Shown here in pieces: positions 1-64,000 of a stretch of 64,000 nt of DNA. The translations under genes and the position numbers were made by a program. This DNA is from Muriicola sp. Z0-33. GTDB taxonomy: Bacteria > Bacteroidota > Bacteroidia > Flavobacteriales > Flavobacteriaceae. The stretch is taken from NCBI RefSeq assembly GCF_026126425.1, contig NZ_JAFMPW010000003.1:62001-126000 (forward strand). Direction: 5' to 3'. Numbering within the stretch: the stretch's first letter is position 1; each line of letters begins with the position of its first letter. The notes below the pieces were generated by a model that was not told the origin of the DNA, made no database searches, and worked only from the letters and a program-made list of their open reading frames with translations.

Positions 1-1516
1 AACTAGATTTTGGGGTTTTAATTGGAATTTGGGCTGTAAAAGTAGTTCCTTTATTCTCTTTGCTTTTGAAGGTAATACTACCTCCGAGATTGGTTAAGTG
101 CCTCCGGACAATACTTAATCCAATCCCTGTTCCCTGTGTAAGCAGGGCATTACCTGCCCGGAAATATCGATCGAAAATAAATTTTTTATCTGTCTCCGGT
201 ATCCCCATGCCTTTGTCTATTATGGCAATTGTCAAATTGTCTTTCTTTCTGGTTACCCGGATGTCTATTTTGGTATGCTCCGGGGAGTATTTTATGGCAT
301 TATGAATTAAATTAGATAGTATAAGTACCAAAATTTTCTCATCAAATTCCAGAAGAATATCATCAATATTTTTGGGATAGACAATTTCCTGGCCATCCTT
401 GAGCAGCATATTAGAATCATAGACTACTTCGTTGATAACTTTGCTTAGTGGGAAGGTGGTTATGCTATAATTAACTTTACCCGTTTCTAAACGCTCAACA
501 GAAAGAAAGTCATTTATAATATTATTCAGGTATTTTACCTTTCCTTTAATGGTTTTTATGTGTTTATCTCTTTTATCTTGCTGTTCACTTTCGGTATACT
601 TTCCCAAAAGCGTCGTAGACGTAAGAATGCTGCTTAAGGGGGTTTTAAATTCATGAGAGACCAATGAAAGGAATTTGGTTTTGAGTTCACCCAGTTCTTT
701 CTCTTTCATCAAGGCCTTTTCTAATTGTTCTGTACGCTCGGCAACAATCCTTTCCAAATTCTCAGTGTACAAGCTTCTTTCAGTAATATCTAATATTATG
801 GCAACACCCACGTTCTGCTCCCCGATATGGGAAATTTGTAAATGCACTTCTACAGGATAAACAGAATTGTCCTTTCGCATGTGCAAGGTTTCGAACACCA
901 GCTTTCTTTCATCCTCATTCAGCAAGGGCTCCATCAGTTCTTTATAACCCGCATTATTCATGTCGGGCAGTAAATCTATAGGCGTCATCCTACGGAGTTC
1001 TTTCATAGTGTAGCCTATGTTGTCCCTGGCTCCGTGATTGACGTTTAAAAAGAGGAGGGTATCAGCATTAAAGACATAGATCTCATTTAAGGATTCATCA
1101 AAAATATTGAACCAGTGATTTAACTCTTCTTTGGATTTTTCTCTTTCTGTATTATCGCGGATAAGGGCCATTACATAGGAGTTATCATAAATCTGAAAAG
1201 TATTCAGTCCTACTTCAATGGGAAATTGACTCCCGTCTTTCCGCTGTCCGTAAAGATCAAGATCCTTACCCATGGGCCGTCTTTCATTACTGACTACAAA
1301 ATCTTTAAAATGGGTTTGGTGACTGCCGTGGTATTTTGAAGGAATAAGGACATTTAGTGTTTCGCCCATTAGTGCATTGATATCATAGCCAAACATACTA
1401 TTTGCGGCCCCATTGGATGCCACAATAGTTTGTTTCTCATTGACCACAATTATCCCCTCACCTACTGCCTCCGAAAGCAATTTAAAAATGTTATTGTTTT
1501 CTTCGAAGACCTTCAT
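1..1516 (-). CDS. PAS-domain sensor histidine kinase, C-terminus outside window
   Basis: The frame is open from an ATG at 1516 to the window edge, giving 505 residues. Two PAS domains lie at about residues 8-120 and 130-245, each followed by a PAC-like stretch (one ends ALIRDNTEREKSKEE). A short coiled coil leads to the HisKA domain, whose H-box SHEFKTPLSS puts the phospho-accepting His near residue 288. The HATPase domain shows the N-box (SNLIHNAIKYSP), a G1 box (DKGMGIP) and a G2 box (GTGIGLSI). No membrane segment is visible, so it is probably a cytosolic sensor. The PAS ligand cannot be read. Whether a receiver domain follows, and which response regulator it serves, lies outside the window. 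The kinase assignment is secure; the signal is unknown. Confidence 0.93.
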   Translation of the reverse strand, partial: MKVFEENNNIFKLLSEAVGEGIIVVNEKQTIVASNGAANSMFGYDINALMGETLNVLIPSKYHGSHQTHFKDFVVSNERRPMGKDLDLYGQRKDGSQFPIEVGLNTFQIYDNSYVMALIRDNTEREKSKEELNHWFNIFDESLNEIYVFNADTLLFLNVNHGARDNIGYTMKELRRMTPIDLLPDMNNAGYKELMEPLLNEDERKLVFETLHMRKDNSVYPVEVHLQISHIGEQNVGVAIILDITERSLYTENLERIVAERTEQLEKALMKEKELGELKTKFLSLVSHEFKTPLSSILTSTTLLGKYTESEQQDKRDKHIKTIKGKVKYLNNIINDFLSVERLETGKVNYSITTFPLSKVINEVVYDSNMLLKDGQEIVYPKNIDDILLEFDEKILVLILSNLIHNAIKYSPEHTKIDIRVTRKKDNLTIAIIDKGMGIPETDKKFIFDRYFRAGNALLTQGTGIGLSIVRRHLTNLGGSITFKSKENKGTTFTAQIPIKTPKSS

Positions 1517-1601
1517 GTTAAGGAATTAAATGAATATCTGATTTTTATCATGGTGGTTACCAATACAACTTAATATATTTATTAACTTAAAAATAAGCAT
1601 T

Positions 1602-2009
1602 ATGGAACAATCTTATTCTAACAAAGTAGCAAATACTTTTTATCAAAAAATAGGAAAACTTTTTTTCGCTGTTGCGATGGTAGACGGGAGTGTCCGCAGT
1701 GAGGAAATAGACCGCTTAAAACAAATCGTTAGAAATACCTGGTTACCTCATGATGATATTCTGGACGAATATGGTTCTGATGCAGCATTTCAAATCGAGA
1801 TTGTTTTTGATTGGCTCCTGGAGAATGAGCAAGAAAGTAAATTGTGCTACGACGAATTCAGGGAATTTTACAAAGAAAACACCAAAATATTCAATGTGGA
1901 GGTAAAAGAGCTTATCCTAAAAACCGCAAACGCCATTGCCAGTGCTTATGCCGGGAAAAATAAATCGGAGCTTACCCTCCTTGGTAATTTACAGCTGCTA
2001 TTTAATTAA
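1602..2009 (+). CDS. TerB-like helical protein
   Basis: A protein of 135 residues, predicted all-helical. Residues 15-45 (KIGKLFFAVAMVDGSVRSEE) resemble the opening helix and acidic turn of TerB/DjlA-type domains, in which an F-AxAxxDGxVxxEE pattern begins a helical metal-binding fold. The rest is helical and acidic with no signal peptide or membrane segment, so it should be cytosolic. It is transcribed away from the histidine kinase and is followed after about 35 bases by a strong hairpin, so it is probably a single-gene unit. TerB-like proteins are linked to tellurite or membrane stress in other bacteria; here the role is unknown. The family call rests on the N-terminal motif only. Confidence 0.6.
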   Translation: MEQSYSNKVANTFYQKIGKLFFAVAMVDGSVRSEEIDRLKQIVRNTWLPHDDILDEYGSDAAFQIEIVFDWLLENEQESKLCYDEFREFYKENTKIFNVEVKELILKTANAIASAYAGKNKSELTLLGNLQLLFN

Positions 2010-2045
2010 AGCTCATTCTTATTTAAGATAAAAGCCCTAAAAACA

Positions 2046-2080
2046 GAAACAGGTGCACCAAATGTGCACCTGTTTCTTTT
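2046..2080 (+). terminator. Rho-independent terminator after the TerB-like gene
   Basis: A perfect 13-base-pair stem (2046-2058 with 2064-2076) has a 5-base loop (CAAAT) and is followed by TTTT at 2077-2080. It lies 37 bases after the stop at 2009. Confidence 0.85.
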
Positions 2081-2230
2081 CCGGGGATCCAATTCTTTCA
2101 TTAATTTATTCTTTAGATCAATCTATCGCCAAAACCATCTACAGACAAACCGAATTAAAACTGAACCTCCTTTTTTTTAAATATATGCCCCGAATTGGGC
2201 AAACTATTCGCCTAAATCTCGTAAATAAAA

Positions 2231-2257
2231 GACCGGGATGCTAAGCATCCCAGTCCT
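2231..2257. repeat. Hairpin GGGATGC-TAA-GCATCCC
   Basis: Seven perfect base pairs (2235-2241 with 2245-2251) have a 3-base loop and are extended by GAC/GTC across one mismatch. Only a short CTTT follows, so it may be a weak second terminator or a structured RNA remnant. Confidence 0.45.
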
Positions 2258-2477
2258 TTGAGGATTGTCCATAAATAAAAACATGTTTTTAAAGTAGCTA
2301 CTCAAATGCTATTGCAACCAAAACTGATCACTACCCTAAAATTCTGCTCAATTCATGGAGAAACCTCATTAGCCTCTGAATGCACAGCGGCTTTATCTAA
2401 GCGTTTAGTAAGTTTTCTTTCAATGAACGTAGCTTATTGTAATACATCGACAAAAATAAACTTGCTTTCCACTGTAT

Positions 2478-2497
2478 AAAATGACAAAAGTCATTTT
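2478..2497. promoter_or_regulatory. Crp/Fnr-like palindrome AAAATGAC-AAAA-GTCATTTT
   Basis: Eight-base perfect arms are separated by four bases, giving the TGA-N6-TCA geometry of Crp/Fnr family operators. The same AATGA-N6-TCATT pattern recurs at 8717-8732 before the TSUP operon. The nearest gene it could control is the adaptor/permease/ATPase operon starting at 2820, whose promoter I could not place. Confidence 0.5.
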
Positions 2498-2819
2498 TGT
2501 TCACTTTTCCAGAACAATTTAGCACTTATCTCAATGGTAGTGTGTCTGTTTATTATGGGAATAGCAGGGGTGAAATATTTAATTGGTCAACACTGAGAAT
2601 TGACTCTGATCATAACAATATATCTAAAGCCATGTTTATCTACAGGGAGAATATCTTCTATAGCACCCGACAAATTTCCAGGATGTATATCAAAATACCT
2701 CTTCTAATTTTCCTTATCTTGTATAGAGTTACAACTATCACAGCAATTAGGATTACGACATGAGAAATATCATTTTTGAATGTCTCAATCCTGAATATCT
2801 TGTGATCAAATTAAATAAT

Positions 2820-3929
2820 ATGATGCACAACCGGAAGCTGTGGTCGTGGCCTGTATTGCTCTGCACCACTGTTCTTTTTTTTCTTTGGAATTGCGGAGAA
2901 AAACAGCAAAAAATACTCCCCAAAAAGAAAGCCATCACCGAATCTGTTTATACCTCAGTTACTATTCAACCAGATAGTCTGTACCAGGCCTATGCAGCCG
3001 TAGCCGGAATATTGGATAATAATTTGGTGGAGGAAGGAGATTTGGTCGATAAAGGAACTGCACTGCTTCAAATTATTAATACAAGGCCAAAGCTAAATAC
3101 GGAAAATGCCCGTCTGGCCCTTCAACTTGCTGAAGAAAATTATGAAGGTAGTTCAGCGGTACTTAAGAATATTCAAGATCAGATAGACGCTGCTAAACTT
3201 TCGCTTCAAAACGACTCTGTGAATTATTTCAGGCAGAAAAACCTCTGGGATCAAAAAATAGGATCAAAAGTAGAATACGACAACAGGAAACTGGCCTATG
3301 AACTATCTCATAAAAACCTGAATTCATTGATTAATCAATATGAAAGGTCTAGTCTTGAGTTAAGAACTCAGATGGAACAGGCTTCTAACAATTATAAAAA
3401 TGCGCAGGAATCTAACCGGGATTTTACCGTTAGCAGCAAAATTAATGGCAGGGTTTATGCGCTCTTTAAGAATCCCGGGGAGATTGTAAATACCATGGAA
3501 CCACTAGCAGCACTGGGAAGTAAAGACGTTTTTATATCCGAGCTGTTGGTAGATGAAGTTGATATAGTGAAACTATCATTAGGACAAAAAGCAATTATTG
3601 CGTTAGACGCCTATCCCAATGAAGTTTTTGAGGCCAAAGTGAGTAAAATTTACCCTAAGAAAGACGAACGTTCGCAAACTTTTAAAGTAGAGGCCTTGTT
3701 CATTGCCCCACCGGAAACATTATATCCAGGACTTTCAGGAGAAGGTAATATTATTATTGCCAACAGGCAGGGTGCCCTAACCATTCCAAAGGAATATTTA
3801 ATAGACGGCAATAAGGTTGAGACGGAAGATGGTATTGTAGAAATAGTATTGGGGTTACAGAATTTAGAAGAAGTTGAAGTGCTTAGTGGAATAGATGAAA
3901 ATACATATGTATTAAAACCCGAGGAATGA
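2820..3929 (+). CDS. HlyD/RND-type periplasmic adaptor lipoprotein
   Basis: I chose the ATG at 2820 because it begins a clean lipoprotein signal (basic MMHNRKLW, then a hydrophobic run ending LFFLWNC|GE); the frame is open upstream to 2760 but that extension would bury the signal. The product has 369 residues. A biotinyl/lipoyl-like half-motif (VEEGDLVDKGTALLQI) lies at about 70-90, a long alpha-hairpin at about 100-205, then beta-barrel and membrane-proximal parts. This is the adaptor of a MacAB-like system. Its stop overlaps the permease start (ATGA at 3926), so the two are translationally coupled. It probably links the inner-membrane permease to an outer-membrane channel not present in the window. 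The substrate is unknown. Confidence 0.88.
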   Translation: MMHNRKLWSWPVLLCTTVLFFLWNCGEKQQKILPKKKAITESVYTSVTIQPDSLYQAYAAVAGILDNNLVEEGDLVDKGTALLQIINTRPKLNTENARLALQLAEENYEGSSAVLKNIQDQIDAAKLSLQNDSVNYFRQKNLWDQKIGSKVEYDNRKLAYELSHKNLNSLINQYERSSLELRTQMEQASNNYKNAQESNRDFTVSSKINGRVYALFKNPGEIVNTMEPLAALGSKDVFISELLVDEVDIVKLSLGQKAIIALDAYPNEVFEAKVSKIYPKKDERSQTFKVEALFIAPPETLYPGLSGEGNIIIANRQGALTIPKEYLIDGNKVETEDGIVEIVLGLQNLEEVEVLSGIDENTYVLKPEE

Positions 3930-5188
3930 CCAACTGGAAAGTGATACTGAATATTGCAAAAACTCATCTATTGACCAAGATGAAATCTACGGCTACAGCA
4001 ACATTGGGTGTAACTTTCGGGATTGGCGCTTATATTACACTGGTAAGTTTTATGACCGGGCTCAATGGCATGCTAGACGATTTAATTCTTAACCAAACAC
4101 CACATATACATATTTATAACGAGATTGAGCCTTCGAAAAAACAACCCATTAAGTATGCGACCGAATTTGAAGATGCACTTAATGTGGTGCATTCTATAAA
4201 ACCTAAAAAGGGTCAGAAAAAAATACACAACGCCCTGCCTATTCTAAATTATCTAAAACAGGATAAGAATGTCAAAGGAGCTACCCCCCAAATACGAGCA
4301 CAGATTTTTTATTTATCAGGATCGATAGAACTGGGAGGAAATTTGGTGGGCGTAGATATTATGGAAGAGGTAAGGTTATCTAACATCCAGGATAATATTG
4401 TAGAAGGAAGCCCGGAAGCCCTTAAGAATAATCAGAATGGTATTCTTTTGGGGGCTGGTTTGGCAAAGAAAATGTCGCTGAATGTTGGAGACCGGGTACA
4501 GGTTAGTACAGTAGCCGGGGCAATATTTCCTTTGAAGATTGTAGGTATTTACCAAAGTGGTATCGCGGAAATAGATAATATCCAAAGTTTTACAAACATT
4601 AAAACCGTTCAACGCATCCTTGGAGAGGCAGAAAATTATGTAACCGATATCAACGTGAAGTTATTAGATATTGCTCAGGCAGTTACCATGGCTAAGAACA
4701 TGGAGCAGCAATTTCAAATTAAGGCCACAGATATTAATGAAGCCAATGCACAATTTGAAACAGGCTCTAACATAAGAAACCTTATTACCTATGCTGTATC
4801 AATTACCTTGCTCATAGTAGCTGGTTTTGGCATATATAATATTCTGAACATGCTCATCTATGAAAAAATGAAGGATATCGCCATCTTAAAAGCGACCGGG
4901 TTTTCCGGAAGAGATGTGCAACTTATTTTTATGAGCCAGGCCATGATTATAGGAACAATAGGAGGTATTATAGGACTGGTTGTCGGTTTTGGACTTTCGG
5001 TACTTATAGATAATGCACCATTTAATACAGAAGCTTTACCTACCATAACCACTTACCCCGTTAATTTTAAGGTTGGCTATTATATTATTGGAATCACTTT
5101 TGCCCTGTTATCTACCTTCATCGCGGGGTATTTGCCATCTAACAAGGCCAGGAGAATAGATCCTGTTCGTATCATCAGAGGAACATAA
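3926..5188 (+). CDS. FtsX/MacB-type ABC transporter permease
   Basis: The product has 420 residues. The first membrane segment is at about 25-45, followed by a MacB_PCD-like periplasmic domain of about 230 residues, then three C-terminal membrane segments near 288-312, 335-362 and 385-408, the FtsX layout. The cytoplasmic loop IYEKMKDIAILKATGFSGRD is the typical coupling element of LolC/MacB/FtsX permeases. It overlaps the adaptor by four bases and is followed eight bases later by its ATPase, so the three proteins form one transport unit. Such systems move lipoproteins, peptides or drugs, or perform mechanotransmission; the cargo cannot be told from sequence. Confidence 0.9.
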   Translation: MTNWKVILNIAKTHLLTKMKSTATATLGVTFGIGAYITLVSFMTGLNGMLDDLILNQTPHIHIYNEIEPSKKQPIKYATEFEDALNVVHSIKPKKGQKKIHNALPILNYLKQDKNVKGATPQIRAQIFYLSGSIELGGNLVGVDIMEEVRLSNIQDNIVEGSPEALKNNQNGILLGAGLAKKMSLNVGDRVQVSTVAGAIFPLKIVGIYQSGIAEIDNIQSFTNIKTVQRILGEAENYVTDINVKLLDIAQAVTMAKNMEQQFQIKATDINEANAQFETGSNIRNLITYAVSITLLIVAGFGIYNILNMLIYEKMKDIAILKATGFSGRDVQLIFMSQAMIIGTIGGIIGLVVGFGLSVLIDNAPFNTEALPTITTYPVNFKVGYYIIGITFALLSTFIAGYLPSNKARRIDPVRIIRGT

Positions 5189-5196
5189 TTTATACT

Positions 5197-5871
5197 ATGA
5201 GGCCGGTTTTAGCAACAGAACATATAGACAAGCATTTTCATAAGCCAAAAGATTTTCATGTTTTAAAAGACATTACATTCTCTGTTGGCCAGGGAGAATT
5301 TGCTTCTATTATGGGTAAATCTGGTTCAGGTAAATCCACCCTGCTCTATATCCTCTCTACCATGGATACAGACTATACCGGCAAGCTGTTCATAAACAAC
5401 GAACTGGTAACGGGTAAATCCCAGCAGGAACTCTCCAGCATCCGGAATAGGAACATTGGGTTTGTATTTCAATTTCACTATTTGCTATCAGAATTCAGTG
5501 TTTTGGAAAATGTAATGCTACCGGCCAAAAAACTGGCGGAAAAATCCCATGCCGAAATAGAACATGATGCCATGGAAAAGTTAAGGATGTTGCACATTGA
5601 TAATTTGGCCAAACAACGGGCGTCCAGAATCTCAGGAGGTGAAAAACAGCGGGTAGCCATTGCAAGGGCACTGATAAACAGCCCGACAATTCTTATGGGC
5701 GATGAACCTACCGGGAATCTTGACAGCCATAATTCTGAGAATGTTTTTAATATTTTTAAACGCTTAAAGGAGGAAGAAGGGTTGTCTTTACTGGTGGTGA
5801 CCCATGACGAGGATTTTGCGAAAAGAACAGACCGGATTATCCTAATGGAAGATGGTAGAATAATTCCATAA
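5197..5871 (+). CDS. ABC transporter ATP-binding protein (MacB/LolD class)
   Basis: The product has 224 residues and a complete nucleotide-binding domain: Walker A GKSGSGKST (40-48), Q-loop FQF near 91, signature ISGGEK (145-150), Walker B ILMGDE (165-170) and switch His in VVTHDE near 202. Length and the GDEPTGNLD stretch place it with LolD/MacB/FtsE ATPases. It is the third gene of the adaptor-permease-ATPase operon and should energise the FtsX-type permease. It ends 28 bases before the convergent cbpM-like gene. Confidence 0.95.
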   Translation: MRPVLATEHIDKHFHKPKDFHVLKDITFSVGQGEFASIMGKSGSGKSTLLYILSTMDTDYTGKLFINNELVTGKSQQELSSIRNRNIGFVFQFHYLLSEFSVLENVMLPAKKLAEKSHAEIEHDAMEKLRMLHIDNLAKQRASRISGGEKQRVAIARALINSPTILMGDEPTGNLDSHNSENVFNIFKRLKEEEGLSLLVVTHDEDFAKRTDRIILMEDGRIIP

Positions 5872-5899
5872 ACCAATAGTTTAACAGGTTGGGCCTTAG

Positions 5900-6196
5900 T
5901 TAGCTGTTTTCGAATCTATCCAGTTTTCTCTGTAAAGTGCTTACTTCTTGCTGAAGCAATGCCACTTTTTGAAGCAGGTGATGCACGGCTTGCAATCCCT
6001 GTGGATCTATTTCCAGTTCCTTATGCAGTCTGAGCATTTTTTCGAGTTTCGGCAGTTCATATTCGTGCAGGTGCAGTTCCCTGTTAATCTCCACCATCTC
6101 TATGACTTCATATTCCTGTAATATCCTTACAAAAGATTCAGCGATATTATGACTACTGCAAAATTGCCTGACTCTGATATAATTTCTTGTATCCAT
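5900..6196 (-). CDS. cbpM: Chaperone modulator CbpM-like
   Basis: The product has 98 residues. A MerR-like winged-helix N-terminus (RVRQFCSSHNIAESFVRILQEYEVI) is followed by an acidic/hydrophobic middle and a C-terminal coiled coil rich in Leu and Gln. This is the layout of CbpM, which binds the J-domain of CbpA and blocks its stimulation of DnaK. It starts five bases after the CbpA-like gene ends, the usual cbpA-cbpM order, so identification rests on both sequence pattern and neighbour. It is the last gene of the minus-strand operon beginning at 8670. Confidence 0.85.
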   Translation of the reverse strand: MDTRNYIRVRQFCSSHNIAESFVRILQEYEVIEMVEINRELHLHEYELPKLEKMLRLHKELEIDPQGLQAVHHLLQKVALLQQEVSTLQRKLDRFENS

Positions 6197-6201
6197 ATCA
6201 T

Positions 6202-7095
6202 TTATTTTAAACCGGATGCCTCTAATTTTTTAAACAATTCTATTTGATCTTCAGTAAGCTCTGTAGGGGTTTTAATCTTATAGGTAACTATTAAATCACC
6301 AAACTCCCCTTCCTTTTTATATTTTGGAAAGCCTTTACCCTTGAGTTTTACCTGAGCCCCGTTCTGGGTGCCCGGCTTTAGCTGCAGTTTAACCTTACTG
6401 TCCAGGGTATTAATTATGATCTCACCACCCAGGACCGCCTTAATTATCGGAATTTCGACAGTTTTATAAAGATTTGCGCCATCTCTCTTAAACCGGGTAT
6501 TATTGATAAGTGAAAAAGTAATAAAAAGGTCTCCTTTAGGACCTCCGTTTATTCCTGTTCCTCCATAGCCCTTTATTTTAATGGTTTGCCCATCTTCTAT
6601 TCCGGCGGGGATGGTAATTCTAATGTTCTTACCATTTACCGTCAGGGTTCTCTTATGGGTTTGTTTAACGTCTAATAGGTTAAGTCGCAATTCCGCATTG
6701 AAATCCTGGCCGCGGAATTTAACCTGCCGCCCCTGTCCCCTAAATCCGGATGCCCCAAACATCGATTCAAAAAAATCTGAAAATTCGCTTTCCGGGCCAC
6801 CAGAGTAGGTATAAGTTCTGGATCTCCCCCTTTGCTGACCCGCTCTTCCGGCTTTTTCAAATTCGGCCGCATGTTCCCAATCCTTGCCATACTTATCGTA
6901 CTTCTTTCGTTTTTCGGGATCACTTAATACTTCATTGGCCTCATTAATCTGTTTAAACTTTTTTTCGGCCTCAGCATCGTTCGGGTTAAGATCCGGATGG
7001 TATTTGCGTGCGAGCTTTCTATAGGCTTTTTTGATATCCTTGTCCGTAGCGCGTTTATCTAACCCCAGTACATTGTAATAATCTATGAATTCCAT
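6202..7095 (-). CDS. cbpA: CbpA-like DnaJ co-chaperone
   Basis: The product has 297 residues. The J-domain occupies residues 1-70 with the HPD triad at 33-35 (KYHPDLNP). A Gly/Arg/Ser-rich linker (about 80-125) leads to the two-part DnaJ C-terminal substrate-binding domain. The cysteine-rich zinc finger of DnaJ is absent, which is the hallmark of CbpA. It would stimulate the ATPase of DnaK, and its partner CbpM is encoded next. It shares an operon with a patatin-like lipase and a TSUP permease, which suggests a stress or redox-responsive unit. Confidence 0.93.
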
Positions 7096-7146
7096 AATAT
7101 CAAGCTATACTTTAATGTATACTATAAGCGGTCTAATTGTTAACAA

Positions 7147-7929
7147 TCATTTTTCCAGATAATGGATCTCAGCTTTCTTTTTCATCAATGCCATATGGGT
7201 ACACTTGTAGCCAATCTCGAACAATTTGTCTAGATGGTTTGAACTAAACAACCTGTAATTGCCTAATTCCTCAGGATTAACAACTACATCACAGTCAGGA
7301 AATTTAAGTAGGGAAGATTTATGCATTCTTAGTTGAAAGGCCCTGTTTACCACATCATAAGAATGCTTAAAATCGTTCAATTCCATCTTCATCACCGGGT
7401 TGGCATAGACCCCGTATATTACTTCGGCGTTTTTGACCGGGTCTACGGGAAAATTATCCAGGATGCCACCATCAGCATATAGCCCGTCCCCTATTTTAAC
7501 CGGAGAGAAGATCCCCGGAAATGAAGCGGAAGCAAGCAAGGGAGCAATCAGTGCCCCGGAATGAAAAACTTCCACATGTCCGTTCAATAAATCTGTGCTG
7601 GTAACATATAAAGTTTTATTTAAAGCAGCAAAACTGTCTTCCGGAAAATACGCGGACAGAAATTCCCTGAATGTATCTGTATCCACCCAACCTGGTTTAT
7701 TTCTTGCATATCTTGTAACCTCAAATATTTTAATTTTCTTAAAAACCTCAAGTATTTCTTCCGGAGAATAACTTGCCGCATATAAGGCCCCGGCCAATGC
7801 CCCTGCACTGGTACCGGAAATACAGTTGGGGAAAATATCAAATTCTTCAAGCGCTTTAATGGCCCCTGCATGCGCAGCACCCCTGTAGCCCCCTCCGGAA
7901 AGCACTAAACCAATATCATTTGTTTTCAT
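7147..7929 (-). CDS. Patatin-like phospholipase
   Basis: The product has 260 residues. An oxyanion-hole motif SGGGYRG lies at 11-17, the nucleophile elbow GTSAG at 39-43 (Ser41) and the catalytic DGG at 153-155, so the Ser-Asp dyad of patatin lipid acyl hydrolases is complete. There is no signal peptide, so it should act in the cytosol on phospholipids or acyl-esters. It begins three bases after the TSUP permease ends and precedes the cbpA-like gene by 51 bases in the same operon. The substrate is unknown. Confidence 0.92.
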   Translation of the reverse strand: MKTNDIGLVLSGGGYRGAAHAGAIKALEEFDIFPNCISGTSAGALAGALYAASYSPEEILEVFKKIKIFEVTRYARNKPGWVDTDTFREFLSAYFPEDSFAALNKTLYVTSTDLLNGHVEVFHSGALIAPLLASASFPGIFSPVKIGDGLYADGGILDNFPVDPVKNAEVIYGVYANPVMKMELNDFKHSYDVVNRAFQLRMHKSSLLKFPDCDVVVNPEELGNYRLFSSNHLDKLFEIGYKCTHMALMKKKAEIHYLEK

Positions 7930-7932
7930 GAT

Positions 7933-8670
7933 CTATAAATTATTAATGTTAACTATAAGGGTCATTGCGCCTATTCCTATCAATAGAAATAGTACAAATC
8001 GTTTAAATTGTCTTTGGGTTATTCTATCAATAACTCTTTTCCCTAAATAAGTTCCAACAATACTGACCCCAATTAAAATTGGAATAAGGTAAAGGTCATG
8101 AAGATGTACATACCCGTTATACGTGTATATAATACTTCTACTCAGGTCTATTCCCAGGTCGATGATTGCTGAGGTTGCAATGAATTTTTCCTTGTTCAGA
8201 TTAAAGGCGGTCATAGTGGCTCCTCTAATGGCCCCTCCAGTTCCCAGAAGTCCTGCTATCCCTCCGGACAAAGCCCCACCAATAAGTGCATTCTTTTTAT
8301 TTGCTTCAATTCTAATGTTCTTTAACAGCAGAAATAAGAGACCAAACACCAACAGAAATCCTCCTAATAAAAAATTCAAGATGTTGGGATTTACAAATTT
8401 GCTGAGGTAAGCTCCTACAGCCACAAAGAAGACGGCGGGAATTCCCAAATAAAGCACCAATTCCTTGTCAAATCCCTTTCTGAAGAATCCTATTTTGGTG
8501 ATATTGCTCGAAAGGTGAAATAGTGCCGTAATGCCCAGCACCGTCTGGAAATCCATGAAGTAACTGGCCATGGGCACAAAAAACACCGAAGAACCAAACC
8601 CCCCAATTGTACCAAGAATTTCGGCGAGCACAGACAGGATGATAAATATGGGCAGGTAGCGCGTAAGCAT
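7933..8670 (-). CDS. TSUP (TauE/SafE) family membrane permease
   Basis: The product has 245 residues and about seven to eight hydrophobic segments, with the repeated glycine-rich signature of the family (EILGTIGGFGSSVFFVP near the N-terminus and GLLGTGGAIRGATMTA in the middle). TSUP proteins export sulfite, sulfoacetate or related anions. It is the first gene of the minus-strand operon TSUP-patatin-cbpA-cbpM, with a TAGCTTTG -7 box just upstream and a Crp/Fnr-like palindrome about 42 bases before the predicted transcript start. Confidence 0.88.
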   Translation of the reverse strand: MLTRYLPIFIILSVLAEILGTIGGFGSSVFFVPMASYFMDFQTVLGITALFHLSSNITKIGFFRKGFDKELVLYLGIPAVFFVAVGAYLSKFVNPNILNFLLGGFLLVFGLLFLLLKNIRIEANKKNALIGGALSGGIAGLLGTGGAIRGATMTAFNLNKEKFIATSAIIDLGIDLSRSIIYTYNGYVHLHDLYLIPILIGVSIVGTYLGKRVIDRITQRQFKRFVLFLLIGIGAMTLIVNINNL

Positions 8671-8687
8671 ATTGCAATTATGTCTTA

Positions 8688-8695
8688 CAAAGCTA
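8688..8695 (-). promoter_or_regulatory. Bacteroidota -7 box TAGCTTTG before the TSUP operon
   Basis: On the minus strand the bases match TAnnTTTG and lie 18 bases before the ATG at 8670, giving a predicted transcript start near 8681 and a short leader. Confidence 0.6.
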
Positions 8696-8716
8696 GATCA
8701 GCAGCCACTTGGGTGA

Positions 8717-8732
8717 AATGATATATGTCATT
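8717..8732. promoter_or_regulatory. Crp/Fnr-like operator AATGA-N6-TCATT
   Basis: The palindrome AATGATATATGTCATT has the same geometry as 2478-2497. Its centre is about 36 bases upstream of the end of the -7 box and about 42-43 bases before the predicted transcript start, where Crp/Fnr class II activators bind. Confidence 0.6.
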
Positions 8733-8803
8733 AGAAAGCGTGTTATTTTAAGGGCATGTATTTGTTCAAAGGCCGAAACCGGGATACAGGGCCTTAATAA
8801 CAT

Positions 8804-9892
8804 TCAGAATACCACGCTATAAAGTTCAATGGCCTCAGTTTTGCCTCTAAGAGTCATCTCTCCAATCTTTTCAAACGAAATTGGATCTTCCTTCTGTAAT
8901 TCGCGGAGTAACTTTCCTGATATCAGCGCCATTGCGTTGTGGGCATTACATTCTGATTGTATACGGGCGGTGGTATTAAGTACATCTCCGGTATAGATGA
9001 TCTCCTTTTTAATAATGCCAATTTCGCCCGTAGTTACTTCCCCTATATGATAGCCAGCCTTAAATTGGGGTATATGGCCAAAATGCTCCATGTAGTAAGC
9101 GCTTCGTTTGGCTATGGCCTCCTGAATTTTTGAAAAACAACGTATACAATTGTTCTGATAGACCCCCTCATCAAGGGGCCAGGAAATCACAATTTCATCA
9201 CCCACATATTGATAGATCTGTCCGAGGGTTTCCAAAATAGCAGATGTCATGTCTGCGTAATACGCTCTTAACAGTACAAAATACCGCTCATGCCCAAGAT
9301 TTTCGGCAATGGTTGTAGATGACTTCATATCAAGAAACATAAAAATGCGGGTTTCTTCTTTTGGCCTGTGGTATTTCCCCAGAAGGAAATTCAGCAATAC
9401 CCCATCTCCAAGATGCTGGCTAATTTCTGAGATAAAAAGTGCCATATATAAGGTGGCCCCTATGTAAAGAATCACACTCCAGAAAGCAAAATTTGTAATA
9501 AACCGGTTTAAATCGGCCAGGGCCTTTGACCAATCTCCACCACTAAAATTTATAAAACTATTGAAAGTACTGATTACGATAAGAAAAATGATAACGAAAG
9601 AGAGGTAAAAAAAGGTTTTAAAGGTAATCTTTACCCACAGTTTCATTTTTATGAAACGCTTTCTTAACCATAAGATCTCAATGGCTCCCTGAAGTAACCC
9701 AAAAATGATGCAAGCAATTAGTGTCAATTTCAGGTTGTTAGAGAAATTATAAGGATTCTGTGTAGAGGGATAATAGTCCAGCGAACCAAGCAGTCCGTAT
9801 TCCAGCAGTGAGTATATCAAAGCAGCCAGGAACCATATAATTGGAATAGGAAGAATCTGTTTAATATACCGTTTGTACCTGGGATGCAACAT
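8804..9892 (-). CDS. Membrane-bound class III adenylate/guanylate cyclase
   Basis: The product has 362 residues from the ATG at 9892; a GTG one codon earlier is possible. The N-terminal 165 residues hold about four hydrophobic segments. The C-terminal CHD domain carries the first metal-binding Asp in FLDMKSST, the second in YVGDEIVI, and the transition-state Asn/Arg stretch TGDVLNTTARIQ, so it looks catalytically complete. It should make cAMP or cGMP, and I cannot decide which. It stands alone, with an 18-base palindrome touching its start codon. A cyclic-nucleotide regulator of the Crp family would be the natural receiver, and two Crp/Fnr-like sites lie within 8 kb, but no such regulator is encoded in the window. 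Confidence 0.9.
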   Translation of the reverse strand: MLHPRYKRYIKQILPIPIIWFLAALIYSLLEYGLLGSLDYYPSTQNPYNFSNNLKLTLIACIIFGLLQGAIEILWLRKRFIKMKLWVKITFKTFFYLSFVIIFLIVISTFNSFINFSGGDWSKALADLNRFITNFAFWSVILYIGATLYMALFISEISQHLGDGVLLNFLLGKYHRPKEETRIFMFLDMKSSTTIAENLGHERYFVLLRAYYADMTSAILETLGQIYQYVGDEIVISWPLDEGVYQNNCIRCFSKIQEAIAKRSAYYMEHFGHIPQFKAGYHIGEVTTGEIGIIKKEIIYTGDVLNTTARIQSECNAHNAMALISGKLLRELQKEDPISFEKIGEMTLRGKTEAIELYSVVF

Positions 9893-9893
9893 C

Positions 9894-9911
9894 ACCTTAT
9901 AAATATAAGGT
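9894..9911. promoter_or_regulatory. 18-base palindrome at the cyclase start codon
   Basis: ACCTTATAAATATAAGGT has seven-base perfect arms around AAAT. It ends one base before the cyclase ATG (9892), so it could be an operator or an RNA hairpin hiding the start region. Confidence 0.5.
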
Positions 9912-10129
9912 AATAATACCTTCCTAAACTCCGCTGCACAAAAAGTTGAACAACCCTACCCCTTTCCTACTGTTTTGTATCAAATCATGGAATAAATTGG
10001 GTGCAAAAGATACATTGAAACGTCATTAAAACGACAGAATTTGAAAAAAGTAGTCATTTATTCGAAAAAAAATAAAAAATAACAATTTACATTAAAATAC
10101 TGTTTATCAATTACTTAAAGAAATTTTCA

Positions 10130-10198
10130 TTAACAAAATGTGTTAAATATTCCATAAAATGGTACCTTTTTATACATAGTACTGTAACAAAAGTGTTA
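10130..10198. promoter_or_regulatory. Two related inverted repeats upstream of the small-protein array
   Basis: TTAACA-AAATG-TGTTAA at 10130-10146 and TAACA-AAAG-TGTTA at 10185-10198 are near-copies of each other (TAACAAAATGTGTTAA and TAACAAAAGTGTTAA). Their centres are about 54 bases apart, roughly five helical turns. They look like paired operator sites for a dimeric regulator; the regulator is unknown. Confidence 0.45.
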
Positions 10199-10255
10199 AC
10201 TCCTCGTCTATTAGATGTAAGCAAAATTAAAAACAACAAAAAATATATAGAAATT

Positions 10256-10369
10256 ATGAAAGCAACATCTAATAGAACAGCAACAGAATCTAGAACAGGA
10301 CAATACTTTTCTACTTTCAGTGGAACCAAAAGAACACAATGGGCACAATTTAGAAACTATACCCGTTAA
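10256..10369 (+). CDS. Small basic protein, array member 1 (37 residues)
   Basis: ATG to TAA encodes 37 residues, beginning MKATSNRTATESRTGQYF and ending WAQFRNYTR. It is strongly basic (seven Lys/Arg against one Glu), has no Cys, no signal peptide and no membrane segment, and has an aromatic-rich second half. It is the first of three tandem paralogues 148-153 bases apart start to start. About two thirds of positions are identical in all three, and many differences fall in wobble positions, which argues for real coding sequence. I recognise no family. The charge and aromatics would fit nucleic-acid or ribosome binding, but that is a guess. Confidence 0.8.
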   Translation: MKATSNRTATESRTGQYFSTFSGTKRTQWAQFRNYTR

Positions 10370-10408
10370 TTAGAATAAAACATTTCAACAACTATAAAAT
10401 AATATATC

Positions 10409-10522
10409 ATGAAAGCAACCAACAACAGAACAGCAACAGAATCTAGAACAGGACACTACTTTTCTTCTTTTAGTGGAACCAAAAGAACACTTTGGGCCCA
10501 GTACAGAAATTACAACCGTTAA
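10409..10522 (+). CDS. Small basic protein, array member 2 (37 residues)
   Basis: This is a paralogue of member 1 with exactly the same length, ending WAQYRNYNR. Against member 1 it differs at residues 5, 16, 20, 28, 32 and 36, mostly by conservative changes (Thr/Ser, Phe/Tyr), alongside about seven silent wobble changes. A 13-base block, ACAACTATAAAAT, lies just before the start and recurs before member 3, so the duplicated unit includes its leader. There is no Shine-Dalgarno, as usual for Bacteroidota. Function unknown. Confidence 0.8.
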   Translation: MKATNNRTATESRTGHYFSSFSGTKRTLWAQYRNYNR

Positions 10523-10556
10523 TAAAAAAGAACATTAACGACAACTATAAAATATT

Positions 10557-10670
10557 ATGAAAGCAACAATCAACAGAACAGCAACAGAATCTAAAACAGG
10601 CCAGTACTTTTCTACTTTCAGTGGATCAAAAAGAACATTATGGGCTCAATACAGAAACTATAACCGCTAA
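10557..10670 (+). CDS. Small basic protein, array member 3 (37 residues)
   Basis: This is the third copy, again 37 residues, beginning MKATINRTATESKTGQYF and ending WAQYRNYNR. It shares the invariant RTATES, TGxYFS, FSG, KRT and WAQ blocks with the other two. The changes are spread evenly rather than gathered in a variable core, unlike precursor peptides that are processed. It lies 34 bases after member 2 and precedes a diverged fourth copy and a terminator, so the array looks like one transcript. Function unknown. Confidence 0.8.
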   Translation: MKATINRTATESKTGQYFSTFSGSKRTLWAQYRNYNR

Positions 10671-10680
10671 TCACGGGGAT

Positions 10681-10713
10681 ACCAATTCATCAATCAGTTT
10701 ACCAATTCATCAA
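10681..10713 (+). repeat. 13-base direct repeat with 20-base period
   Basis: ACCAATTCATCAA occurs at 10681-10693 and again at 10701-10713, between members 3 and 4 of the array. The 20-base period is about two helical turns. Confidence 0.7.
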
Positions 10714-10716
10714 CCA

Positions 10717-10842
10717 TTGAACGAACAGATCACAGAAACAATCATCAATCAATCGCCCAGGACATCTGGAAGGTTCGCTTTCCTTTCAAAACTTAAGGAT
10801 AGTAAGAGAATTCATTGGGCAGTTTCGAAACAACACCTTTAA
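10717..10842 (+). CDS. Diverged fourth member of the small-protein array, start uncertain
   Basis: The frame ending at 10842 closes with RTSGRFAFLSKLKDSKRIHWAVSKQHL when read in two parts (RTSGRFAFLSKL, then KDSKRIHWAVSKQHL). It aligns with RTGQYFSTFSGSKRTLWAQYR of the other members: S, SKR and WA line up, and the DNA aligns at TTTC..CTTTCA..GGAT and ATTGGGC. No ATG exists in this frame. The TTG at 10717 would give 41 residues; a GTG at 10621 would overlap member 3. It is either a divergent functional member or a decaying copy. A strong terminator follows 29 bases later. Confidence 0.45.
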   Translation: MNEQITETIINQSPRTSGRFAFLSKLKDSKRIHWAVSKQHL

Positions 10843-10871
10843 TAAACATACTTTTTTTTGGATTAGTCAAT

Positions 10872-10907
10872 GGGACAGACCTTCATCACGTCTGTCCCTT
10901 TTTTTAT
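10872..10907 (+). terminator. Strong Rho-independent terminator closing the array
   Basis: Nine perfect base pairs (GGGACAGAC 10872-10880 with GTCTGTCCC 10890-10898) surround a nine-base loop, followed by nine T residues (10899-10907). Confidence 0.92.
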
Positions 10908-11208
10908 TTATACATGTTTTAATTGATAAAAGCATTGGGATAGAATACTCTAGACTTTTTTATGGCATATTCATCATATCCTTCTATATGTCAATGTTTG
11001 AGGATTGGTTATAACTCCAAATCGGTTTTCATCACTGCCTTTAAGAAAATTACCTCTCAGACACCTTCTGCGTTTATAGATTCGTAACCAGCTGATAATC
11101 AATTATATTTACACGTACGGATAAGGACGAACATCGTACCTACAGGGAGATTCTTTGTACGATATGCTGTGTGCATAGATTTGTATCATAATTAAAAAAC
11201 GGACAGTT
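10908..11208. other. Intergenic region with a promoter and an inverted repeat
   Basis: About 300 bases have no gene. The left two thirds show nothing I can name. The right part holds the inverted repeat ATCGTAC/GTACGAT (11133-11139 and 11157-11163) and a good Bacteroidota promoter (11154-11183). Confidence 0.5.
11154..11183 (+). promoter_or_regulatory. Promoter TTTG-N18-TAGATTTG before the acyltransferase relic
   Basis: A -33 TTTG (11154-11157) and a -7 TAGATTTG (11176-11183) are separated by 18 bases and lie 25 bases before the ATG at 11209. One arm of the inverted repeat ATCGTAC/GTACGAT starts at the last base of the -33 element, so it may be an operator. Confidence 0.6.
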
Positions 11209-11591
11209 ATGAAACAGCAAAAGCAGCGCGGGAAAGGGAGAAAATATTTTATAGCCTGGTTGCGCATTGGGCTTATTATTCGTGTCTTCTTTTTTCAATT
11301 GGGGATGATTTTCCTGCCAGAAAAATGCTCAACAAGGCTATTTACCCTTTCTACCTATTGCACCAACCCGTATTAATAGTAGTGGGTTATTTCGTCCTGC
11401 AATGGGAAGTATCCCATGCATTACAGGCATTCTTAATTACTACCTTATCGCTAATAGTAATAATAGTTTGCTATTGGCTGGTAGTCAGGAGATTTAATTT
11501 GCTTAGGCTGGTAATGGGAATGAAACCAAAGGTGAAAAAGGAATTTACTACCTTAGTTACCCTTGTGAAATCTCCCGTTTTTGATAAATAA
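11209..11591 (+). pseudogene. Acyltransferase family 3 relic with its middle deleted
   Basis: Frame 1 from the ATG at 11209 reads RGKGRKYFIAWLRIGLIIRV and then FFFQLGMIFLP, the N-terminal opening of acyltransferase-3 (OafA/OpgC-like) membrane proteins (RxYxxDWLRxxA...FHxGMFF). From about 11325 a different frame reads LNKAIYPFYLLHQPVLIVVG and a last membrane segment, the family's C-terminal end. The 300 or so residues normally between are missing and the ends are out of frame, so this is an internal deletion relic. The promoter is intact, and transcription could continue into the DUF6090 gene 23 bases downstream. Confidence 0.8.
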
Positions 11592-11614
11592 CTCATAATT
11601 GACAGGGATCTGAA

Positions 11615-12322
11615 ATGAAGCTCTTTAGGAACTTAAGGCAAAGCCTGATTAAAGAAGGTAATCTAAAAAGATACCTTCTTTACGCTCTTGGCGAAATATT
11701 GCTGGTGATGATTGGGATTAGTCTTGCATTTCAGGTAGACAACTGGAACGAGGACAGGATTAAGAGAAACGCAGAAATACAGTATTACGAAAATATTCGT
11801 GTGCAAATTACAGACGATAAAGAGTTAATTCTGGAAATGGTAGAATTTAACAATGACTTCAAGGCGCAATTTAGTTATGCCAATACATTGATTGAAACCA
11901 ACAATCGTGATCATATGGACAGCCTGGGATCAATTGTGCGCAACCTTACTCAATACTCCGATTTTGACCGCCAGGGAAATATTTATGAAACCATGGTGAA
12001 TAGCGGGCAAATAAAACTCCTGCGTAACCAGGAGATAATTGACAGGATCCGCACTTTGGAAGAAAAATATTTATATATCAACCGAATGGAAAACATCCAT
12101 TATGATGCCATGATATCCCATACAATTACTTCTATTACTCCTATTCTGAAATTTTCTGACGCCTCTGTACAACGGCCAGAATTACTCTTCCATTACGAGT
12201 TCCAGAACCTGTTACTTTCACTGGTCCATATTATGAATGAAAAGGATAAGGTATATCATCAGGCTATAGCAGAAATAGACAGGATCAACGCCTTGATAAA
12301 TGATGAGCTCAATACTAATTAA
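11615..12322 (+). CDS. DUF6090 family membrane-anchored protein
   Basis: The product has 235 residues. The N-terminus is the characteristic block of this Bacteroidota family: a basic FRNLRQSLIKEGNLKRYLLY, then one hydrophobic helix (ALGEILLVMIGISLAFQVDN) followed by NWNE. The remaining 180 residues are helical, acidic and probably face the periplasm. The family often occurs in tandem paralogues but only one is here. It lies directly after the acyltransferase relic and may depend on that gene's promoter. Molecular function is unknown. Confidence 0.85.
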   Translation: MKLFRNLRQSLIKEGNLKRYLLYALGEILLVMIGISLAFQVDNWNEDRIKRNAEIQYYENIRVQITDDKELILEMVEFNNDFKAQFSYANTLIETNNRDHMDSLGSIVRNLTQYSDFDRQGNIYETMVNSGQIKLLRNQEIIDRIRTLEEKYLYINRMENIHYDAMISHTITSITPILKFSDASVQRPELLFHYEFQNLLLSLVHIMNEKDKVYHQAIAEIDRINALINDELNTN

Positions 12323-12439
12323 TTTACTTGCTACTAGTAATAATCTGATCAACAAACCTTAACTTAAACCCAGAAAACTAAGCTTGTGCCGCTTGTCTGA
12401 TTTTATAGGAATTCGGATGCAAAATGGATGATTTAAAAA

Positions 12440-13648
12440 ATGAATGCCCACTTTTTTACTTACCGGCAAACCGCTAGAAATATAGCTGCTTATCTCATCC
12501 TGGCTTTCCTTTTAGTTCACTGTGCAGATCATAAGCCAGCTAAAAAGCCTGCATTAAAAAAGACCAAAGTACTTGCAACAGTTGCTGCCCTCCCAAAACA
12601 AATAAAAGCTCCGGAGGATAACCCCAGCTCAGCTGATAAGATTGCCCTGGGAAGACTACTTTTCTTTGATCCCATACTTTCTGGAAATAAAGATGTCGCC
12701 TGTGCAAGTTGCCATCACCCGTCTAATGGCTATGCCGAATTTTTAGATCTCTCCATGGGGCCCAATGCCAAAGGATTTGGAAGCAAACGAAAATTTAACA
12801 CGCCTAATGATATCCCCTTTGTAAAAAGAAATGCCCAAACAATTATTAATACCGCATTTAATGGGATGGACGCACGTGGCAGATACAATCCTCAACTGGC
12901 CACTATGTTTTGGGACGATAGAGCTAAAAGTCTCGAAAAACAGGCTTTAGAACCTATTAAAGCTTTTGAAGAAATGCGCGGCCATGGCTTTGCAGAGGAA
13001 GAAATACTTTCTGTTATAATGGACAGGTTAAAGAAGATTTCAGAATATCAACAATTATTTACTGCGGCGTTTCCAAGCGCAGATCCTGTGACTATCGAAA
13101 ATATGGGCAAGGCAATAGCGGCTTTCGAAAGGAGTATCATAACCAATAATTCAAGATTTGATCGGTATATGCGGGGAGAGTCAGATGCTATTCTCATTTC
13201 TGAAAAAGAAGGTCTGGCATTATTCAAGAAAGTAGGTTGTATAAACTGCCATAACGGGCCCATGTTCTCCGATTACAAAATGCATGTTATAGGAGTCCCC
13301 GAAAACAGCAAATTACCAGAAATAGATAAGGGATTTCAAGACACTTTCGCCTTCAGAACCCCATCGCTAAGAAATTTAAGGTTTACAGCACCCTATATGC
13401 ACAATGGAAGTTTCAACACTTTAGAACGGGTGCTGGAATTCTATGAGGATATTGCGAATAATAAATCAAGAAATCCAAACGTACCGTCAGAGCAATTTGA
13501 TCCTTTAATCCGGGAGTTAGAACTAAGTGTAAAAGAAATGTCTCTGATAATTTCGTTTCTCAACACCCTGAATGATGACAACTTTAATAAGGATATCCCC
13601 CAAAAAGTCCCCAGTGGATTACCCGTAGGTGGAAACATACAATTATAA
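12440..13648 (+). CDS. Di-haem cytochrome c peroxidase, lipoprotein
   Basis: The product has 402 residues. The signal ends in a lipobox-like LLVHC (Cys28), suggesting a lipid anchor. Two haem motifs, CASCH (88-92) and CINCH (267-271), match the two domains of MauG/CcpA bacterial cytochrome c peroxidases. The stretch FRTPSLRNLRFTAPYMHNGSF is typical of the second domain; read it as FRTPSLRNL and TAPYMHNGSF. It would reduce hydrogen peroxide in the periplasm with electrons from small c-type cytochromes, or act as a MauG-like oxidase. It converges on the ThuA-like gene. Confidence 0.93.
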   Translation: MNAHFFTYRQTARNIAAYLILAFLLVHCADHKPAKKPALKKTKVLATVAALPKQIKAPEDNPSSADKIALGRLLFFDPILSGNKDVACASCHHPSNGYAEFLDLSMGPNAKGFGSKRKFNTPNDIPFVKRNAQTIINTAFNGMDARGRYNPQLATMFWDDRAKSLEKQALEPIKAFEEMRGHGFAEEEILSVIMDRLKKISEYQQLFTAAFPSADPVTIENMGKAIAAFERSIITNNSRFDRYMRGESDAILISEKEGLALFKKVGCINCHNGPMFSDYKMHVIGVPENSKLPEIDKGFQDTFAFRTPSLRNLRFTAPYMHNGSFNTLERVLEFYEDIANNKSRNPNVPSEQFDPLIRELELSVKEMSLIISFLNTLNDDNFNKDIPQKVPSGLPVGGNIQL

Positions 13649-13656
13649 AGACAACG

Positions 13657-14589
13657 CTATCTCTTTGCTCCAATACCCGGCATCGGACTGTCATCGCATT
13701 TTAGATCGCCCACAACATATTGCATCCCATCAAGAATGAACTGTAATAAAGAAGCATTTTCAAGACTTTGGGCATTATGGGAGGTGGCCGTATAAAATAC
13801 CCTCCCCTTCCCGTACCTCTTAATCCAGGATACGTAATTTCTCTTATAATCAAGCGCTTTTCTCAAGCCCATAATTTTGTCTGTTTCTACATATAACAGC
13901 GGCCTGAAGTTATAATCGAAGTACGCATTTTTAAAAATATAGGGCTCGTCTATATGAGTAAACCCCTTGCCATCAAATGCCTGCACTAACCGATGCCTCG
14001 CATCTACTTCCTTTAAATTCATTTGTTGCTGTTGTGGATGGTAATCAAAACTGCCACCGGTCATCTTGCTAAATGCAAGTGAGTTATTTTGCACCACAAT
14101 CCCCCCGTGTAAAATCATAAGTCCACCCCCTTTGGAAACATAATCCATTAGATTCTTCTCATACTTTGTAGCTGCTATTGCAATCTGCTGCTTATTAAGA
14201 GAGGTATTATCCTGTAACAGGTCCTGGAACAAATTGCGATCAGGTGACCGTGGGTTAGGGTTATTGAGGATTATGGCATCAAATTCCTTAAGGCGCTTCT
14301 TTTCAAAATTGCCTATATCATACCCGATATGGATTTCAAAGGCATTAGATTTCTGTGCCAGAATTTTTAACATAGCAACATTATGGGGTATCACCCAATG
14401 ATAAAAGCCGGTTGCCTTCGAAAATACCAGCAACTTCTTCTTTTTTACTCCTTTTATACCAGGTTCTGAAGGCGCCAATTGCGCTATTTTATCCTTCCAT
14501 TCCTGGGTGACTTCAAAAGGAGCCAAATCCTGAGCTGTTATCCCGATGGTTACAAATAGGAACAGGCTAATAAATAAAGTATATCTCAT
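13657..14589 (-). CDS. Secreted ThuA-like domain protein
   Basis: The product has 310 residues with a Sec signal peptide ending near ITAQ (residue 20). The body is a ThuA/class-I glutamine-amidotransferase-like fold: KKLLVFSKATGFYHW opens it, a GGGLMILHGG strand sits mid-way, and YGKGRVFYTATSHN lies near the end, all standard in this family. ThuA-like proteins occur in trehalose-utilisation and 3-keto-glycoside pathways of Bacteroidota, beside Gfo/Idh/MocA oxidoreductases as here. It is divergent from the DUF6807 gene, with 124 bases between them for shared control. The exact substrate is unknown. Confidence 0.85.
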   Translation of the reverse strand: MRYTLFISLFLFVTIGITAQDLAPFEVTQEWKDKIAQLAPSEPGIKGVKKKKLLVFSKATGFYHWVIPHNVAMLKILAQKSNAFEIHIGYDIGNFEKKRLKEFDAIILNNPNPRSPDRNLFQDLLQDNTSLNKQQIAIAATKYEKNLMDYVSKGGGLMILHGGIVVQNNSLAFSKMTGGSFDYHPQQQQMNLKEVDARHRLVQAFDGKGFTHIDEPYIFKNAYFDYNFRPLLYVETDKIMGLRKALDYKRNYVSWIKRYGKGRVFYTATSHNAQSLENASLLQFILDGMQYVVGDLKCDDSPMPGIGAKR

Positions 14590-14713
14590 AATTAATTCTT
14601 TAGGCCTTTTGCCCGCATTTACACTTATTCCTTTTTATTGATTTCATAAAAAATATGAAGTGCCCATGAAAAGTAGCTTTTTTTAATTAAATTTCCTTCC
14701 CTAACCCTCATTT

Positions 14714-15925
14714 ATGATGCGTTTTCTTCTTTTTGGTATTATAATGGTCCTGATCTCCTGCAATCAAAAAGAGTCTTACCATTTTGAAATCGGAAATAGT
14801 GAAGGGCTCACAACTCCCGAGGCAGTTCGTATACATATGCCTGGTTTAAATCCCCGTGAAATGAGTTTGTATAATGGGGAAAGAAATGTGAATTTCCAAT
14901 ACGATGAACTCACTCAGGATCTGTGGTTTATACATCATCCCGAAAACCACCTTCAATACACCTTAAAACAGTTGTCGCTTACCGCCAAAAACACTGCAAT
15001 TTTAAAGGCAAAAAAGCACCAGGGCAATATGGAATTAGCTATCAACAACCAAGCTGTAGTCCAATACCGGTATGAAATGAGCTATCCGCCTGAAGGTATA
15101 GATTCTATTTATGGAAAATCGGGATATATCCACCCACTCATTACCCCCCGGGGAGATACTTTAACCCGAATACAGCCTCCAGACCACTGGCATCATTACG
15201 GTTTATGGGGCCCCTGGACACACACCCAGGTAAACGGGCAACGGGTAGATTTCTGGAACCTTGGTGAAGGGATGGGAACAGTACTTTTTAAAGAGTTTAA
15301 AAATGTGAATGCAGGAGCTGTTTTTGCATCCTTAACTGCTTCTCAGGAGCATATAGACTATAAAACAACAGAATCCCCAAATGTTGCATTAAATGAGGAA
15401 TTGCAAATTAAACTATGGAATTCGGATAATCCGGACAGATATGTATTGGACTATATTTCCAACTTCAGTTCTCCACTAAAAGAGGGGATCCTTTTCGAGG
15501 CCTATAGATATGGCGGCGGCATTGGTCTGCGATTTAATGAGCGTTGGAAAGCAGACAATTGCACTGTTTTGACTTCGGAAGGAAAAGACCGGCTCTCTGC
15601 CGATGGTAGTAACGCCAGATGGTGTATAGTCTCGGGAGCAGCTTCCTATGGGGGCACCAATGGAATTCTGTTTATGAGTCACCCTAACAATCGAATGCAT
15701 CCCGAACCCATGAGAATATGGCCTGTGGATGCCAATGGAGGGCGTGGAGATATGTTCTTCGAATTCTGTCCTATAAGACACCAGGAATGGAAAATTGAAC
15801 CAGATAAAAACTACCAATTGCAATACAGAATGGTCGTCTTTGAAGGAGAATTAAATGCCGATGAAGCAGAAGCCTATTGGCAGGCCTTTGCCCAACCACC
15901 TACAATCAGCCTAATAGAGAATTAA
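14714..15925 (+). CDS. DUF6807 (PmoA-like) family lipoprotein
   Basis: The product has 403 residues. The N-terminus MMRFLLFGIIMVLISC is a lipoprotein signal with Cys16. The conserved stretch PPDHWHHYGLWGPWTH near 156-171 and the following DFWNLGEG are the family hallmark; the clustered histidines look like an active site or metal site. A second conserved block, GILFMSHPNNRMHPEP, lies near 315. The family is widespread in Bacteroidota and Planctomycetota sugar-catabolic clusters, often next to Gfo/Idh/MocA genes, and was once annotated as methane oxygenase PmoA without good cause. The next gene starts 16 bases downstream, so they are probably cotranscribed. Confidence 0.82.
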   Translation: MMRFLLFGIIMVLISCNQKESYHFEIGNSEGLTTPEAVRIHMPGLNPREMSLYNGERNVNFQYDELTQDLWFIHHPENHLQYTLKQLSLTAKNTAILKAKKHQGNMELAINNQAVVQYRYEMSYPPEGIDSIYGKSGYIHPLITPRGDTLTRIQPPDHWHHYGLWGPWTHTQVNGQRVDFWNLGEGMGTVLFKEFKNVNAGAVFASLTASQEHIDYKTTESPNVALNEELQIKLWNSDNPDRYVLDYISNFSSPLKEGILFEAYRYGGGIGLRFNERWKADNCTVLTSEGKDRLSADGSNARWCIVSGAASYGGTNGILFMSHPNNRMHPEPMRIWPVDANGGRGDMFFEFCPIRHQEWKIEPDKNYQLQYRMVVFEGELNADEAEAYWQAFAQPPTISLIEN

Positions 15926-15941
15926 TAACAATATACACATC

Positions 15942-17318
15942 ATGCAAAGAAGAAAATTTATCAACAGAACAACATTAGGAACTGCCGCAATGGTAGGGTT
16001 CCCAACCATAGTACCGGCTCATGTTCTGGGGAAAGACGCACCGAGCAATAAAATCAATATAGGTCAGATTGGTTGTGGCCGAATTGCCCAGGTCCATGAT
16101 GTTCCTGATACCCTGAAATATAACGAAGCAAGAGTTATGGCTGTTTGTGATGTAGATGCCAGGCGGGCCGCCGATGCCAAGACCTGGGTAGATGGCTATT
16201 ATCAAAAAAAGATGGATAAGGCGAACTACATGAATACAAGAGTGTATGAAGATTACAGAGAAATGTTACTCAACAAAGATTTGGACGCAGTAGTCATTAG
16301 TACTCCGGATCACTGGCATTCTCAACCCGCTATGGAGGCAGCATTGGCAGGTAAAGACATCTATCTTCAAAAACCTACCTCCCTGACCATAAAAGAAGGA
16401 CAGCAATTACGCGAAGTAGTACAAAAAAAGAAGGTAATACTGCAGGTAGGAACCCAGCAAAGGGCCATGCCGCAATTCCGGGTAGCTGCCGAATTGGTTA
16501 GAAATGGTCGAATTGGAAAAATCCATACCGTAAAAATTGGCTTACCAGGAGACCCTGCCGGTCCTGTTGCCCCTGAAATGCCAGTCCCGTCCAATCTAAA
16601 CTTTGATATGTGGCTGGGATCTACTCCCCTGGTTCCTTATACAGAAATAGGCGTACACCCTCAAAATGATTATAGCAGACCCGGATGGCTTCGAATCAGA
16701 AATTACGGAGCGGGTATGATCACTGGTTGGGGACAGCACCACTACGACTCCGCAGCATGGGGGATGAACACAGAGTTAACCGGCCCCGTTTCGGTACAAT
16801 CTTTGGCCGAATTCCCAAAATCGGGACTGTGGAATGTACATGGCGACTTCTTCGTAAAACACGAATACAAAAATGGTATTACGGTGTATACCAGTGGAGG
16901 TTACACCAATGGAATCCGCTATGAAGGTTCGGACGGTTGGATATTTGTTTCAAGGGGCGATTACCAGGCTTCTGCATCAGACCCGGTAGATAAAGAGAAA
17001 AGCAGTAAAGCCCTGAATGCCTCAGATCCAAAACTGCTAGAATCTGTAATTGGAGAAAACGAAATACATCTCGAAAAAATTGATGATCAGCACGGCAACT
17101 GGCTAGAATGTATCAAAACAAGAAAAGCCCCTATTTCTCCTATAGAAAAAGGTCATAAAGCATGTGCCATCTGTCTCATTAGTGATATATCAATGCATTT
17201 TGACAGGAAATTAGACTGGGATCCTGATAAAGAAGTTTTTATCAATGACGATGAGGCCAATGCACTGCTTCGCCGCGAACAGCGAAAACCATATGGTACG
17301 GACTACCTGAAGATATAA
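15942..17318 (+). CDS. Gfo/Idh/MocA oxidoreductase, Tat-exported
   Basis: The product has 458 residues. A twin-arginine leader (MQRRKFINRTTLGTAAMVG) suggests folded export with bound nucleotide cofactor. The Rossmann motif INIGQIGCGRIAQVHD begins near residue 38, and the family's EKP-like stretch appears as LQKPTSLT; the Glu is replaced by Gln. The dinucleotide-binding domain is followed by the mixed alpha/beta substrate domain. Exported members oxidise sugars or glycosides, for example at C3. It sits in a run of catabolic genes from 14714 to 22199. Confidence 0.88.
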   Translation: MQRRKFINRTTLGTAAMVGFPTIVPAHVLGKDAPSNKINIGQIGCGRIAQVHDVPDTLKYNEARVMAVCDVDARRAADAKTWVDGYYQKKMDKANYMNTRVYEDYREMLLNKDLDAVVISTPDHWHSQPAMEAALAGKDIYLQKPTSLTIKEGQQLREVVQKKKVILQVGTQQRAMPQFRVAAELVRNGRIGKIHTVKIGLPGDPAGPVAPEMPVPSNLNFDMWLGSTPLVPYTEIGVHPQNDYSRPGWLRIRNYGAGMITGWGQHHYDSAAWGMNTELTGPVSVQSLAEFPKSGLWNVHGDFFVKHEYKNGITVYTSGGYTNGIRYEGSDGWIFVSRGDYQASASDPVDKEKSSKALNASDPKLLESVIGENEIHLEKIDDQHGNWLECIKTRKAPISPIEKGHKACAICLISDISMHFDRKLDWDPDKEVFINDDEANALLRREQRKPYGTDYLKI

Positions 17319-17413
17319 CCGGCTATACCTCAAAATTTTAATTTATCAGAATGGGGTTAGTTGATCTGAATTTCCTCCATTACCTTCTTATGACTAAATT
17401 TACTGCCATATTT

Positions 17414-18793
17414 ATGAAGTACTTTATCTTATTTTGTACGGTTGGACTGCTTTTCTGCTGTTCTGAAAACAATCCTAAACCCAATGTAATGCATCAGGCA
17501 AGCACTACCAATATCAGACTGATGACCTTAGACCCGGGACATTTCCATGCCGCGCTGGTACAAAAGACCATGTATAAAAATGTAGCTTCCACTCTATATG
17601 TATATGCCCCTGAAGGCCCTGAAGTACTGGACTATTTAGATAAAATAGCTGCATACAATAACAGGGAAAATTCCCCGACAAACTGGAAAGTAGAGCGGCG
17701 TATCGGAACGGATTATCTAAAAAACATGCTCAATGAGCAGCCGGGCAATGTAATGATAGTGGCCGGTAAGAATTCTAAAAAAATAGACTATATCCTGGAA
17801 GCTGTTAAAGCGGGCATCAACGTCTATGCAGACAAACCATTGGTAATAAATAAAGAAGGATATGCCAAGCTTAAGGAAGCCTTCCGGATTGCAAAAGAAA
17901 AAAACCTCATCCTCTACGATATTATGACAGAGCGATTTGAGTCTACAACCGCGCTGCAAAAGTTATTATCTGCTCAAACTAACGTTTTTGGCGAACTTCT
18001 GGATGGTCATCACGGGCAACCCTCAATTGTTAAAGAAAGCGTACATCACTTTTTTAAATATGTTTCCGGAAAACCACTGATAAGGCCCCCCTGGTTCTTT
18101 GATGTAAATGAAGAGGGAGATGGGATAGTTGATGTCACTACCCATTTAGTAGATTTAGTGCAATGGGAGGCATTCCCAGGGCAAGTAATAGATACTAATG
18201 ATATCGAAATGGTTTCCGCAAAAAGATGGCCTACTGTTTTGACACTCCCGGAATTTCAAAAAGTTACTGGCCTGGATGCATTTCCTGAATATCTCAGTAA
18301 AGACATTAAGGAAGATAAATTACATGTTTATTGCAATGGGGAAATGATCTATAAAATTCGGGGTAAATTGGCTAAAGTCTCAGTGATATGGAACTATCAG
18401 GCACCTGAAGGTACAGCAGATACGCATTATAGCATTATGCGGGGTTCTAAAAGTAACCTGATTATAAAACAGGGGGAAGATGAAGGTTATTTACCAACAC
18501 TTTACGTGGAAGCAAAAGATACCAAAGGATTTGAGGCCAGTTTAAAAGGGGCTGTTGCAGGAGCTGTTGCAGAGCTATATCCGGGTACGACCATGGAGAA
18601 AATATCTGACGGTCTTTGGAAAATAAACATTCCGGACGAGTTTAAAATTGGGCATGAGGCACATTTTGCCCAGGTTACTGAGAATTACCTTAAATATCTG
18701 GAGAACCAAGAACTTCCAGACTGGGAAGTTCCCAATATGATTACAAAATATTATATTACCACAGCAGCATATCAATTGGCTAAAGCGAACTAA
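17414..18793 (+). CDS. Gfo/Idh/MocA-type oxidoreductase lipoprotein with oxidoreductase C-terminal domain
   Basis: I chose the ATG at 17414 because it gives a proper lipoprotein signal (MKYFILFCTVGLLFCC); the frame is open back to 17351 but would put 21 residues in front. The product has 459 residues. The N-terminal half is a degenerate Rossmann domain (MTLDPGHFHAALV, then ADKPLVINKEGY for the usual EKP motif), and the C-terminal half matches the putative oxidoreductase C-terminal domain seen in Bacteroidota. It lies four bases before the SDR gene. It is probably a membrane-anchored periplasmic sugar oxidoreductase; cofactor and substrate are unknown. Confidence 0.82.
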   Translation: MKYFILFCTVGLLFCCSENNPKPNVMHQASTTNIRLMTLDPGHFHAALVQKTMYKNVASTLYVYAPEGPEVLDYLDKIAAYNNRENSPTNWKVERRIGTDYLKNMLNEQPGNVMIVAGKNSKKIDYILEAVKAGINVYADKPLVINKEGYAKLKEAFRIAKEKNLILYDIMTERFESTTALQKLLSAQTNVFGELLDGHHGQPSIVKESVHHFFKYVSGKPLIRPPWFFDVNEEGDGIVDVTTHLVDLVQWEAFPGQVIDTNDIEMVSAKRWPTVLTLPEFQKVTGLDAFPEYLSKDIKEDKLHVYCNGEMIYKIRGKLAKVSVIWNYQAPEGTADTHYSIMRGSKSNLIIKQGEDEGYLPTLYVEAKDTKGFEASLKGAVAGAVAELYPGTTMEKISDGLWKINIPDEFKIGHEAHFAQVTENYLKYLENQELPDWEVPNMITKYYITTAAYQLAKAN

Positions 18794-18796
18794 TTT

Positions 18797-19618
18797 ATGA
18801 CCAAGGACTCATTTTCAATAGCGAAAAAGACCTACGCCCTTTCCGGGGCTACCGGTACTTTAGGAGGTTCAATCTCAGAATATCTCGTAAGTAATGGGGC
18901 AAACGTAATTCTCTTAGGCAGATCTGCCGAAAAACTGGAAAAGAAAATTGTAGAATTAGATAAAATCAAGCCCGGGATGTCCAGGTCTTACCTGGTAGAC
19001 CTTTTAGATGAGCACCAATTAAAGAAAACAAGGGATAAGATTCAGGAAGATGTAAGGCAATTAGACGGCCTGGTAAATTTAGCAGGTGGTAATATACCAG
19101 GAGCCACACTTAAGGAAGGACAGGACATCTTTGATTTAGAGATTGAAGATACCCGAAAGGTGGTCGATATCAATTTATATGGAACCATCATGCCCACAAT
19201 TATCCTGGGCGAATTAATGGCCAAACAGGGACATGGATCCATAGTTAATATTTCGTCTATGGCGGCCAAGAGAACAATCACTAGAGTTCTGGGGTATTCT
19301 ATTGCCAAGGCCGGGGTTGATATTTTCACCAAATGGATGGCCAACGAACTCGCTTCAAAGTTCAATGATAAGGTTAGAGTAAATGCCATTGCGCCTGGCT
19401 TTTTTATCGGGAACCAAAACAGGGCATTGCTTATGAACGAGGATAACACTTATACCAGCAGGGGCAAGAAAATCATTAACAATACGCCCATGGGCCGCTT
19501 TGGTGATGCCTCAGAACTTAACGGGATGGTGCATTATCTTTTAAGCGACTCTTCTAGTTTTGTCACCGGTGGCATTTTTGATGTGGACGGCGGGTTCAGT
19601 ACATTTTCAGGAGTATAA
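18797..19618 (+). CDS. SDR oxidoreductase, probable D-mannonate oxidoreductase
   Basis: The product has 273 residues. The nucleotide-binding glycine motif SGATGTLGGSI lies at 17-27, NLAGG at about 93, catalytic Ser in NISSMAA and the YSIAK motif (Tyr-x-x-x-Lys) near 170, so a classical SDR active site is complete. It lies six bases before mannonate dehydratase. In Bacteroidota an SDR in this position interconverts D-fructuronate and D-mannonate, replacing the unrelated UxuB of Escherichia coli. The substrate call is drawn from the neighbour. Confidence 0.88.
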   Translation: MTKDSFSIAKKTYALSGATGTLGGSISEYLVSNGANVILLGRSAEKLEKKIVELDKIKPGMSRSYLVDLLDEHQLKKTRDKIQEDVRQLDGLVNLAGGNIPGATLKEGQDIFDLEIEDTRKVVDINLYGTIMPTIILGELMAKQGHGSIVNISSMAAKRTITRVLGYSIAKAGVDIFTKWMANELASKFNDKVRVNAIAPGFFIGNQNRALLMNEDNTYTSRGKKIINNTPMGRFGDASELNGMVHYLLSDSSSFVTGGIFDVDGGFSTFSGV

Positions 19619-19623
19619 TAGTT

Positions 19624-20817
19624 ATGGAATATCTAAAAAAAACTTTCCGGTGGTTTGGACCAGACTTTGGTGTGACCCTCGAGGATATTAAACAAATTGG
19701 TGTTGAAGGAATAGTAGCAGCCTGCCAGCATATCCCGATTGGGGAAGTTTGGCCCAATTCTGATATCGCTGCACTAAAAAAAAATATAGAATCCGCAGGA
19801 CTGCAATGGTCTGTGGTAGAGAGTGTCAACATACATACTACTATAAAATATGGGCTGCCCGAGCGCGACAAGTATATTGAGAATTACATTCAGACACTTC
19901 GGAATTTAGCAGAAAATGGCATTTACACGGTCTGCTATAATTTTATGCAACTTATAGACTGGACCAGAACAGATCTGGATTACCAATTACCCAATAGTGC
20001 TTCCGCCTTGAGGTTTGATCCCATAGCTGCGGCGGCATTTGATCTATTTATCCTGCAGAGGGAAGGCGCCAGTGATTGCTATGACGAGCAGACAATAAAT
20101 GAGGCCAAAAACTATTTTGATACCCTGAACCCGGAAGAGAGAACAGCATTAGAGCATGCTATTTTAGCAGGAATGCCAGGTTCAAAAAAACTGATCTCCC
20201 TTGAAGAATTTAAGAGAAATCATCGTACCGTACTGGAAATTTCTAAGGAACAGCTGCAGGAAAATCTGGCTTATTTTCTAAAGTCTATAATTCCTGAAGC
20301 GGAAAAACTCGGCATTAAAATGGCCATTCATCCGGACGATCCTCCTTTTGAGGTTTTCGGCGTGCCGCGGATAGCCTCTAATTATGAAGAGTTAAAATTT
20401 ATTTTAGATGCCTGTCCGTCACCCAGTAACGGACTCACTTTCTGTTCGGGTTCATTAGGGGCTTCAGCGGGGAACGACCTGGTAAAAATTATAGAGGATT
20501 TTGGAGACAGAATACATTTTATTCACCTGAGAAATGTAGAAAGGCAGGAAGATGGTAGTTTTTATGAAGCTTCACATTTAGATGGTTCGCTCCAAATGGA
20601 AGAAATTTTAAAAGCGATTATTAGCGAACAAAAAAGAAGATATTCATCAGGTATTGGAGAAATAGCCATCCCCATGCGTCCGGATCACGGTCATGTGCTG
20701 TTAGATGACAAAAGACGCCAGACCGATTTTTATTCAGGGTATTCCCTAATTGGAAGGGCTCTGGGACTTGCTCAAATTTATGGCCTGGAGAAGGGCATTA
20801 GGAGTTTTGATAATTAG
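19624..20817 (+). CDS. uxuA: D-mannonate dehydratase UxuA
   Basis: The product has 397 residues, the usual length. The UxuA signatures are visible: the N-terminal FRWFGPDFGVTLEDIKQIG, the metal-site strand MAIHPDDPPFEVFGVPRI, CSGSLGASAGND, HFIHLRNV and RPDHGHVLLDD near the C-terminus. It dehydrates D-mannonate to 2-keto-3-deoxy-D-gluconate with a divalent metal. The preceding SDR would supply mannonate from fructuronate. KDG kinase and aldolase, the next steps, are not in the window. Confidence 0.96.
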   Translation: MEYLKKTFRWFGPDFGVTLEDIKQIGVEGIVAACQHIPIGEVWPNSDIAALKKNIESAGLQWSVVESVNIHTTIKYGLPERDKYIENYIQTLRNLAENGIYTVCYNFMQLIDWTRTDLDYQLPNSASALRFDPIAAAAFDLFILQREGASDCYDEQTINEAKNYFDTLNPEERTALEHAILAGMPGSKKLISLEEFKRNHRTVLEISKEQLQENLAYFLKSIIPEAEKLGIKMAIHPDDPPFEVFGVPRIASNYEELKFILDACPSPSNGLTFCSGSLGASAGNDLVKIIEDFGDRIHFIHLRNVERQEDGSFYEASHLDGSLQMEEILKAIISEQKRRYSSGIGEIAIPMRPDHGHVLLDDKRRQTDFYSGYSLIGRALGLAQIYGLEKGIRSFDN

Positions 20818-20846
20818 TTGCCTCATAGATTAAATGCGATTCAGGT

Positions 20847-22199
20847 ATGAGAAATGTAACATCAATTTTCATTCTATCAATAATTCTTATAGCTTGCAGT
20901 TCCCGGACTGCCGAGCAAAAAGCGGCTAACGCTGCACTGATTTCACAATTCGATGCTGCCATCACTCAAAACTTACTGCAGAAATGGTATCCTCTTGTTA
21001 TCGACTATGAATACGGCGGGTTTTATAGTGATATCAATAAAGACTTTACAGTTGGAGAAAGGCAAGATAAAATGATTGTCTCCCAGGCGAGGCATATCTG
21101 GACCACCGCAAAAGCCGCTGAATTATTTGGGAGCACTACGGATTATATGCAATATGCCCGTCATGGATTTAAATTTCTCCGGGATCAGATGTGGGATAGT
21201 ATTAATGGCGGTTTTTTTAACCTGGTTAGCAGAGAAGGGCTCCCCTTGCCAGTAACAGAAGAGCCAAAAACGGCATATGGCAATGCTTTTGCCATATATG
21301 GTTTGTCTGCGTATTATAAAGCCTCTAAAGATCCGGAAGCCCTTGATTATGCAAAAAAAACCTTCTATTGGTTAGAAACACACAGCCATGATACAATAAA
21401 CAAAGGGTATTTTCAATCCCTGAGTTTAGATGGGAGTCCTGTACAACGTACAGATGATTTTCCTTCAAATTCCACAATAGGTTATAAGGATCAAAACAGT
21501 TCTATTCACCTGTTAGAGGCTTTTACCAGTTTGTACCAGGTGTGGCCCGATGAATTGTTGGCTAAGCGTCTGAAAGAACTGCTGATGCTTATCAGAGATA
21601 CTATTACCACAGAAAAAGGGTATATGCATCTCTTTTTTACAAAAGACTGGAAACCTATATCATTTAAAGACAGCACTGATATAACCATAAAGAAACATTA
21701 TTATCTGGATCATGTCTCCTTTGGCCATGATGTAGAAACCGCCTTTTTGCTTTTAGAGGCTGCAGATGCGCTGGGTGAGCAACACAGTATCACACTTGAA
21801 AAAGGGAAAAGAATGGTAGATCATGCCCTGGAAACGGGCTGGGATAATGAACTGGGTGGATTCTATGATGGGGGTTATTACTTTAAAGGGAAAGATGAAA
21901 TTACTATTGTTAATGATAATAAGAATTGGTGGACACAGGCCGAAGGCCTGAACAGCCTACTGCTTTTTAGCCAGTATTACCCCGAAGATCCAAAAAAATA
22001 CAGGGCCCGTTTCGATCAACTTTGGGAGTATACCAACACTTATTTATTAGATGATGTAAATGGGGGTTGGTACGAATGGGGTACAGATAAACGTCCCCAA
22101 GCCCAAGAAGGATTAAAAGGTCATATCTGGAAAGCTACGTACCATAATTACAGATCTCTGGCAAACTGCAAATTGCTACTGGAGAGGGCAGAAGACTAA
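20847..22199 (+). CDS. AGE-family epimerase lipoprotein (disaccharide 2-epimerase-like)
   Basis: The product has 450 residues, with a lipoprotein signal (TSIFILSIILIACSS, Cys17). The rest is an alpha/alpha-barrel of the N-acylglucosamine 2-epimerase superfamily. The stretch DHVSFGHDVETAFLLLEAA resembles the catalytic region of cellobiose and mannobiose 2-epimerases, and later NWWTQAEGLNSL and GHIWKATYHNYRS carry the other conserved residues. A lipid anchor suggests action in the periplasm on oligosaccharides. It starts 29 bases after uxuA and converges with the TIM-barrel gene. Confidence 0.85.
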   Translation: MRNVTSIFILSIILIACSSRTAEQKAANAALISQFDAAITQNLLQKWYPLVIDYEYGGFYSDINKDFTVGERQDKMIVSQARHIWTTAKAAELFGSTTDYMQYARHGFKFLRDQMWDSINGGFFNLVSREGLPLPVTEEPKTAYGNAFAIYGLSAYYKASKDPEALDYAKKTFYWLETHSHDTINKGYFQSLSLDGSPVQRTDDFPSNSTIGYKDQNSSIHLLEAFTSLYQVWPDELLAKRLKELLMLIRDTITTEKGYMHLFFTKDWKPISFKDSTDITIKKHYYLDHVSFGHDVETAFLLLEAADALGEQHSITLEKGKRMVDHALETGWDNELGGFYDGGYYFKGKDEITIVNDNKNWWTQAEGLNSLLLFSQYYPEDPKKYRARFDQLWEYTNTYLLDDVNGGWYEWGTDKRPQAQEGLKGHIWKATYHNYRSLANCKLLLERAED

Positions 22200-22208
22200 G
22201 CGCCCTCT
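22183..22208. terminator. Possible bidirectional hairpin between convergent genes
   Basis: AGAGGGC (22183-22189) pairs with GCCCTCT (22202-22208) across a 12-base loop that includes the stop codon of the epimerase gene. There is no T-run, so termination is uncertain. Confidence 0.3.
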
Positions 22209-22215
22209 GTAATGC

Positions 22216-23205
22216 TTAAATCTTGCCAGCTAAAGACTTTTGGATCACCTGTTGCGTAGTTGTATAGCTCTTTTTCAAAAGTGTTTCGGCATCCATGGTA
22301 TCCCAATATCCTTTATTAAATAACTCCACGGATAGGCCTCCTCTAAAACCAGCATCGAATAACTTTGGCAGGATTTCGTTAAATGGGCAAACACCTTCCC
22401 CGGGTAAAACCCTGTCTGCATCTGTAAGTTTATCCCAGGAAGGATGCTCCGGATAATCGTTCATATGAATAACAGGCAGCCTTTTACCATTAAGGCAATC
22501 CAGGGTATCCCAATCATTCCCCCCCCGGTGAATGTGGTAAAAGTCGAGCAGCATAGTAGCCTTGGGATGACCGCTGGCAATTACTATCTGTGCGCAATCT
22601 GCTACCTTGTTTAAGGCGCCCATCCCCCAAAGTTCTAACACAGGTGTTACCCCGGTTTGATCCCCAAGTTCTAAGATGGCAGTAAACCGCTCTGCGTAAT
22701 CATCGTATTTTGTCCTGTCTAAAGCAGCTATCCCCTGCACTGGCGCAGCGATAAATGCTCCCCCAAGGCCTGCGGTTATTTCCATCTCTTCTGCCAACAG
22801 GTCAAGGGCAGCTTTTCTTTCTTCAGCATCATCACTACACCATTTTGAAAAGCCAATAATGTTTTCCAAAAGCAAATTATGGCTTTGCAGTTTTTCCTTT
22901 AGTTGTTCTGTGCTTCCTCCGCTATCCAGGAAAGATTTAATATTTCGCATCCACAGTTCAACCCCGTCAAAACCGGCATTGGCTACCATATCAATTTGCT
23001 GGTCCACAGGAATATTATAATGAAGTAAGGTAGAAGTGTTTAAACTCACCCGCATAGGAAGTTGTGGCTTTACTTTTTTAACATTGTCTGGTAATACTCG
23101 CGGGATATCAGAGCTAAAACCAAATCCAGCCAGGGCGGCCATTGATCCTTTTAGGGTATTCTCCAGGGCTTTTCTACGAGAAATCTTGTTATCTGTCATT
23201 TTCAA
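22216..23205 (-). CDS. Exported sugar isomerase/epimerase (xylose-isomerase-like TIM barrel)
   Basis: The product has 329 residues; an in-frame ATG two codons later is an equally good start. The N-terminus carries a twin-arginine-like leader (ISRRKALENTLKGSMAALAG). The body has the AP-endonuclease-2/xylose-isomerase fold: MVANAGFDGVELWMRN, then LLDFYHIHRGGNDW and VIHMNDYP with metal-ligand-type Glu, Asp and His residues. Such enzymes act as epimerases, isomerases or lyases, including in 3-keto-glycoside pathways. It converges on the epimerase gene. Exact reaction unknown. Confidence 0.85.
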   Translation of the reverse strand: MKMTDNKISRRKALENTLKGSMAALAGFGFSSDIPRVLPDNVKKVKPQLPMRVSLNTSTLLHYNIPVDQQIDMVANAGFDGVELWMRNIKSFLDSGGSTEQLKEKLQSHNLLLENIIGFSKWCSDDAEERKAALDLLAEEMEITAGLGGAFIAAPVQGIAALDRTKYDDYAERFTAILELGDQTGVTPVLELWGMGALNKVADCAQIVIASGHPKATMLLDFYHIHRGGNDWDTLDCLNGKRLPVIHMNDYPEHPSWDKLTDADRVLPGEGVCPFNEILPKLFDAGFRGGLSVELFNKGYWDTMDAETLLKKSYTTTQQVIQKSLAGKI

Positions 23206-23324
23206 ATGGTATAAATTATAAACCTAAAGCGTTGCTATGCGTCAAAAGTATCTTTCGAAATTTAAGCTAAATTTTTGAGATTTATCTTAAGGGAGTACGG
23301 CAACCACTAAGCACTGAAATAAAA

Positions 23325-23346
23325 AAGCTGGACTTTCGTCCAGCTT
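23325..23346 (-). terminator. Terminator of the giant surface-protein gene
   Basis: AAGCTGGAC (23325-23333) and GTCCAGCTT (23338-23346) form nine perfect pairs around TTTC. Read on the minus strand the hairpin is followed by TTTTTTATTT, 64 bases past the stop at 23410. Confidence 0.88.
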
Positions 23347-23409
23347 CCTTCCTTGCCATAAGAATTAAATAAATGAAAAATATTTTATGTGATCAAAATT
23401 TACCTGTTG

Positions 23410-26400
23410 CTATCGGTACAAGGTAAAATGACCCACGTATTGTTGTTTTTCTCTGTCATTAGCATTAACCACATACCAGTAATCTCCGGTAGGAACAGGT
23501 CTGCCATCATAATCACCATCCCAATTGGCCACCTGGTCTAATCTGGCAACCACTCTGCCGTAGCGATCGTAAATTATAACTTCTATATTAGGGAAGAAAT
23601 CCCTGTTTCTTGGGAACCAAACATCATTATTTCCGTCGCCATCGGGGGTAAAGAAATTTGGAATTTCGAGCATCCCTGTAAAGTCGAACGGAAAGACGAT
23701 TACCGCAACACAACCATTTTGGTCTACCACTCTTACTTCAACATTGGAATCTGCGTTTGCAAAATAAACACTTTCACTACCGTAAGATTCCCCATTGAAG
23801 AAGTATTCATACCCGCCGTAGCCTCCTGTCGCTGAAGCGGTAATTTCATTAGGGCCTGTTTTTGTTGCAACAAGGGTCAGAGGATCATACGCATCGATTG
23901 TAAAATCTACAAAAGTGGTACATCCGTTTGAGTGATAAATATATACGGTATGATCTCCTGCGGGAAGGTCTCCCCATTGCCTGTCTGTTGCCGCCAGGGC
24001 AGTGATAGCGTCTGTTGGGTCTATCGGATCCAAAGCAAATAACAGATCCGAGTACTGACTTGAATCCTGCATTTCTACAGTTGCCGTACTGTTTGGGAAG
24101 ATGCCATCACATCCATAAACCACATTGGCAACGGGTTGTAAGTCTACTCCTATCCCAACAGGAACAATAACGTTGGTCTCACATCCACGAGCATCTCTCA
24201 CAAAAAACACATAAGTATCCCCGCCTATCAGATTGTCCCAATACATGGAAGGATTAGGCGCAAAATCTATATCAGCGTTGGAATTAACGGCAAATTCATA
24301 GGGTGCAGTACCCCCACTTACTTGCAATGTCACAGTACCATCCGCATCCCCCATACATGTTTCTGGAGTTGCATCAGCAATCCCCGCCACAAGTTCCATG
24401 GGTTCGGTTATGGTAATGGTTTGTGTAATAGTACAACCCAGATCATCCTGAATAATTACCTCATAGCTCCTGGGAACCAGGTCTGTAAATGTTTTCCTGT
24501 TTGGGAACAACGGATCGTCAGCTTCAAAAAACTCACTTAGCTGATCAGCTATCGAATAACGGATGACGCCTGTTCCTCCGCTGGCCTCAATAATTAATTG
24601 TCCGTCTGTATCGCCAAAACAACTAACAGGTACGGCTTCTATATAATCCAACACAAGTGGTGGGGGATCTGTAATATCTATAGGGGGAGACAGCACAGTA
24701 CATCCACCGCTGGTTGCATATACCCAATACGTTCCTGCAGGAAGATCTCTGAAAATTCCCGAAGACTGCGCACTTCTCTCTACATTTGGTCCTGAAGGGA
24801 AAGGTGGAACATCTGAATTAAGCAGGGTGTAAACATAATTTCCAATACCTCCAAAAGCCTCTGAACGTATGATTCCTGTTGCTTCCCCAGCACAGTTAAT
24901 CGTGGCATTTGTCAGATCTAAAGAAATGACCAATGGGGCTGCAGGGTCTAGTGATATCTGATTCGATTTCTCGAACGGACAGCCATTCGAATTCTGTACA
25001 TCGTATTGGAATGGTCCCGGATCAATGGTGATATTTTCACTGATCTGAACAGAGGTTGCCGTAGGATCTAATGCATCCAATGGAAGGAAGGGGTCAGCCG
25101 TTCCGGATCTCCTGAAGAAATAGCTTACGCCAACTTCAGGGTTGGTTACAGTAAGTTCCATGATCCCAACATCCCCACAACCCGGTGGCTGTAGTTCAAC
25201 AAGTTCAGCAACCACTACTGGTGGATCAACAATTGTTATAGGCACAGTTACATAACTACAATCCCAGCCATCGAATACTGTAATTGTATAATCCCCGGCC
25301 GATAAGTTGCTGAAAGTTGTGGTGGTTTGCAATCCACTATTAGTACCATCGGATAACCTGTTTAACTGGTAAAGGTAATTCCCAGGGCCCTGGCCGCCGC
25401 TCACATTAAACGCCTCAATGGCACCGTTGTTATCATTGTTACATTGCAAGGGTGTAACTACTTGTATATCTGCATATATCGGCGTAGGCAATGCAAGATT
25501 GATAGTGTTGGTTGCTATACATCCTTCAATATCCCGAACATTAATGGTATAGGTGCCGTCAGACAATCCTGTAATATTATCATTTGTACTTGGGAAATCC
25601 TGTATTATAGTTATCCCATCTGGGGCAATTACCTGATATTCAAAGGTGCCCCATCCGCCATCACCTACCAGGAATATTTCTCCTAATCCAGGTACGGCGC
25701 AGGTGACTTCAGCAGTCTGAGTTAGGGCTACTGTTAATGCCCTGTCTGGTTGTCTTACTGTCGCTACATTACTTATAACGTCACAAAAAGGAGTGCTAAG
25801 TGCTTCTACATGAACTACTAAATTCCCTGCTGGTAAGCCAGTGATTGTGCCTGGATTTTGTCCTGGAACAGTTGTATCAAAACTTCCGGTAACACCGGTT
25901 GTAGTCTCTACCCCGGCATTGTCTCTTGAAAACACCTCATAATTATACGTTCCTGTATAGTTATTGATTTGAATACTTATTTCACCATCTGTTCCATTGA
26001 AACATGTTACCGGTCTGGTCTCCGCAATTACGGCCTCAATAGTGTTGTATTCTGGTACCGTCACCACCTGGGTGAGATAGGTACATCCAGCATTTCCAAC
26101 ATCTGTCACGGCAAAAATATAATCCCCTGGAGTGCTGATCAACCAGTTAACTCTATCGGTACCTCCGGAATTCTGAACAGGCTCAGAACCTAATGGAAGT
26201 ATCTCAACATCGTAGCTACCAGGTCCTTCGTTGATAATTATATCTATAGACCCGGGGTTGACACTGCTTCCGTCGGCAGCACAGCTTATTGGGTTAACAT
26301 TGAAAGAAAAAGTAAGGTCTGTAGGTGCATTTATATTCACCGTAGTCTGAATTTCACATCCATTCTGATCCCTTGCAGTCATCAACAGCGACTGATTTGT

Positions 26401-29400
26401 TCCATCATCTACCACTTCAAACACATTGTTAGTACCATTTGAGAAAGTAGTTGTACCATCGAACATGGTATAAGTATATGGAGCTGTCCCTGTGTTGACT
26501 CCCGTACCGTCACCATTTGTATCTGTATATACGGTTATGGTTGCAGTATTAAACCTGTTACTATTGGGATCACAAGTAAATTCTGTATTGGCTGTTCCTA
26601 TCTGTAGCGGTGAAGGTTCTATTATAACCACATCTGCAGATCTGTCTGTACAGCCTCTGTTAGAGGTAACCTCAGCCTGGTAGGTGCCTGGAGGCAGGTT
26701 ATCAAATATAGCTGTTGGTTGGGCAGGTCTTACCACAGTTGCCGTTCCTCCATCGTACAAAGTAAAAGTAAATGGCGTATCCGTATCACTACCTGGTTGC
26801 AGTTCTACAGAAATATATCCATCATCTGCTCCATTACATGTAATATCTCCTTTTGGAGTGGCAGAAATCACTGGGTTGTTCACCACCGTTACGTCTACAG
26901 CGGCAGTATCGGAACAGAGCGGTATGGTATTAGAATCCAGGTCTGTCACCAGAATGGTATAACTCGCTGGAGGCAAATTGATAAATACAGGATCATTGAT
27001 CTGAACCACTGTTGGATTTACTCCGTCATCTAATTCGTATCTGAAGTTTCCACTACCTCCACTGGTATTAATCGTTATCACCCCGTCGCCGGCATTACAG
27101 GTAGGTTCTGTAGTGGCACTGGCGGTTATTGCAAAGAAATCGAATACTCTGGCTACTACCGTATTTGTACAACCATTACCATCTCTTACCACAATAGTGT
27201 AATCTCCGGGATTGGGAACAGTGAAATTAGGACTCGATTGAAATCCGCCTCCAATATCATATTCAAAAGTCGTTTCAGGGGCTGGTCCTGATGTTAAAGG
27301 AGATGTAACATTTATGGTGTAATTCGCCACGGCCGTACACTGGTTAATTACGTCTACCGTAGGTACGGGGACTCCTGCGGCTTCAGTGACCGTTACCGTA
27401 GTGAAACTGGTACATCCATTGCTGTCTTCAACATAAAAATCGTAATCGGCCGGATACGGCCCTGCAATCTCATAAGTGGTCTGACTTGTAAATACAACCG
27501 GTGCAGGATTTCCTGTAGGCACATAGGCAAAGCCATAAGCAGGGGTGCCGCCAGTACCTCTAACGGTAACCAAGGCCCCCACATTACATGTTGCCGGTTC
27601 ATTATTGTCTACTACCAGACTGGGAATGTCTGTTACAATACTCACCAGGGCACTGCCATCACATTGTGTATCATCGTCATTAACTAAAACCTGATAATTC
27701 CCCGGTGGCAGACCGGTAAAAGAACCTGTATTAAAAGGTAATGGCTCGTTAGTAAAAACTACTGGTCCGGCTACAATAATTCCGGTATCGGTGTCCTGTA
27801 ATTGAACAGTAAAATTAGCGGGGTTATTCAATAAGCCATCTACGGTATATGAAATTACGCCGTTGCCTCCTGGTGCACAGGAAGCCGTTGTTGCTGTAGC
27901 GGTAACATTCACAGGGCTTGGGGGTACTATTGGGTCTATCCGTTCTATATAGGTACAGCCCAAAGCATCCTGAACCTGGATAAAATAAGTTACTCCAAAA
28001 GTTACCTGCCCGGCAAAATCATGAATATCAATACCATTTACATTTGCTGGTACTAAAGGGTTCCCTACCAATCCAAACAAATAAGGCGCGGTTCCACCAC
28101 TAGCCTGGAACCTGTATGTGATCCACGGATCTGTACAGTTAGCCGGCGGGGTGTCCAGAGGTGTTAGCGTAATTTGATTTTGTGAAATAGTAACAATCTC
28201 CCTTTCTTCACAACCAGAAGCATCCTGGGTAACCACTGTATAGGTACCAGGTATCACATTTGAGAAATTGGCTGTTGTGGCAGCTGTAGGGCCAACTACT
28301 GCCACTGTAGCACCACTTATATCCTGTAAGGTATACGTATAATTAGGAGTACCATTTGCCACTGCCGTTACATCTATTATACCTTCAACCGTACCCGCAG
28401 CACAGACTGCATCTGTTACTACAATGGTGGCATCTATAGGTAGACTTGCATTAACGGTGGCAGAAAGAAGTGGAGTGGTACAGCCTCTGCTATCCCTTAT
28501 CATAAAGGTAGAATAGGTTCCTGCAGCAAAACCGGAATATATATTCTGCGCCCTAAAAGTAGCGCCACTGTTATCACTAAATTGATAAGGAGGAACCCCA
28601 AAATTAGTATCGGGCACCAATTCTATAATTCCATTGTCATCACCACAAGTGGTATCTGTGGCGATAGCAGTTCCTGCAATTGTTTCCGGTGGTGAAATAG
28701 TAACCACATTAGTTTCCGTTAAACATCCCCTGCTATCGTATACTTCAAATTGAAATGTTGTAGGTACTATTATAGAACCATTATTAGGGATATTATAAAT
28801 AAAGGAGTTTCCTGTAATATTCGTGGTAGTGCTAGAATACGCTCCCCCATTAATGCTCACTTCATAATAGTCATAATCCCCTCCTGAAGGGTATCCATTA
28901 CTTATATTAACCTGGATCTGGGCATCTGGTCCTCCACAGTCTAATTCCTGAATAGTTGTAGCGACGGCAATTATTTCCTGAGCGATAGTGGCAGTTACGG
29001 TATCCCTGCAATCGTTTCCATCCACAACTTCGATGGTGTAAGTTCCGGGAGTCAGCCCATTAAATGTATTACTGGCACCAAGAGGGCCGCCATTGATCCT
29101 GAATTGATAGGATCCGTCTCCTCCAGCAGCGTTAACAACCAGGGTAGCAGCATCTACATTGTCATAGCAAAAATCTGATGCTCCGTTATCGAGGGTTAAG
29201 GTAGGAGATGACAAAGAAGTTAATGTAAAGCTATCGGTTATAGTACATCCATTAGCGTCGGTTACACTTACCTGATATAAACCATCCTGCGTCAGATTGG
29301 AAAAGGTATTTCCATTCTTAGGTCCTCTTGTAGAGGCATCCGGTTGGGTAAGGGTATATCGATTACCTCCCCATCCACCTACGGTGTTAATAGTTACGCT

Positions 29401-31752
29401 ACCTACATTACCATTCTGACAGCTCATAGCTGTCACGTTTAAATTGTTTATTGCAAAAGCAACTGCGGGCTCCTGGATGGTTAAAGTAGCTGTATCTGTA
29501 CAATTGGTATCTTCATCAGTAACAGAGATGGTATAGTTGCCAGCGGTAAGTCCGGTCACATCTATTGTCCCGTTATTCTGATTGGTAAATACAGGACCAG
29601 CATCTATTTGATAACTGAATGTAGTGTCGAAACCGTCTACCAGAAATCTACCCGATCCATCGCTATCGCCAACGCAGGTCACCACATCAATAGGTAATGC
29701 CTGAACTGAAATAGAACTAATATCTGTAATTGCAAATGCTTCGTCATAGGAACATCCGGCAACATCTGTAACCCTAAAAGTATAGGTGCCCAGGCCAAGC
29801 CCCGTAAAAACCGGGTTATTTCCATTATTTATGGCACTTCCTGCAGGTGCAATTATTTCATATGTATAAGGTGCGGTTCCATCGGTAACTGCTACGGTAA
29901 CCGAAGCAGAACTGGTAAGACAATTTATACTGGATATGGTAAAATCCATATCCGTTGGTTTGTCAAGGGCATTAAATACTATAGGCGCCAGACTTTGGAC
30001 GCAACCGTTAGCATCTCTGATTTGCGGGGTATATGTACCTACACCCAGGTTGGTAAATACCGTGGTAGGGCTAAAACCTGCCCCAATGCTGTAATCATAA
30101 GGTCCTACACCACCAGATACACCTGAAATGGTAATTTGTCCTCCATTCTCATTTAAACAACTTGGTGCGCTATCTGCTGTTGCAGTCCCGCTAATACTCG
30201 AAGGTGTCCCAACAGTTTCACTAGATGATGGGGTGGTACAAATAAAGCTTCCCTGCTGGTATCTTATCAAAACGTCATAAGAAGCAGGTGCAAGATTGTT
30301 GAATACATTACTCCCCTGGTAGCTAGCACCATTATTGTTACTGAATTCCAGGTTATAACCAAAACCGTTCACAACATTTACTATGATACTTCCATCATTG
30401 GCTCCACCACAATTAGCATCGTTGGTGGTAATAGTGAAGGTTGGTGGTGGCAGATCTTCAACATCTACACTGGCGGTTTTCTGACATCCGTTAGCATCTT
30501 CAACAAGGATATTATAAGTTCCTGCGGATGAGACCGTAAATACTGCGGTACTTGCATAGGGTGCACTCCAGCTTCCCCCGCCGTTTAAGCTATAGATATA
30601 GGGTGAAGTACCCCCGGAAGTAGCTATGGTCACATCAACAGTAGCTGCACCACAACCAAAACTATCGTCGGCAGTTGCTGAAACATCTAAGGGGCTAATT
30701 CCGGCTCCGATGTCTATGGGCACCCCATTGACATCAAGGGTAATAAGTTCGTTACACTTGTTGGTCTCTACACGCACGCTATAGGTGCCCGGGCTAACAT
30801 TTGCAAAGGTATAGCTACTGGCAGCATCAGGGCCAAAAGTATCTACCGTTACACCATTCTTTATCAGTCTATAGGTATAAAATCCGGGTACACCAGAAAC
30901 ATCAACATCAATACTACCAAGTTCTCCGCTACAGAGTATATCATTGGCGGTTACATCTACGGTAATATTCAAGTCGGCAACTGTGACACTGTTAGATGGG
31001 AATAAACACGCACTTCCCGAAACATTTTTAAGTCGCACCCAAACAACGTAATTACCCGCAGCGGTAACATCAAAAAATGGATCGTCCTGAAAAGGCCCTG
31101 TTGAACTGTTTAGGCTATATTCATATCCTGCTGGTACATTGGTAACCTCTACCCTGCCAGGATTACCACAAACAATGTCATCCTTAATCAATTGAGGGTC
31201 TAAGGGATTAACCGAAGATTTAAAATAGAAGAATTGTCCTCCGTTTACCTGTACCCTGAACTCACCCGCAGAATCCAGATCGTAGGTGGCTCCTGTCCCT
31301 ACCTGATCATAACAGGTATTATCTGTATTGGCACAATCTTCTAAAACGGATAAGGCACATCTGTTAGAATCTAGCTTCTCCCAGTTGTAGGTAGCACCAC
31401 TCTGACTTAAGCTAATCGTCCTTACGTCACTGGTACCACAAAGAAAAAACTTTGCCAGGGTACTACCATCATTTGGACAGGTTACTTCTTCATTTGCCCC
31501 TTGAATTATTGTCATGAACATGGGCGCATTAGCAGCCATTGCCCGTGAAGAAGATAGCGTTAGTACATCCGGTAGTATTTCAGAAGATGCAATATCAGAT
31601 GATGAAACTGCATCTGAGTCTTCCTCATTAGTGGATACAACTTCATAAATAAGCTCGTAAACATTATTCTTTGCAATCGCCGAAGTTCCTACAATTGATA
31701 GTGTTATCAAAAGTATGGCATACAGGAGATGCCTTGGTTTTTTTGAGAGCAT
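23410..31752 (-). CDS. Giant SprB-repeat surface protein with T9SS type B sorting domain
   Basis: The product has 2780 residues. A Sec signal occupies about residues 1-28. A Cys-containing region without clear match follows to about 200, then by eye about 27 SprB-type repeats of 75-100 residues, each with a Cys-x-G-x-x-x-G-xI opening strand, a GG-x-x-PYxYxL middle and a GxYTixVxDxxGC end. The last 85 residues (NFFTPDGDGNNDVWFP, then YDRYGRVVARL and PTGDYWY) are the gliding-motility-associated C-terminal (type B) domain that directs outer-membrane secretion and surface attachment. Proteins of this kind act as adhesins or motility filaments, as SprB does. The gene is monocistronic with its own terminator, and no frameshift is seen in 8.3 kb. 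Confidence 0.93.
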   Translation of the reverse strand: MLSKKPRHLLYAILLITLSIVGTSAIAKNNVYELIYEVVSTNEEDSDAVSSSDIASSEILPDVLTLSSSRAMAANAPMFMTIIQGANEEVTCPNDGSTLAKFFLCGTSDVRTISLSQSGATYNWEKLDSNRCALSVLEDCANTDNTCYDQVGTGATYDLDSAGEFRVQVNGGQFFYFKSSVNPLDPQLIKDDIVCGNPGRVEVTNVPAGYEYSLNSSTGPFQDDPFFDVTAAGNYVVWVRLKNVSGSACLFPSNSVTVADLNITVDVTANDILCSGELGSIDVDVSGVPGFYTYRLIKNGVTVDTFGPDAASSYTFANVSPGTYSVRVETNKCNELITLDVNGVPIDIGAGISPLDVSATADDSFGCGAATVDVTIATSGGTSPYIYSLNGGGSWSAPYASTAVFTVSSAGTYNILVEDANGCQKTASVDVEDLPPPTFTITTNDANCGGANDGSIIVNVVNGFGYNLEFSNNNGASYQGSNVFNNLAPASYDVLIRYQQGSFICTTPSSSETVGTPSSISGTATADSAPSCLNENGGQITISGVSGGVGPYDYSIGAGFSPTTVFTNLGVGTYTPQIRDANGCVQSLAPIVFNALDKPTDMDFTISSINCLTSSASVTVAVTDGTAPYTYEIIAPAGSAINNGNNPVFTGLGLGTYTFRVTDVAGCSYDEAFAITDISSISVQALPIDVVTCVGDSDGSGRFLVDGFDTTFSYQIDAGPVFTNQNNGTIDVTGLTAGNYTISVTDEDTNCTDTATLTIQEPAVAFAINNLNVTAMSCQNGNVGSVTINTVGGWGGNRYTLTQPDASTRGPKNGNTFSNLTQDGLYQVSVTDANGCTITDSFTLTSLSSPTLTLDNGASDFCYDNVDAATLVVNAAGGDGSYQFRINGGPLGASNTFNGLTPGTYTIEVVDGNDCRDTVTATIAQEIIAVATTIQELDCGGPDAQIQVNISNGYPSGGDYDYYEVSINGGAYSSTTTNITGNSFIYNIPNNGSIIVPTTFQFEVYDSRGCLTETNVVTISPPETIAGTAIATDTTCGDDNGIIELVPDTNFGVPPYQFSDNSGATFRAQNIYSGFAAGTYSTFMIRDSRGCTTPLLSATVNASLPIDATIVVTDAVCAAGTVEGIIDVTAVANGTPNYTYTLQDISGATVAVVGPTAATTANFSNVIPGTYTVVTQDASGCEEREIVTISQNQITLTPLDTPPANCTDPWITYRFQASGGTAPYLFGLVGNPLVPANVNGIDIHDFAGQVTFGVTYFIQVQDALGCTYIERIDPIVPPSPVNVTATATTASCAPGGNGVISYTVDGLLNNPANFTVQLQDTDTGIIVAGPVVFTNEPLPFNTGSFTGLPPGNYQVLVNDDDTQCDGSALVSIVTDIPSLVVDNNEPATCNVGALVTVRGTGGTPAYGFAYVPTGNPAPVVFTSQTTYEIAGPYPADYDFYVEDSNGCTSFTTVTVTEAAGVPVPTVDVINQCTAVANYTINVTSPLTSGPAPETTFEYDIGGGFQSSPNFTVPNPGDYTIVVRDGNGCTNTVVARVFDFFAITASATTEPTCNAGDGVITINTSGGSGNFRYELDDGVNPTVVQINDPVFINLPPASYTILVTDLDSNTIPLCSDTAAVDVTVVNNPVISATPKGDITCNGADDGYISVELQPGSDTDTPFTFTLYDGGTATVVRPAQPTAIFDNLPPGTYQAEVTSNRGCTDRSADVVIIEPSPLQIGTANTEFTCDPNSNRFNTATITVYTDTNGDGTGVNTGTAPYTYTMFDGTTTFSNGTNNVFEVVDDGTNQSLLMTARDQNGCEIQTTVNINAPTDLTFSFNVNPISCAADGSSVNPGSIDIIINEGPGSYDVEILPLGSEPVQNSGGTDRVNWLISTPGDYIFAVTDVGNAGCTYLTQVVTVPEYNTIEAVIAETRPVTCFNGTDGEISIQINNYTGTYNYEVFSRDNAGVETTTGVTGSFDTTVPGQNPGTITGLPAGNLVVHVEALSTPFCDVISNVATVRQPDRALTVALTQTAEVTCAVPGLGEIFLVGDGGWGTFEYQVIAPDGITIIQDFPSTNDNITGLSDGTYTINVRDIEGCIATNTINLALPTPIYADIQVVTPLQCNNDNNGAIEAFNVSGGQGPGNYLYQLNRLSDGTNSGLQTTTTFSNLSAGDYTITVFDGWDCSYVTVPITIVDPPVVVAELVELQPPGCGDVGIMELTVTNPEVGVSYFFRRSGTADPFLPLDALDPTATSVQISENITIDPGPFQYDVQNSNGCPFEKSNQISLDPAAPLVISLDLTNATINCAGEATGIIRSEAFGGIGNYVYTLLNSDVPPFPSGPNVERSAQSSGIFRDLPAGTYWVYATSGGCTVLSPPIDITDPPPLVLDYIEAVPVSCFGDTDGQLIIEASGGTGVIRYSIADQLSEFFEADDPLFPNRKTFTDLVPRSYEVIIQDDLGCTITQTITITEPMELVAGIADATPETCMGDADGTVTLQVSGGTAPYEFAVNSNADIDFAPNPSMYWDNLIGGDTYVFFVRDARGCETNVIVPVGIGVDLQPVANVVYGCDGIFPNSTATVEMQDSSQYSDLLFALDPIDPTDAITALAATDRQWGDLPAGDHTVYIYHSNGCTTFVDFTIDAYDPLTLVATKTGPNEITASATGGYGGYEYFFNGESYGSESVYFANADSNVEVRVVDQNGCVAVIVFPFDFTGMLEIPNFFTPDGDGNNDVWFPRNRDFFPNIEVIIYDRYGRVVARLDQVANWDGDYDGRPVPTGDYWYVVNANDREKQQYVGHFTLYR

Positions 31753-31891
31753 AGGTTAATTCGTGTTATGGCAAGAATACACGTGATTTGGGATCAGTTT
31801 ATTCTAAGGTGTAATTGTTTAAACTTATATTTTCTCTTTATCTTTAGGCCTTTAAGCCTACATTATTTAATTATTATTTTAACGATGAATT

Positions 31892-33016
31892 ATGAAAAAT
31901 AGTATCCTAACCCTTTGTTTTTTCGTTGTAATGACCAATTTTTCTTGCGCTCAAAATGGCGATAACGAGATAAATACCCCTGAGGAATCAAATTTTACCG
32001 CAGAATTGATGGTAGATGGGCTGGAAATCCCCTGGGGGATGGTCTTCCTTCCTGATGGCGGATTATTAATTACTGAAAAATCTGGCGAATTAATCCTTTT
32101 TAAGGACGGTCAGAAGACCACTATTGATAATGCTCCCAGCATATACCTGCGTGGGCAGGGAGGACTATTAGATATAGAACTGCATCCTGATTATGCTAAT
32201 AATGGCTGGATCTATTTCTCTCACTCCTCGGAAGAAGGAGAAGACAAAGGAGGAAATACGGCCATTATGCGTGCTAAATTAGAAGGTAATGCTCTCACTA
32301 ACAATGAATTACTTTATAAGGCCACTCCTAATACTACAAAAGGACAGCATTTTGGATCAAGGTTGGAATTTGATAATGATGGTTACCTCTATTTCTCAAT
32401 AGGCGACAGGGGCAACAGGGATGTAAATCCTCAGGATATCACCAGGGATGGTGGTAAAATTTATAGAATCATGGATGATGGAACTGTGCCGTCAGACAAC
32501 CCATTTGTAGGACAAGAAGGGGCTAAAACGGCTGCCTATACCTATGGTAACAGAAACCCTCAGGGGATGACCAAACATCCCGAAACGGGAGATATATGGA
32601 TTCATGAACACGGACCAAAAGGTGGTGATGAAATTAATATTGTTAAAAAAGGAAACAATTACGGCTGGCCGGTGATCACTTACGGGATTAATTACAGTGG
32701 CACCCCGATTACCGACATTACCGCAAAAGAAGGAATGGAACAACCCTTACATTACTGGCTTCCTTCTATAGGGCCCAGCGGAATGACTTTTGTCACTTCT
32801 GATAAATATCCGGATTGGAAAGGGAATTTATTGGTAGGTTCCCTGGCTTTTCAGTATTTGGAGCGACTGGAAATGGAGGGCAATAAGGTTACCTACAGAG
32901 AGAAACTAATGGCAGACATTGGCAGGGTAAGGAATGTTATCCAAGGGCCAGACGGTTTTATCTATGTAGCCGTAGAAGGAAAGGGAATTTATAAATTAGT
33001 ACCTAACGCCGGTTAG
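31892..33016 (+). CDS. PQQ-type aldose sugar dehydrogenase (glucose/sorbosone dehydrogenase family)
   Basis: The product has 374 residues. A signal peptide ends near NFSC|AQN, possibly a lipobox. A six-bladed propeller follows with the family landmarks: LEIPWGMVFLPDGGLLITEK, GGLLDIELHPDY, NRNPQGMTKHPETGDIWIHE, HGPKGGDEIN and NNYGWPVITYG. These match YliI-like soluble aldose dehydrogenases that bind PQQ and Ca2+. It should oxidise aldoses in the periplasm and pass electrons to the cytochrome c encoded 25 bases downstream. PQQ synthesis genes are not in the window. Confidence 0.9.
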   Translation: MKNSILTLCFFVVMTNFSCAQNGDNEINTPEESNFTAELMVDGLEIPWGMVFLPDGGLLITEKSGELILFKDGQKTTIDNAPSIYLRGQGGLLDIELHPDYANNGWIYFSHSSEEGEDKGGNTAIMRAKLEGNALTNNELLYKATPNTTKGQHFGSRLEFDNDGYLYFSIGDRGNRDVNPQDITRDGGKIYRIMDDGTVPSDNPFVGQEGAKTAAYTYGNRNPQGMTKHPETGDIWIHEHGPKGGDEINIVKKGNNYGWPVITYGINYSGTPITDITAKEGMEQPLHYWLPSIGPSGMTFVTSDKYPDWKGNLLVGSLAFQYLERLEMEGNKVTYREKLMADIGRVRNVIQGPDGFIYVAVEGKGIYKLVPNAG

Positions 33017-33041
33017 GTCAATAAAATCGTTTCTAATTAGT

Positions 33042-33443
33042 ATGAAATCATTCATTGTAGTTTATTTAGCCTTTGTTGGCTGCATTTTTTATTATTTAAA
33101 CCAGGATAAGGCGCTGCAGGAAAGTATGGATAGGGGCAGTGAGATATATGCAGATTTTTGTGTAACCTGCCATCTGGAAAAAGGTGAAGGGGTGGAAGCT
33201 ACCTTTCCTCCACTAGCCAAATCTGACTATCTAATGAATAATAGAAAGGAGAGTATAAAAGGCGTTAAATATGGGCAAAGAGGGCCTATGACGGTTAACG
33301 GAAAGAAATATGACAATACAATGATGCCAATGGGTCTTGAAGATGAAGAAGTGGCTGATGTGATGAATTATATTATGAATTCCTGGGGGAATTCTGGTGC
33401 TAAAATGGTCACGGTTGAAGAAGTAAGCAATATTCTGAAGTAA
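33042..33443 (+). CDS. Small mono-haem cytochrome c
   Basis: The product has 133 residues: an N-terminal hydrophobic segment (signal or anchor, residues 1-20), one haem motif CVTCH near 39-43, and the axial Met region MMPMGLEDEEVADVMNYIMN near 98-117. This is a class I cytochrome c of the type that accepts electrons from PQQ dehydrogenases. It directly follows the sugar dehydrogenase gene, so the two probably form a redox pair. It converges with murQ, 17 bases apart. Confidence 0.9.
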   Translation: MKSFIVVYLAFVGCIFYYLNQDKALQESMDRGSEIYADFCVTCHLEKGEGVEATFPPLAKSDYLMNNRKESIKGVKYGQRGPMTVNGKKYDNTMMPMGLEDEEVADVMNYIMNSWGNSGAKMVTVEEVSNILK

Positions 33444-33446
33444 CCG

Positions 33447-33475
33447 GCCAATTCACCAATTTACTTGGTATTGGC
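33447..33475. repeat. Bulged hairpin across the cytochrome c / murQ junction
   Basis: GCCAAT-TC-ACCAA pairs with TTGGT-ATTGGC around a five-base loop; the murQ stop lies within it. It could serve as a U-less bidirectional terminator between convergent genes. Confidence 0.4.
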
Positions 33476-34276
33476 TTCAATGGCTTTTTTAACAGAACCG
33501 TGTTCTTTAAGTGCTGCACGGGCCTCTTCATAGTTCATATTGAGTCCTTCCATAACATAGCGGGTTCCCCGGTCAACAAGCTTATTATTACTCAATTGCA
33601 TATTTACCATTTTGTTTCCCTTCACCCGGCCAATACGTATCATAAGCGCCGTGGAGATCATATTTAACGCCAGCTTTTGTGAAGTGCCGCTTTTCATACG
33701 CGTACTCCCGGTGACAAACTCAGGGCCCACATTTATTTCTATTGGTATCTCTGCCAACTGTGCAAGGGGCGAACCAGGGTTATTGGTTATCCCTGCAGTG
33801 AGAATTCCGTGTTTCCTGGCATCCTCTATACCTCCTAAAACATAAGGTGTTGTTCCGGAAGCGGCAATACCCACCACGGTATCATCGGTATTGATGTCAA
33901 AAGCCAATAGATCTTTCCATGCCTGTTTTGTATCATCTTCGGCGTGTTCAACAGATTTACGGATGGCGATATCGCCTCCTGCCATTATCCCGATTACACG
34001 GTCGTGCGGCAGGCCATAGGTAGGCGGTATTTCCGAGGCATCCAGTATCCCTAAACGGCCGCTTGTTCCTGCTCCTATATAAAATAGCCGACCCCCCTTG
34101 AGAAATCTTGGGACCAGGCCGTCTACAAGCAGGGATATCTGAGGGATGGCATCGGCTACTGCGCTAGCGACCTTTTGGTCTTCTTCATTCATTTTAACCA
34201 GGATACTTTCTGCATCGAGCTGCTCCAGGTTGTCATGGTTAGAAGGGGTTTCGGTAATTTTTATATAATCTGGCAT
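33461..34276 (-). CDS. murQ: N-acetylmuramic acid 6-phosphate etherase MurQ
   Basis: The product has 271 residues, slightly shorter than the common length near 300. The SIS-domain phosphosugar motif GAGTSGRLGILDASEIPPTY is present and includes the catalytic Glu, and GSTRMKSGTSQKLALNM is the second signature. It cleaves the lactyl ether of MurNAc-6-phosphate to give GlcNAc-6-phosphate and lactate, the step after AnmK. It lies nine bases after the DeoR regulator in a two-gene operon, divergent from the nagB fusion. Confidence 0.96.
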   Translation of the reverse strand: MPDYIKITETPSNHDNLEQLDAESILVKMNEEDQKVASAVADAIPQISLLVDGLVPRFLKGGRLFYIGAGTSGRLGILDASEIPPTYGLPHDRVIGIMAGGDIAIRKSVEHAEDDTKQAWKDLLAFDINTDDTVVGIAASGTTPYVLGGIEDARKHGILTAGITNNPGSPLAQLAEIPIEINVGPEFVTGSTRMKSGTSQKLALNMISTALMIRIGRVKGNKMVNMQLSNNKLVDRGTRYVMEGLNMNYEEARAALKEHGSVKKAIEANTK

Positions 34277-34285
34277 AGGTAATTC

Positions 34286-35035
34286 TTAAAGAAGGCGAAT
34301 ATCGTGATTTCTAAAAAGGTTAAGGAGGTTATTGGAAGGATCCAACTCGGTAATCATGGTATTTATTGCATTTATATCACAGGTTTTATAGCGGTGCTGC
34401 GAATTTAATTTTTCAGAGATACACAAAAGTACTGCTTTTTTAGATGCGTTAATAACCGCCTTTTTTACCTGCACAATATCCCAATCAAATTCGGTTAGCC
34501 CATGTAGAGAATCTACATATCCTGTTCCAATAAATCCATAGTCGAATCGGATACCTGCAAGATCGTTTATGGTGCCTGCCCCAGTTGAAATTTGTGCTTC
34601 CTTAGCAATACGGCCTCCTATAAATACAACGTCAACATTGGGTTTAGACAATAATAGCAAGGCTACCGGAAGACTCAGCGTAAAACAGGTAAGCTGCAAA
34701 TGCTCGGGAATAATCCTGGCCAATTCAAGGCATGTGGTTCCTCCATCGATGAATATAACACTACCATCCTTCAGAAGAGTAACACCCTTTTCCGCAATAC
34801 TAATCTTTTCCTGTAGTGCATAGGTATTGTTATTTGAGGCAGCCGGACTTGTAAAACCCAGTGAAATTGCACCCCCGTGCACCTTCCTCAACTTATTCTC
34901 CACATCGAGCTCTTTTACATCTCTGCGAATGGTATCTATAGAAACATCCAACTTTTCAGCGATATCTGTAAGCAATACCCGATTATGTAATTCCACTTCG
35001 TTTAAAATGGTCTTTTGCCGCTCTTCCTTTAGCAT
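34286..35035 (-). CDS. DeoR-family transcriptional regulator
   Basis: The ATG at 35035 was chosen: the frame is open to a TTG at 35056 but that codon lies inside the -7 box (35054-35061). The product has 249 residues. An N-terminal helix-turn-helix (LLTDIAEKLDVSIDTIRRDV) is followed by a sugar-phosphate sensor domain (IFIDGGTTCLELARIIP and FIGGRIAKEA). DeoR regulators respond to phosphosugars; given the neighbours, GlcNAc-6-P, GlcN-6-P or MurNAc-6-P are likely effectors. It probably controls both divergent promoters through TTGCA repeats at 35118-35145. Confidence 0.92.
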   Translation of the reverse strand: MLKEERQKTILNEVELHNRVLLTDIAEKLDVSIDTIRRDVKELDVENKLRKVHGGAISLGFTSPAASNNNTYALQEKISIAEKGVTLLKDGSVIFIDGGTTCLELARIIPEHLQLTCFTLSLPVALLLLSKPNVDVVFIGGRIAKEAQISTGAGTINDLAGIRFDYGFIGTGYVDSLHGLTEFDWDIVQVKKAVINASKKAVLLCISEKLNSQHRYKTCDINAINTMITELDPSNNLLNLFRNHDIRLL

Positions 35036-35053
35036 ATGACTATCTGTTTCTGA

Positions 35054-35061
35054 CAAAGATA
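35054..35061 (-). promoter_or_regulatory. -7 box TATCTTTG of the deoR-murQ operon
   Basis: A perfect TAnnTTTG match on the minus strand, 18 bases before the ATG at 35035. It rules out translation from the TTG at 35056. Confidence 0.65.
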
Positions 35062-35117
35062 GAAAAAATCTTTTTTATGCCGTTTTTTGATGTTTTAAAT
35101 TTAATTTTATGTTAAAA

Positions 35118-35145
35118 TTGCATAAAGTTGCAATATATCTTGCAA
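35118..35145. promoter_or_regulatory. Three TTGCA(A) repeats, candidate DeoR operator
   Basis: TTGCA at 35118, TTGCAA at 35128 and TTGCAA at 35140 are direct repeats 10 and 12 bases apart, placing them on nearly the same helix face, between the divergent deoR and nagB promoters. Confidence 0.5.
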
Positions 35146-35172
35146 AAAACAGCAATTATATGATATTTTGAC

Positions 35173-35180
35173 TATATTTG
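35173..35180 (+). promoter_or_regulatory. -7 box TATATTTG of the nagB-fusion operon
   Basis: A perfect TAnnTTTG match 14 bases before the ATG at 35195. The predicted transcript start near 35187 excludes the upstream in-frame TTG at 35168. Confidence 0.65.
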
Positions 35181-35194
35181 CAGCTAACAAAATC

Positions 35195-37156
35195 ATGTAT
35201 AATACATTAAAAATGGCTGAATTAGCATCAAAACCAGAACTTGCAAGCTTTCCTATCGACGAGGAATCCTTAAAGTTTGAAAAAATTGACACCCACATTC
35301 ACGAGAGTTCAGAACAGGCCTCTTTTTATGTTGCCAATGAGATTGCGGAATTAATCAGGCAGCGACAAAAACAAGGCAAAACAGTAGTTTTAGGACTAGC
35401 TACAGGTTCTACTCCGACCAAGATGTACGACTTTTTAGTGAAATTCCATAAAGAAGAGGGACTGAGCTTTAAAAATGTGATCACCTTCAATCTGGATGAG
35501 TATTTTCCAATGGAACCGGATTCTATCCATAGTTATGTTTGCTTTATGAACGAACATTTGTTTGATCATATAGATATAAAGAAAAGCAACATAAATATCC
35601 CGGATGGCACCTTAGATAAAGAAGATGTAAAAGATTTTTGCAAGGACTATGAACAAAAGATTCTAGACGCCGGGGGTATCGATATCCAGATACTGGGAAT
35701 TGGTAGAACGGGTCATATAGGATTTAACGAGCCAGGGTCTTCTATTAGTAGCAAGACCAGAATGGTAAGATTAGACAGGGTTACAAGATTGGATGCCGCT
35801 AGCGACTTTTTTGGATTGGAAAATGTTCCTTCCAAGGCCATCACCATGGGTGTTGGTACCATAATGGCCGCCAAGCGTATCGTTCTAATGGCCTGGGGAG
35901 AGGGTAAAGCCGGTATAATTAAACAAGCTGTTGAAGGGGAAATCAGAGAATCTGTACCTGCAACTTTCCTTCAAAACCACGGGAATTGCGACTTTATTAT
36001 TGATGCTGCAGCTGCATCAGACCTTACAAGAATAAGTACACCCTGGTTGGTGACCGATTGTAAATGGACAGATGGACTTATCAAAAGGGCAACTATCTGG
36101 CTTTCTGAAAAATTAAGTAAAGCCATTTTAAAGCTCACCAATGAGGACTACAATGAATACGGAATGGGAAGCCTCATAGCTGAGATTGGTTCTGCAGAGC
36201 ATATTAACTTAAAAGTATTTAATCAGCTTCAACGCACCATAACGGGTTGGCCCGGAGGCAAACCCAATGCAGATGATAGCAGTCGGCCTGAACGCAAGGA
36301 CCCCTACCCTAAAACTTCATTGATATTCAGTCCACACCCGGATGACGACGTCATCTCTATGGGGGGTACTTTATTGCGCCTTGTAGATCAGGGACACGAA
36401 GTGCATGTAGCCTATCAGACTTCAGGAAACATTGCCGTTTTTGATGACGAAGTAATTAGATTCCTGGATTTTGCGACGGATGTTCAGGAGCATGATTTGG
36501 AATTGCAGGAACAATTTAAAAAGGTTCGGGAATTCTTAAGCAACAAATTACCGGGGCAGGTAGACAGTCCGGAAATCCAAAATTTCAAAGGCTTGATCAG
36601 AAAAGGCGAAGCCCTGGCTGCTTGCAGGTATTGTGGCGTTGAAGAAAAAAATGCCCATTTTCAAAACCTGCCTTTCTACGAAACGGGTACGGTAAAGAAA
36701 AAGCCGCATTCGGCCGCAGATGTACAACTGACGTACGACCTTCTTAATAAGGTTAAACCGCATCAGATTTTTGCCGCAGGTGACCTTTCAGATCCTCATG
36801 GTACACACCGTGTGTGTCTTCAGATAATTTACGAGGCAATAGATCGCCTGGTAAAAGAGAAGGCAGACTGGATAAACGATTGCTATTTGTGGTTATATAG
36901 AGGCGCATGGCAAGAATGGGATATCGCGGATATGGAGATGACCATCCCCATTGGGCCCAAGGATATGGAACGAAAGAAAAATGCAATTTTTAAACACCAG
37001 TCGCAAAAAGATGCTGCAATGTTTCCCGGTAACGATTCCAGAGAGTTCTGGCAAAGAGCGGAACAACGTAATACGGAAACAGCAATTAAGTATAACGCCC
37101 TGGGAATGGCCGAGTATGAAGCCATGGAGGGTTTTGTGAGATATAAGTTTAACTAG
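35195..37156 (+). CDS. nagB: NagB-like deaminase fused to a PIG-L-type deacetylase domain
   Basis: The product has 653 residues from the ATG at 35195; an ATG at 35213 is possible. Residues 45-310 are a glucosamine-6-phosphate deaminase domain: GLATGSTPTKMY, NLDEY (Asp101), GIGRTGHIGFNEP (His174, Glu179). The position of E. coli Asp141, part of the catalytic relay, is Thr172 here. Residues from about 375 form a PIG-L/LmbE domain with the zinc motif HPDDD (381-385) and PHGTHR (His535, His538). PIG-L enzymes remove acetyl from N-acetylglucosamine groups, so the fusion may turn GlcNAc-6-P into GlcN-6-P and then fructose-6-P. Similar fusions are known in Bacteroidota; the bifunctional role is inference. 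Confidence 0.88.
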   Translation: MYNTLKMAELASKPELASFPIDEESLKFEKIDTHIHESSEQASFYVANEIAELIRQRQKQGKTVVLGLATGSTPTKMYDFLVKFHKEEGLSFKNVITFNLDEYFPMEPDSIHSYVCFMNEHLFDHIDIKKSNINIPDGTLDKEDVKDFCKDYEQKILDAGGIDIQILGIGRTGHIGFNEPGSSISSKTRMVRLDRVTRLDAASDFFGLENVPSKAITMGVGTIMAAKRIVLMAWGEGKAGIIKQAVEGEIRESVPATFLQNHGNCDFIIDAAAASDLTRISTPWLVTDCKWTDGLIKRATIWLSEKLSKAILKLTNEDYNEYGMGSLIAEIGSAEHINLKVFNQLQRTITGWPGGKPNADDSSRPERKDPYPKTSLIFSPHPDDDVISMGGTLLRLVDQGHEVHVAYQTSGNIAVFDDEVIRFLDFATDVQEHDLELQEQFKKVREFLSNKLPGQVDSPEIQNFKGLIRKGEALAACRYCGVEEKNAHFQNLPFYETGTVKKKPHSAADVQLTYDLLNKVKPHQIFAAGDLSDPHGTHRVCLQIIYEAIDRLVKEKADWINDCYLWLYRGAWQEWDIADMEMTIPIGPKDMERKKNAIFKHQSQKDAAMFPGNDSREFWQRAEQRNTETAIKYNALGMAEYEAMEGFVRYKFN

Positions 37157-37176
37157 AACGTTTTAATTCATGAAGC

Positions 37177-37214
37177 AAAAGGTCTATTTTTGAAACAAAT
37201 AGGCCTTTTCTTTT
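37177..37214 (+). terminator. Terminator or attenuator after the nagB fusion
   Basis: A 13-pair stem with one G-U pair (37177-37189 with 37197-37209) and a seven-base loop is followed by a T-rich tract. It lies 20 bases past the stop and just before the next gene, so some read-through is likely. Confidence 0.75.
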
Positions 37215-37224
37215 TAATGACGCA

Positions 37225-38757
37225 ATGATCAAAAAAATTGCCTTCCTTTTTGTCCTTTTACTCAGCTCATGTTCTTTGTTTAAATCTAATATCCCCCAAC
37301 CCAAAAGAGAATTCAGAGGCGTTTGGATCGCAACGGTAGTCAATATAGACTGGCCCAAAAATGGTGCAGATCCCTGGGAAAAGCAGAAAACAGATTACCT
37401 CAATATCCTTAACTTCTACCAGGACTTAAATTTTAATGCAGTGGTTGTTCAGATCCGGGCAGCCGGGGACGCCTTTTATCCATCCCAATTCGCTCCCTGG
37501 TCCAGATATTTAACCGGAAAAGAAGGAGTTGCACCCAAGACCGAACAAGATCCTTTGAAATGGATGATAAGGGAAGCGCATAGCCGGGGGTTCGAATTTC
37601 ATGCCTGGCTTAACCCCTACAGGGCTACTTTTGACCTAAAAACAGAGCGGCTTGCTGAAAGCCACGACTATAATCAACATCCGGAATGGATGTTTAAATA
37701 CGGTAAAAAATACTACTACGATCCGGGAATCCCTGAGGTTCAGGAACACCTGGTAAAAATAATGAATGAAGTAGTGACCAACTACGATGTGGACGCCCTG
37801 CACTTCGACGATTACTTTTATCCATATAAAATTAGCAATGAAGTTATACCTGATTCCCAGACCTTTGCTGCAAACGCACATTCAGGACAATCATTAGCCG
37901 ATTGGAGACGCAGTAATATTGATTCTCTCGTTTCAAAAGTGCAGCGCGAAATTAAACTTACCAAACCCTGGGTGCAATTTGGTATTAGTCCGTTTGGCGT
38001 TTGGAAAAATAAAGCTACGGATCCTATGGGATCTGATACCAGGGCAGGTCAGACCACATATGAAGATCTTTACGCCGATCCTCTTTTATGGATGAAAGAA
38101 GAATGGATAGATTATTTGGCACCCCAGGTGTACTGGAGCATGGACCTGGAAGTTGCTTCTTACAAAAAAATAGTAGACTGGTGGGCAAATGATTCTATAC
38201 GCAGCAACATCTATATTGGCAATGCAGCTTATAAGATCAGGAACAATGCCGACGAGGCATGGAACGACAAGAAAGAATTACCTAATCAATTGTTATTTGC
38301 CAGAAATAAGGAACGAATTCAGGGGAATGTCTTCTTTAGTGCCAAATCTATACTCAATGATCATCAGGATGTGGTAAAGTACATTAAAAAGAAGTACTAC
38401 AAGTTTCCAGCACTCCCCCCGGAATTTCCTTATAAGCTTGGGGCTGCTAAAAACGCTGTACATATTACAAACTTCACAAGAGAGAAAAATTTCTATCGTT
38501 TCAATTTCACCAGTACCGGCACGTATCAGTATGCTCTTGTTTACAAAGCAAAAAAGACATCTGATCAAAATTCAATTCATCCAAGAAAATTAATAGACAA
38601 AATATATTTAGACAGCCGTAATTCATTTACCCTTGGCAGGTGGTTGCTGCACAAAAAAAAAGACCTTGCCATTACTTTTCTGGACCATTATGGGATAGAA
38701 ACCGATCCTATTGTCTTAAATTTAAACGAAATCAACCAATATGATACAAAAGAATAA
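37225..38757 (+). CDS. GH10-like (DUF187/YngK-type) glycoside hydrolase lipoprotein
   Basis: The product has 510 residues. A lipoprotein signal (KKIAFLFVLLLSSC, Cys16) is followed by the glycosyl-hydrolase-like 10 domain: REFRGVWIATVVNIDWPKNG, then NFNAVVVQIRAAGDAFYPS, HAWLNPYRATF, DVDALHFDDYFYPY and FGISPFGVWKNK, continuing to about 400, with a C-terminal beta domain. The family is a TIM barrel acting on cell-wall or amino-sugar glycans. Its place between NagB and the AmpG-like importer suggests it cuts peptidoglycan fragments at the cell surface. It overlaps the permease start by 17 bases. Confidence 0.88.
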   Translation: MIKKIAFLFVLLLSSCSLFKSNIPQPKREFRGVWIATVVNIDWPKNGADPWEKQKTDYLNILNFYQDLNFNAVVVQIRAAGDAFYPSQFAPWSRYLTGKEGVAPKTEQDPLKWMIREAHSRGFEFHAWLNPYRATFDLKTERLAESHDYNQHPEWMFKYGKKYYYDPGIPEVQEHLVKIMNEVVTNYDVDALHFDDYFYPYKISNEVIPDSQTFAANAHSGQSLADWRRSNIDSLVSKVQREIKLTKPWVQFGISPFGVWKNKATDPMGSDTRAGQTTYEDLYADPLLWMKEEWIDYLAPQVYWSMDLEVASYKKIVDWWANDSIRSNIYIGNAAYKIRNNADEAWNDKKELPNQLLFARNKERIQGNVFFSAKSILNDHQDVVKYIKKKYYKFPALPPEFPYKLGAAKNAVHITNFTREKNFYRFNFTSTGTYQYALVYKAKKTSDQNSIHPRKLIDKIYLDSRNSFTLGRWLLHKKKDLAITFLDHYGIETDPIVLNLNEINQYDTKE

Positions 38758-40012
38758 GTGGGCCTGGGCCTGGGTACCCATCCTCTACTTCACACAAGGC
38801 CTGCCATATGTCATGGTAGTTACCGTATCCGTAATTATGTACAAGAAATTAGGTGTAAGTAACGCAGACATCGGTTTGTATACCAGTTGGTTGTACCTGC
38901 CATGGGTGATTAAACCATTATGGAGCCCTTTTGTAGATTTAAAAAGCACTAAAAGGAATTGGTTCCTGGGGTCCCAATTGGTGATCTCTCTTGCTTTGTT
39001 AGGCGTGGGCCTTACCTTGCCTACCAATATATTCTTTGTCACCTCCCTTGCCTGTTTTTGGATGGCCGCATTCGCCTCTGCCACCCATGACATTGCTGCC
39101 GATGGTTACTACATGATAGGGCTTACCGAAGAGAAACAATCGTTCTTCGTTGGAATGAGAAGCACCTTTTACAAGCTTGCCACGGTTACCGGGCAGGGGC
39201 TATTGGTGATCCTTGCCGGGTTTTTGGAGAATCGGTACGGAGACAATACCAAAGCCTGGTCTTATACCATGATTTGTGCTGCATTTTTAATGTTATTATT
39301 GACAATTTCCAATTTCATTGCTACACCCAAATTTGAATCCTCTTCAGCGATCAAACTAGACAAACCAAAAAGCTTTATGGAAGTCTTTGTTTCGTTTTTC
39401 AAGAAACCGGGAATGGGCATTGCGCTTACATTTATATTATTTTTCAGGCTTGGAGAGTCTCAATTGGTAAAAATGGCATCGCCTTTTCTATTAGATCCAA
39501 CATCTGTAGGAGGCTTGGGCTATACTACTTCGGAAGTAGGCACAATATACGGAACAATAGGGGTAATTATGTTGACAGTAGGGGGTATCCTGGGGGGAAT
39601 ACTCATCTCCAAACACGGATTAAAGAAATGGATGTTGCCCATGTTGCTGGCCCTGAATGCTCCCAATGCTTTGTATGCCTTGTTAGCACTTACAAAAACT
39701 ACTAATATTATAGCGGTAACTACTACGGTGATTATCGAGCAATTTGGCTATGGCTTTGGAATTGCAGGTTTTATGGTCTACCTCATCTATATTGCCGAAG
39801 GTAAATCTAAAACCTCTCATTATGCCCTGGCTACCGGGTTTATGGCCCTGGGGATGATGCTTCCGGGGCTTATTAGTGGCTTAATGCAGGAGTGGCTGGG
39901 CTACGGCGGCTTTTTTGTATGGGTGGTCATTGCTGCATTCCCTGCAATTCTTATGTTGAAATATGTAAAATACCCCCCTGATTTTGGCATGGCCAAAGGT
40001 AAAATTGAATAA
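38741..40012 (+). CDS. ampG: AmpG-like MFS muropeptide importer
   Basis: The product has 423 residues and about twelve membrane segments. The N-terminal WVPILYFTQGLPYVMVVTVS and the loop after helix 2 (WLYLPWVIKPLWSPFVDLK) are typical of the AmpG branch of the major facilitator superfamily, and so is DIAADGYYMIGLTEE. AmpG carries GlcNAc-anhydroMurNAc peptides into the cytosol. Its genes on either side (GH10-like, NagZ-like, AnmK) support this substrate. Confidence 0.88.
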   Translation: MIQKNKWAWAWVPILYFTQGLPYVMVVTVSVIMYKKLGVSNADIGLYTSWLYLPWVIKPLWSPFVDLKSTKRNWFLGSQLVISLALLGVGLTLPTNIFFVTSLACFWMAAFASATHDIAADGYYMIGLTEEKQSFFVGMRSTFYKLATVTGQGLLVILAGFLENRYGDNTKAWSYTMICAAFLMLLLTISNFIATPKFESSSAIKLDKPKSFMEVFVSFFKKPGMGIALTFILFFRLGESQLVKMASPFLLDPTSVGGLGYTTSEVGTIYGTIGVIMLTVGGILGGILISKHGLKKWMLPMLLALNAPNALYALLALTKTTNIIAVTTTVIIEQFGYGFGIAGFMVYLIYIAEGKSKTSHYALATGFMALGMMLPGLISGLMQEWLGYGGFFVWVVIAAFPAILMLKYVKYPPDFGMAKGKIE

Positions 40013-40013
40013 T

Positions 40014-41612
40014 ATGTTCCCTTATCATAAAGCTTCAAATATCCTCAGTGTAAAAGAAAAAATAGGACAATTGTTTATGCCCGCTGCATTTATAAATGAC
40101 AGCGAAGAGGACATTCAAAAGTTAGAAAAACTTATAAAAGAGCACTGCGTTGGAGGTCTGTGCTTTTTCCATAGCAAGGCAAGTGCTGCAACCAATTATG
40201 AAGGCAAGCAAGAGGTCTTTTACAATGAGGAAAGTTTCAACATCTTAAAGTTGCTCATTATACGCTACCAGAAAGCAGCAAAATATCCCTTGCTCATTAG
40301 CATAGACGCCGAGTGGGGACTTGCAATGCGCATAGAAAATACCCCGCAATATCCTTATGCTCTTAGTCTTGGAGCAATACAGGGCCATACAGAACTCATT
40401 CATCAAATGGGAAGGAATATAGCCAAAGACTGCATGCTGGCAGGTATTCACTGGAATTTGGCACCCGTTGCAGACATTAACAACAACCCCGATAATCCGG
40501 TTATCGGGTACCGCTCATTTGGAGAAAATAAAACCAGCGTGACAGAGAAAGCCGTGGCTTATATGCAAGGGATGCAAGCAGAAGGACTGCTTACCAGTGT
40601 TAAACATTTTCCCGGCCATGGAGATACAGCCACAGATTCTCATTTAGGGCTCCCGCTTATAGATAAATCCAAAGAAGAACTTTGGCAAAACGAGTTGCTT
40701 CCTTTTCAGGAATTGATAAATAAGGGAGTTGATGCTGTTATGGTAGGACACCTGTCTGTTCCGGCGTTGGCAGAAGGCAAAACCCTGTCTTCGAGCATTT
40801 CGAAAGAAATGATTAAGGGATTACTACGCAGTGAGATGGGATTTAAAGGTGTTGTAATTTCTGATGCTCTGAATATGCATGCTGTATCGAAAAATTATTC
40901 GGAAAAAGGGCAATTGGAATGGCTTGCTTTTGATGCCGGAAACGACATTTTATGCTTTGCAGAACATACAGCAGAGGGTATTGATAAAATATTTCAGCAT
41001 GCAGCTGAAGCTCAGATTGAAGCAAGTTTCCAGAGAATTTGGGAGCTAAAGGAAAAAGCCATAACCAATGCACCACCCGCTTCAAAGGACCTCACAAATC
41101 CTTTAGCACTCAACCGGGAAATGGCTATAAATAGTCTGAGCCTCCATATAGGCACTGTTGCAGATGTTGACATCTTTAAAAATAGTGGGTTCACCGGCGT
41201 GCACATCTCTGACCAGGATAATACTACTTTCTTTAAAGGAATTCAGAGTAAAATAGACTTTAGCTGGTATGCTACAGCCCACACATCCCCGGAAGAGATA
41301 ATTAAAACATTAGACAAATCAGCTAATATTTTAATTGGCCTTTACCCTCCTAAAGCAAAACCTCTGGACAATTTTGGGATATCCGAAGGAAATATAAACC
41401 TGATCAATACCCTAATAACTCATAAAAATGTCATTCTTTACCTCTTTGGGAATCCTTATGCCCTGGATCTTTTGGCTTTAGATAAATTAAAAGCATTGAT
41501 AATAGCTTATCAGGATTTTCCCGTTTTTCAGGAAAATGCGGCAAAACATTTTCTTGGTGAAGTAATAGCCCCCGGTAAGTTGCCAATTACATTAAACAAA
41601 GTATTATCATGA
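40014..41612 (+). CDS. nagZ: GH3 beta-N-acetylhexosaminidase NagZ-like, with extra C-terminal domain
   Basis: The ATG at 40014, two bases after the permease stop codon ends, was chosen; the frame is open to 39984. The product has 532 residues. The GH3 barrel (about 1-335) shows IGQLFMPAA, SIDAEWGLAMR, the KHFPGHGDTATDSH loop that supplies the catalytic His-Asp dyad, and GFKGVVISDALNMHAV with the Asp nucleophile. A further 190 residues form an alpha/beta domain like the GH3 C-terminal domain. It would split GlcNAc from anhydro-MurNAc after uptake. No signal peptide is present, which fits cytosolic NagZ. It overlaps anmK by four bases. Confidence 0.9.
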   Translation: MFPYHKASNILSVKEKIGQLFMPAAFINDSEEDIQKLEKLIKEHCVGGLCFFHSKASAATNYEGKQEVFYNEESFNILKLLIIRYQKAAKYPLLISIDAEWGLAMRIENTPQYPYALSLGAIQGHTELIHQMGRNIAKDCMLAGIHWNLAPVADINNNPDNPVIGYRSFGENKTSVTEKAVAYMQGMQAEGLLTSVKHFPGHGDTATDSHLGLPLIDKSKEELWQNELLPFQELINKGVDAVMVGHLSVPALAEGKTLSSSISKEMIKGLLRSEMGFKGVVISDALNMHAVSKNYSEKGQLEWLAFDAGNDILCFAEHTAEGIDKIFQHAAEAQIEASFQRIWELKEKAITNAPPASKDLTNPLALNREMAINSLSLHIGTVADVDIFKNSGFTGVHISDQDNTTFFKGIQSKIDFSWYATAHTSPEEIIKTLDKSANILIGLYPPKAKPLDNFGISEGNINLINTLITHKNVILYLFGNPYALDLLALDKLKALIIAYQDFPVFQENAAKHFLGEVIAPGKLPITLNKVLS

Positions 41613-42685
41613 AGAAATACAAGGTAATAGGATTAATGTCAGGGACCTCATTAGACGGACTAGATCTGGGATATTTTCATCTTTGGAAGGAGGATGAAAA
41701 ATGGAATTATGAAATCCTGGCAACAAAAAGTGTTTCCTATGATCAGGAATTTAAAGCAAAACTTAAGGATGCCATTTATTTAAAGGCAGATGAATTATTG
41801 ATTTTTCACAATTCCTACGGTCAATGGCTGGGTGAACAAACCAAAACATTTATAATTGATAACCACCTGGAGGTAGATCTGGTTTCGAGCCATGGTCATA
41901 CCACCCATCATCAGCCTCAAAACGGACTCACGTTTCAGATAGGGTCCGGACAGCATCTGGCCAATACCAGTGGTTATTGTACGGTTTGCGATTTTAGAAG
42001 TAATGATGTCGCCCTCGGTGGTGAAGGAGCTCCTTTGGTTCCAATTGGAGACAAGCTCTTATTAGATCAATATGATTTTTGCCTCAACCTGGGCGGTATC
42101 AGCAATATTTCTTTTGACCACCACGGGCAAAGGGTTGCTTATGATGTGGGGCTGGCAAATATGGTCCTAAATCACATCACGGCTAAAAAAGGGCTGGCCT
42201 ATGACAAGGGAGGGGAATTGGCCGCTAAAGGCAGTATTAATACAAATATGCTTAAACAGCTAAACGCCCTCGAATACTACAAATTGGCCTTTCCAAAATC
42301 TACAGGTTATGAATGGTTTGTGGAAAAGGTGGTTCCCATAGTGGAAAATACTCAGGACAGCATTGAGAATTTATTGCATACGTCCATCCACCATATATGT
42401 GATCAGCTGGCCATACAAATATCCACTAATGCCGTTAAAGATAATAGCAGACTTTTGGTCACAGGGGGTGGCGCTTTAAACACGTTTTTGATGAATACCC
42501 TTCAGGATAAATTAGGGAGAGAAATAGAGGTGGTTATTCCCCATAAATTACTTGTCGAATTTAAGGAAGCGCTGGTCTTTGCATTAATGGCAGTTCTCAG
42601 GTTAGAAAATACAACCAATGTTTTTAGTTCTGTTACTGGTGCTTCAAAGGATTCTTGCAGTGGGGTGGTATATTTTCCCTCATAA
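41609..42685 (+). CDS. anmK: Anhydro-N-acetylmuramic acid kinase AnmK
   Basis: The product has 358 residues. The phosphate-binding motif GLMSGTSLDGLDLGYF opens the protein and is diagnostic; NLGGISNIS and DVGLANMVLN follow, and LLVTGGGALNTFLM ends the ASKHA fold. It opens the 1,6-anhydro ring and phosphorylates it with ATP, giving MurNAc-6-P, the substrate of MurQ. It overlaps nagZ by ATGA, so the two are translationally coupled. It is the last gene of the recycling operon. Confidence 0.96.
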   Translation: MKKYKVIGLMSGTSLDGLDLGYFHLWKEDEKWNYEILATKSVSYDQEFKAKLKDAIYLKADELLIFHNSYGQWLGEQTKTFIIDNHLEVDLVSSHGHTTHHQPQNGLTFQIGSGQHLANTSGYCTVCDFRSNDVALGGEGAPLVPIGDKLLLDQYDFCLNLGGISNISFDHHGQRVAYDVGLANMVLNHITAKKGLAYDKGGELAAKGSINTNMLKQLNALEYYKLAFPKSTGYEWFVEKVVPIVENTQDSIENLLHTSIHHICDQLAIQISTNAVKDNSRLLVTGGGALNTFLMNTLQDKLGREIEVVIPHKLLVEFKEALVFALMAVLRLENTTNVFSSVTGASKDSCSGVVYFPS

Positions 42686-42725
42686 AACCTGACAGCAAGG
42701 GTCAAAAAAGTATAATCGAATTGCG

Positions 42726-42733
42726 TATTTTTG
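42726..42733 (+). promoter_or_regulatory. -7 box TATTTTTG before udk
   Basis: A TAnnTTTG match 17 bases before the udk ATG at 42751, indicating that a new transcription unit starts here. Confidence 0.55.
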
Positions 42734-42750
42734 AATCAAATTAAACAAGC

Positions 42751-43359
42751 ATGCTCATAATAGGGATTGCAGGGGGAACAGGCTGTGGTAAAACTACGGT
42801 GGTCAGTCAGATTATTAATGAATTGCCAAAAGGAGAAGTAGGCATTATTTCTCAGGATTCCTATTACAATGATCTGTCGCATCTTTCTTATGCGGAGCGG
42901 GCAAACATTAATTTTGATCATCCCCAGGCTATTGATTTTGAGCTTTTAGCCGCTCATCTGGCCACTTTAAGATCCGGACGACCCATTGAACAGCCGGTAT
43001 ACTCCTTTCCAGAGCATAACCGTACCAAAGACACCATACTAACACATCCCAGGAAGGTGATGATAGTTGAAGGAATTCTTATTATGACCAATCCGATGAT
43101 CAGAGAGATGTTCGATATTAAAATCTATGTGCATGCAGATTCTGATGAACGCCTTATTCGCAGGCTAAAACGAGATATCAATGAACGCGGCAGGGATTTG
43201 CAGGAGGTATTAAACAGGTATCAGAATACCTTAAAACCAATGCACGATCAATTTATCGAACCAACAAAAGAATACGCTGATATTATTATCCCTAATAACA
43301 AATACAATACAGTGGCAGTAGATATAGTGCGGACAATAATTAACGAAAGACTGGCTTAA
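42751..43359 (+). CDS. udk: Uridine kinase
   Basis: The product has 202 residues. The P-loop GIAGGTGCGKTT lies at 5-16, followed by QDSYYNDLSH, INFDHPQAIDFELL and EQPVYSFPEHNRT, all standard for uridine/cytidine kinases. It phosphorylates uridine or cytidine to the monophosphate in pyrimidine salvage. It lies five bases before the FtsB/DivIC-like gene, a linkage that seems regular in Flavobacteriia. Confidence 0.95.
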   Translation: MLIIGIAGGTGCGKTTVVSQIINELPKGEVGIISQDSYYNDLSHLSYAERANINFDHPQAIDFELLAAHLATLRSGRPIEQPVYSFPEHNRTKDTILTHPRKVMIVEGILIMTNPMIREMFDIKIYVHADSDERLIRRLKRDINERGRDLQEVLNRYQNTLKPMHDQFIEPTKEYADIIIPNNKYNTVAVDIVRTIINERLA

Positions 43360-43364
43360 GATTC

Positions 43365-43703
43365 ATGGGGTGGAAGGAAATCAAAAAAAAGAAGTGGTTT
43401 GCATGGATTAGCAATATCTATGTAATTGTCCTAACTGTCTTTCTGATTTGGATGCTGTTTTTTGATACCAACTCATTACTAATACATTGGGAGCTTCGTA
43501 AAGAGATTAAAAAGCTCGAAAAACAGCAGGAATTCTTAAAAGAGCAAATTGAAACGGACAGGGCAATTATTAATAAATTATCTGATCCCAAAGAGCTCGA
43601 AAAATTTGCCAGAGAACAGTATTACCTTAAGAAAAAGAATGAAGAAATTTATTTGATAGAATACGAGGACAGTCTTAAAAATGTCAAAAATGAAGAAGAC
43701 TAA
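43365..43703 (+). CDS. FtsB/DivIC-like septum formation initiator
   Basis: The product has 112 residues: a short basic cytosolic tail, one membrane helix (ISNIYVIVLTVFLIWMLFF, about 15-35), then a coiled coil (WELRKEIKKLEKQQEFLKEQ) and the C-terminal DPKELEKFAREQYYLKK motif common to FtsB and DivIC. It belongs to the divisome FtsQ-B-L complex. Its end overlaps the mutase small-subunit gene by 23 bases. Confidence 0.9.
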   Translation: MGWKEIKKKKWFAWISNIYVIVLTVFLIWMLFFDTNSLLIHWELRKEIKKLEKQQEFLKEQIETDRAIINKLSDPKELEKFAREQYYLKKKNEEIYLIEYEDSLKNVKNEED

Positions 43704-45072
43704 TTTATTCGAAGAATTTCAGGATGTTTCCTCTAAAAGCTGGAAACAAAAGATCCAGTTCGATCTAAAAGGGGCAGATTATAATAAAAACCTCATCTGG
43801 AATGCTCCCGAAGGAATTCCGATAAAACCCTATTATCATCAGGACGATCTTAGCAGCTCCACACCAACACCAAAATTACCAGAGCAATGGCTCGTGGGGC
43901 AAACCATTGTAGTTGCCGACACAATAAAAGCAAATCTCAAGGCATTAGATGCTTTAGAACGGGGGGCGGAAAGCCTTTCATTTACTATTCCGTCCAGTGA
44001 CCTTAATATCAAGGAATTATTACAGGGCATTAACCTTGAACAAATACCGATCCATTTTCAATTTCAATTCTTATCTGATTCCTACATTGTTGAGCTACAG
44101 AAAATACCCGGACTATCTGCTCAGAATACCTATCTGAATATCGATACTATTGGAAATTTAGGCAGAAGTGGTAATTGGTATAAAAGCCTTGAGAAAGACC
44201 AGTCAGAACTTTCTTCAATTTTAACTGCATATCCTGAATTAAATTCAGTTGCGGTTGATATGTCTCTTTATCAGAATGCCGGAGCTAATATGGTACAGCA
44301 GTTGGCTTATGGAATTGCTCATGCCAATGAATACCTGAATTTGATCAACCAAAAGGGTATTTCTTTCAGTAAGCTGGGCGCTTTCAATTTTAAAGTGTCA
44401 ATTGGTGGAAATTACTTTTTTGAAATAGCCAAAATAAGAGCCCTGAGAATTTTATGGCAGCGTCTTGGCAAAGAATACAATCTAACAAAAGATTGCCATA
44501 TCACGGCCACCCCCAGCCTGCGAAACAAAACCATTTACGACTACAATACCAATTTGCTTAGGACGACCATGGAAAATATGGCAGGTGTCCTGGGAGGTGC
44601 CAATACCATAAATTGCCTTCCTTACGATGCTATTTATCACAACGAAAATGAGTTTGGGGAACGCATTGCCAGGAATCAGCTCCTTATCCTAAAACACGAA
44701 AGCCATTTAGATAAGGTAACCAACGCAGCCGAAGGGGCTTATTATATAGAAAAGTTAACAGCACAACTTGCCGAAAAGGCACTGACTTTATTTAAAAACA
44801 TTGAAGCCGGAGGTGGCTTTTTAAAACAACTTAAAGATCACATTATTCAGAAAAAAATAGCTGAAAGCGCAGAAAGAGAATTAGCATTATTTAATGACGG
44901 GCAAAATGTTTTGGTCGGTACTAATGCCTACCAAAATAAAAGGGATACCATGAAAGACGAGCTGCAGCTTAAACCCTTTGTGAAGAACAATCCCAGAAAA
45001 ACCCTTATTGCCCCTATCATTGAAAAAAGACTGGCCGAAGAATTGGAATTAGACAGATTGAAAGATGAGTAG
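43681..45072 (+). CDS. mutA: Methylmalonyl-CoA mutase small (beta) subunit
   Basis: The product has 463 residues. The N-terminal [20 protein letters not shown] and the barrel stretch ([42 protein letters not shown]) match the catalytically inactive subunit of methylmalonyl-CoA mutase. It stops where the vestigial B12-binding domain of longer homologues would begin, so it is a barrel-only form. It pairs with the large subunit encoded next, whose start overlaps by eight bases. An ATG three codons in (43690) is also possible. Confidence 0.93.
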
Positions 45073-47233
45073 AAAGGACTTAAAAAATATGGAACTTATA
45101 CAAGAAGGAATTGATACAACCCCTTCTCAAGATTCCTCTTTTGAAACTGCAGAAGGTATTGCTCTAAAATCTGTTTATTCCAGGGATGATATAGCACATT
45201 TAAAGCATGCCCATTTTGCAGCAGGCATCCCCCCATACCTCCGCGGACCCTACTCTACTATGTACGTTAGAAGACCCTGGACCATCAGGCAATATGCAGG
45301 TTTTTCAACTGCTGAAGACAGCAATGCCTTTTACAGGCGAAATCTTGCAGCTGGGCAGAAAGGACTGTCTGTAGCTTTTGATCTTCCTACCCACCGTGGT
45401 TATGACAGTGACCATGAAAGAGTAGTGGGTGATGTCGGTAAAGCAGGTGTGGCTATCGACTCTGTTGAGGATATGAAGATTTTGTTTGAGGGGATCCCAT
45501 TAGATAAAATGTCGGTTTCAATGACAATGAACGGTGCTGTTCTGCCAATAATGGCCTTTTATATTGTTGCGGCAGAAGAGCAGGGTGTGGCACCCCAACA
45601 ACTGATGGGCACCATTCAGAACGACATTTTGAAGGAGTTTATGGTGCGTAATACCTATATATACCCCCCTACCCCATCTATGCTTTTAGTGGCAGATATT
45701 TTTAGGTATACAAGTAAATTTATGCCCAAATTTAATAGTATCAGTATCTCCGGATATCATATGCATGAGGCCGGTGCCCCGGCAGATCTGGAATTGGCCT
45801 ATACCCTTGCGGACGGATTGGAATATATCAAAACCGGATTAAAGGCAGGACTCGATATTGATGATTTTGCTCCCCGACTTTCATTTTTCTGGGGAATAGG
45901 CATGAATCACTTTATGGAAATTGCCAAACTCAGGGCCGGCAGGATGCTTTGGGCAAAATTAGTGCAGCAATTTGAGCCAAAAAACAAAAAATCTCTTGCC
46001 TTACGCACCCATTGCCAAACCAGTGGATGGAGTCTGACAGAGCAAGATCCATTTAACAATGTTACCAGAACAACCATTGAAGCCGCTTCAGCAGTGTTTG
46101 GTGGAACCCAGAGTCTGCATACCAACGCACTGGACGAGGCAATTGCACTACCCACAGATTTTTCTGCACGTATAGCAAGAAATACTCAGATATATTTACA
46201 GGAAGAAACAAAAGTGACAAAAACTGTTGACCCCTGGGCAGGCAGTTATTACATGGAATTCCTGACAAATGAGTTGGCGGAAAAAGCGTGGAAGCTGATC
46301 GAAGAAATTGAAACTATGGGAGGAATGACCAAGGCTATCGAAGCTGGTATTCCAAAAATGCGCATTGAGGAAGCCGCGGCTAAAAAACAAGCCCGCATAG
46401 ATAGCGGTCAGGATATTATAGTTGGTGTTAACAAGTATAAACTGGAAGATGAAGAAGAGTTGCATATTCTGGAGGTAGACAACCAACAGGTACGCAAACA
46501 GCAGCTAGACCAGTTAGAGCGTGTAAAGAGCAGTAGAAATAACGCTGCGGTGGCCAAAGCACTTGAAGATCTCAGCAGTGCCGCCAATATGAAATTGTCT
46601 AATACTCAGGGAAAAACGATGAAAGATCTTCCCAAGGATGCAGACAATTTACTAGCTTTGGCAGTAAATGCGGCAAGAGAACGGGCTACCCTGGGCGAAA
46701 TTAGTACGGCTTTGGAAGCTGCTTTTGGCAGGCATCGAGCGGAAATAAAATCGATTAGCGGAGTGTACTCAAAAGAAATAAAAAAAGACAAAGACTTTTT
46801 AGAAGCCAGAAAACTTGCAGATAAATTTGCTGAAAAAGAAGGCCGACGCCCCAGAATAATGATTGCTAAAATGGGACAAGACGGTCATGACCGGGGTGCT
46901 AAAGTTGTGGCTACCGGATATGCCGATCTCGGTTTCGACGTTGATATTGGCCCGTTATTCCAGACACCCTCAGAGGCCGCAAAACAAGCAGTGGAAAATG
47001 ACGTCCATATTTTAGGTGTTTCTTCTCTCGCTGCAGGTCATAAAACCCTTGTACCTCAACTTATTGATGAATTAAAAAAATACGGAAGAGAAGATATCAT
47101 GGTTATTGTAGGCGGGGTAGTACCAAAACAAGATTACGATTTCTTATTCAAAAGCGGCGTGGTAGCAGTATTTGGCCCTGGAACCAAAATAAGTGAAGCC
47201 GCTATCCAGGTTTTGGAAATTCTTATTGATTAA
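45065..47233 (+). CDS. mutB: Methylmalonyl-CoA mutase large (alpha) subunit
   Basis: The product has 722 residues. The TIM barrel carries [37 protein letters not shown] and [16 protein letters not shown], the substrate-binding residues of active mutase. The C-terminal cobalamin domain has [20 protein letters not shown] with the B12-ligand His in the DGHDRG motif. It interconverts succinyl-CoA and methylmalonyl-CoA, for propionate metabolism. It is coupled to the small subunit. Confidence 0.97.
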
Positions 47234-47390
47234 AATGCAGTTTCACCGGATCAACCCGGGAACTGACAAGCTTAAGATGCTACTTTAACTTACTTTAACG
47301 AAACATCCTGTAATTGTTCACTTAGTGTTAACAAAATACATTTTTTCGTAGGGTAATTAATTGTATTTTTAACCCCTAACTTACTATAGA

Positions 47391-48164
47391 ATGGGCAAGA
47401 TAATTGCTATTGCAAATCAGAAGGGTGGAGTAGGAAAGACAACCACCACAGTAAACCTGGCTGCCTCGCTTGGAGTACTGGAAAAAAAAGTGCTGTTGAT
47501 AGATGCAGATCCTCAGGCCAATGCCACTTCAGGTCTTGGAATAGAAGTTGAGGAAGTTACCCAGGGTACCTATCAGCTTTTAGAGCATACTGCAAATGCA
47601 GATGAGACCATTATAAAAACTTCCTCTCCTAATGTTGATCTGATTCCTTCTCATATAGATCTTGTGGCCATTGAGATAGAATTAGTAGATAAGGATGAAA
47701 GGGAGTACATGTTAAAAAAGGCCATTTCCCATCTGCGCAATACCTATGATTATATCCTGATAGACTGTGCACCTTCATTAGGGTTGCTTACCCTTAATGC
47801 GCTGACTGCCGCAGATTCAGTGATTATCCCAATACAATGTGAATATTTTGCCCTGGAGGGCCTGGGGAAACTTTTGAACACCATCAAAAGCATCCAGAGA
47901 ATTCACAATCCGGATTTGGATATCGAAGGGATGTTACTTACGATGTACGACTCTCGACTTCGGCTTTCTAACCAAGTAGTGGAAGAAGTTAAGAAGCATT
48001 TTTCGGATATGGTATTTGATACCATTATCCAGAGAAATGTTCGTCTTGGTGAGGCTCCAAGCTACGGAGAGAGCATCATAAAATATGATGCCAGCAGTAA
48101 AGGGGCTACCAATTATTTAAATATGGCCAACGAACTTTTGAAAAAAAATAGGCAAAAAGTATAA
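47391..48164 (+). CDS. parA: Chromosome partitioning ATPase ParA
   Basis: The product has 257 residues. The deviant Walker A KGGVGKTTTTVNLA lies at about 11-24, with LLIDADPQANAT (Walker A') and ILIDCAPSLGLLT (Walker B) following: a Soj-type chromosomal ParA. Length and linkage to parB (overlap of one base at 48164) indicate the chromosomal rather than a plasmid system. It binds DNA with ATP and moves ParB-parS complexes. Confidence 0.95.
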   Translation: MGKIIAIANQKGGVGKTTTTVNLAASLGVLEKKVLLIDADPQANATSGLGIEVEEVTQGTYQLLEHTANADETIIKTSSPNVDLIPSHIDLVAIEIELVDKDEREYMLKKAISHLRNTYDYILIDCAPSLGLLTLNALTAADSVIIPIQCEYFALEGLGKLLNTIKSIQRIHNPDLDIEGMLLTMYDSRLRLSNQVVEEVKKHFSDMVFDTIIQRNVRLGEAPSYGESIIKYDASSKGATNYLNMANELLKKNRQKV

Positions 48165-49069
48165 TGGCGAAAGCAACTAAGAAACAGGCTTTAGGGAGAG
48201 GATTATCTGCACTTTTAAAAGATCCGGAGAACGATATTAGTTCGGTTGCCGATAAAAATGCGGATAAGGTTGTTGGCAATATTGTGGAACTAGACTTAGA
48301 GACCATCGAGGTAAATCCTTTTCAGCCCAGATCTAATTTTAACGACGAAGCCCTGCAAGAATTGGCAAGCTCCATAAAAGAATTAGGGGTAATACAGCCA
48401 ATTACCGTTCGTAAAATTGAATTCAATAAGTACCAGTTGGTTTCAGGAGAACGGCGCTATCGCGCTTCCAAGCTAATAGGTTTATCCACCATCCCTTCCT
48501 ATATAAGAATTGCCAACGACCAGGAGTCCCTGGAAATGGCATTGGTAGAGAACATTCAACGTCAGGATCTTGATCCTATCGAAATTGCCTTGTCTTATCA
48601 ACGATTAATAGATGAAATACAGCTTACACAAGAAAAACTAAGTGACCGGGTGGGTAAAAAGAGATCTACGATAGCCAATTATTTGAGGTTATTAAGGTTA
48701 GATCCGATAATACAAACCGGTATGCGAGATGGCTTTATTTCAATGGGACACGGAAGGGCCCTGGTAAACATTGACAACAAGCAGGATCAAATAGACATTT
48801 ATCAAAAAATAATTGGTAAAAATTTGTCCGTTAGAGATACCGAACATGCCGTTAAAACCTATCACAATCCTGGTCAACCCAAGGCAGGTCTATCCAAAGG
48901 AACTGTAGCGCTCCCGGATTATATCAAAAGTGGTATAGAAGAGTTTAATGCCTATTTATCTACTACTATCAGTGTTTCAACAGACAAAAATGGAAAGGGT
49001 AAAATTACCATTCCTTTTACATCTGAAAAGGAATTCCGCCGATTGAAAAAATTGATCTCAGGTGAATAG
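48164..49069 (+). CDS. parB: Chromosome partitioning protein ParB
   Basis: The product has 301 residues. The N-terminal LGRGLSALL is the ParA-stimulating motif. The CTPase/nuclease-like domain includes NPFQPRSNF and SGERRYRASKLIG (GERRxR box), and the helix-turn-helix (LTQEKLSDRVGKKRSTIANYLRLLRL) follows, here named in two halves, LTQEKLSDRVGKKRS and TIANYLRLLRL. The C-terminal dimer domain ends with EKEFRRLKKL. It binds parS and spreads as a clamp. I did not find a parS palindrome in the window. Confidence 0.95.
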   Translation: MAKATKKQALGRGLSALLKDPENDISSVADKNADKVVGNIVELDLETIEVNPFQPRSNFNDEALQELASSIKELGVIQPITVRKIEFNKYQLVSGERRYRASKLIGLSTIPSYIRIANDQESLEMALVENIQRQDLDPIEIALSYQRLIDEIQLTQEKLSDRVGKKRSTIANYLRLLRLDPIIQTGMRDGFISMGHGRALVNIDNKQDQIDIYQKIIGKNLSVRDTEHAVKTYHNPGQPKAGLSKGTVALPDYIKSGIEEFNAYLSTTISVSTDKNGKGKITIPFTSEKEFRRLKKLISGE

Positions 49070-49688
49070 AAATCCGTTATTCTTATGTTTTTGTTTTCTT
49101 TTTATGTCCCTGGTCTGCGCCCAGGAAGGGGATAATAAAGAACAGGAAGTAGATGATATTAAAACGGATATAAGGGGTAAGGGTATTGTGGTGGATGGTA
49201 CTGTAACCAAAACTAAAATTAATCCCCTTGCACCCAGCAAAGCTGCCTTCTATTCGGCTTTATTCCCCGGATTGGGACAAATCTACAATAAACGCTATTG
49301 GAAAGTCCCGATCGTATATGCGGCAATAGGCACCGGTATTTATGCTTATGTTTATAACGATGATCTTTACGACAGGTTTCGAACGGCATTTAAACGCAGA
49401 AGAGTGGGGTTCATGGATGACGAGTTTTTAGATATCAATGGAACCGGCATTGATCTTTCGGATCAGGCGTTGCAAGACGGGCAGGAAAGATATCAGAGAG
49501 ATAGAGATCTTGCGCTGTTGATTACTATCGCATTATATGCCCTTAATATAGTCGATGCCAATGTTGATGCACACTTAAAGCAGTTTAATGTAGATGACGA
49601 TCTGGCCTTTCATTTTCAACCCTATCTGGAATATCACCCCATTACCTCTGATCCAAATTATGGATTGGCACTAACAATTAAGTTCTGA
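49062..49688 (+). CDS. DUF5683 domain membrane protein
   Basis: The product has 208 residues from a GTG at 49062 that overlaps parB by eight bases. This start is supported because residues 4-22 (NPLFLCFCFLFMSLVCAQ) form a signal peptide that a later start would break. The DUF5683 core (AFYSALFPGLGQIYNKRYWK, then PIVYAAIGTGIYAY) contains two to three membrane segments. It is a conserved Bacteroidota family found between parB and dapB; function unknown. Confidence 0.88.
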   Translation: MNRNPLFLCFCFLFMSLVCAQEGDNKEQEVDDIKTDIRGKGIVVDGTVTKTKINPLAPSKAAFYSALFPGLGQIYNKRYWKVPIVYAAIGTGIYAYVYNDDLYDRFRTAFKRRRVGFMDDEFLDINGTGIDLSDQALQDGQERYQRDRDLALLITIALYALNIVDANVDAHLKQFNVDDDLAFHFQPYLEYHPITSDPNYGLALTIKF

Positions 49689-49699
49689 AATAAAAGTAA

Positions 49700-50401
49700 A
49701 TGAGAATAGCACTATTTGGGTATGGGAAAATGGGAAAGATGATAGAGCAGTTAGCGCTGCAACGTGGGCATTCAATTTCCGCCAAGATTGAAATAGATAC
49801 CAAAGAAATCAATTATACAGATTTCGATGTCGCTATAGACTTTAGCACCCCCGAAGCCGCTTTCCAGAATATTACTGAATGTTTTAAGCACGGAATACCT
49901 GTAATTGCAGGAACCACTGGCTGGTTAGATAAATTTGATGAGGCGGTGAGAATATGTAATGAACATAAGAGCGGTTTTATATATGCTTCAAATTTTAGTC
50001 TTGGGGTGAACATTTTTTTCGAACTAAATGAAACACTGGCAAAGATGATGACCAACTTGGAACAGTATAATGTGACCATGGAAGAAATTCATCATACCCA
50101 GAAGATAGATGCCCCAAGTGGTACAGCAATTACTTTGGCCGAGGGTATTATCAAAAACTCAAATTATGAGGCCTGGGCACTAGACGGGCAAGGAACTAAT
50201 AAGATTCCAATTAAGTCTATAAGAGAAGGCAGCATCCCAGGAACCCACAGTGTTTCATACAATAGTGATATAGACGCTATTAGCATTCAGCACAAAGCAC
50301 ATAACAGAGAAGGTTTTGCGCTAGGTGCGGTAATTGCAGCAGAATGGATACTGGGAAAAACTGGTATTTTTAGCATGAAAGATGTGTTAAACCTTGGTTA
50401 A
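49700..50401 (+). CDS. dapB: 4-hydroxy-tetrahydrodipicolinate reductase DapB
   Basis: The product has 233 residues, the short form usual in Bacteroidota. The nucleotide-binding motif IALFGYGKMGKMI opens it; DFSTPEAAFQN, the family signature EIHHTQKIDAPSGTA with the catalytic His-His and Lys, and the closing FALGAVIAAEWILGK are present. It reduces dihydrodipicolinate in lysine and diaminopimelate synthesis. It sits between DUF5683 and lepB in the par-dap-lep cluster. Confidence 0.96.
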   Translation: MRIALFGYGKMGKMIEQLALQRGHSISAKIEIDTKEINYTDFDVAIDFSTPEAAFQNITECFKHGIPVIAGTTGWLDKFDEAVRICNEHKSGFIYASNFSLGVNIFFELNETLAKMMTNLEQYNVTMEEIHHTQKIDAPSGTAITLAEGIIKNSNYEAWALDGQGTNKIPIKSIREGSIPGTHSVSYNSDIDAISIQHKAHNREGFALGAVIAAEWILGKTGIFSMKDVLNLG

Positions 50402-50499
50402 GAAATGTAACAAAACGATACATATGACGTATTGTTACTATAAGAAATAACGTGATCTTCCGCTTTTTAGTAAAGGTCATTTTTAATATTACAACAGTA

Positions 50500-52245
50500 A
50501 TGGATAGTACACAGTGGATCATTTTTATTCTAGTTATTCAGCTTATTCACTTTTTGGGCACCTGGAAACTATATGTCAAAGCAGGCAGGAAAGCCTGGGA
50601 AGCAGCAATTCCTATTTATAATGCCATAGTTTTGATGCAGATCATCAAAAGACCTAAATGGTGGGTGATACTGTTGTTCATTCCTATTATCAACCTCTTA
50701 ATGTTCCCGGTTATCTGGGTTGAGACCATAAGGAGTTTTGGCCGAAGCAGTTTATTAGAAACCTGGTTAGTAATTCTTAGCCTAGGTTTTTATATCTACT
50801 ACGTTAATTATGCGCTGGAAGTAACATATGTTGAAGACCGAAGCCTGCATCCAAGAAGCGGGCTGGGAGAATGGGTAAGTTCCATAGTTTTTGCCGTAGT
50901 GGCTGCAACCCTGGTACACACTTATTTTATTCAACCCTATGTTATTCCAACCGGATCTCTGGAACGAACATTGCGGGTGGGCGACTTGCTTTTTGTCAGT
51001 AAATTTCATTACGGAGCCCGCGTTCCAATGACAACGGTTGCCGCTCCAATGGTGCATGACACCCTGCCCATTCTAAAAACAAGATCTTATGTAGCAGAAG
51101 TTGACCAGGATAAATACAAGACCTCTATATGGAACAAACTGCAGCTTCCTTATATGAGAATTCCCGGTTTTCAAAAAGTAAAAAAGAACGATATTGTAGT
51201 TTTTAGCTGGCCGGCAGATACTGTGCATCAATTCTTTAGAAGCGAACGAGGTATAAGAAAACCAATAGATAAAAAGTCTAATTATGTAAAGCGCTGTGTA
51301 GGGGTACCTGGTGATTCTCTGGAGGTCAGAGATGGCTATGTTTTTATTAATGGAAAACAATTACAGCTATCAGACAGGGCCAAACCACAATATGAGTACC
51401 GCGTATTTGCTCAAAAAGGGGTGTCTTCCAGATTGCTTCGCGAATTGGGGGTGGCCGAATTCAACAGATATTACATTGCAGCAAATATTAATCAGAACCA
51501 GGCCAATGCAATAAGCAAATATGCCATTAACTACGATAGAACCCCTCAGGGAGAGGTAGTGATATTTACAAAATCCGGGGGAATACCAACCAAGGTAATC
51601 CGCCAGGCCGGGCTTTCCTTAAGAGAGTTAACAGACCGGCAACGGGTGGTGACCCTCACAGATGAAATGGCAGATAAACTCAGGAACAATGCTACCATAG
51701 ATTCAATCGTAATGTTAACTGCCCCGGCCGGACAACCCGGGCCGAATATATTTCCACAAAACCCCGCATATCGCTGGAACAATGACAACTTTGGTCCTAT
51801 CTACATCCCGGGTAAAGGAGATAAAGTAGCGCTAAATGCCCAAACTCTGGCACTTTACAAAAAGATTATCCGTGATTACGAAGGAAATACCGTGAGCGTT
51901 TCCGGAAATCAGGTAAGTCTAAACGGGGAGCTGGTGAATTCTTATACCTTTAAGCAGGATTATTATTGGATGATGGGTGATAACAGACATCATTCTGAAG
52001 ACAGCAGAGCCTGGGGCTATGTGCCTGATAACCATATAGTTGGAAAGCCTATTTTTATCTGGCTGAGTTTTGACAATTTCAATGACGGCATTACCAATTG
52101 GAAGCCCAGATGGGACAGGATATTTACGACCGTCGGAGGTGACGGGGAACCCAGGTCGTACTTTAAGCACTTTCTAGTCTTTCTGGCCTTGTACTTCGTA
52201 GGAGATTATATATGGAAAAAGAGGAAGAAAAAGGCCAAAAGTTAA
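50500..52245 (+). CDS. lepB: Signal peptidase I, long Bacteroidota form
   Basis: I chose the ATG at 50500 (MDSTQWIIFILVIQ); the frame opens at a GTG at 50452, but the first 16 residues would be out of character. The product has 581 residues. About three N-terminal membrane segments precede the catalytic domain with Ser in PTGSLERTLRVGD and Lys in NYVKRCVGVPGDSLE. A 150-residue insertion separates these from the last box MGDNRHHSEDSRAWGYVP. A C-terminal hydrophobic segment adds another anchor. It removes signal peptides from exported proteins. Confidence 0.94.
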   Translation: MDSTQWIIFILVIQLIHFLGTWKLYVKAGRKAWEAAIPIYNAIVLMQIIKRPKWWVILLFIPIINLLMFPVIWVETIRSFGRSSLLETWLVILSLGFYIYYVNYALEVTYVEDRSLHPRSGLGEWVSSIVFAVVAATLVHTYFIQPYVIPTGSLERTLRVGDLLFVSKFHYGARVPMTTVAAPMVHDTLPILKTRSYVAEVDQDKYKTSIWNKLQLPYMRIPGFQKVKKNDIVVFSWPADTVHQFFRSERGIRKPIDKKSNYVKRCVGVPGDSLEVRDGYVFINGKQLQLSDRAKPQYEYRVFAQKGVSSRLLRELGVAEFNRYYIAANINQNQANAISKYAINYDRTPQGEVVIFTKSGGIPTKVIRQAGLSLRELTDRQRVVTLTDEMADKLRNNATIDSIVMLTAPAGQPGPNIFPQNPAYRWNNDNFGPIYIPGKGDKVALNAQTLALYKKIIRDYEGNTVSVSGNQVSLNGELVNSYTFKQDYYWMMGDNRHHSEDSRAWGYVPDNHIVGKPIFIWLSFDNFNDGITNWKPRWDRIFTTVGGDGEPRSYFKHFLVFLALYFVGDYIWKKRKKKAKS

Positions 52246-52366
52246 TTTGATATTTGCCTTGCTTTCTACCGGATATGGATTAAATACTACTGCTGCAACA
52301 AAACTGTGATCAATTGTAAAGTATCATATTTACTAAAGGACCAATAAACCAATTAACAACACTGGC

Positions 52367-52999
52367 TTGAAATTCTTGCTCCACCCAACTTATTTCCCTA
52401 GTATACTCCATTTTGGTTTACTGGCGCAACACGATATTACATGGGAAATCTGGGATAACTATCAGAAACAGACCTATAGAAACCGCTGTTATATTTCTAC
52501 GGATCAGGGAAAACATATGCTATCTATTCCTATTAAGCACGTGGGCGGTGAACAAGGAAGACAGCTATTTAAAGAGGTACAGTTAGACAATACTTATCAA
52601 TGGCAAAGACAGCATTGGAGAACTTTGCAGACCGCCTATAGAACCTCTCCATTTTTTGAATACTACGAGGAAGATCTGATGCCCCTCTTTGAACGGGAAT
52701 TTGAACTACTGATCGATTTCAATTTTGAAACTATTGATGTACTGTGTAAATGCCTTCAAATAGAGATGCCAAAAGACAAAAGTGCTTCCTATCAGACCCA
52801 TTTAACAGGGCTCACCGATGCAAGACATCTTGTTAATGCAAAAAAAGAGCTTTTAATTTCACCCGAGGAATACGTCCAGGTTTTTGGAGATCGCCATGGT
52901 TTTATTGGCAATCTCAGTGTTCTGGATTTACTTTTTAATGAAGGTACTTCGGCCCTGACCTACTTAGAATCGCTCGACATAAAATTTATGTATGCTTAG
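52367..52999 (+). CDS. WbqC-like family protein
   Basis: The product has 210 residues and starts at a TTG (52367) because the conserved N-terminus LLHPTYFPSILHF begins there and no ATG fits. WISTDQGKH-type and LSIPIKHVGGEQGRQLFKEV stretches are family landmarks. WbqC proteins occur in O-antigen and glycan loci elsewhere, but in Flavobacteriia the gene is a fixed neighbour of lepB; the reaction is not known. It overlaps the next gene by eight bases. Confidence 0.82.
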   Translation: MKFLLHPTYFPSILHFGLLAQHDITWEIWDNYQKQTYRNRCYISTDQGKHMLSIPIKHVGGEQGRQLFKEVQLDNTYQWQRQHWRTLQTAYRTSPFFEYYEEDLMPLFEREFELLIDFNFETIDVLCKCLQIEMPKDKSASYQTHLTGLTDARHLVNAKKELLISPEEYVQVFGDRHGFIGNLSVLDLLFNEGTSALTYLESLDIKFMYA

Positions 53000-53312
53000 G
53001 ATTCTACTTCATTACGGTATCCATTTTGTAGTGCCCTTTATAATTGGTTTTGCTTTTTTTAAAAAAGACAGGGCTAAGATCATCATGATATTCTTAGGCG
53101 CCATTCTTATTGATGTAGACCACCTTTTGGCAGATCCTATCTTTGATAGCAACCGCTGTAGTATTAATTTTCACTTCTTACATTCTTACTGGGCCATTGC
53201 TGTGTATTTGGCCTTAACCTTCTTTAAAAAGAGCAGGCTTATTGGTTTTGCCCTTTTACTGCACATTTTAGCAGACTTAATCGACTGTTTCCTGATGACT
53301 CAATCTAATTGA
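52992..53312 (+). CDS. DUF6122 small membrane protein
   Basis: The product has 106 residues and about four hydrophobic helices. It shows the family pattern HYGIHFVVPFIIGFAFF, GAILIDVDHLLADPIFD and LLLHILADLIDC, whose charged Asp/His residues inside helices hint at a metal-dependent or hydrolase-like membrane enzyme. The 3' end overlaps the convergent endonuclease/phosphatase gene by 36 bases. Function unknown. Confidence 0.82.
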   Translation: MLRILLHYGIHFVVPFIIGFAFFKKDRAKIIMIFLGAILIDVDHLLADPIFDSNRCSINFHFLHSYWAIAVYLALTFFKKSRLIGFALLLHILADLIDCFLMTQSN

Positions 53313-54323
53313 AGCCATTATGGGAAGATGATCGGATAGCTCCAGATCAAAATTTTTGTGACTCAAAACTTCGAAAGACGGGTCTACCATAATAAAATCT
53401 ATACGGACCGGAAAATATTTAAATGTATGTGTACGGCCGTAAGCGGTCCCGCGCGCTATAAAGGTATCTGTTAGATCTCCCTTTATAGTTTTATATACGT
53501 TAGAGAACTGGGTATTATTAAAATCGCCCAGCAGCAGTTTCTTGTGGTCGGAGGTATTTGAATGTACCTTTAAAAGTTCGGCCTGCTCCCTTTGCTTACT
53601 GAAAGATATCTGGATACGTTCCATAAATTTCCCGGAATACTTATTGGTTAACTCGGCCTTATTCACATCTAATTTAAGCGATTCCAGATGCAGATTATAA
53701 ACACGTAATGTATCTTGTTTATAAATTACATCGGCATAAATAGCATTGTTTCCGGTATTGGGAAAGTCTAACGAACCTTTGTCAACTATAGGGAGTTTAG
53801 AAAAAATAGCTTGTACCACATGGCTTTTATTCTCCGGGAAAATATAATTCATATAGCGATAAGGATATTGAGAGAATTCCTTATACCTGCTACTTTGAAA
53901 TTCCTGAAAACAAACAACATCCGGATCCTGCTCTGTGACAAAGGCTATAATTTCATCCCCTATTTCGGGTTTGTCAATCCAGTCGTATTTATTAAAGGCC
54001 CGGGTATTAAAACTCATAATACTCAGGTCATTCAAATCTCTGGAGTCGCCATTGAAAGGCAATTTAAAAAAGGGTCCAAAAACAAAATACCCTATGACAA
54101 GGACAATGATGGGAACAACTGAAATAAGCTTTCTCCTGATGATCCAATAGAGTAAAAAAATTAAATTAACAATAACCAAAACCGGAACTCCTAAACTGAT
54201 CAGATGTAAAAAAGGAAAGCTGTCTAAAGGGAAATAAAAAAGAACACACGAAATTAAAAGTAAACACATGGGAATGCAATTTACCCAAAACAATACCCTT
54301 TCATAAGCGGATAAATTATTCAC
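53277..54323 (-). CDS. Membrane-anchored endonuclease/exonuclease/phosphatase family protein
   Basis: The product has 348 residues from a GTG at 54323. Two or three hydrophobic segments (about 10-90) precede an EEP domain with SIMSFNTRAF, DVVCFQEFQSS (catalytic Glu), LLLGDFNNTQFS and the closing SDHLPIMASIRL with the active-site Asp-His. Members cleave phosphodiesters in DNA, lipids or phosphoinositides; a membrane anchor suggests an extracytoplasmic role. It starts three bases after the rhomboid gene ends. Confidence 0.88.
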   Translation of the reverse strand: MNNLSAYERVLFWVNCIPMCLLLISCVLFYFPLDSFPFLHLISLGVPVLVIVNLIFLLYWIIRRKLISVVPIIVLVIGYFVFGPFFKLPFNGDSRDLNDLSIMSFNTRAFNKYDWIDKPEIGDEIIAFVTEQDPDVVCFQEFQSSRYKEFSQYPYRYMNYIFPENKSHVVQAIFSKLPIVDKGSLDFPNTGNNAIYADVIYKQDTLRVYNLHLESLKLDVNKAELTNKYSGKFMERIQISFSKQREQAELLKVHSNTSDHKKLLLGDFNNTQFSNVYKTIKGDLTDTFIARGTAYGRTHTFKYFPVRIDFIMVDPSFEVLSHKNFDLELSDHLPIMASIRLSHQETVD

Positions 54324-54326
54324 TCA

Positions 54327-55199
54327 CTAATCTTCTTTACCTGCTTTAAATAGAAAATCTTTCTCGGTCTTGGATAAGCTTTCATAGCCAGACTTGCTTA
54401 TTTTATCGAGAATGGCATCTATTTTTCGTTGTCTGGCGGCTTTGTCATAGTTTACTTTGGAACTCCCTGAAGTCTTTTTTTTGCGATGTACTGTCTTTAA
54501 CGGACTCCTTTTCTCTTTCTTTTTAAAAAGGCCTCCTAAGTTCTCCAGAAATTTGCCAAAGCCGGCGCCAATATCTCTGCCTCGCAGTAACTGTCTGGCA
54601 TATACATAGCCCAAAATAGCACCCCCTAAATGTGCAATACGTCCTCCGCTATTTCCGGCAGGAATCTGAATAAGGTCTACAAGAATGAAAAATGCACCTA
54701 TGTACCAAAGCTTTACATTGAAAAAGAAAATACGCACCACCTGATTCGGAATATAGGCGCAAATAAAAATAAGCACGGCAGTAACGCCGGCAGAGGCGCC
54801 TATAAGTGCAGCATTGAATCCTGCAAAGGCAGGAAAAATATTATAGCTGAGTAGAAATAACAATCCGCCCATTATGACCCCGAGGAAATACACATTAATG
54901 AACTTCCCGGGACCGTAGAGGTTTAAAAATATCCGACCAGAGAAGTAAAGCATTACCATATTCCAGAAGAGGTGCCATATGCCCGCATGAAAAAATGAAT
55001 AGGTAACTATAGACCAGGGTTGTGAAATGAATTCAAAAAAGTCTTTCGGCAACTCAAACCACTGCACTATACTATTGGTGCCCAGTTGAAATAAAAATGG
55101 CAATAAGGCATTTACTATAAAAACAAGGACATTTACCGCGATAAGTTTTTCAGCTATTCCCAGTGTTGCAAATTGATATTTCAAATTCCCTGTACTCAT
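54327..55199 (-). CDS. Rhomboid-family intramembrane serine protease
   Basis: The product has 290 residues and six membrane segments. The catalytic Ser lies in GASAGVTAVL and the His in RIAHLGGAILGYVYARQ, the rhomboid dyad; HLFWNMVMLYFSG is the helix-2 motif. A 70-residue basic C-terminal tail (SPLKTVHRKKKTSGSSK) ends with a helical region similar to DUF6576. It follows a second rhomboid gene in the same direction, with 72 bases of short tandem repeats between. Confidence 0.92.
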   Translation of the reverse strand: MSTGNLKYQFATLGIAEKLIAVNVLVFIVNALLPFLFQLGTNSIVQWFELPKDFFEFISQPWSIVTYSFFHAGIWHLFWNMVMLYFSGRIFLNLYGPGKFINVYFLGVIMGGLLFLLSYNIFPAFAGFNAALIGASAGVTAVLIFICAYIPNQVVRIFFFNVKLWYIGAFFILVDLIQIPAGNSGGRIAHLGGAILGYVYARQLLRGRDIGAGFGKFLENLGGLFKKKEKRSPLKTVHRKKKTSGSSKVNYDKAARQRKIDAILDKISKSGYESLSKTEKDFLFKAGKED

Positions 55200-55220
55200 A
55201 CTAATCCGCCTATACTTTAT

Positions 55221-55262
55221 TGATAATCGTTAATTGATAATTGTTAATTGATAATTGTTAAT
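55221..55262. repeat. Three tandem 14-base repeats between the rhomboid genes
   Basis: TGATAATTGTTAAT occurs at 55235-55248 and 55249-55262, with a one-base variant (TGATAATCGTTAAT) at 55221-55234. The unit is partly self-complementary. Confidence 0.9.
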
Positions 55263-55271
55263 TGTTTCAGG

Positions 55272-56078
55272 TCAGTTCCACCTGTTTTTATTGAACTGGT
55301 TCTTTTTCCAGTACCACATCATTATAAACCCAAATAAAGCTCCTCCGACATGCGCAAAATGGGCGATACCACCACCAAAAATAGAGTATCCTGTAACTCC
55401 TGAAAACAAATCCAGGGCAATCAATACAGGAATAAAATATTTAGCTTTGATCGGTACAGGCAAGAAGATAAGAAACAATTCGCTATTAGGATAAGACATC
55501 CCAAATGCCACCAATATACCATAAATAGCACCCGAAGCTCCAACTGCCGGCGTTTTCAAGGTAGCATGAGCATTAAATAAAGCCTCAAAATTACCCAGTA
55601 ATATCTGGGGATCCACATTGTTTGCACTTAATACCTTGCTGGCATTATTATAAAAGAGCTCTCCTATCATCTGGTTACCAGACCTGCTATTGACATTGAG
55701 CATTTCATAATAGAGATCTTTTGAAATAGCATTCCCTAAAACCTCAAAACCTTGTTGCATATAATAATAGTTCACCCCCGAATGAATAAGTGCTGCTCCC
55801 AAACCAGCTGAAAAATAGAAGAAAAGGAACTTATTTCTGCCCCACATTCGTTCTAGTGGCGTCCCAAATGCCCATAATGCATACATATTAAAAAGGATAT
55901 GCATAAGTCCGCCATGCATAAACATATGCGATAACACCTGCCACAATTCAAAATTGTTGTTCTCTGGAAACCATAAAGCAAACCACTGTATCATTTGTTC
56001 GCCATACAGGTTGCTAGCCACAAAGAATAGTATATTAATAATCAGCAAGTGCTTAATACCCTCGGTTAGTCTGCCCAT
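55272..56078 (-). CDS. Rhomboid-family intramembrane serine protease, second copy
   Basis: The product has 268 residues. The Ser motif GASGAIYGILVAFG and the His motif FAHVGGALFGFIMMW give a complete dyad; MHGGLMHILFNMYALWAFG is the helix-2 signature. A 60-residue insertion between helices (about 115-170) is polar. It abuts mutL by a single base and is probably cotranscribed with it. Substrates are unknown for both copies. Confidence 0.92.
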   Translation of the reverse strand: MGRLTEGIKHLLIINILFFVASNLYGEQMIQWFALWFPENNNFELWQVLSHMFMHGGLMHILFNMYALWAFGTPLERMWGRNKFLFFYFSAGLGAALIHSGVNYYYMQQGFEVLGNAISKDLYYEMLNVNSRSGNQMIGELFYNNASKVLSANNVDPQILLGNFEALFNAHATLKTPAVGASGAIYGILVAFGMSYPNSELFLIFLPVPIKAKYFIPVLIALDLFSGVTGYSIFGGGIAHFAHVGGALFGFIMMWYWKKNQFNKNRWN

Positions 56079-57926
56079 TTAAATAAATTTTTTGTCAATT
56101 TCGGATTCAGAGATCGTATTGTAGGTTGGTTTATTAAACGGACTTACTCCTGGCTCCTTACATCCAAAAAGGTCGTTAAGGAGTACAAGCTGCGAATTGC
56201 TGTCCAGAATATCCCCGGTTTTTACTGCCAAGGTCTTACACAAAGCCTTTGCAAGTACATCTGTCTGGGAAAAACTATCTTCGGGTACTTCATGCTGGTA
56301 ATCTGAAATTAATTGGTCCAGTACAATTCCTACTTCATTTTCAGGTATCAATGCAGGCACCCCTGAGATTTCCAATGTATAGTTCTCTTTCTCCTCAAAA
56401 ACAAACCCAAGGCATCGCAATTGTTCCGAAATATTATGTAAAATCGACATATCAGTACTTGAAAAAGATAGAGAAAGCGGAAAAAGTAATTGTTGGCTGG
56501 TGGTCTCCTTAATAGTGATGGTTCTCAAAAATTTCTCGTACAATATCCTTTGATGCGCCCTGTTCTGATGTATTAAGAGCAGACCAGATTTTATGGTACT
56601 TACTACATATTTTCTTCTTAACTGCAAGGTAGTTACCGTAGATGCTTCAGCCTCCTTCATACCCTCAAAAATTGAGCTGGTAATAGTCTCAGATTCAAAA
56701 TCACTCTCCCCCATTTCTTCCCCGCTATTGGAAGCAGCAGCCAATCCTACATACATTTCTTCCCACCCTTTGACAGACTTTTTGGTAAAGCTCTTCGGAG
56801 CGGCTGACGGATGTCCTGTGTTAAAAGGATTGAAGCGGGCGTCAACAGCTACTTTTGGCAGAGGGGCATTAAGATTTTTATACGCATAAGGAGTATCAAG
56901 ATTTGGATCTTTCTCAAAGTCCAATACCGGTGCAATATTAAACTGACCCAAACTGTGTTTTATAGTAGACCTTAGAATAGCATAAAGGGTTTGCTCATCA
57001 TCAAATTTAATCTCTGTCTTTGTAGGATGTATGTTGATATCTATAGACGAAGGGTCTACTTCCAGGTAGAGGAAATATCCCGGATAGGTATCAGGTTTTA
57101 TAATCCCTTCAAAAGCATTTACCACAGCATGATAGAGATATGGGCTTTTGATAAATCTGTTGTTTACAAAAAAGAATTGCTCTCCCCGGCTTTTCTTGGC
57201 AAATTCTGGCTTGCATATGAAGCCACTGATCTTAACTACCTGGGTTTCTTCTTCTACAGGGACTAATTTTTCATTTGATCTGCTACCAAAAATGTTGACA
57301 ATCCGTTTTCTATACGTCGCAACAGCCAAATTAAAAAGTTCACTTCCATTGTTGTAAAATTGAAATGATACCTGTGGATGCGCCAGTGCAACCCTGTGAA
57401 ACTGATCGGTAATATGACGTAATTCTACCTGATTTGATTTCAGGAAGTTTCTACGGGCCGGAATATTGAAAAATAGGTTTTTTACCGCAATCGAAGTTCC
57501 TGCCGGTGTAGCCACAACATCCTGGGAAATAATTTTGCTCCCCTCAATCTTGATGGCCGTACCTAATTCTTCAGCGCCCTGGCGAGTTTGCATCTCAACA
57601 TGAGCTATGGCGGCAATAGAAGCTAGTGCTTCTCCTCGAAAACCCTTTGTGTTGAGTTGAAACAGATCCTGAGCGCTCTTAATTTTAGAGGTTGCATGTC
57701 GTTCAAAAGACAACCTGGCATCTGTTGGGCTCATCCCAATACCGTCATCAACCACCTGGATTAACGTTTTACCGCTTTCCTTAATTATTAATTTAATAGA
57801 AGAAGCTCCTGCATCAATGGCATTCTCCAGTAGTTCTTTTACAACTGAAGCAGGCCGTTGTACAACTTCCCCGGCAGCTATCTGATTGGCCACATGATCT
57901 GGCAAGAGTTGAATTATGTCTGCCAT
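56079..57926 (-). CDS. mutL: DNA mismatch repair protein MutL
   Basis: The product has 615 residues. The GHKL ATPase shows LLENAIDAGASSIKL, DDGIGMSPTDA and TKGFRGEALASIAA. The C-terminal region lacks the usual metal-binding endonuclease motif DQHA-x2-E-x4-E: the matching stretch reads HQNRAHQRILYE, and the CPHGRP box reads SPFNKP. So this MutL looks unable to nick DNA. It couples MutS recognition to later steps by ATP. The TAATG overlap with the upstream gene implies translational coupling. Confidence 0.95.
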   Translation of the reverse strand: MADIIQLLPDHVANQIAAGEVVQRPASVVKELLENAIDAGASSIKLIIKESGKTLIQVVDDGIGMSPTDARLSFERHATSKIKSAQDLFQLNTKGFRGEALASIAAIAHVEMQTRQGAEELGTAIKIEGSKIISQDVVATPAGTSIAVKNLFFNIPARRNFLKSNQVELRHITDQFHRVALAHPQVSFQFYNNGSELFNLAVATYRKRIVNIFGSRSNEKLVPVEEETQVVKISGFICKPEFAKKSRGEQFFFVNNRFIKSPYLYHAVVNAFEGIIKPDTYPGYFLYLEVDPSSIDINIHPTKTEIKFDDEQTLYAILRSTIKHSLGQFNIAPVLDFEKDPNLDTPYAYKNLNAPLPKVAVDARFNPFNTGHPSAAPKSFTKKSVKGWEEMYVGLAAASNSGEEMGESDFESETITSSIFEGMKEAEASTVTTLQLRRKYVVSTIKSGLLLIHQNRAHQRILYEKFLRTITIKETTSQQLLFPLSLSFSSTDMSILHNISEQLRCLGFVFEEKENYTLEISGVPALIPENEVGIVLDQLISDYQHEVPEDSFSQTDVLAKALCKTLAVKTGDILDSNSQLVLLNDLFGCKEPGVSPFNKPTYNTISESEIDKKFI

Positions 57927-58213
57927 TAGTTTTTATAGAATATGGAAAGATCAAAATCTATGATGTAAAGGAAAATAAGTATGAGAATAGCAATTATTAT
58001 CAACATTCTGACCTTCACATTGCGATCACTTTCGCGTTTCATGTCGGCCATGGCATTCCTGAACTTCCCTTTTAGGCCTCCCTGATTCAGTGTAGTTCTG
58101 TATTTATCGAGCTTATGTTCAATTTTATAGGGATTGCCTTCGCCCTTATCGTCGTAATAACGAGGAGAATAGTTATATTTTTTGTTCTTACGTAGTCTTG
58201 TAAATTTTCCCAT
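57926..58213 (-). CDS. Small basic membrane protein between ribH and mutL
   Basis: The product has 95 residues: a basic, Tyr-rich N-terminal half (TRLRKNKKYNYSPRYYDDKG), then one C-terminal hydrophobic helix (VRMLIIIAILILIFLYIIDF). Homologues in Flavobacteriia are often labelled riboflavin synthase subunit beta, probably only because ribH is next; nothing in the sequence resembles a flavin enzyme. It shares one base with the mutL start. Function unknown. Confidence 0.8.
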   Translation of the reverse strand: MGKFTRLRKNKKYNYSPRYYDDKGEGNPYKIEHKLDKYRTTLNQGGLKGKFRNAMADMKRESDRNVKVRMLIIIAILILIFLYIIDFDLSIFYKN

Positions 58214-58270
58214 GATCTCAGTCTTCCAAAGTTACTTAAAATCAAAAAAAGTGCCGAAGTATCCGTCCCA

Positions 58271-58288
58271 AAAAATGTTAACATTTTT
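58271..58288. repeat. 18-base perfect palindrome AAAAATGTTAACATTTTT
   Basis: Loopless palindrome in the 178-base gap between ribH and the small membrane protein gene. It may be an operator or part of a terminator. Confidence 0.6.
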
Positions 58289-58391
58289 CTGTTCTGTTTA
58301 GCGCACTCCTATAAACCGACAATTGACCTAAAATGTCATGAATAATTTCTGAAAAGAAAGGAATAGTGAATAGGAAAACTCTAAATACCAC

Positions 58392-58868
58392 TTACAAAGC
58401 AGACATCTTTATAGCTGCTATGGCAGCTTCGGTGCCTTTATTGCCATGAATTCCACCACTTCGTGCCCTGGCCTGCTCCATATTATCATCCGTAAGTACA
58501 CAAAAAATAACCGGGGTGTCATATTTAACATTGAGATCTTTAATTCCCTGGGTTGCCGCGCTGCACACAAAATGAAAATGTTCTGTTTCTCCTTTGATTA
58601 CACTACCTATGGCGATAACGGCATCGGGCTTTTGCCCTTCTACCATTTTCTTACAGCCATATACCAGTTCAAAACTTCCTGGAACGTTCCATCTTATAAT
58701 ATTGCTTTCTTCAGCCCCGCAATCTAATAATGCAGCTTTTGCCCCTTTAAAGAGCCCTTCGGTAATCTCAGGATTCCATTCAGAAACAACAATCCCAAAC
58801 CGAAGGTCCTTCGCGTTTGGGATTATTGTTTTGTCATATGCTGACAAATCTTTGTTTTCAGTAGCCAT
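58392..58868 (-). CDS. ribH: 6,7-dimethyl-8-ribityllumazine synthase
   Basis: The product has 158 residues. The phosphate- and pyrimidine-binding motifs FGIVVSEWNPEITEGL, VPGSFELVYGCK, AIGSVIKGETEHFHFV (catalytic His) and GVLTD-like FCVLTDDN are complete. It condenses 5-amino-6-ribitylamino-uracil with dihydroxybutanone phosphate in riboflavin synthesis. It starts two bases after the TPR gene ends. Confidence 0.97.
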   Translation of the reverse strand: MATENKDLSAYDKTIIPNAKDLRFGIVVSEWNPEITEGLFKGAKAALLDCGAEESNIIRWNVPGSFELVYGCKKMVEGQKPDAVIAIGSVIKGETEHFHFVCSAATQGIKDLNVKYDTPVIFCVLTDDNMEQARARSGGIHGNKGTEAAIAAIKMSAL

Positions 58869-58870
58869 AA

Positions 58871-59638
58871 TTAAGACCCGCTTTTCGCCATGCCTATAAA
58901 GGCGTCTATTGTAGCGGCCTCTTTTGAAGTAGAAAAATCGTCCTTAACGCTTTCAAAGTACTGAAGTGCTTTATCTTTTTGATTTAGCTCCAGGGCAGTT
59001 ACTCCGGCTTTATAGAGAAATCTGGGGGTAGTATAATCGTTTTCGTTATGAGCGATGGCTTTTTCATAATAAGAAAGTGCATCCTCCGCCTGTCCCAACT
59101 GCATAAATGCGTCACCAATACCTCCAAGGGCCAATGGTCCCAGCATGGCATCATCAGATGAAAAACTCTCTAAATACCGAATAGCTTCATCGTATTGCTG
59201 CATGTGTAAATATGACATCCCTGCATAATAATTTCCAAGGTTGGCCGCTGGGGTACCCTTGTACTCATCAATAATATCAAGAAATCCGTATTTACCTTCG
59301 GCCCCATTTAATGCCAAATTGTAAAGAGAATCTTTCTCGGTTACATTGTTGAGCGCCTGATCAAAGTATTGCTGTGGGTAAAACAGTTCGTTAGCAGCAC
59401 TGGCCGACTTTGGCGCTAGAATAAACTGGTTGTAAGCCAGATATCCCAAAACGCCTACGGCAATAACACCGATGATTCCTAAAATATAATTTTGATTACG
59501 TGCTACCCATTGTTCGGATCTGGAAGCGCTTTCATCCAAGGTGCTAAAAACCTCTGCCGTTGTACTGCTCTGCTCACTTTGCGCTCTTTGTTCGGCTTTA
59601 TTTTTAGGTTTGAAACCCCTCTTTTTATATGTTGCCAT
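58871..59638 (-). CDS. TPR-repeat membrane protein
   Basis: The ATG at 59638 was taken because it follows a -7 box; the frame is open to 59734. The product has 255 residues. A basic, Gln-rich start ([20 protein letters not shown]) leads to one membrane helix ([20 protein letters not shown], about 50-70) and then about four tetratricopeptide units facing the periplasm ([20 protein letters not shown] and [18 protein letters not shown]). The layout resembles YfgM-like ancillary translocon or chaperone proteins. It is divergent from recF and cotranscribed with ribH. Confidence 0.87.
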
Positions 59639-59658
59639 TTTTATTTTTATTGGTGGCG

Positions 59659-59666
59659 CAAAAATA
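59659..59666 (-). promoter_or_regulatory. -7 box TATTTTTG before the TPR-ribH operon
   Basis: A TAnnTTTG match on the minus strand, 20 bases before the ATG at 59638; it also argues against the longer open frame. Confidence 0.5.
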
Positions 59667-59752
59667 AAGTTTTTAAACAAAACCCAGCGGTATTTATTCG
59701 TTATTTTTCGATAATTTGCACAGCCTTTAGCCATTATAAAATTCTCTCCTCT

Positions 59753-60832
59753 ATGTTTTTAAAGAAATTGTCCCTTATTAACTACAAGAATTTTGAGTCG
59801 GGAGAATTCGATTTTGACAACAAAATCAACTGTTTTGTAGGTGATAATGGCGTAGGAAAGACCAATATCCTGGATGCAATTTACCACCTTGCTTTCGGAA
59901 AAAGTTACTTTAACCCCCTGGCTTCACAAAATATAAAACACGGGGAAGAATTTTTTGTAATAGACGGGCATTTCGAAAAAGAAGAACGAACAGAGAAAAT
60001 AGTTTGCAGTTTAAAACGCGGAACAAAAAAGACCATAAAACGCAATGGTAAAATCTACGACAAACTTTCTGAACATATAGGACTCCTTCCCCTGGTGATT
60101 ATCTCACCTTCGGATAGGGACCTTATAATTGAAGGAAGTGATACCAGACGTAAATTTGTGGACGGGGTAATAAGTCAGTCAGATCCCGAATATCTGCAAA
60201 CTCTGATTAAATATAACAAGGTGCTTTCTCAAAGAAATTCACTCCTTAAATTTTTTGCAGCCAACCATACCTACGATGAAACCACAATTGCTGTCTATAA
60301 TGAACAATTGGTGACTTTTGGGAATCATATACATGAGAAGCGCAAGGCCTTTATAGAACTATTTATTCCCTTATTTAAAGAACAATATATTAGCATATCG
60401 GGCGGAGAGGAAGTAGTAAACCTGGAATATCACAGCCAGTTGTCTAAAGGGGATTTCCTTCAATTACTAACCAATTCTATTGATAAAGACAGGGCTTTAC
60501 AGTATACCAGTACAGGTATCCACAAAGACGACCTCATTTTCGAAATAGAGGGGCATCCTATTAAAAAGTTTGGCAGCCAGGGGCAACAAAAATCCTTTCT
60601 TATTGCTCTTAAATTTGCACAATTCTATCTAATTAGGGAAAAGGCTAAAACCACTCCTATCTTATTGTTAGATGATATTTTTGACAAATTGGATGAAAAC
60701 AGGGTATCGCATATTATCAAGTTGGTAGATGATGAAAATTTTGGACAGATATTCATTAGTGATACCCACGCAGAACGTACAGAGAATATAGTGCGGTCTA
60801 TTCATCAATCCTATAAAATTTTTAAGCTGTAG
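59753..60832 (+). CDS. recF: DNA replication and repair protein RecF
   Basis: The product has 359 residues, normal length. The ATG at 59753 begins the conserved [19 protein letters not shown]; the frame is open upstream to 59492 but that part overlaps the TPR gene. Walker [15 protein letters not shown], the ABC-like signature [15 protein letters not shown] and Walker [17 protein letters not shown] are present. It loads RecA on gaps with RecO and RecR. It is followed one base later by a lipoprotein gene. Confidence 0.96.
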
Positions 60833-60833
60833 T

Positions 60834-61253
60834 ATGAAGAGAATGATCTTGCTATCCGTATTGTTTTTATTCACGGCCTGCGCTGATAAAATAAACAGCT
60901 CAGAGTTACATCATTTAAATGGATATTGGGAGATTCAAAAAGTAGTTTTCCCAAAGGGAGATACCAAGGAATACAACCTAAATACCACAATAGATTATAT
61001 TACATTTGAAGATAATAAAGGATACAGGAAAAAAGTACAGCCCCGCTTAGATGGCACTTTTATTACCTCAGACGATGCGGCTTCTTTCAGACTCATAGGT
61101 ACCAAAGGCAGTTTTAAACTTCAATATCACAACGAATTTAGCGAATGGGAAGAACAGATTATTGAATTATCTGCTGAAAAATTAACTGTTGTTAATCAGG
61201 AAAATATTCGGTATTATTATAAGAGGCACCAAACAATAACCGCTGAAAAATGA
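60834..61253 (+). CDS. Small lipocalin-like lipoprotein
   Basis: The product has 139 residues. A lipoprotein signal (MILLSVLFLFTAC, Cys near 16) is followed by a beta-rich domain: LNGYWEIQKVVFPKG opens it in the manner of Bacteroidota lipocalin-like domains, and the rest alternates hydrophobic and polar residues. It lies between recF and the DUF721 gene and overlaps the latter by ATGA; the linkage is common in Flavobacteriia. Function unknown. Confidence 0.82.
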   Translation: MKRMILLSVLFLFTACADKINSSELHHLNGYWEIQKVVFPKGDTKEYNLNTTIDYITFEDNKGYRKKVQPRLDGTFITSDDAASFRLIGTKGSFKLQYHNEFSEWEEQIIELSAEKLTVVNQENIRYYYKRHQTITAEK

Positions 61254-61546
61254 TAAAAAGAAACAGAAATAATTTATCACTAAAAGAAGTGCTTAATGAG
61301 TTCATTTCAACAAACCGATTACAAGGCGGAATAGACAAGGTAGACGTAAAGGAAGCCTGGGTAAAATTAATGGGAAAGGGCGTAAATAACTACACCACTG
61401 CTGTTGAACTAAGAAATGAGACTTTATATGTGTCGCTCTCTTCTTCTGTTTTACGTGAAGAACTTAGTCATGGTCGCTCTAAGATTATTACCATGCTAAA
61501 TGAAGAACTGGGAAAAGATTTGGTAAAACAACTAGTACTGAGATAA
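61250..61546 (+). CDS. DUF721 (DciA-like) protein
   Basis: The product has 98 residues. The core LKEVLNEFISTNRLQGGIDK, AWVKLMGKGVNNYT and the K-homology-like LYVSLSSSVLREELSHGRSK match DUF721, the family that contains DciA, the ancestral loader of replicative helicase DnaB. Its place after recF supports a replication role. The start overlaps the lipoprotein stop by four bases. Confidence 0.88.
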   Translation: MIKRNRNNLSLKEVLNEFISTNRLQGGIDKVDVKEAWVKLMGKGVNNYTTAVELRNETLYVSLSSSVLREELSHGRSKIITMLNEELGKDLVKQLVLR

Positions 61547-61576
61547 AAAAAGTTGTCTGAACATAGCCCAGACAAC
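61545..61576 (-). terminator. Terminator of ndk
   Basis: GTTGTCTG (61552-61559) and CAGACAAC (61569-61576) form eight pairs around a nine-base loop. Read on the minus strand it is followed by TTTTTTT, 26 bases past the ndk stop. It may also slow transcription coming from the DUF721 side. Confidence 0.85.
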
Positions 61577-61601
61577 CCCTTCATAAAATAGTTGCTGTGA
61601 A

Positions 61602-62021
61602 TTAGTAAACTTCTCTTCCGGCAAAGTGAAATGCGCCTTCAATAGCGGCATTTTCATCACTATCGGAACCATGTACCGCATTTTCTCCAATATCCTTGGC
61701 ATATAATTTTCTGATAGTACCTTCCGCGGCATCTGCAGGGTTGGTTGCCCCTATCAGCGCCCTGAAATCTTCAACTGCATTCTCCTTTTCTAAAATTGCT
61801 GAAACTATAGGTCCCCTGGTCATAAATGCCACAAGCTCTCCAAAAAATGGGCGCTCTTTGTGAATAGCATAAAATTCCTGAGCGTCTCTTCTGCTCATTT
61901 GGGTATATTTCATAGCTATGATCTTAAATCCCGCCGAAGTTATTTTATCTAGAATAGCTCCTATATGCCCATTTTCAACGGCATCGGGTTTAATCATTGT
62001 AAATGTTCTGTTACCTGTCAT
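61602..62021 (-). CDS. ndk: Nucleoside diphosphate kinase
   Basis: The product has 139 residues, standard length. [19 protein letters not shown] opens it and the active-site histidine motif [12 protein letters not shown] is near 113-124. It balances nucleoside triphosphate pools by phosphate transfer through phospho-His. It has its own -7 box and terminator, so it is a single-gene unit convergent with the recF cluster. Confidence 0.97.
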
Positions 62022-62038
62022 TTCTTAAAAATTTTGGG

Positions 62039-62046
62039 CAAAAATA
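62039..62046 (-). promoter_or_regulatory. -7 box TATTTTTG before ndk
   Basis: A TAnnTTTG match on the minus strand 17 bases before the ATG at 62021, with a TTG about 20 bases further upstream. Confidence 0.6.
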
Positions 62047-62162
62047 CACTTTATTAAAGCAACCCACAACAATAAACTAACTTGTAGTAAAAACCAGGTA
62101 TTTTGTAAAATAATGAATTGCTCAAAATTTCATCTCACCTACCATCCAAATTAAAATAAACC

Positions 62163-63191
62163 TCAGTATTTTTGATGTAAACTTGCTAATACCTTCCCAT
62201 TATCGCCTATAATTTCTAACACAGCTTCCCCGGATAACAGGTTTAATTTAATTAGCCCAAAACTCTCTTCGGCTACAACTTCCCCAACCCGGTAGGGATT
62301 GTCCTCTCCGGAAAAACTGGTATAAGCATGGGTTAAGCCGCTGCTGGTAAAATCTATTAGGGGGTAATTCATACCCTCTAAGGTTGTTTTTGAAAATTCC
62401 GATATATGCCTGTCCCCGGAAAGGATCATTACCCCTCTTGCGCCTGAACTGCCAATAATGCTTTTTAATTTCTCAACTTCATGCGGAAAATTGGCCCAGG
62501 ATTCAAAACCATGGCTATCCGAAAGAAATTGGATACTACTGACAATCAGATTAAAATTAGCGCTGCTGGATCTAAGTTGTTCCTCCAGCCATTTCCATTG
62601 CTCTAATCCCAGCAGGGTGCCCTCTCCATAAACATTTGGAAGGTATCTTTTATCAGAAACAGTATCCTTTACTAATGAAGTCCTGAAATAGCGGGTATCC
62701 AGCACAATTACTTTTATACTGTTTGCTCCCAGACTATAATTATGAGTAGCATAAACGCCTTCCCTGCTTCTCCTTGGGTGATCTGAAGGGACATCCATGA
62801 AATCTAAAAATGCCTGTTGACTTTGCTCCTTAATTGAAAACTCTCTGCCTCCATCGTTTAAACCATAATCATGGTCGTCCCAGGTGCCGATAACCGGGGT
62901 CTTTTTTCTAAGTTTATTATAACCCTTTACCTTTTTAAGCGCCTTATACTTTGCTTCAATTTTAGAAATATCTTTAGTATCTGCGTATATAATATCGCCT
63001 CCCCATATCCATAGATCTGGTTGAGGCTCCGCTATGTCATCCCAAAGTAAATTATCTATTGCTAATTTATTACAGGAACCAAAAGCGATGGTAAAATGAG
63101 ATTCGGATGCTCTTGAAGCAACATCAGGCATTGTACTTTTACAGGAAACCACCGAGAGCAAAAGGAAAAGAATGAAAACTTTTTTGTTCAT
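62163..63191 (-). CDS. PhoD-like alkaline phosphatase lipoprotein
   Basis: The product has 342 residues. A lipoprotein signal (KVFILFLLLSVVSC, Cys17) is followed by a metallophosphatase fold: FAFGSC-type start (IAFGSCNKLA), LWIWGGDIIYAD, TWDDHDYGLNDGG, VLDTRYFR and ILSGDRHISEF, the five metal-binding blocks of the PhoD family. It should release phosphate from mono- or diesters outside the cytoplasm. It is divergent from the NrnA-like gene. Confidence 0.92.
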   Translation of the reverse strand: MNKKVFILFLLLSVVSCKSTMPDVASRASESHFTIAFGSCNKLAIDNLLWDDIAEPQPDLWIWGGDIIYADTKDISKIEAKYKALKKVKGYNKLRKKTPVIGTWDDHDYGLNDGGREFSIKEQSQQAFLDFMDVPSDHPRRSREGVYATHNYSLGANSIKVIVLDTRYFRTSLVKDTVSDKRYLPNVYGEGTLLGLEQWKWLEEQLRSSSANFNLIVSSIQFLSDSHGFESWANFPHEVEKLKSIIGSSGARGVMILSGDRHISEFSKTTLEGMNYPLIDFTSSGLTHAYTSFSGEDNPYRVGEVVAEESFGLIKLNLLSGEAVLEIIGDNGKVLASLHQKY

Positions 63192-63255
63192 TTTAAATAG
63201 CTTAAATCATCTGTAAAAATAGCTTTTTGTGATTAAAGTCTATATTATATTATTG

Positions 63256-63263
63256 TATCTTTG
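63256..63263 (+). promoter_or_regulatory. -7 box TATCTTTG almost touching the nrnA-like start codon
   Basis: A perfect TAnnTTTG match ends only five bases before the ATG at 63269. With normal spacing the transcript would begin at or within a base or two of the start codon. Confidence 0.6.
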
Positions 63264-63268
63264 CGCGC

Positions 63269-64000
63269 ATGAATTCAGAGGATGTAAAGGCAGTTAAAAG
63301 ACTTTTATCTGAACCACAGAAAATTGTTATCGTACCGCACAAAAATCCGGACGGGGATGCCATTGGATCTACCCTTGGCCTCTGCCATTATTTAAACAAA
63401 CTAGGACACGATGCTACCGTAGTGAGCCCTAACGACTTTCCACAATTCCTGAAATGGATGCCAGGCAGTGAATTGATAGTTAATTTTGAGAAAGACAATT
63501 CTTTGGCCCTCAAATTAATTACTGGGGCAACAATAATATGTACCCTGGATTTTAATCACCTAAGCAGAATTGGTCAAATGCAACAAAGTCTGGAAGCATC
63601 CCGGGCAGATTTTATAATGATAGACCATCACCAGGCACCGGCAGATTATGCCCTAATAACCTACTCTGATGTTAGTATGAGTTCTACCTGTGAGATGGTG
63701 TACAATTTTATTGAAGCCCTGGGAGGAAGGGGCAGTATCACCCCCGAAATAGCCAATTGTCTGTATGCCGGGATAATGACAGATACCGGTTCTTTTAAAT
63801 TCTCTTCCACCACATCCAGAACCCATCGGGTAATTGCGGCGCTCATAGACCAAGGTGCAGATAATACACAAGTACATCACAATATCTATGACAGCAATAG
63901 TTCGGACAGAGTTCGGCTATTGGGCTGTGCTCTGGGAAATATGGTGCTGCTAAAAGAATATAACACGGCTTACATTACTTTAAGTCAGGAAGAGTTGGAT
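63269..64000 (+). CDS. nrnA: DHH-family phosphoesterase (NrnA-like), C-terminus outside window
   Basis: The frame is open for 244 residues to the window edge. The DHH motifs are complete: VPHKNPDGDAIGSTLGL (27-40 region), CTLDFNHLSRIG, MIDHHQAPADY with the DHH triad, and YAGIMTDTGSFKFSSTTSRT. NrnA proteins degrade short RNA oligonucleotides and pAp. The missing part should hold the DHHA1 substrate domain (normal length about 330-340). The start is set by the -7 box immediately upstream. Confidence 0.93.
   Translation, partial: MNSEDVKAVKRLLSEPQKIVIVPHKNPDGDAIGSTLGLCHYLNKLGHDATVVSPNDFPQFLKWMPGSELIVNFEKDNSLALKLITGATIICTLDFNHLSRIGQMQQSLEASRADFIMIDHHQAPADYALITYSDVSMSSTCEMVYNFIEALGGRGSITPEIANCLYAGIMTDTGSFKFSSTTSRTHRVIAALIDQGADNTQVHHNIYDSNSSDRVRLLGCALGNMVLLKEYNTAYITLSQEELD

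Follow-up and report, generated by a model that had tools for sequence, protein, structure and literature searches.

Tandem arrays of a 37-residue protein family in Flavobacteriaceae, with a candidate control site common to a membrane-stress type padR operon

PspC/Toastrack/HAAS-PadR systems have been proposed to act as membrane-stress signalling units (Ravi et al. 2024, PMC11237479); the text consulted contains neither 'small protein' nor 'short protein' nor 'Flavobacter'. Here we characterize an array of genes for 37-residue proteins within a stretch of 64,000 nucleotides from Muriicola sp. Z0-33 (contig NZ_JAFMPW010000003.1, hereafter the window). To our knowledge, no effector has been described for pspA-free systems in Flavobacteriaceae. 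Two further systems bear comparison: the Ldr/Ibs peptides of E. coli, which are hydrophobic membrane toxins with antisense RNAs, and the promoters of ECF sigma factors, which take the form TGTAAC, 16-17 nt, CGTC. The regulatory half of the array is of a known kind. For the output half, in which tiny proteins sharing a tail are encoded in arrays of their own that often close with a different member, the libraries we searched hold no match. In the open-licence PMC literature we found no description of small-protein arrays with a common tail and no match to the peptide strings, while the promoter core returned only papers that look unrelated by title. The 37-residue protein family of marine flavobacteria is apparently undescribed.

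Table 1. Features of the array and its control region in the window.
Feature	Coordinates	Strand	Basis
Conserved promoter block of 80 nt, on which model R1 is built	10143..10222	+	aligned with 40 other array promoters
21-bp imperfect palindromic operator (candidate), GTAC..GTAC	10162..10182	+	pattern searches; also at the PadR-PspC operon
ECF-sigma -35-like element, TGTAAC	10183..10188	+	sequence, alignment of 41
ECF-sigma -10-like element, CGTCTA, 16 nt after TGTAAC	10205..10210	+	sequence, alignment of 41
37-aa small basic protein, copy 1	10256..10369	+	ORF list, family profile, pN/pS
37-aa small basic protein, copy 2	10409..10522	+	ORF list, family profile, pN/pS
37-aa small basic protein, copy 3	10557..10670	+	ORF list, family profile, pN/pS
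Fourth copy, terminal subtype, ITETIINQSPRTSGRFAFLSKLKDSKRIHWAVSKQHL	10729..10842	+	profile match E 6.5e-12; ATC replaces ATG
Intrinsic terminator, 9-bp stem, 9-nt loop, T run	10872..10905	+	repeat search, RNA fold

The three tandem ORFs of the preliminary description are all present where it placed them, each encoding 37 residues with a net charge of +6, without Cys and with the sequence blocks that it named. Its count of three stands for the copies that start with ATG and falls short overall, as a fourth, divergent copy lies within the same span. The frame of this fourth copy is open, and it is akin to the last copies of other arrays. It carries ATC at 10729-10731, the position at which ATG stands in the 17 terminal copies of relatives compared (those with NQ near the start), and may use a rare non-AUG codon for initiation or have lost its start codon, perhaps recently; in another array (L074), one inner copy also lacks ATG where it is expected. 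A repeat search returned a single family, with 153-nt units at 10253, 10406 and 10554 that show 81% and 73% identity to the first. The differences among copies 1-3 are mostly silent, with pairwise pN/pS of 0.22, 0.21 and 0.16 (uncorrected Nei-Gojobori proportions). These ratios bear out the earlier suggestion that selection acts on the protein, as does the value of 0.169 over 436 pairs of relatives (>= 75% identity; changes by codon position 1793/1876/6300), which is far below 1 and only rough because pS, at 0.61, is near saturation.

The array had also been described as one unit closed by a strong terminator, which agrees with the stem-loop of Table 1 (RNA fold -15.9 kcal/mol, z -5.80); a terminator scan with a loop limit of 8 does not contain it, its loop being 9 nt. 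Further 3' lies an apparently broken gene remnant, acyltransferase-like by eye (window 11209-11591, +; ORFs of 55 and 88 aa); the related proteins at six other loci have 363-396 aa.

A search of the same genome revealed a second array of three on contig C22 and a singlet on C1, at 6238-6345 of the fetched neighbourhood L120, with an ECF sigma gene (4399-4989 of L120) some 1.2 kb away. A match at C1:129705 is weak (E 0.26), and one on C44 was rejected as a member, lying within a longer, 151-aa ORF. With this second array, the singlet and many more in relatives, the window array is more than chance. Among 299 sampled Flavobacteriaceae genomes, 46 hold profile matches at E <= 0.01, the own genome included and some of them weak; in a phylum-wide sample, matches at E <= 0.001 occur in 4/395 genomes, again including the own one, and all four are Flavobacteriaceae. 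Named hosts include Maribacter, Croceivirga, Allomuricauda, Arenibacter, Pricia, Ulvibacterium, Croceitalea, Zeaxanthinibacter and Saonia flava. Homologues with a conserved frame are found in many genera, and the 37-aa family is a Flavobacteriaceae family. The 143 profile matches fall into 69 arrays of 1-5 copies, counted over 67 sequences (the window and 66 fetched neighbourhoods).

The family had been called unrecognised, and none of the libraries searched holds a match: there is no family match in Pfam, NCBIfam, PHROGs or PDB, the best stray matches being DUF3528 (E 0.029, 1/22 members), bPH_1 (E 0.073), a PHROG (E 0.16) and a PDB entry (E 0.48), and no Rfam match for the window region (E <= 1) or for four other loci (gathering scores). 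An incidental role for the ORFs within a functional RNA would suit the short units, the conserved promoter and the strong terminator. It sits badly with a pN/pS of 0.17 and the dominance of third-position changes, with the lack of any Rfam match at these five regions, and with the folding of the array RNA, which is about that of shuffles (z -0.51, 20 shuffles); we therefore regard it as extremely improbable, and the genes as very probably translated.

The residues F18, S19, S24, K25, R26, W29 and R33 are kept in >= 90% of 62 aligned members, and 24-aa short variants retain the C-terminal part alone (MRTTIFNNSKRVRWSAHRNYAIKS). The proteins are basic, with a mean net charge of +6.1 over 130 members (range 2-10), of which 13 contain Cys. 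AlphaFold2 places a short helix at 25-35 in a model too weak for fold comparison (pLDDT 66.3, pTM 0.29). In line with the preliminary description, which saw neither signal nor membrane segment, no hydrophobic stretch is apparent in the sequences by eye. An amphipathic membrane helix was considered and rejected, as the hydrophobic moment equals that of shuffles in the 37-aa class (mean z -0.05 and 0.14) and in a 28-aa class introduced below (-0.04 and -0.55); for this reason plain membrane insertion is not favoured either.

These properties might fit stress-induced RNA- or ribosome-binding proteins, whose basic aromatic C-terminal helix would bind rRNA or mRNA and lower or protect translation under envelope stress, with the tandem copies providing stoichiometric amounts. 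The net charge, +6.1 in the family and +5.65 over 60 copies of the 28-aa class, speaks for such binding, as do the missing amphipathic signal and the lack of a hydrophobic segment by eye. Against it, the sole PDB profile match is to a methylase chain (E 0.48) and not to a ribosomal protein, and the operator described below ties the array to an operon of membrane-stress type. We consider this explanation doubtful.

The leader had been described as promoterless-looking, a view that no longer holds: an ECF-like core with an adjoining operator begins 78 nt 5' of the first ATG. By k-mer enrichment, the block upstream of the arrays reads TTAAATATTnnATAAAATAGTACCTTTTTATACATAGTACTGTAACA-N16-CGTCTATTA.GTGTAA, and in the window TGTAAC-N16-CGTC (10183-10210) matches the ECF-sigma consensus. 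The core AGTACTGTAACA, with <= 1 mismatch, occurs <= 1.5 kb upstream of 41/69 arrays and <= 900 nt from the matched member at 53/68 named-genome loci (a 69th locus was omitted for too little upstream sequence), which partly repeat the genomes of the 69 arrays. The mismatch test finds no core at 28/69 arrays, at least one of which (G291 C5) is still a model match (E 1.0e-10). The alignment of 41 promoters has 17 invariant columns, 8 within the 12-nt core that was used to choose the rows and 9 outside it.

In the own genome there are two full matches to the promoter model, one before each array (E 2.6e-20 in the window and 4.6e-19), both of them training rows of the model; the next match, before an FtsX-like permease, has E 0.0018. 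Two sigma-70 region 2/4 genes also have the core upstream, with spacers of 16 and 17, and favour the ECF reading only mildly, since they are near-chance matches (E 0.73 and 0.80) noticed afterwards for their genes. Elsewhere in the window, a weak ECF-type model match (50402-50444, +; E 0.32; TGTAACAAAA..CGTA) lies 55 nt 5' of a 481-aa ORF that is signal peptidase I-like by eye. A leader hairpin, TCTATTAGATGT/ACATCTAATAGA, was considered as a translational switch and dropped: its left arm lies in the -10 element and directly behind it, so that most of the arm would not be transcribed.

The promoter is better conserved than its proteins, which offers a way to find further hidden small-protein families. 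The promoter model matches 138/299 family genomes at E <= 1e-5, the own genome included and mostly with one match each, in a scan whose stricter filters lose weak matches. From 39 of these genomes we fetched 40 sites that are not known 37-aa arrays, picked down the list with gaps. At these sites the promoter mostly precedes other tiny proteins, commonly repeats of a 28-aa peptide followed by a distinct peptide of about 44 aa. The 28-aa peptide, of the type MRTLNNNQLTGTL..TKS..WNTKRRYR, is present in 60 copies at 33/40 loci, with a pN/pS of 0.274 over 331 pairs; the copies were collected by a tail pattern that presets W21 and K/R25, and N22 and R26, neither required by that pattern, are kept in 60/60. 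An ORF of 42-46 aa follows the last repeat in 22/23 loci having both, by a lenient filter that yields 38 ORFs in this size range, some of them due to chance. In one genome (G101), the promoter is followed by a 28-aa ORF ending in WNAKRRHR and a 36-aa ORF. At ten loci, an ExbD/TolR-like gene, recognised by eye, lies shortly 3' of the 28-aa array.

What these otherwise different peptides have in common is their end. A small ORF ending in W-x3-[KR]-x-[YF]-x(0,4) is found in 39/40 promoter-found loci, and the W-x3-[KR]-x-[YF] tail, which stands at a fixed distance from the stop, occurs in 81/181 small ORFs within 900 nt of the promoter compared to 3/833 control ORFs elsewhere in the same loci, 2 of those 3 being array members at a single locus (L306). 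The lone exception is L308, where the promoter precedes four near-identical 29-aa peptides of the MRTSSETKNRKQFMNSEATSLGYFKRRIA type, which lack the C-terminal W motif. Two loci (L297 and L300) bridge the 28-aa and 37-aa classes: their repeats are of the 28-aa kind, and the peptide that closes the array resembles the 37-aa family (E 7.7e-8 and 6.8e-6 among 175 ORFs). In addition, 13/41 promoter-bearing 37-aa arrays are led by an extra small ORF that carries a GW motif, e.g., METLPQYLLRPKIYFRIGFGWNTDRWYDQKAKNNKTIKN, including the own C22 array, where a 39-aa ORF with GFGW lies between promoter and array; a similar GW-motif ORF sits inside another array (L076). Because many arrays end in a unit of a distinct subtype, the array does not consist of copies alone. 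That peptides so different elsewhere keep the same C-terminal motif suggests that it serves to dock them to a single conserved partner.

The flanks of the arrays were searched for a conserved neighbour gene that might act as a partner, and this candidate was rejected: the 390 flanking proteins fall into 235 clusters, of which the largest has 10 members, and one syntenic group recurs around the 69 arrays with no general neighbour (at most 10/69 arrays for any cluster). A mobile or phage origin was likewise rejected, as no copy was found in viral contigs with peptide and promoter core queries, nor in plasmids (28-aa query only) or phages (37-aa query only). These observations bear on toxic or secreted peptides, be they a type I toxin array of the Ldr/Ibs kind, a leaderless bacteriocin or RiPP precursors. 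Tandem arrays of basic peptides of 24-45 aa would be in keeping with such a role, and the W-N-x-K tail of the 28-aa class resembles crosslinked RiPP cores. The peptides are, however, polar, with a charge of +6 and no hydrophobic segment by eye, they have no copy in viral contigs, plasmids or phages under the queries just given, and no neighbour cluster accompanies more than 10/69 arrays, although a more distant maturase may exist. A toxic or secreted function is in our view very unlikely.

The candidate operator abuts the -35 element at the array and follows the pattern GTACTWTGT-N3-ACAWAGTAC; its arms pair at a mean of 6.5 and 6.9 of 9 positions in two sets of 40 (no control computed). In the own genome, <= 2 mismatches give 4+5 matches compared to 3+2 when the pattern is reversed as a control, and we therefore count only the sites with at most one mismatch. 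These are the two arrays and a site with one mismatch at C48:40704-40724, which is followed, in order, by genes for DUF4870, DUF4440, PadR, a PspC/LiaI-LiaF-TM/Toast-rack protein and DUF2807 (Pfam). PadR is the only DNA-binding protein by Pfam among the five proteins of this operon, which has a HAAS match below the curated cut-off. At the padR operon the operator lies above a TAnnTTTG element, TATATTTG. In both places it thus occupies a position that would suit a repressor site.

The same association recurs in relatives. In 18 other genomes, nine matches to the promoter model are confined to its upstream half (model start 1-7, end 39-47, E <= 0.1; matches ending at position >= 52, e.g., G026 C4, G026 C1 and G018 C1:133349, were left out); 8/9 stand before a padR operon, recognised by similarity to the Pfam-checked one, and the ninth (G207:C7) is at a response-regulator-like gene by eye; one of the eight padR-operon loci (L350) has no operator by regex. 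The exact operator pattern has a site in 29/39 of the genomes that supplied the 40 fetched sites, with 0 for the reversed control, and the other 10/39 are without one. Of the exact non-array sites in these genomes, 8/9 are at a padR operon (7 with padR <= 1.5 kb downstream, and one, G198, before DUF4870-PadR-PspC), while the ninth (G034) lies within an rpsI-like gene by eye. Taken together, this pattern makes shared regulation of the array and the padR operon likely. It would also suit feedback ligands, i.e., peptides that adjust the response producing them by binding to PadR or to the ECF/anti-sigma pair: one operator is common to both units, exact sites elsewhere are rare, and the tail motif keeps its distance from the stop. 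Up to five copies and a different last peptide are nevertheless more than a simple ligand needs, and we judge this role unlikely.

Since its control site is common to a known type of membrane-stress operon, the array probably adds a new arm to the envelope-stress response. We propose that it is a PadR-repressed, ECF-activated envelope-stress unit whose peptides remain cytoplasmic and use the C-terminal tail for docking, a chain of sequence-derived steps that, as a whole, we hold to be evenly balanced between right and wrong. PadR would bind the 21-bp operator and thereby keep both the array and its own operon repressed. Once the PspC/Toastrack protein senses envelope stress, this repression would be lifted, and an ECF sigma factor freed meanwhile would strongly induce the array, yielding a burst of small peptides. 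The tandem copies would supply dosage, a plausible reason for their number that the preliminary description had offered, and the distinct last peptide may be a second component. In the two least certain steps, the peptides would stay in the cytoplasm, their short C-terminal helix docking onto one conserved partner, and that partner would most likely belong to the PspC/Toastrack complex at the inner membrane face. More tentatively still, and with the balance leaning against it, the peptides may form a new stress-effector class, very small and cytoplasmic, unrelated at the N terminus and alike only in a C-terminal docking tail. Their copy number would vary, they would be made from a family-wide promoter that is gated twice (PadR off, ECF sigma on), and they would act with a distinct last peptide on the PspC/Toastrack complex.

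If this holds, a membrane-stress system in much of the Flavobacteriaceae would have a dedicated output in proteins that usual gene finders overlook for their shortness. The proposal also defines a directly testable set, namely one operator, one candidate repressor, the candidate sigma genes, of which C1:142398-142988 and the gene from C48:177074 come first in this genome, and peptides that share a short tail.

Compared with known systems, the padR operon resembles the HAAS-PadR/PspC-Toastrack variants of PSP/Lia in having PadR, PspC, LiaI-LiaF-TM, Toast-rack and DUF2807, as described for pspA-free systems (PMC11237479). In contrast to these variants, the array lies outside the padR operon and its peptides match no PSP domain: the window peptides, 22 members and 8 peptides of other classes have no Pfam match to PspA, PspC, Toastrack, LiaI-LiaF-TM, SHOCT or HAAS. 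Because it encodes no PSP domain, the array is a candidate output of the regulon rather than a PSP component. With the type I toxin-antitoxin arrays Ldr/Ibs of E. coli it has in common tandem, similar ORFs of similar length, yet the window-family peptides are polar and basic and have a dedicated stress-type promoter. Its -35, spacer and -10 fit ECF-sigma promoters of the TGTAAC-N16/17-CGTC type, from which it differs by adding a conserved upstream part of ~40 bp that carries the operator of the padR operon.
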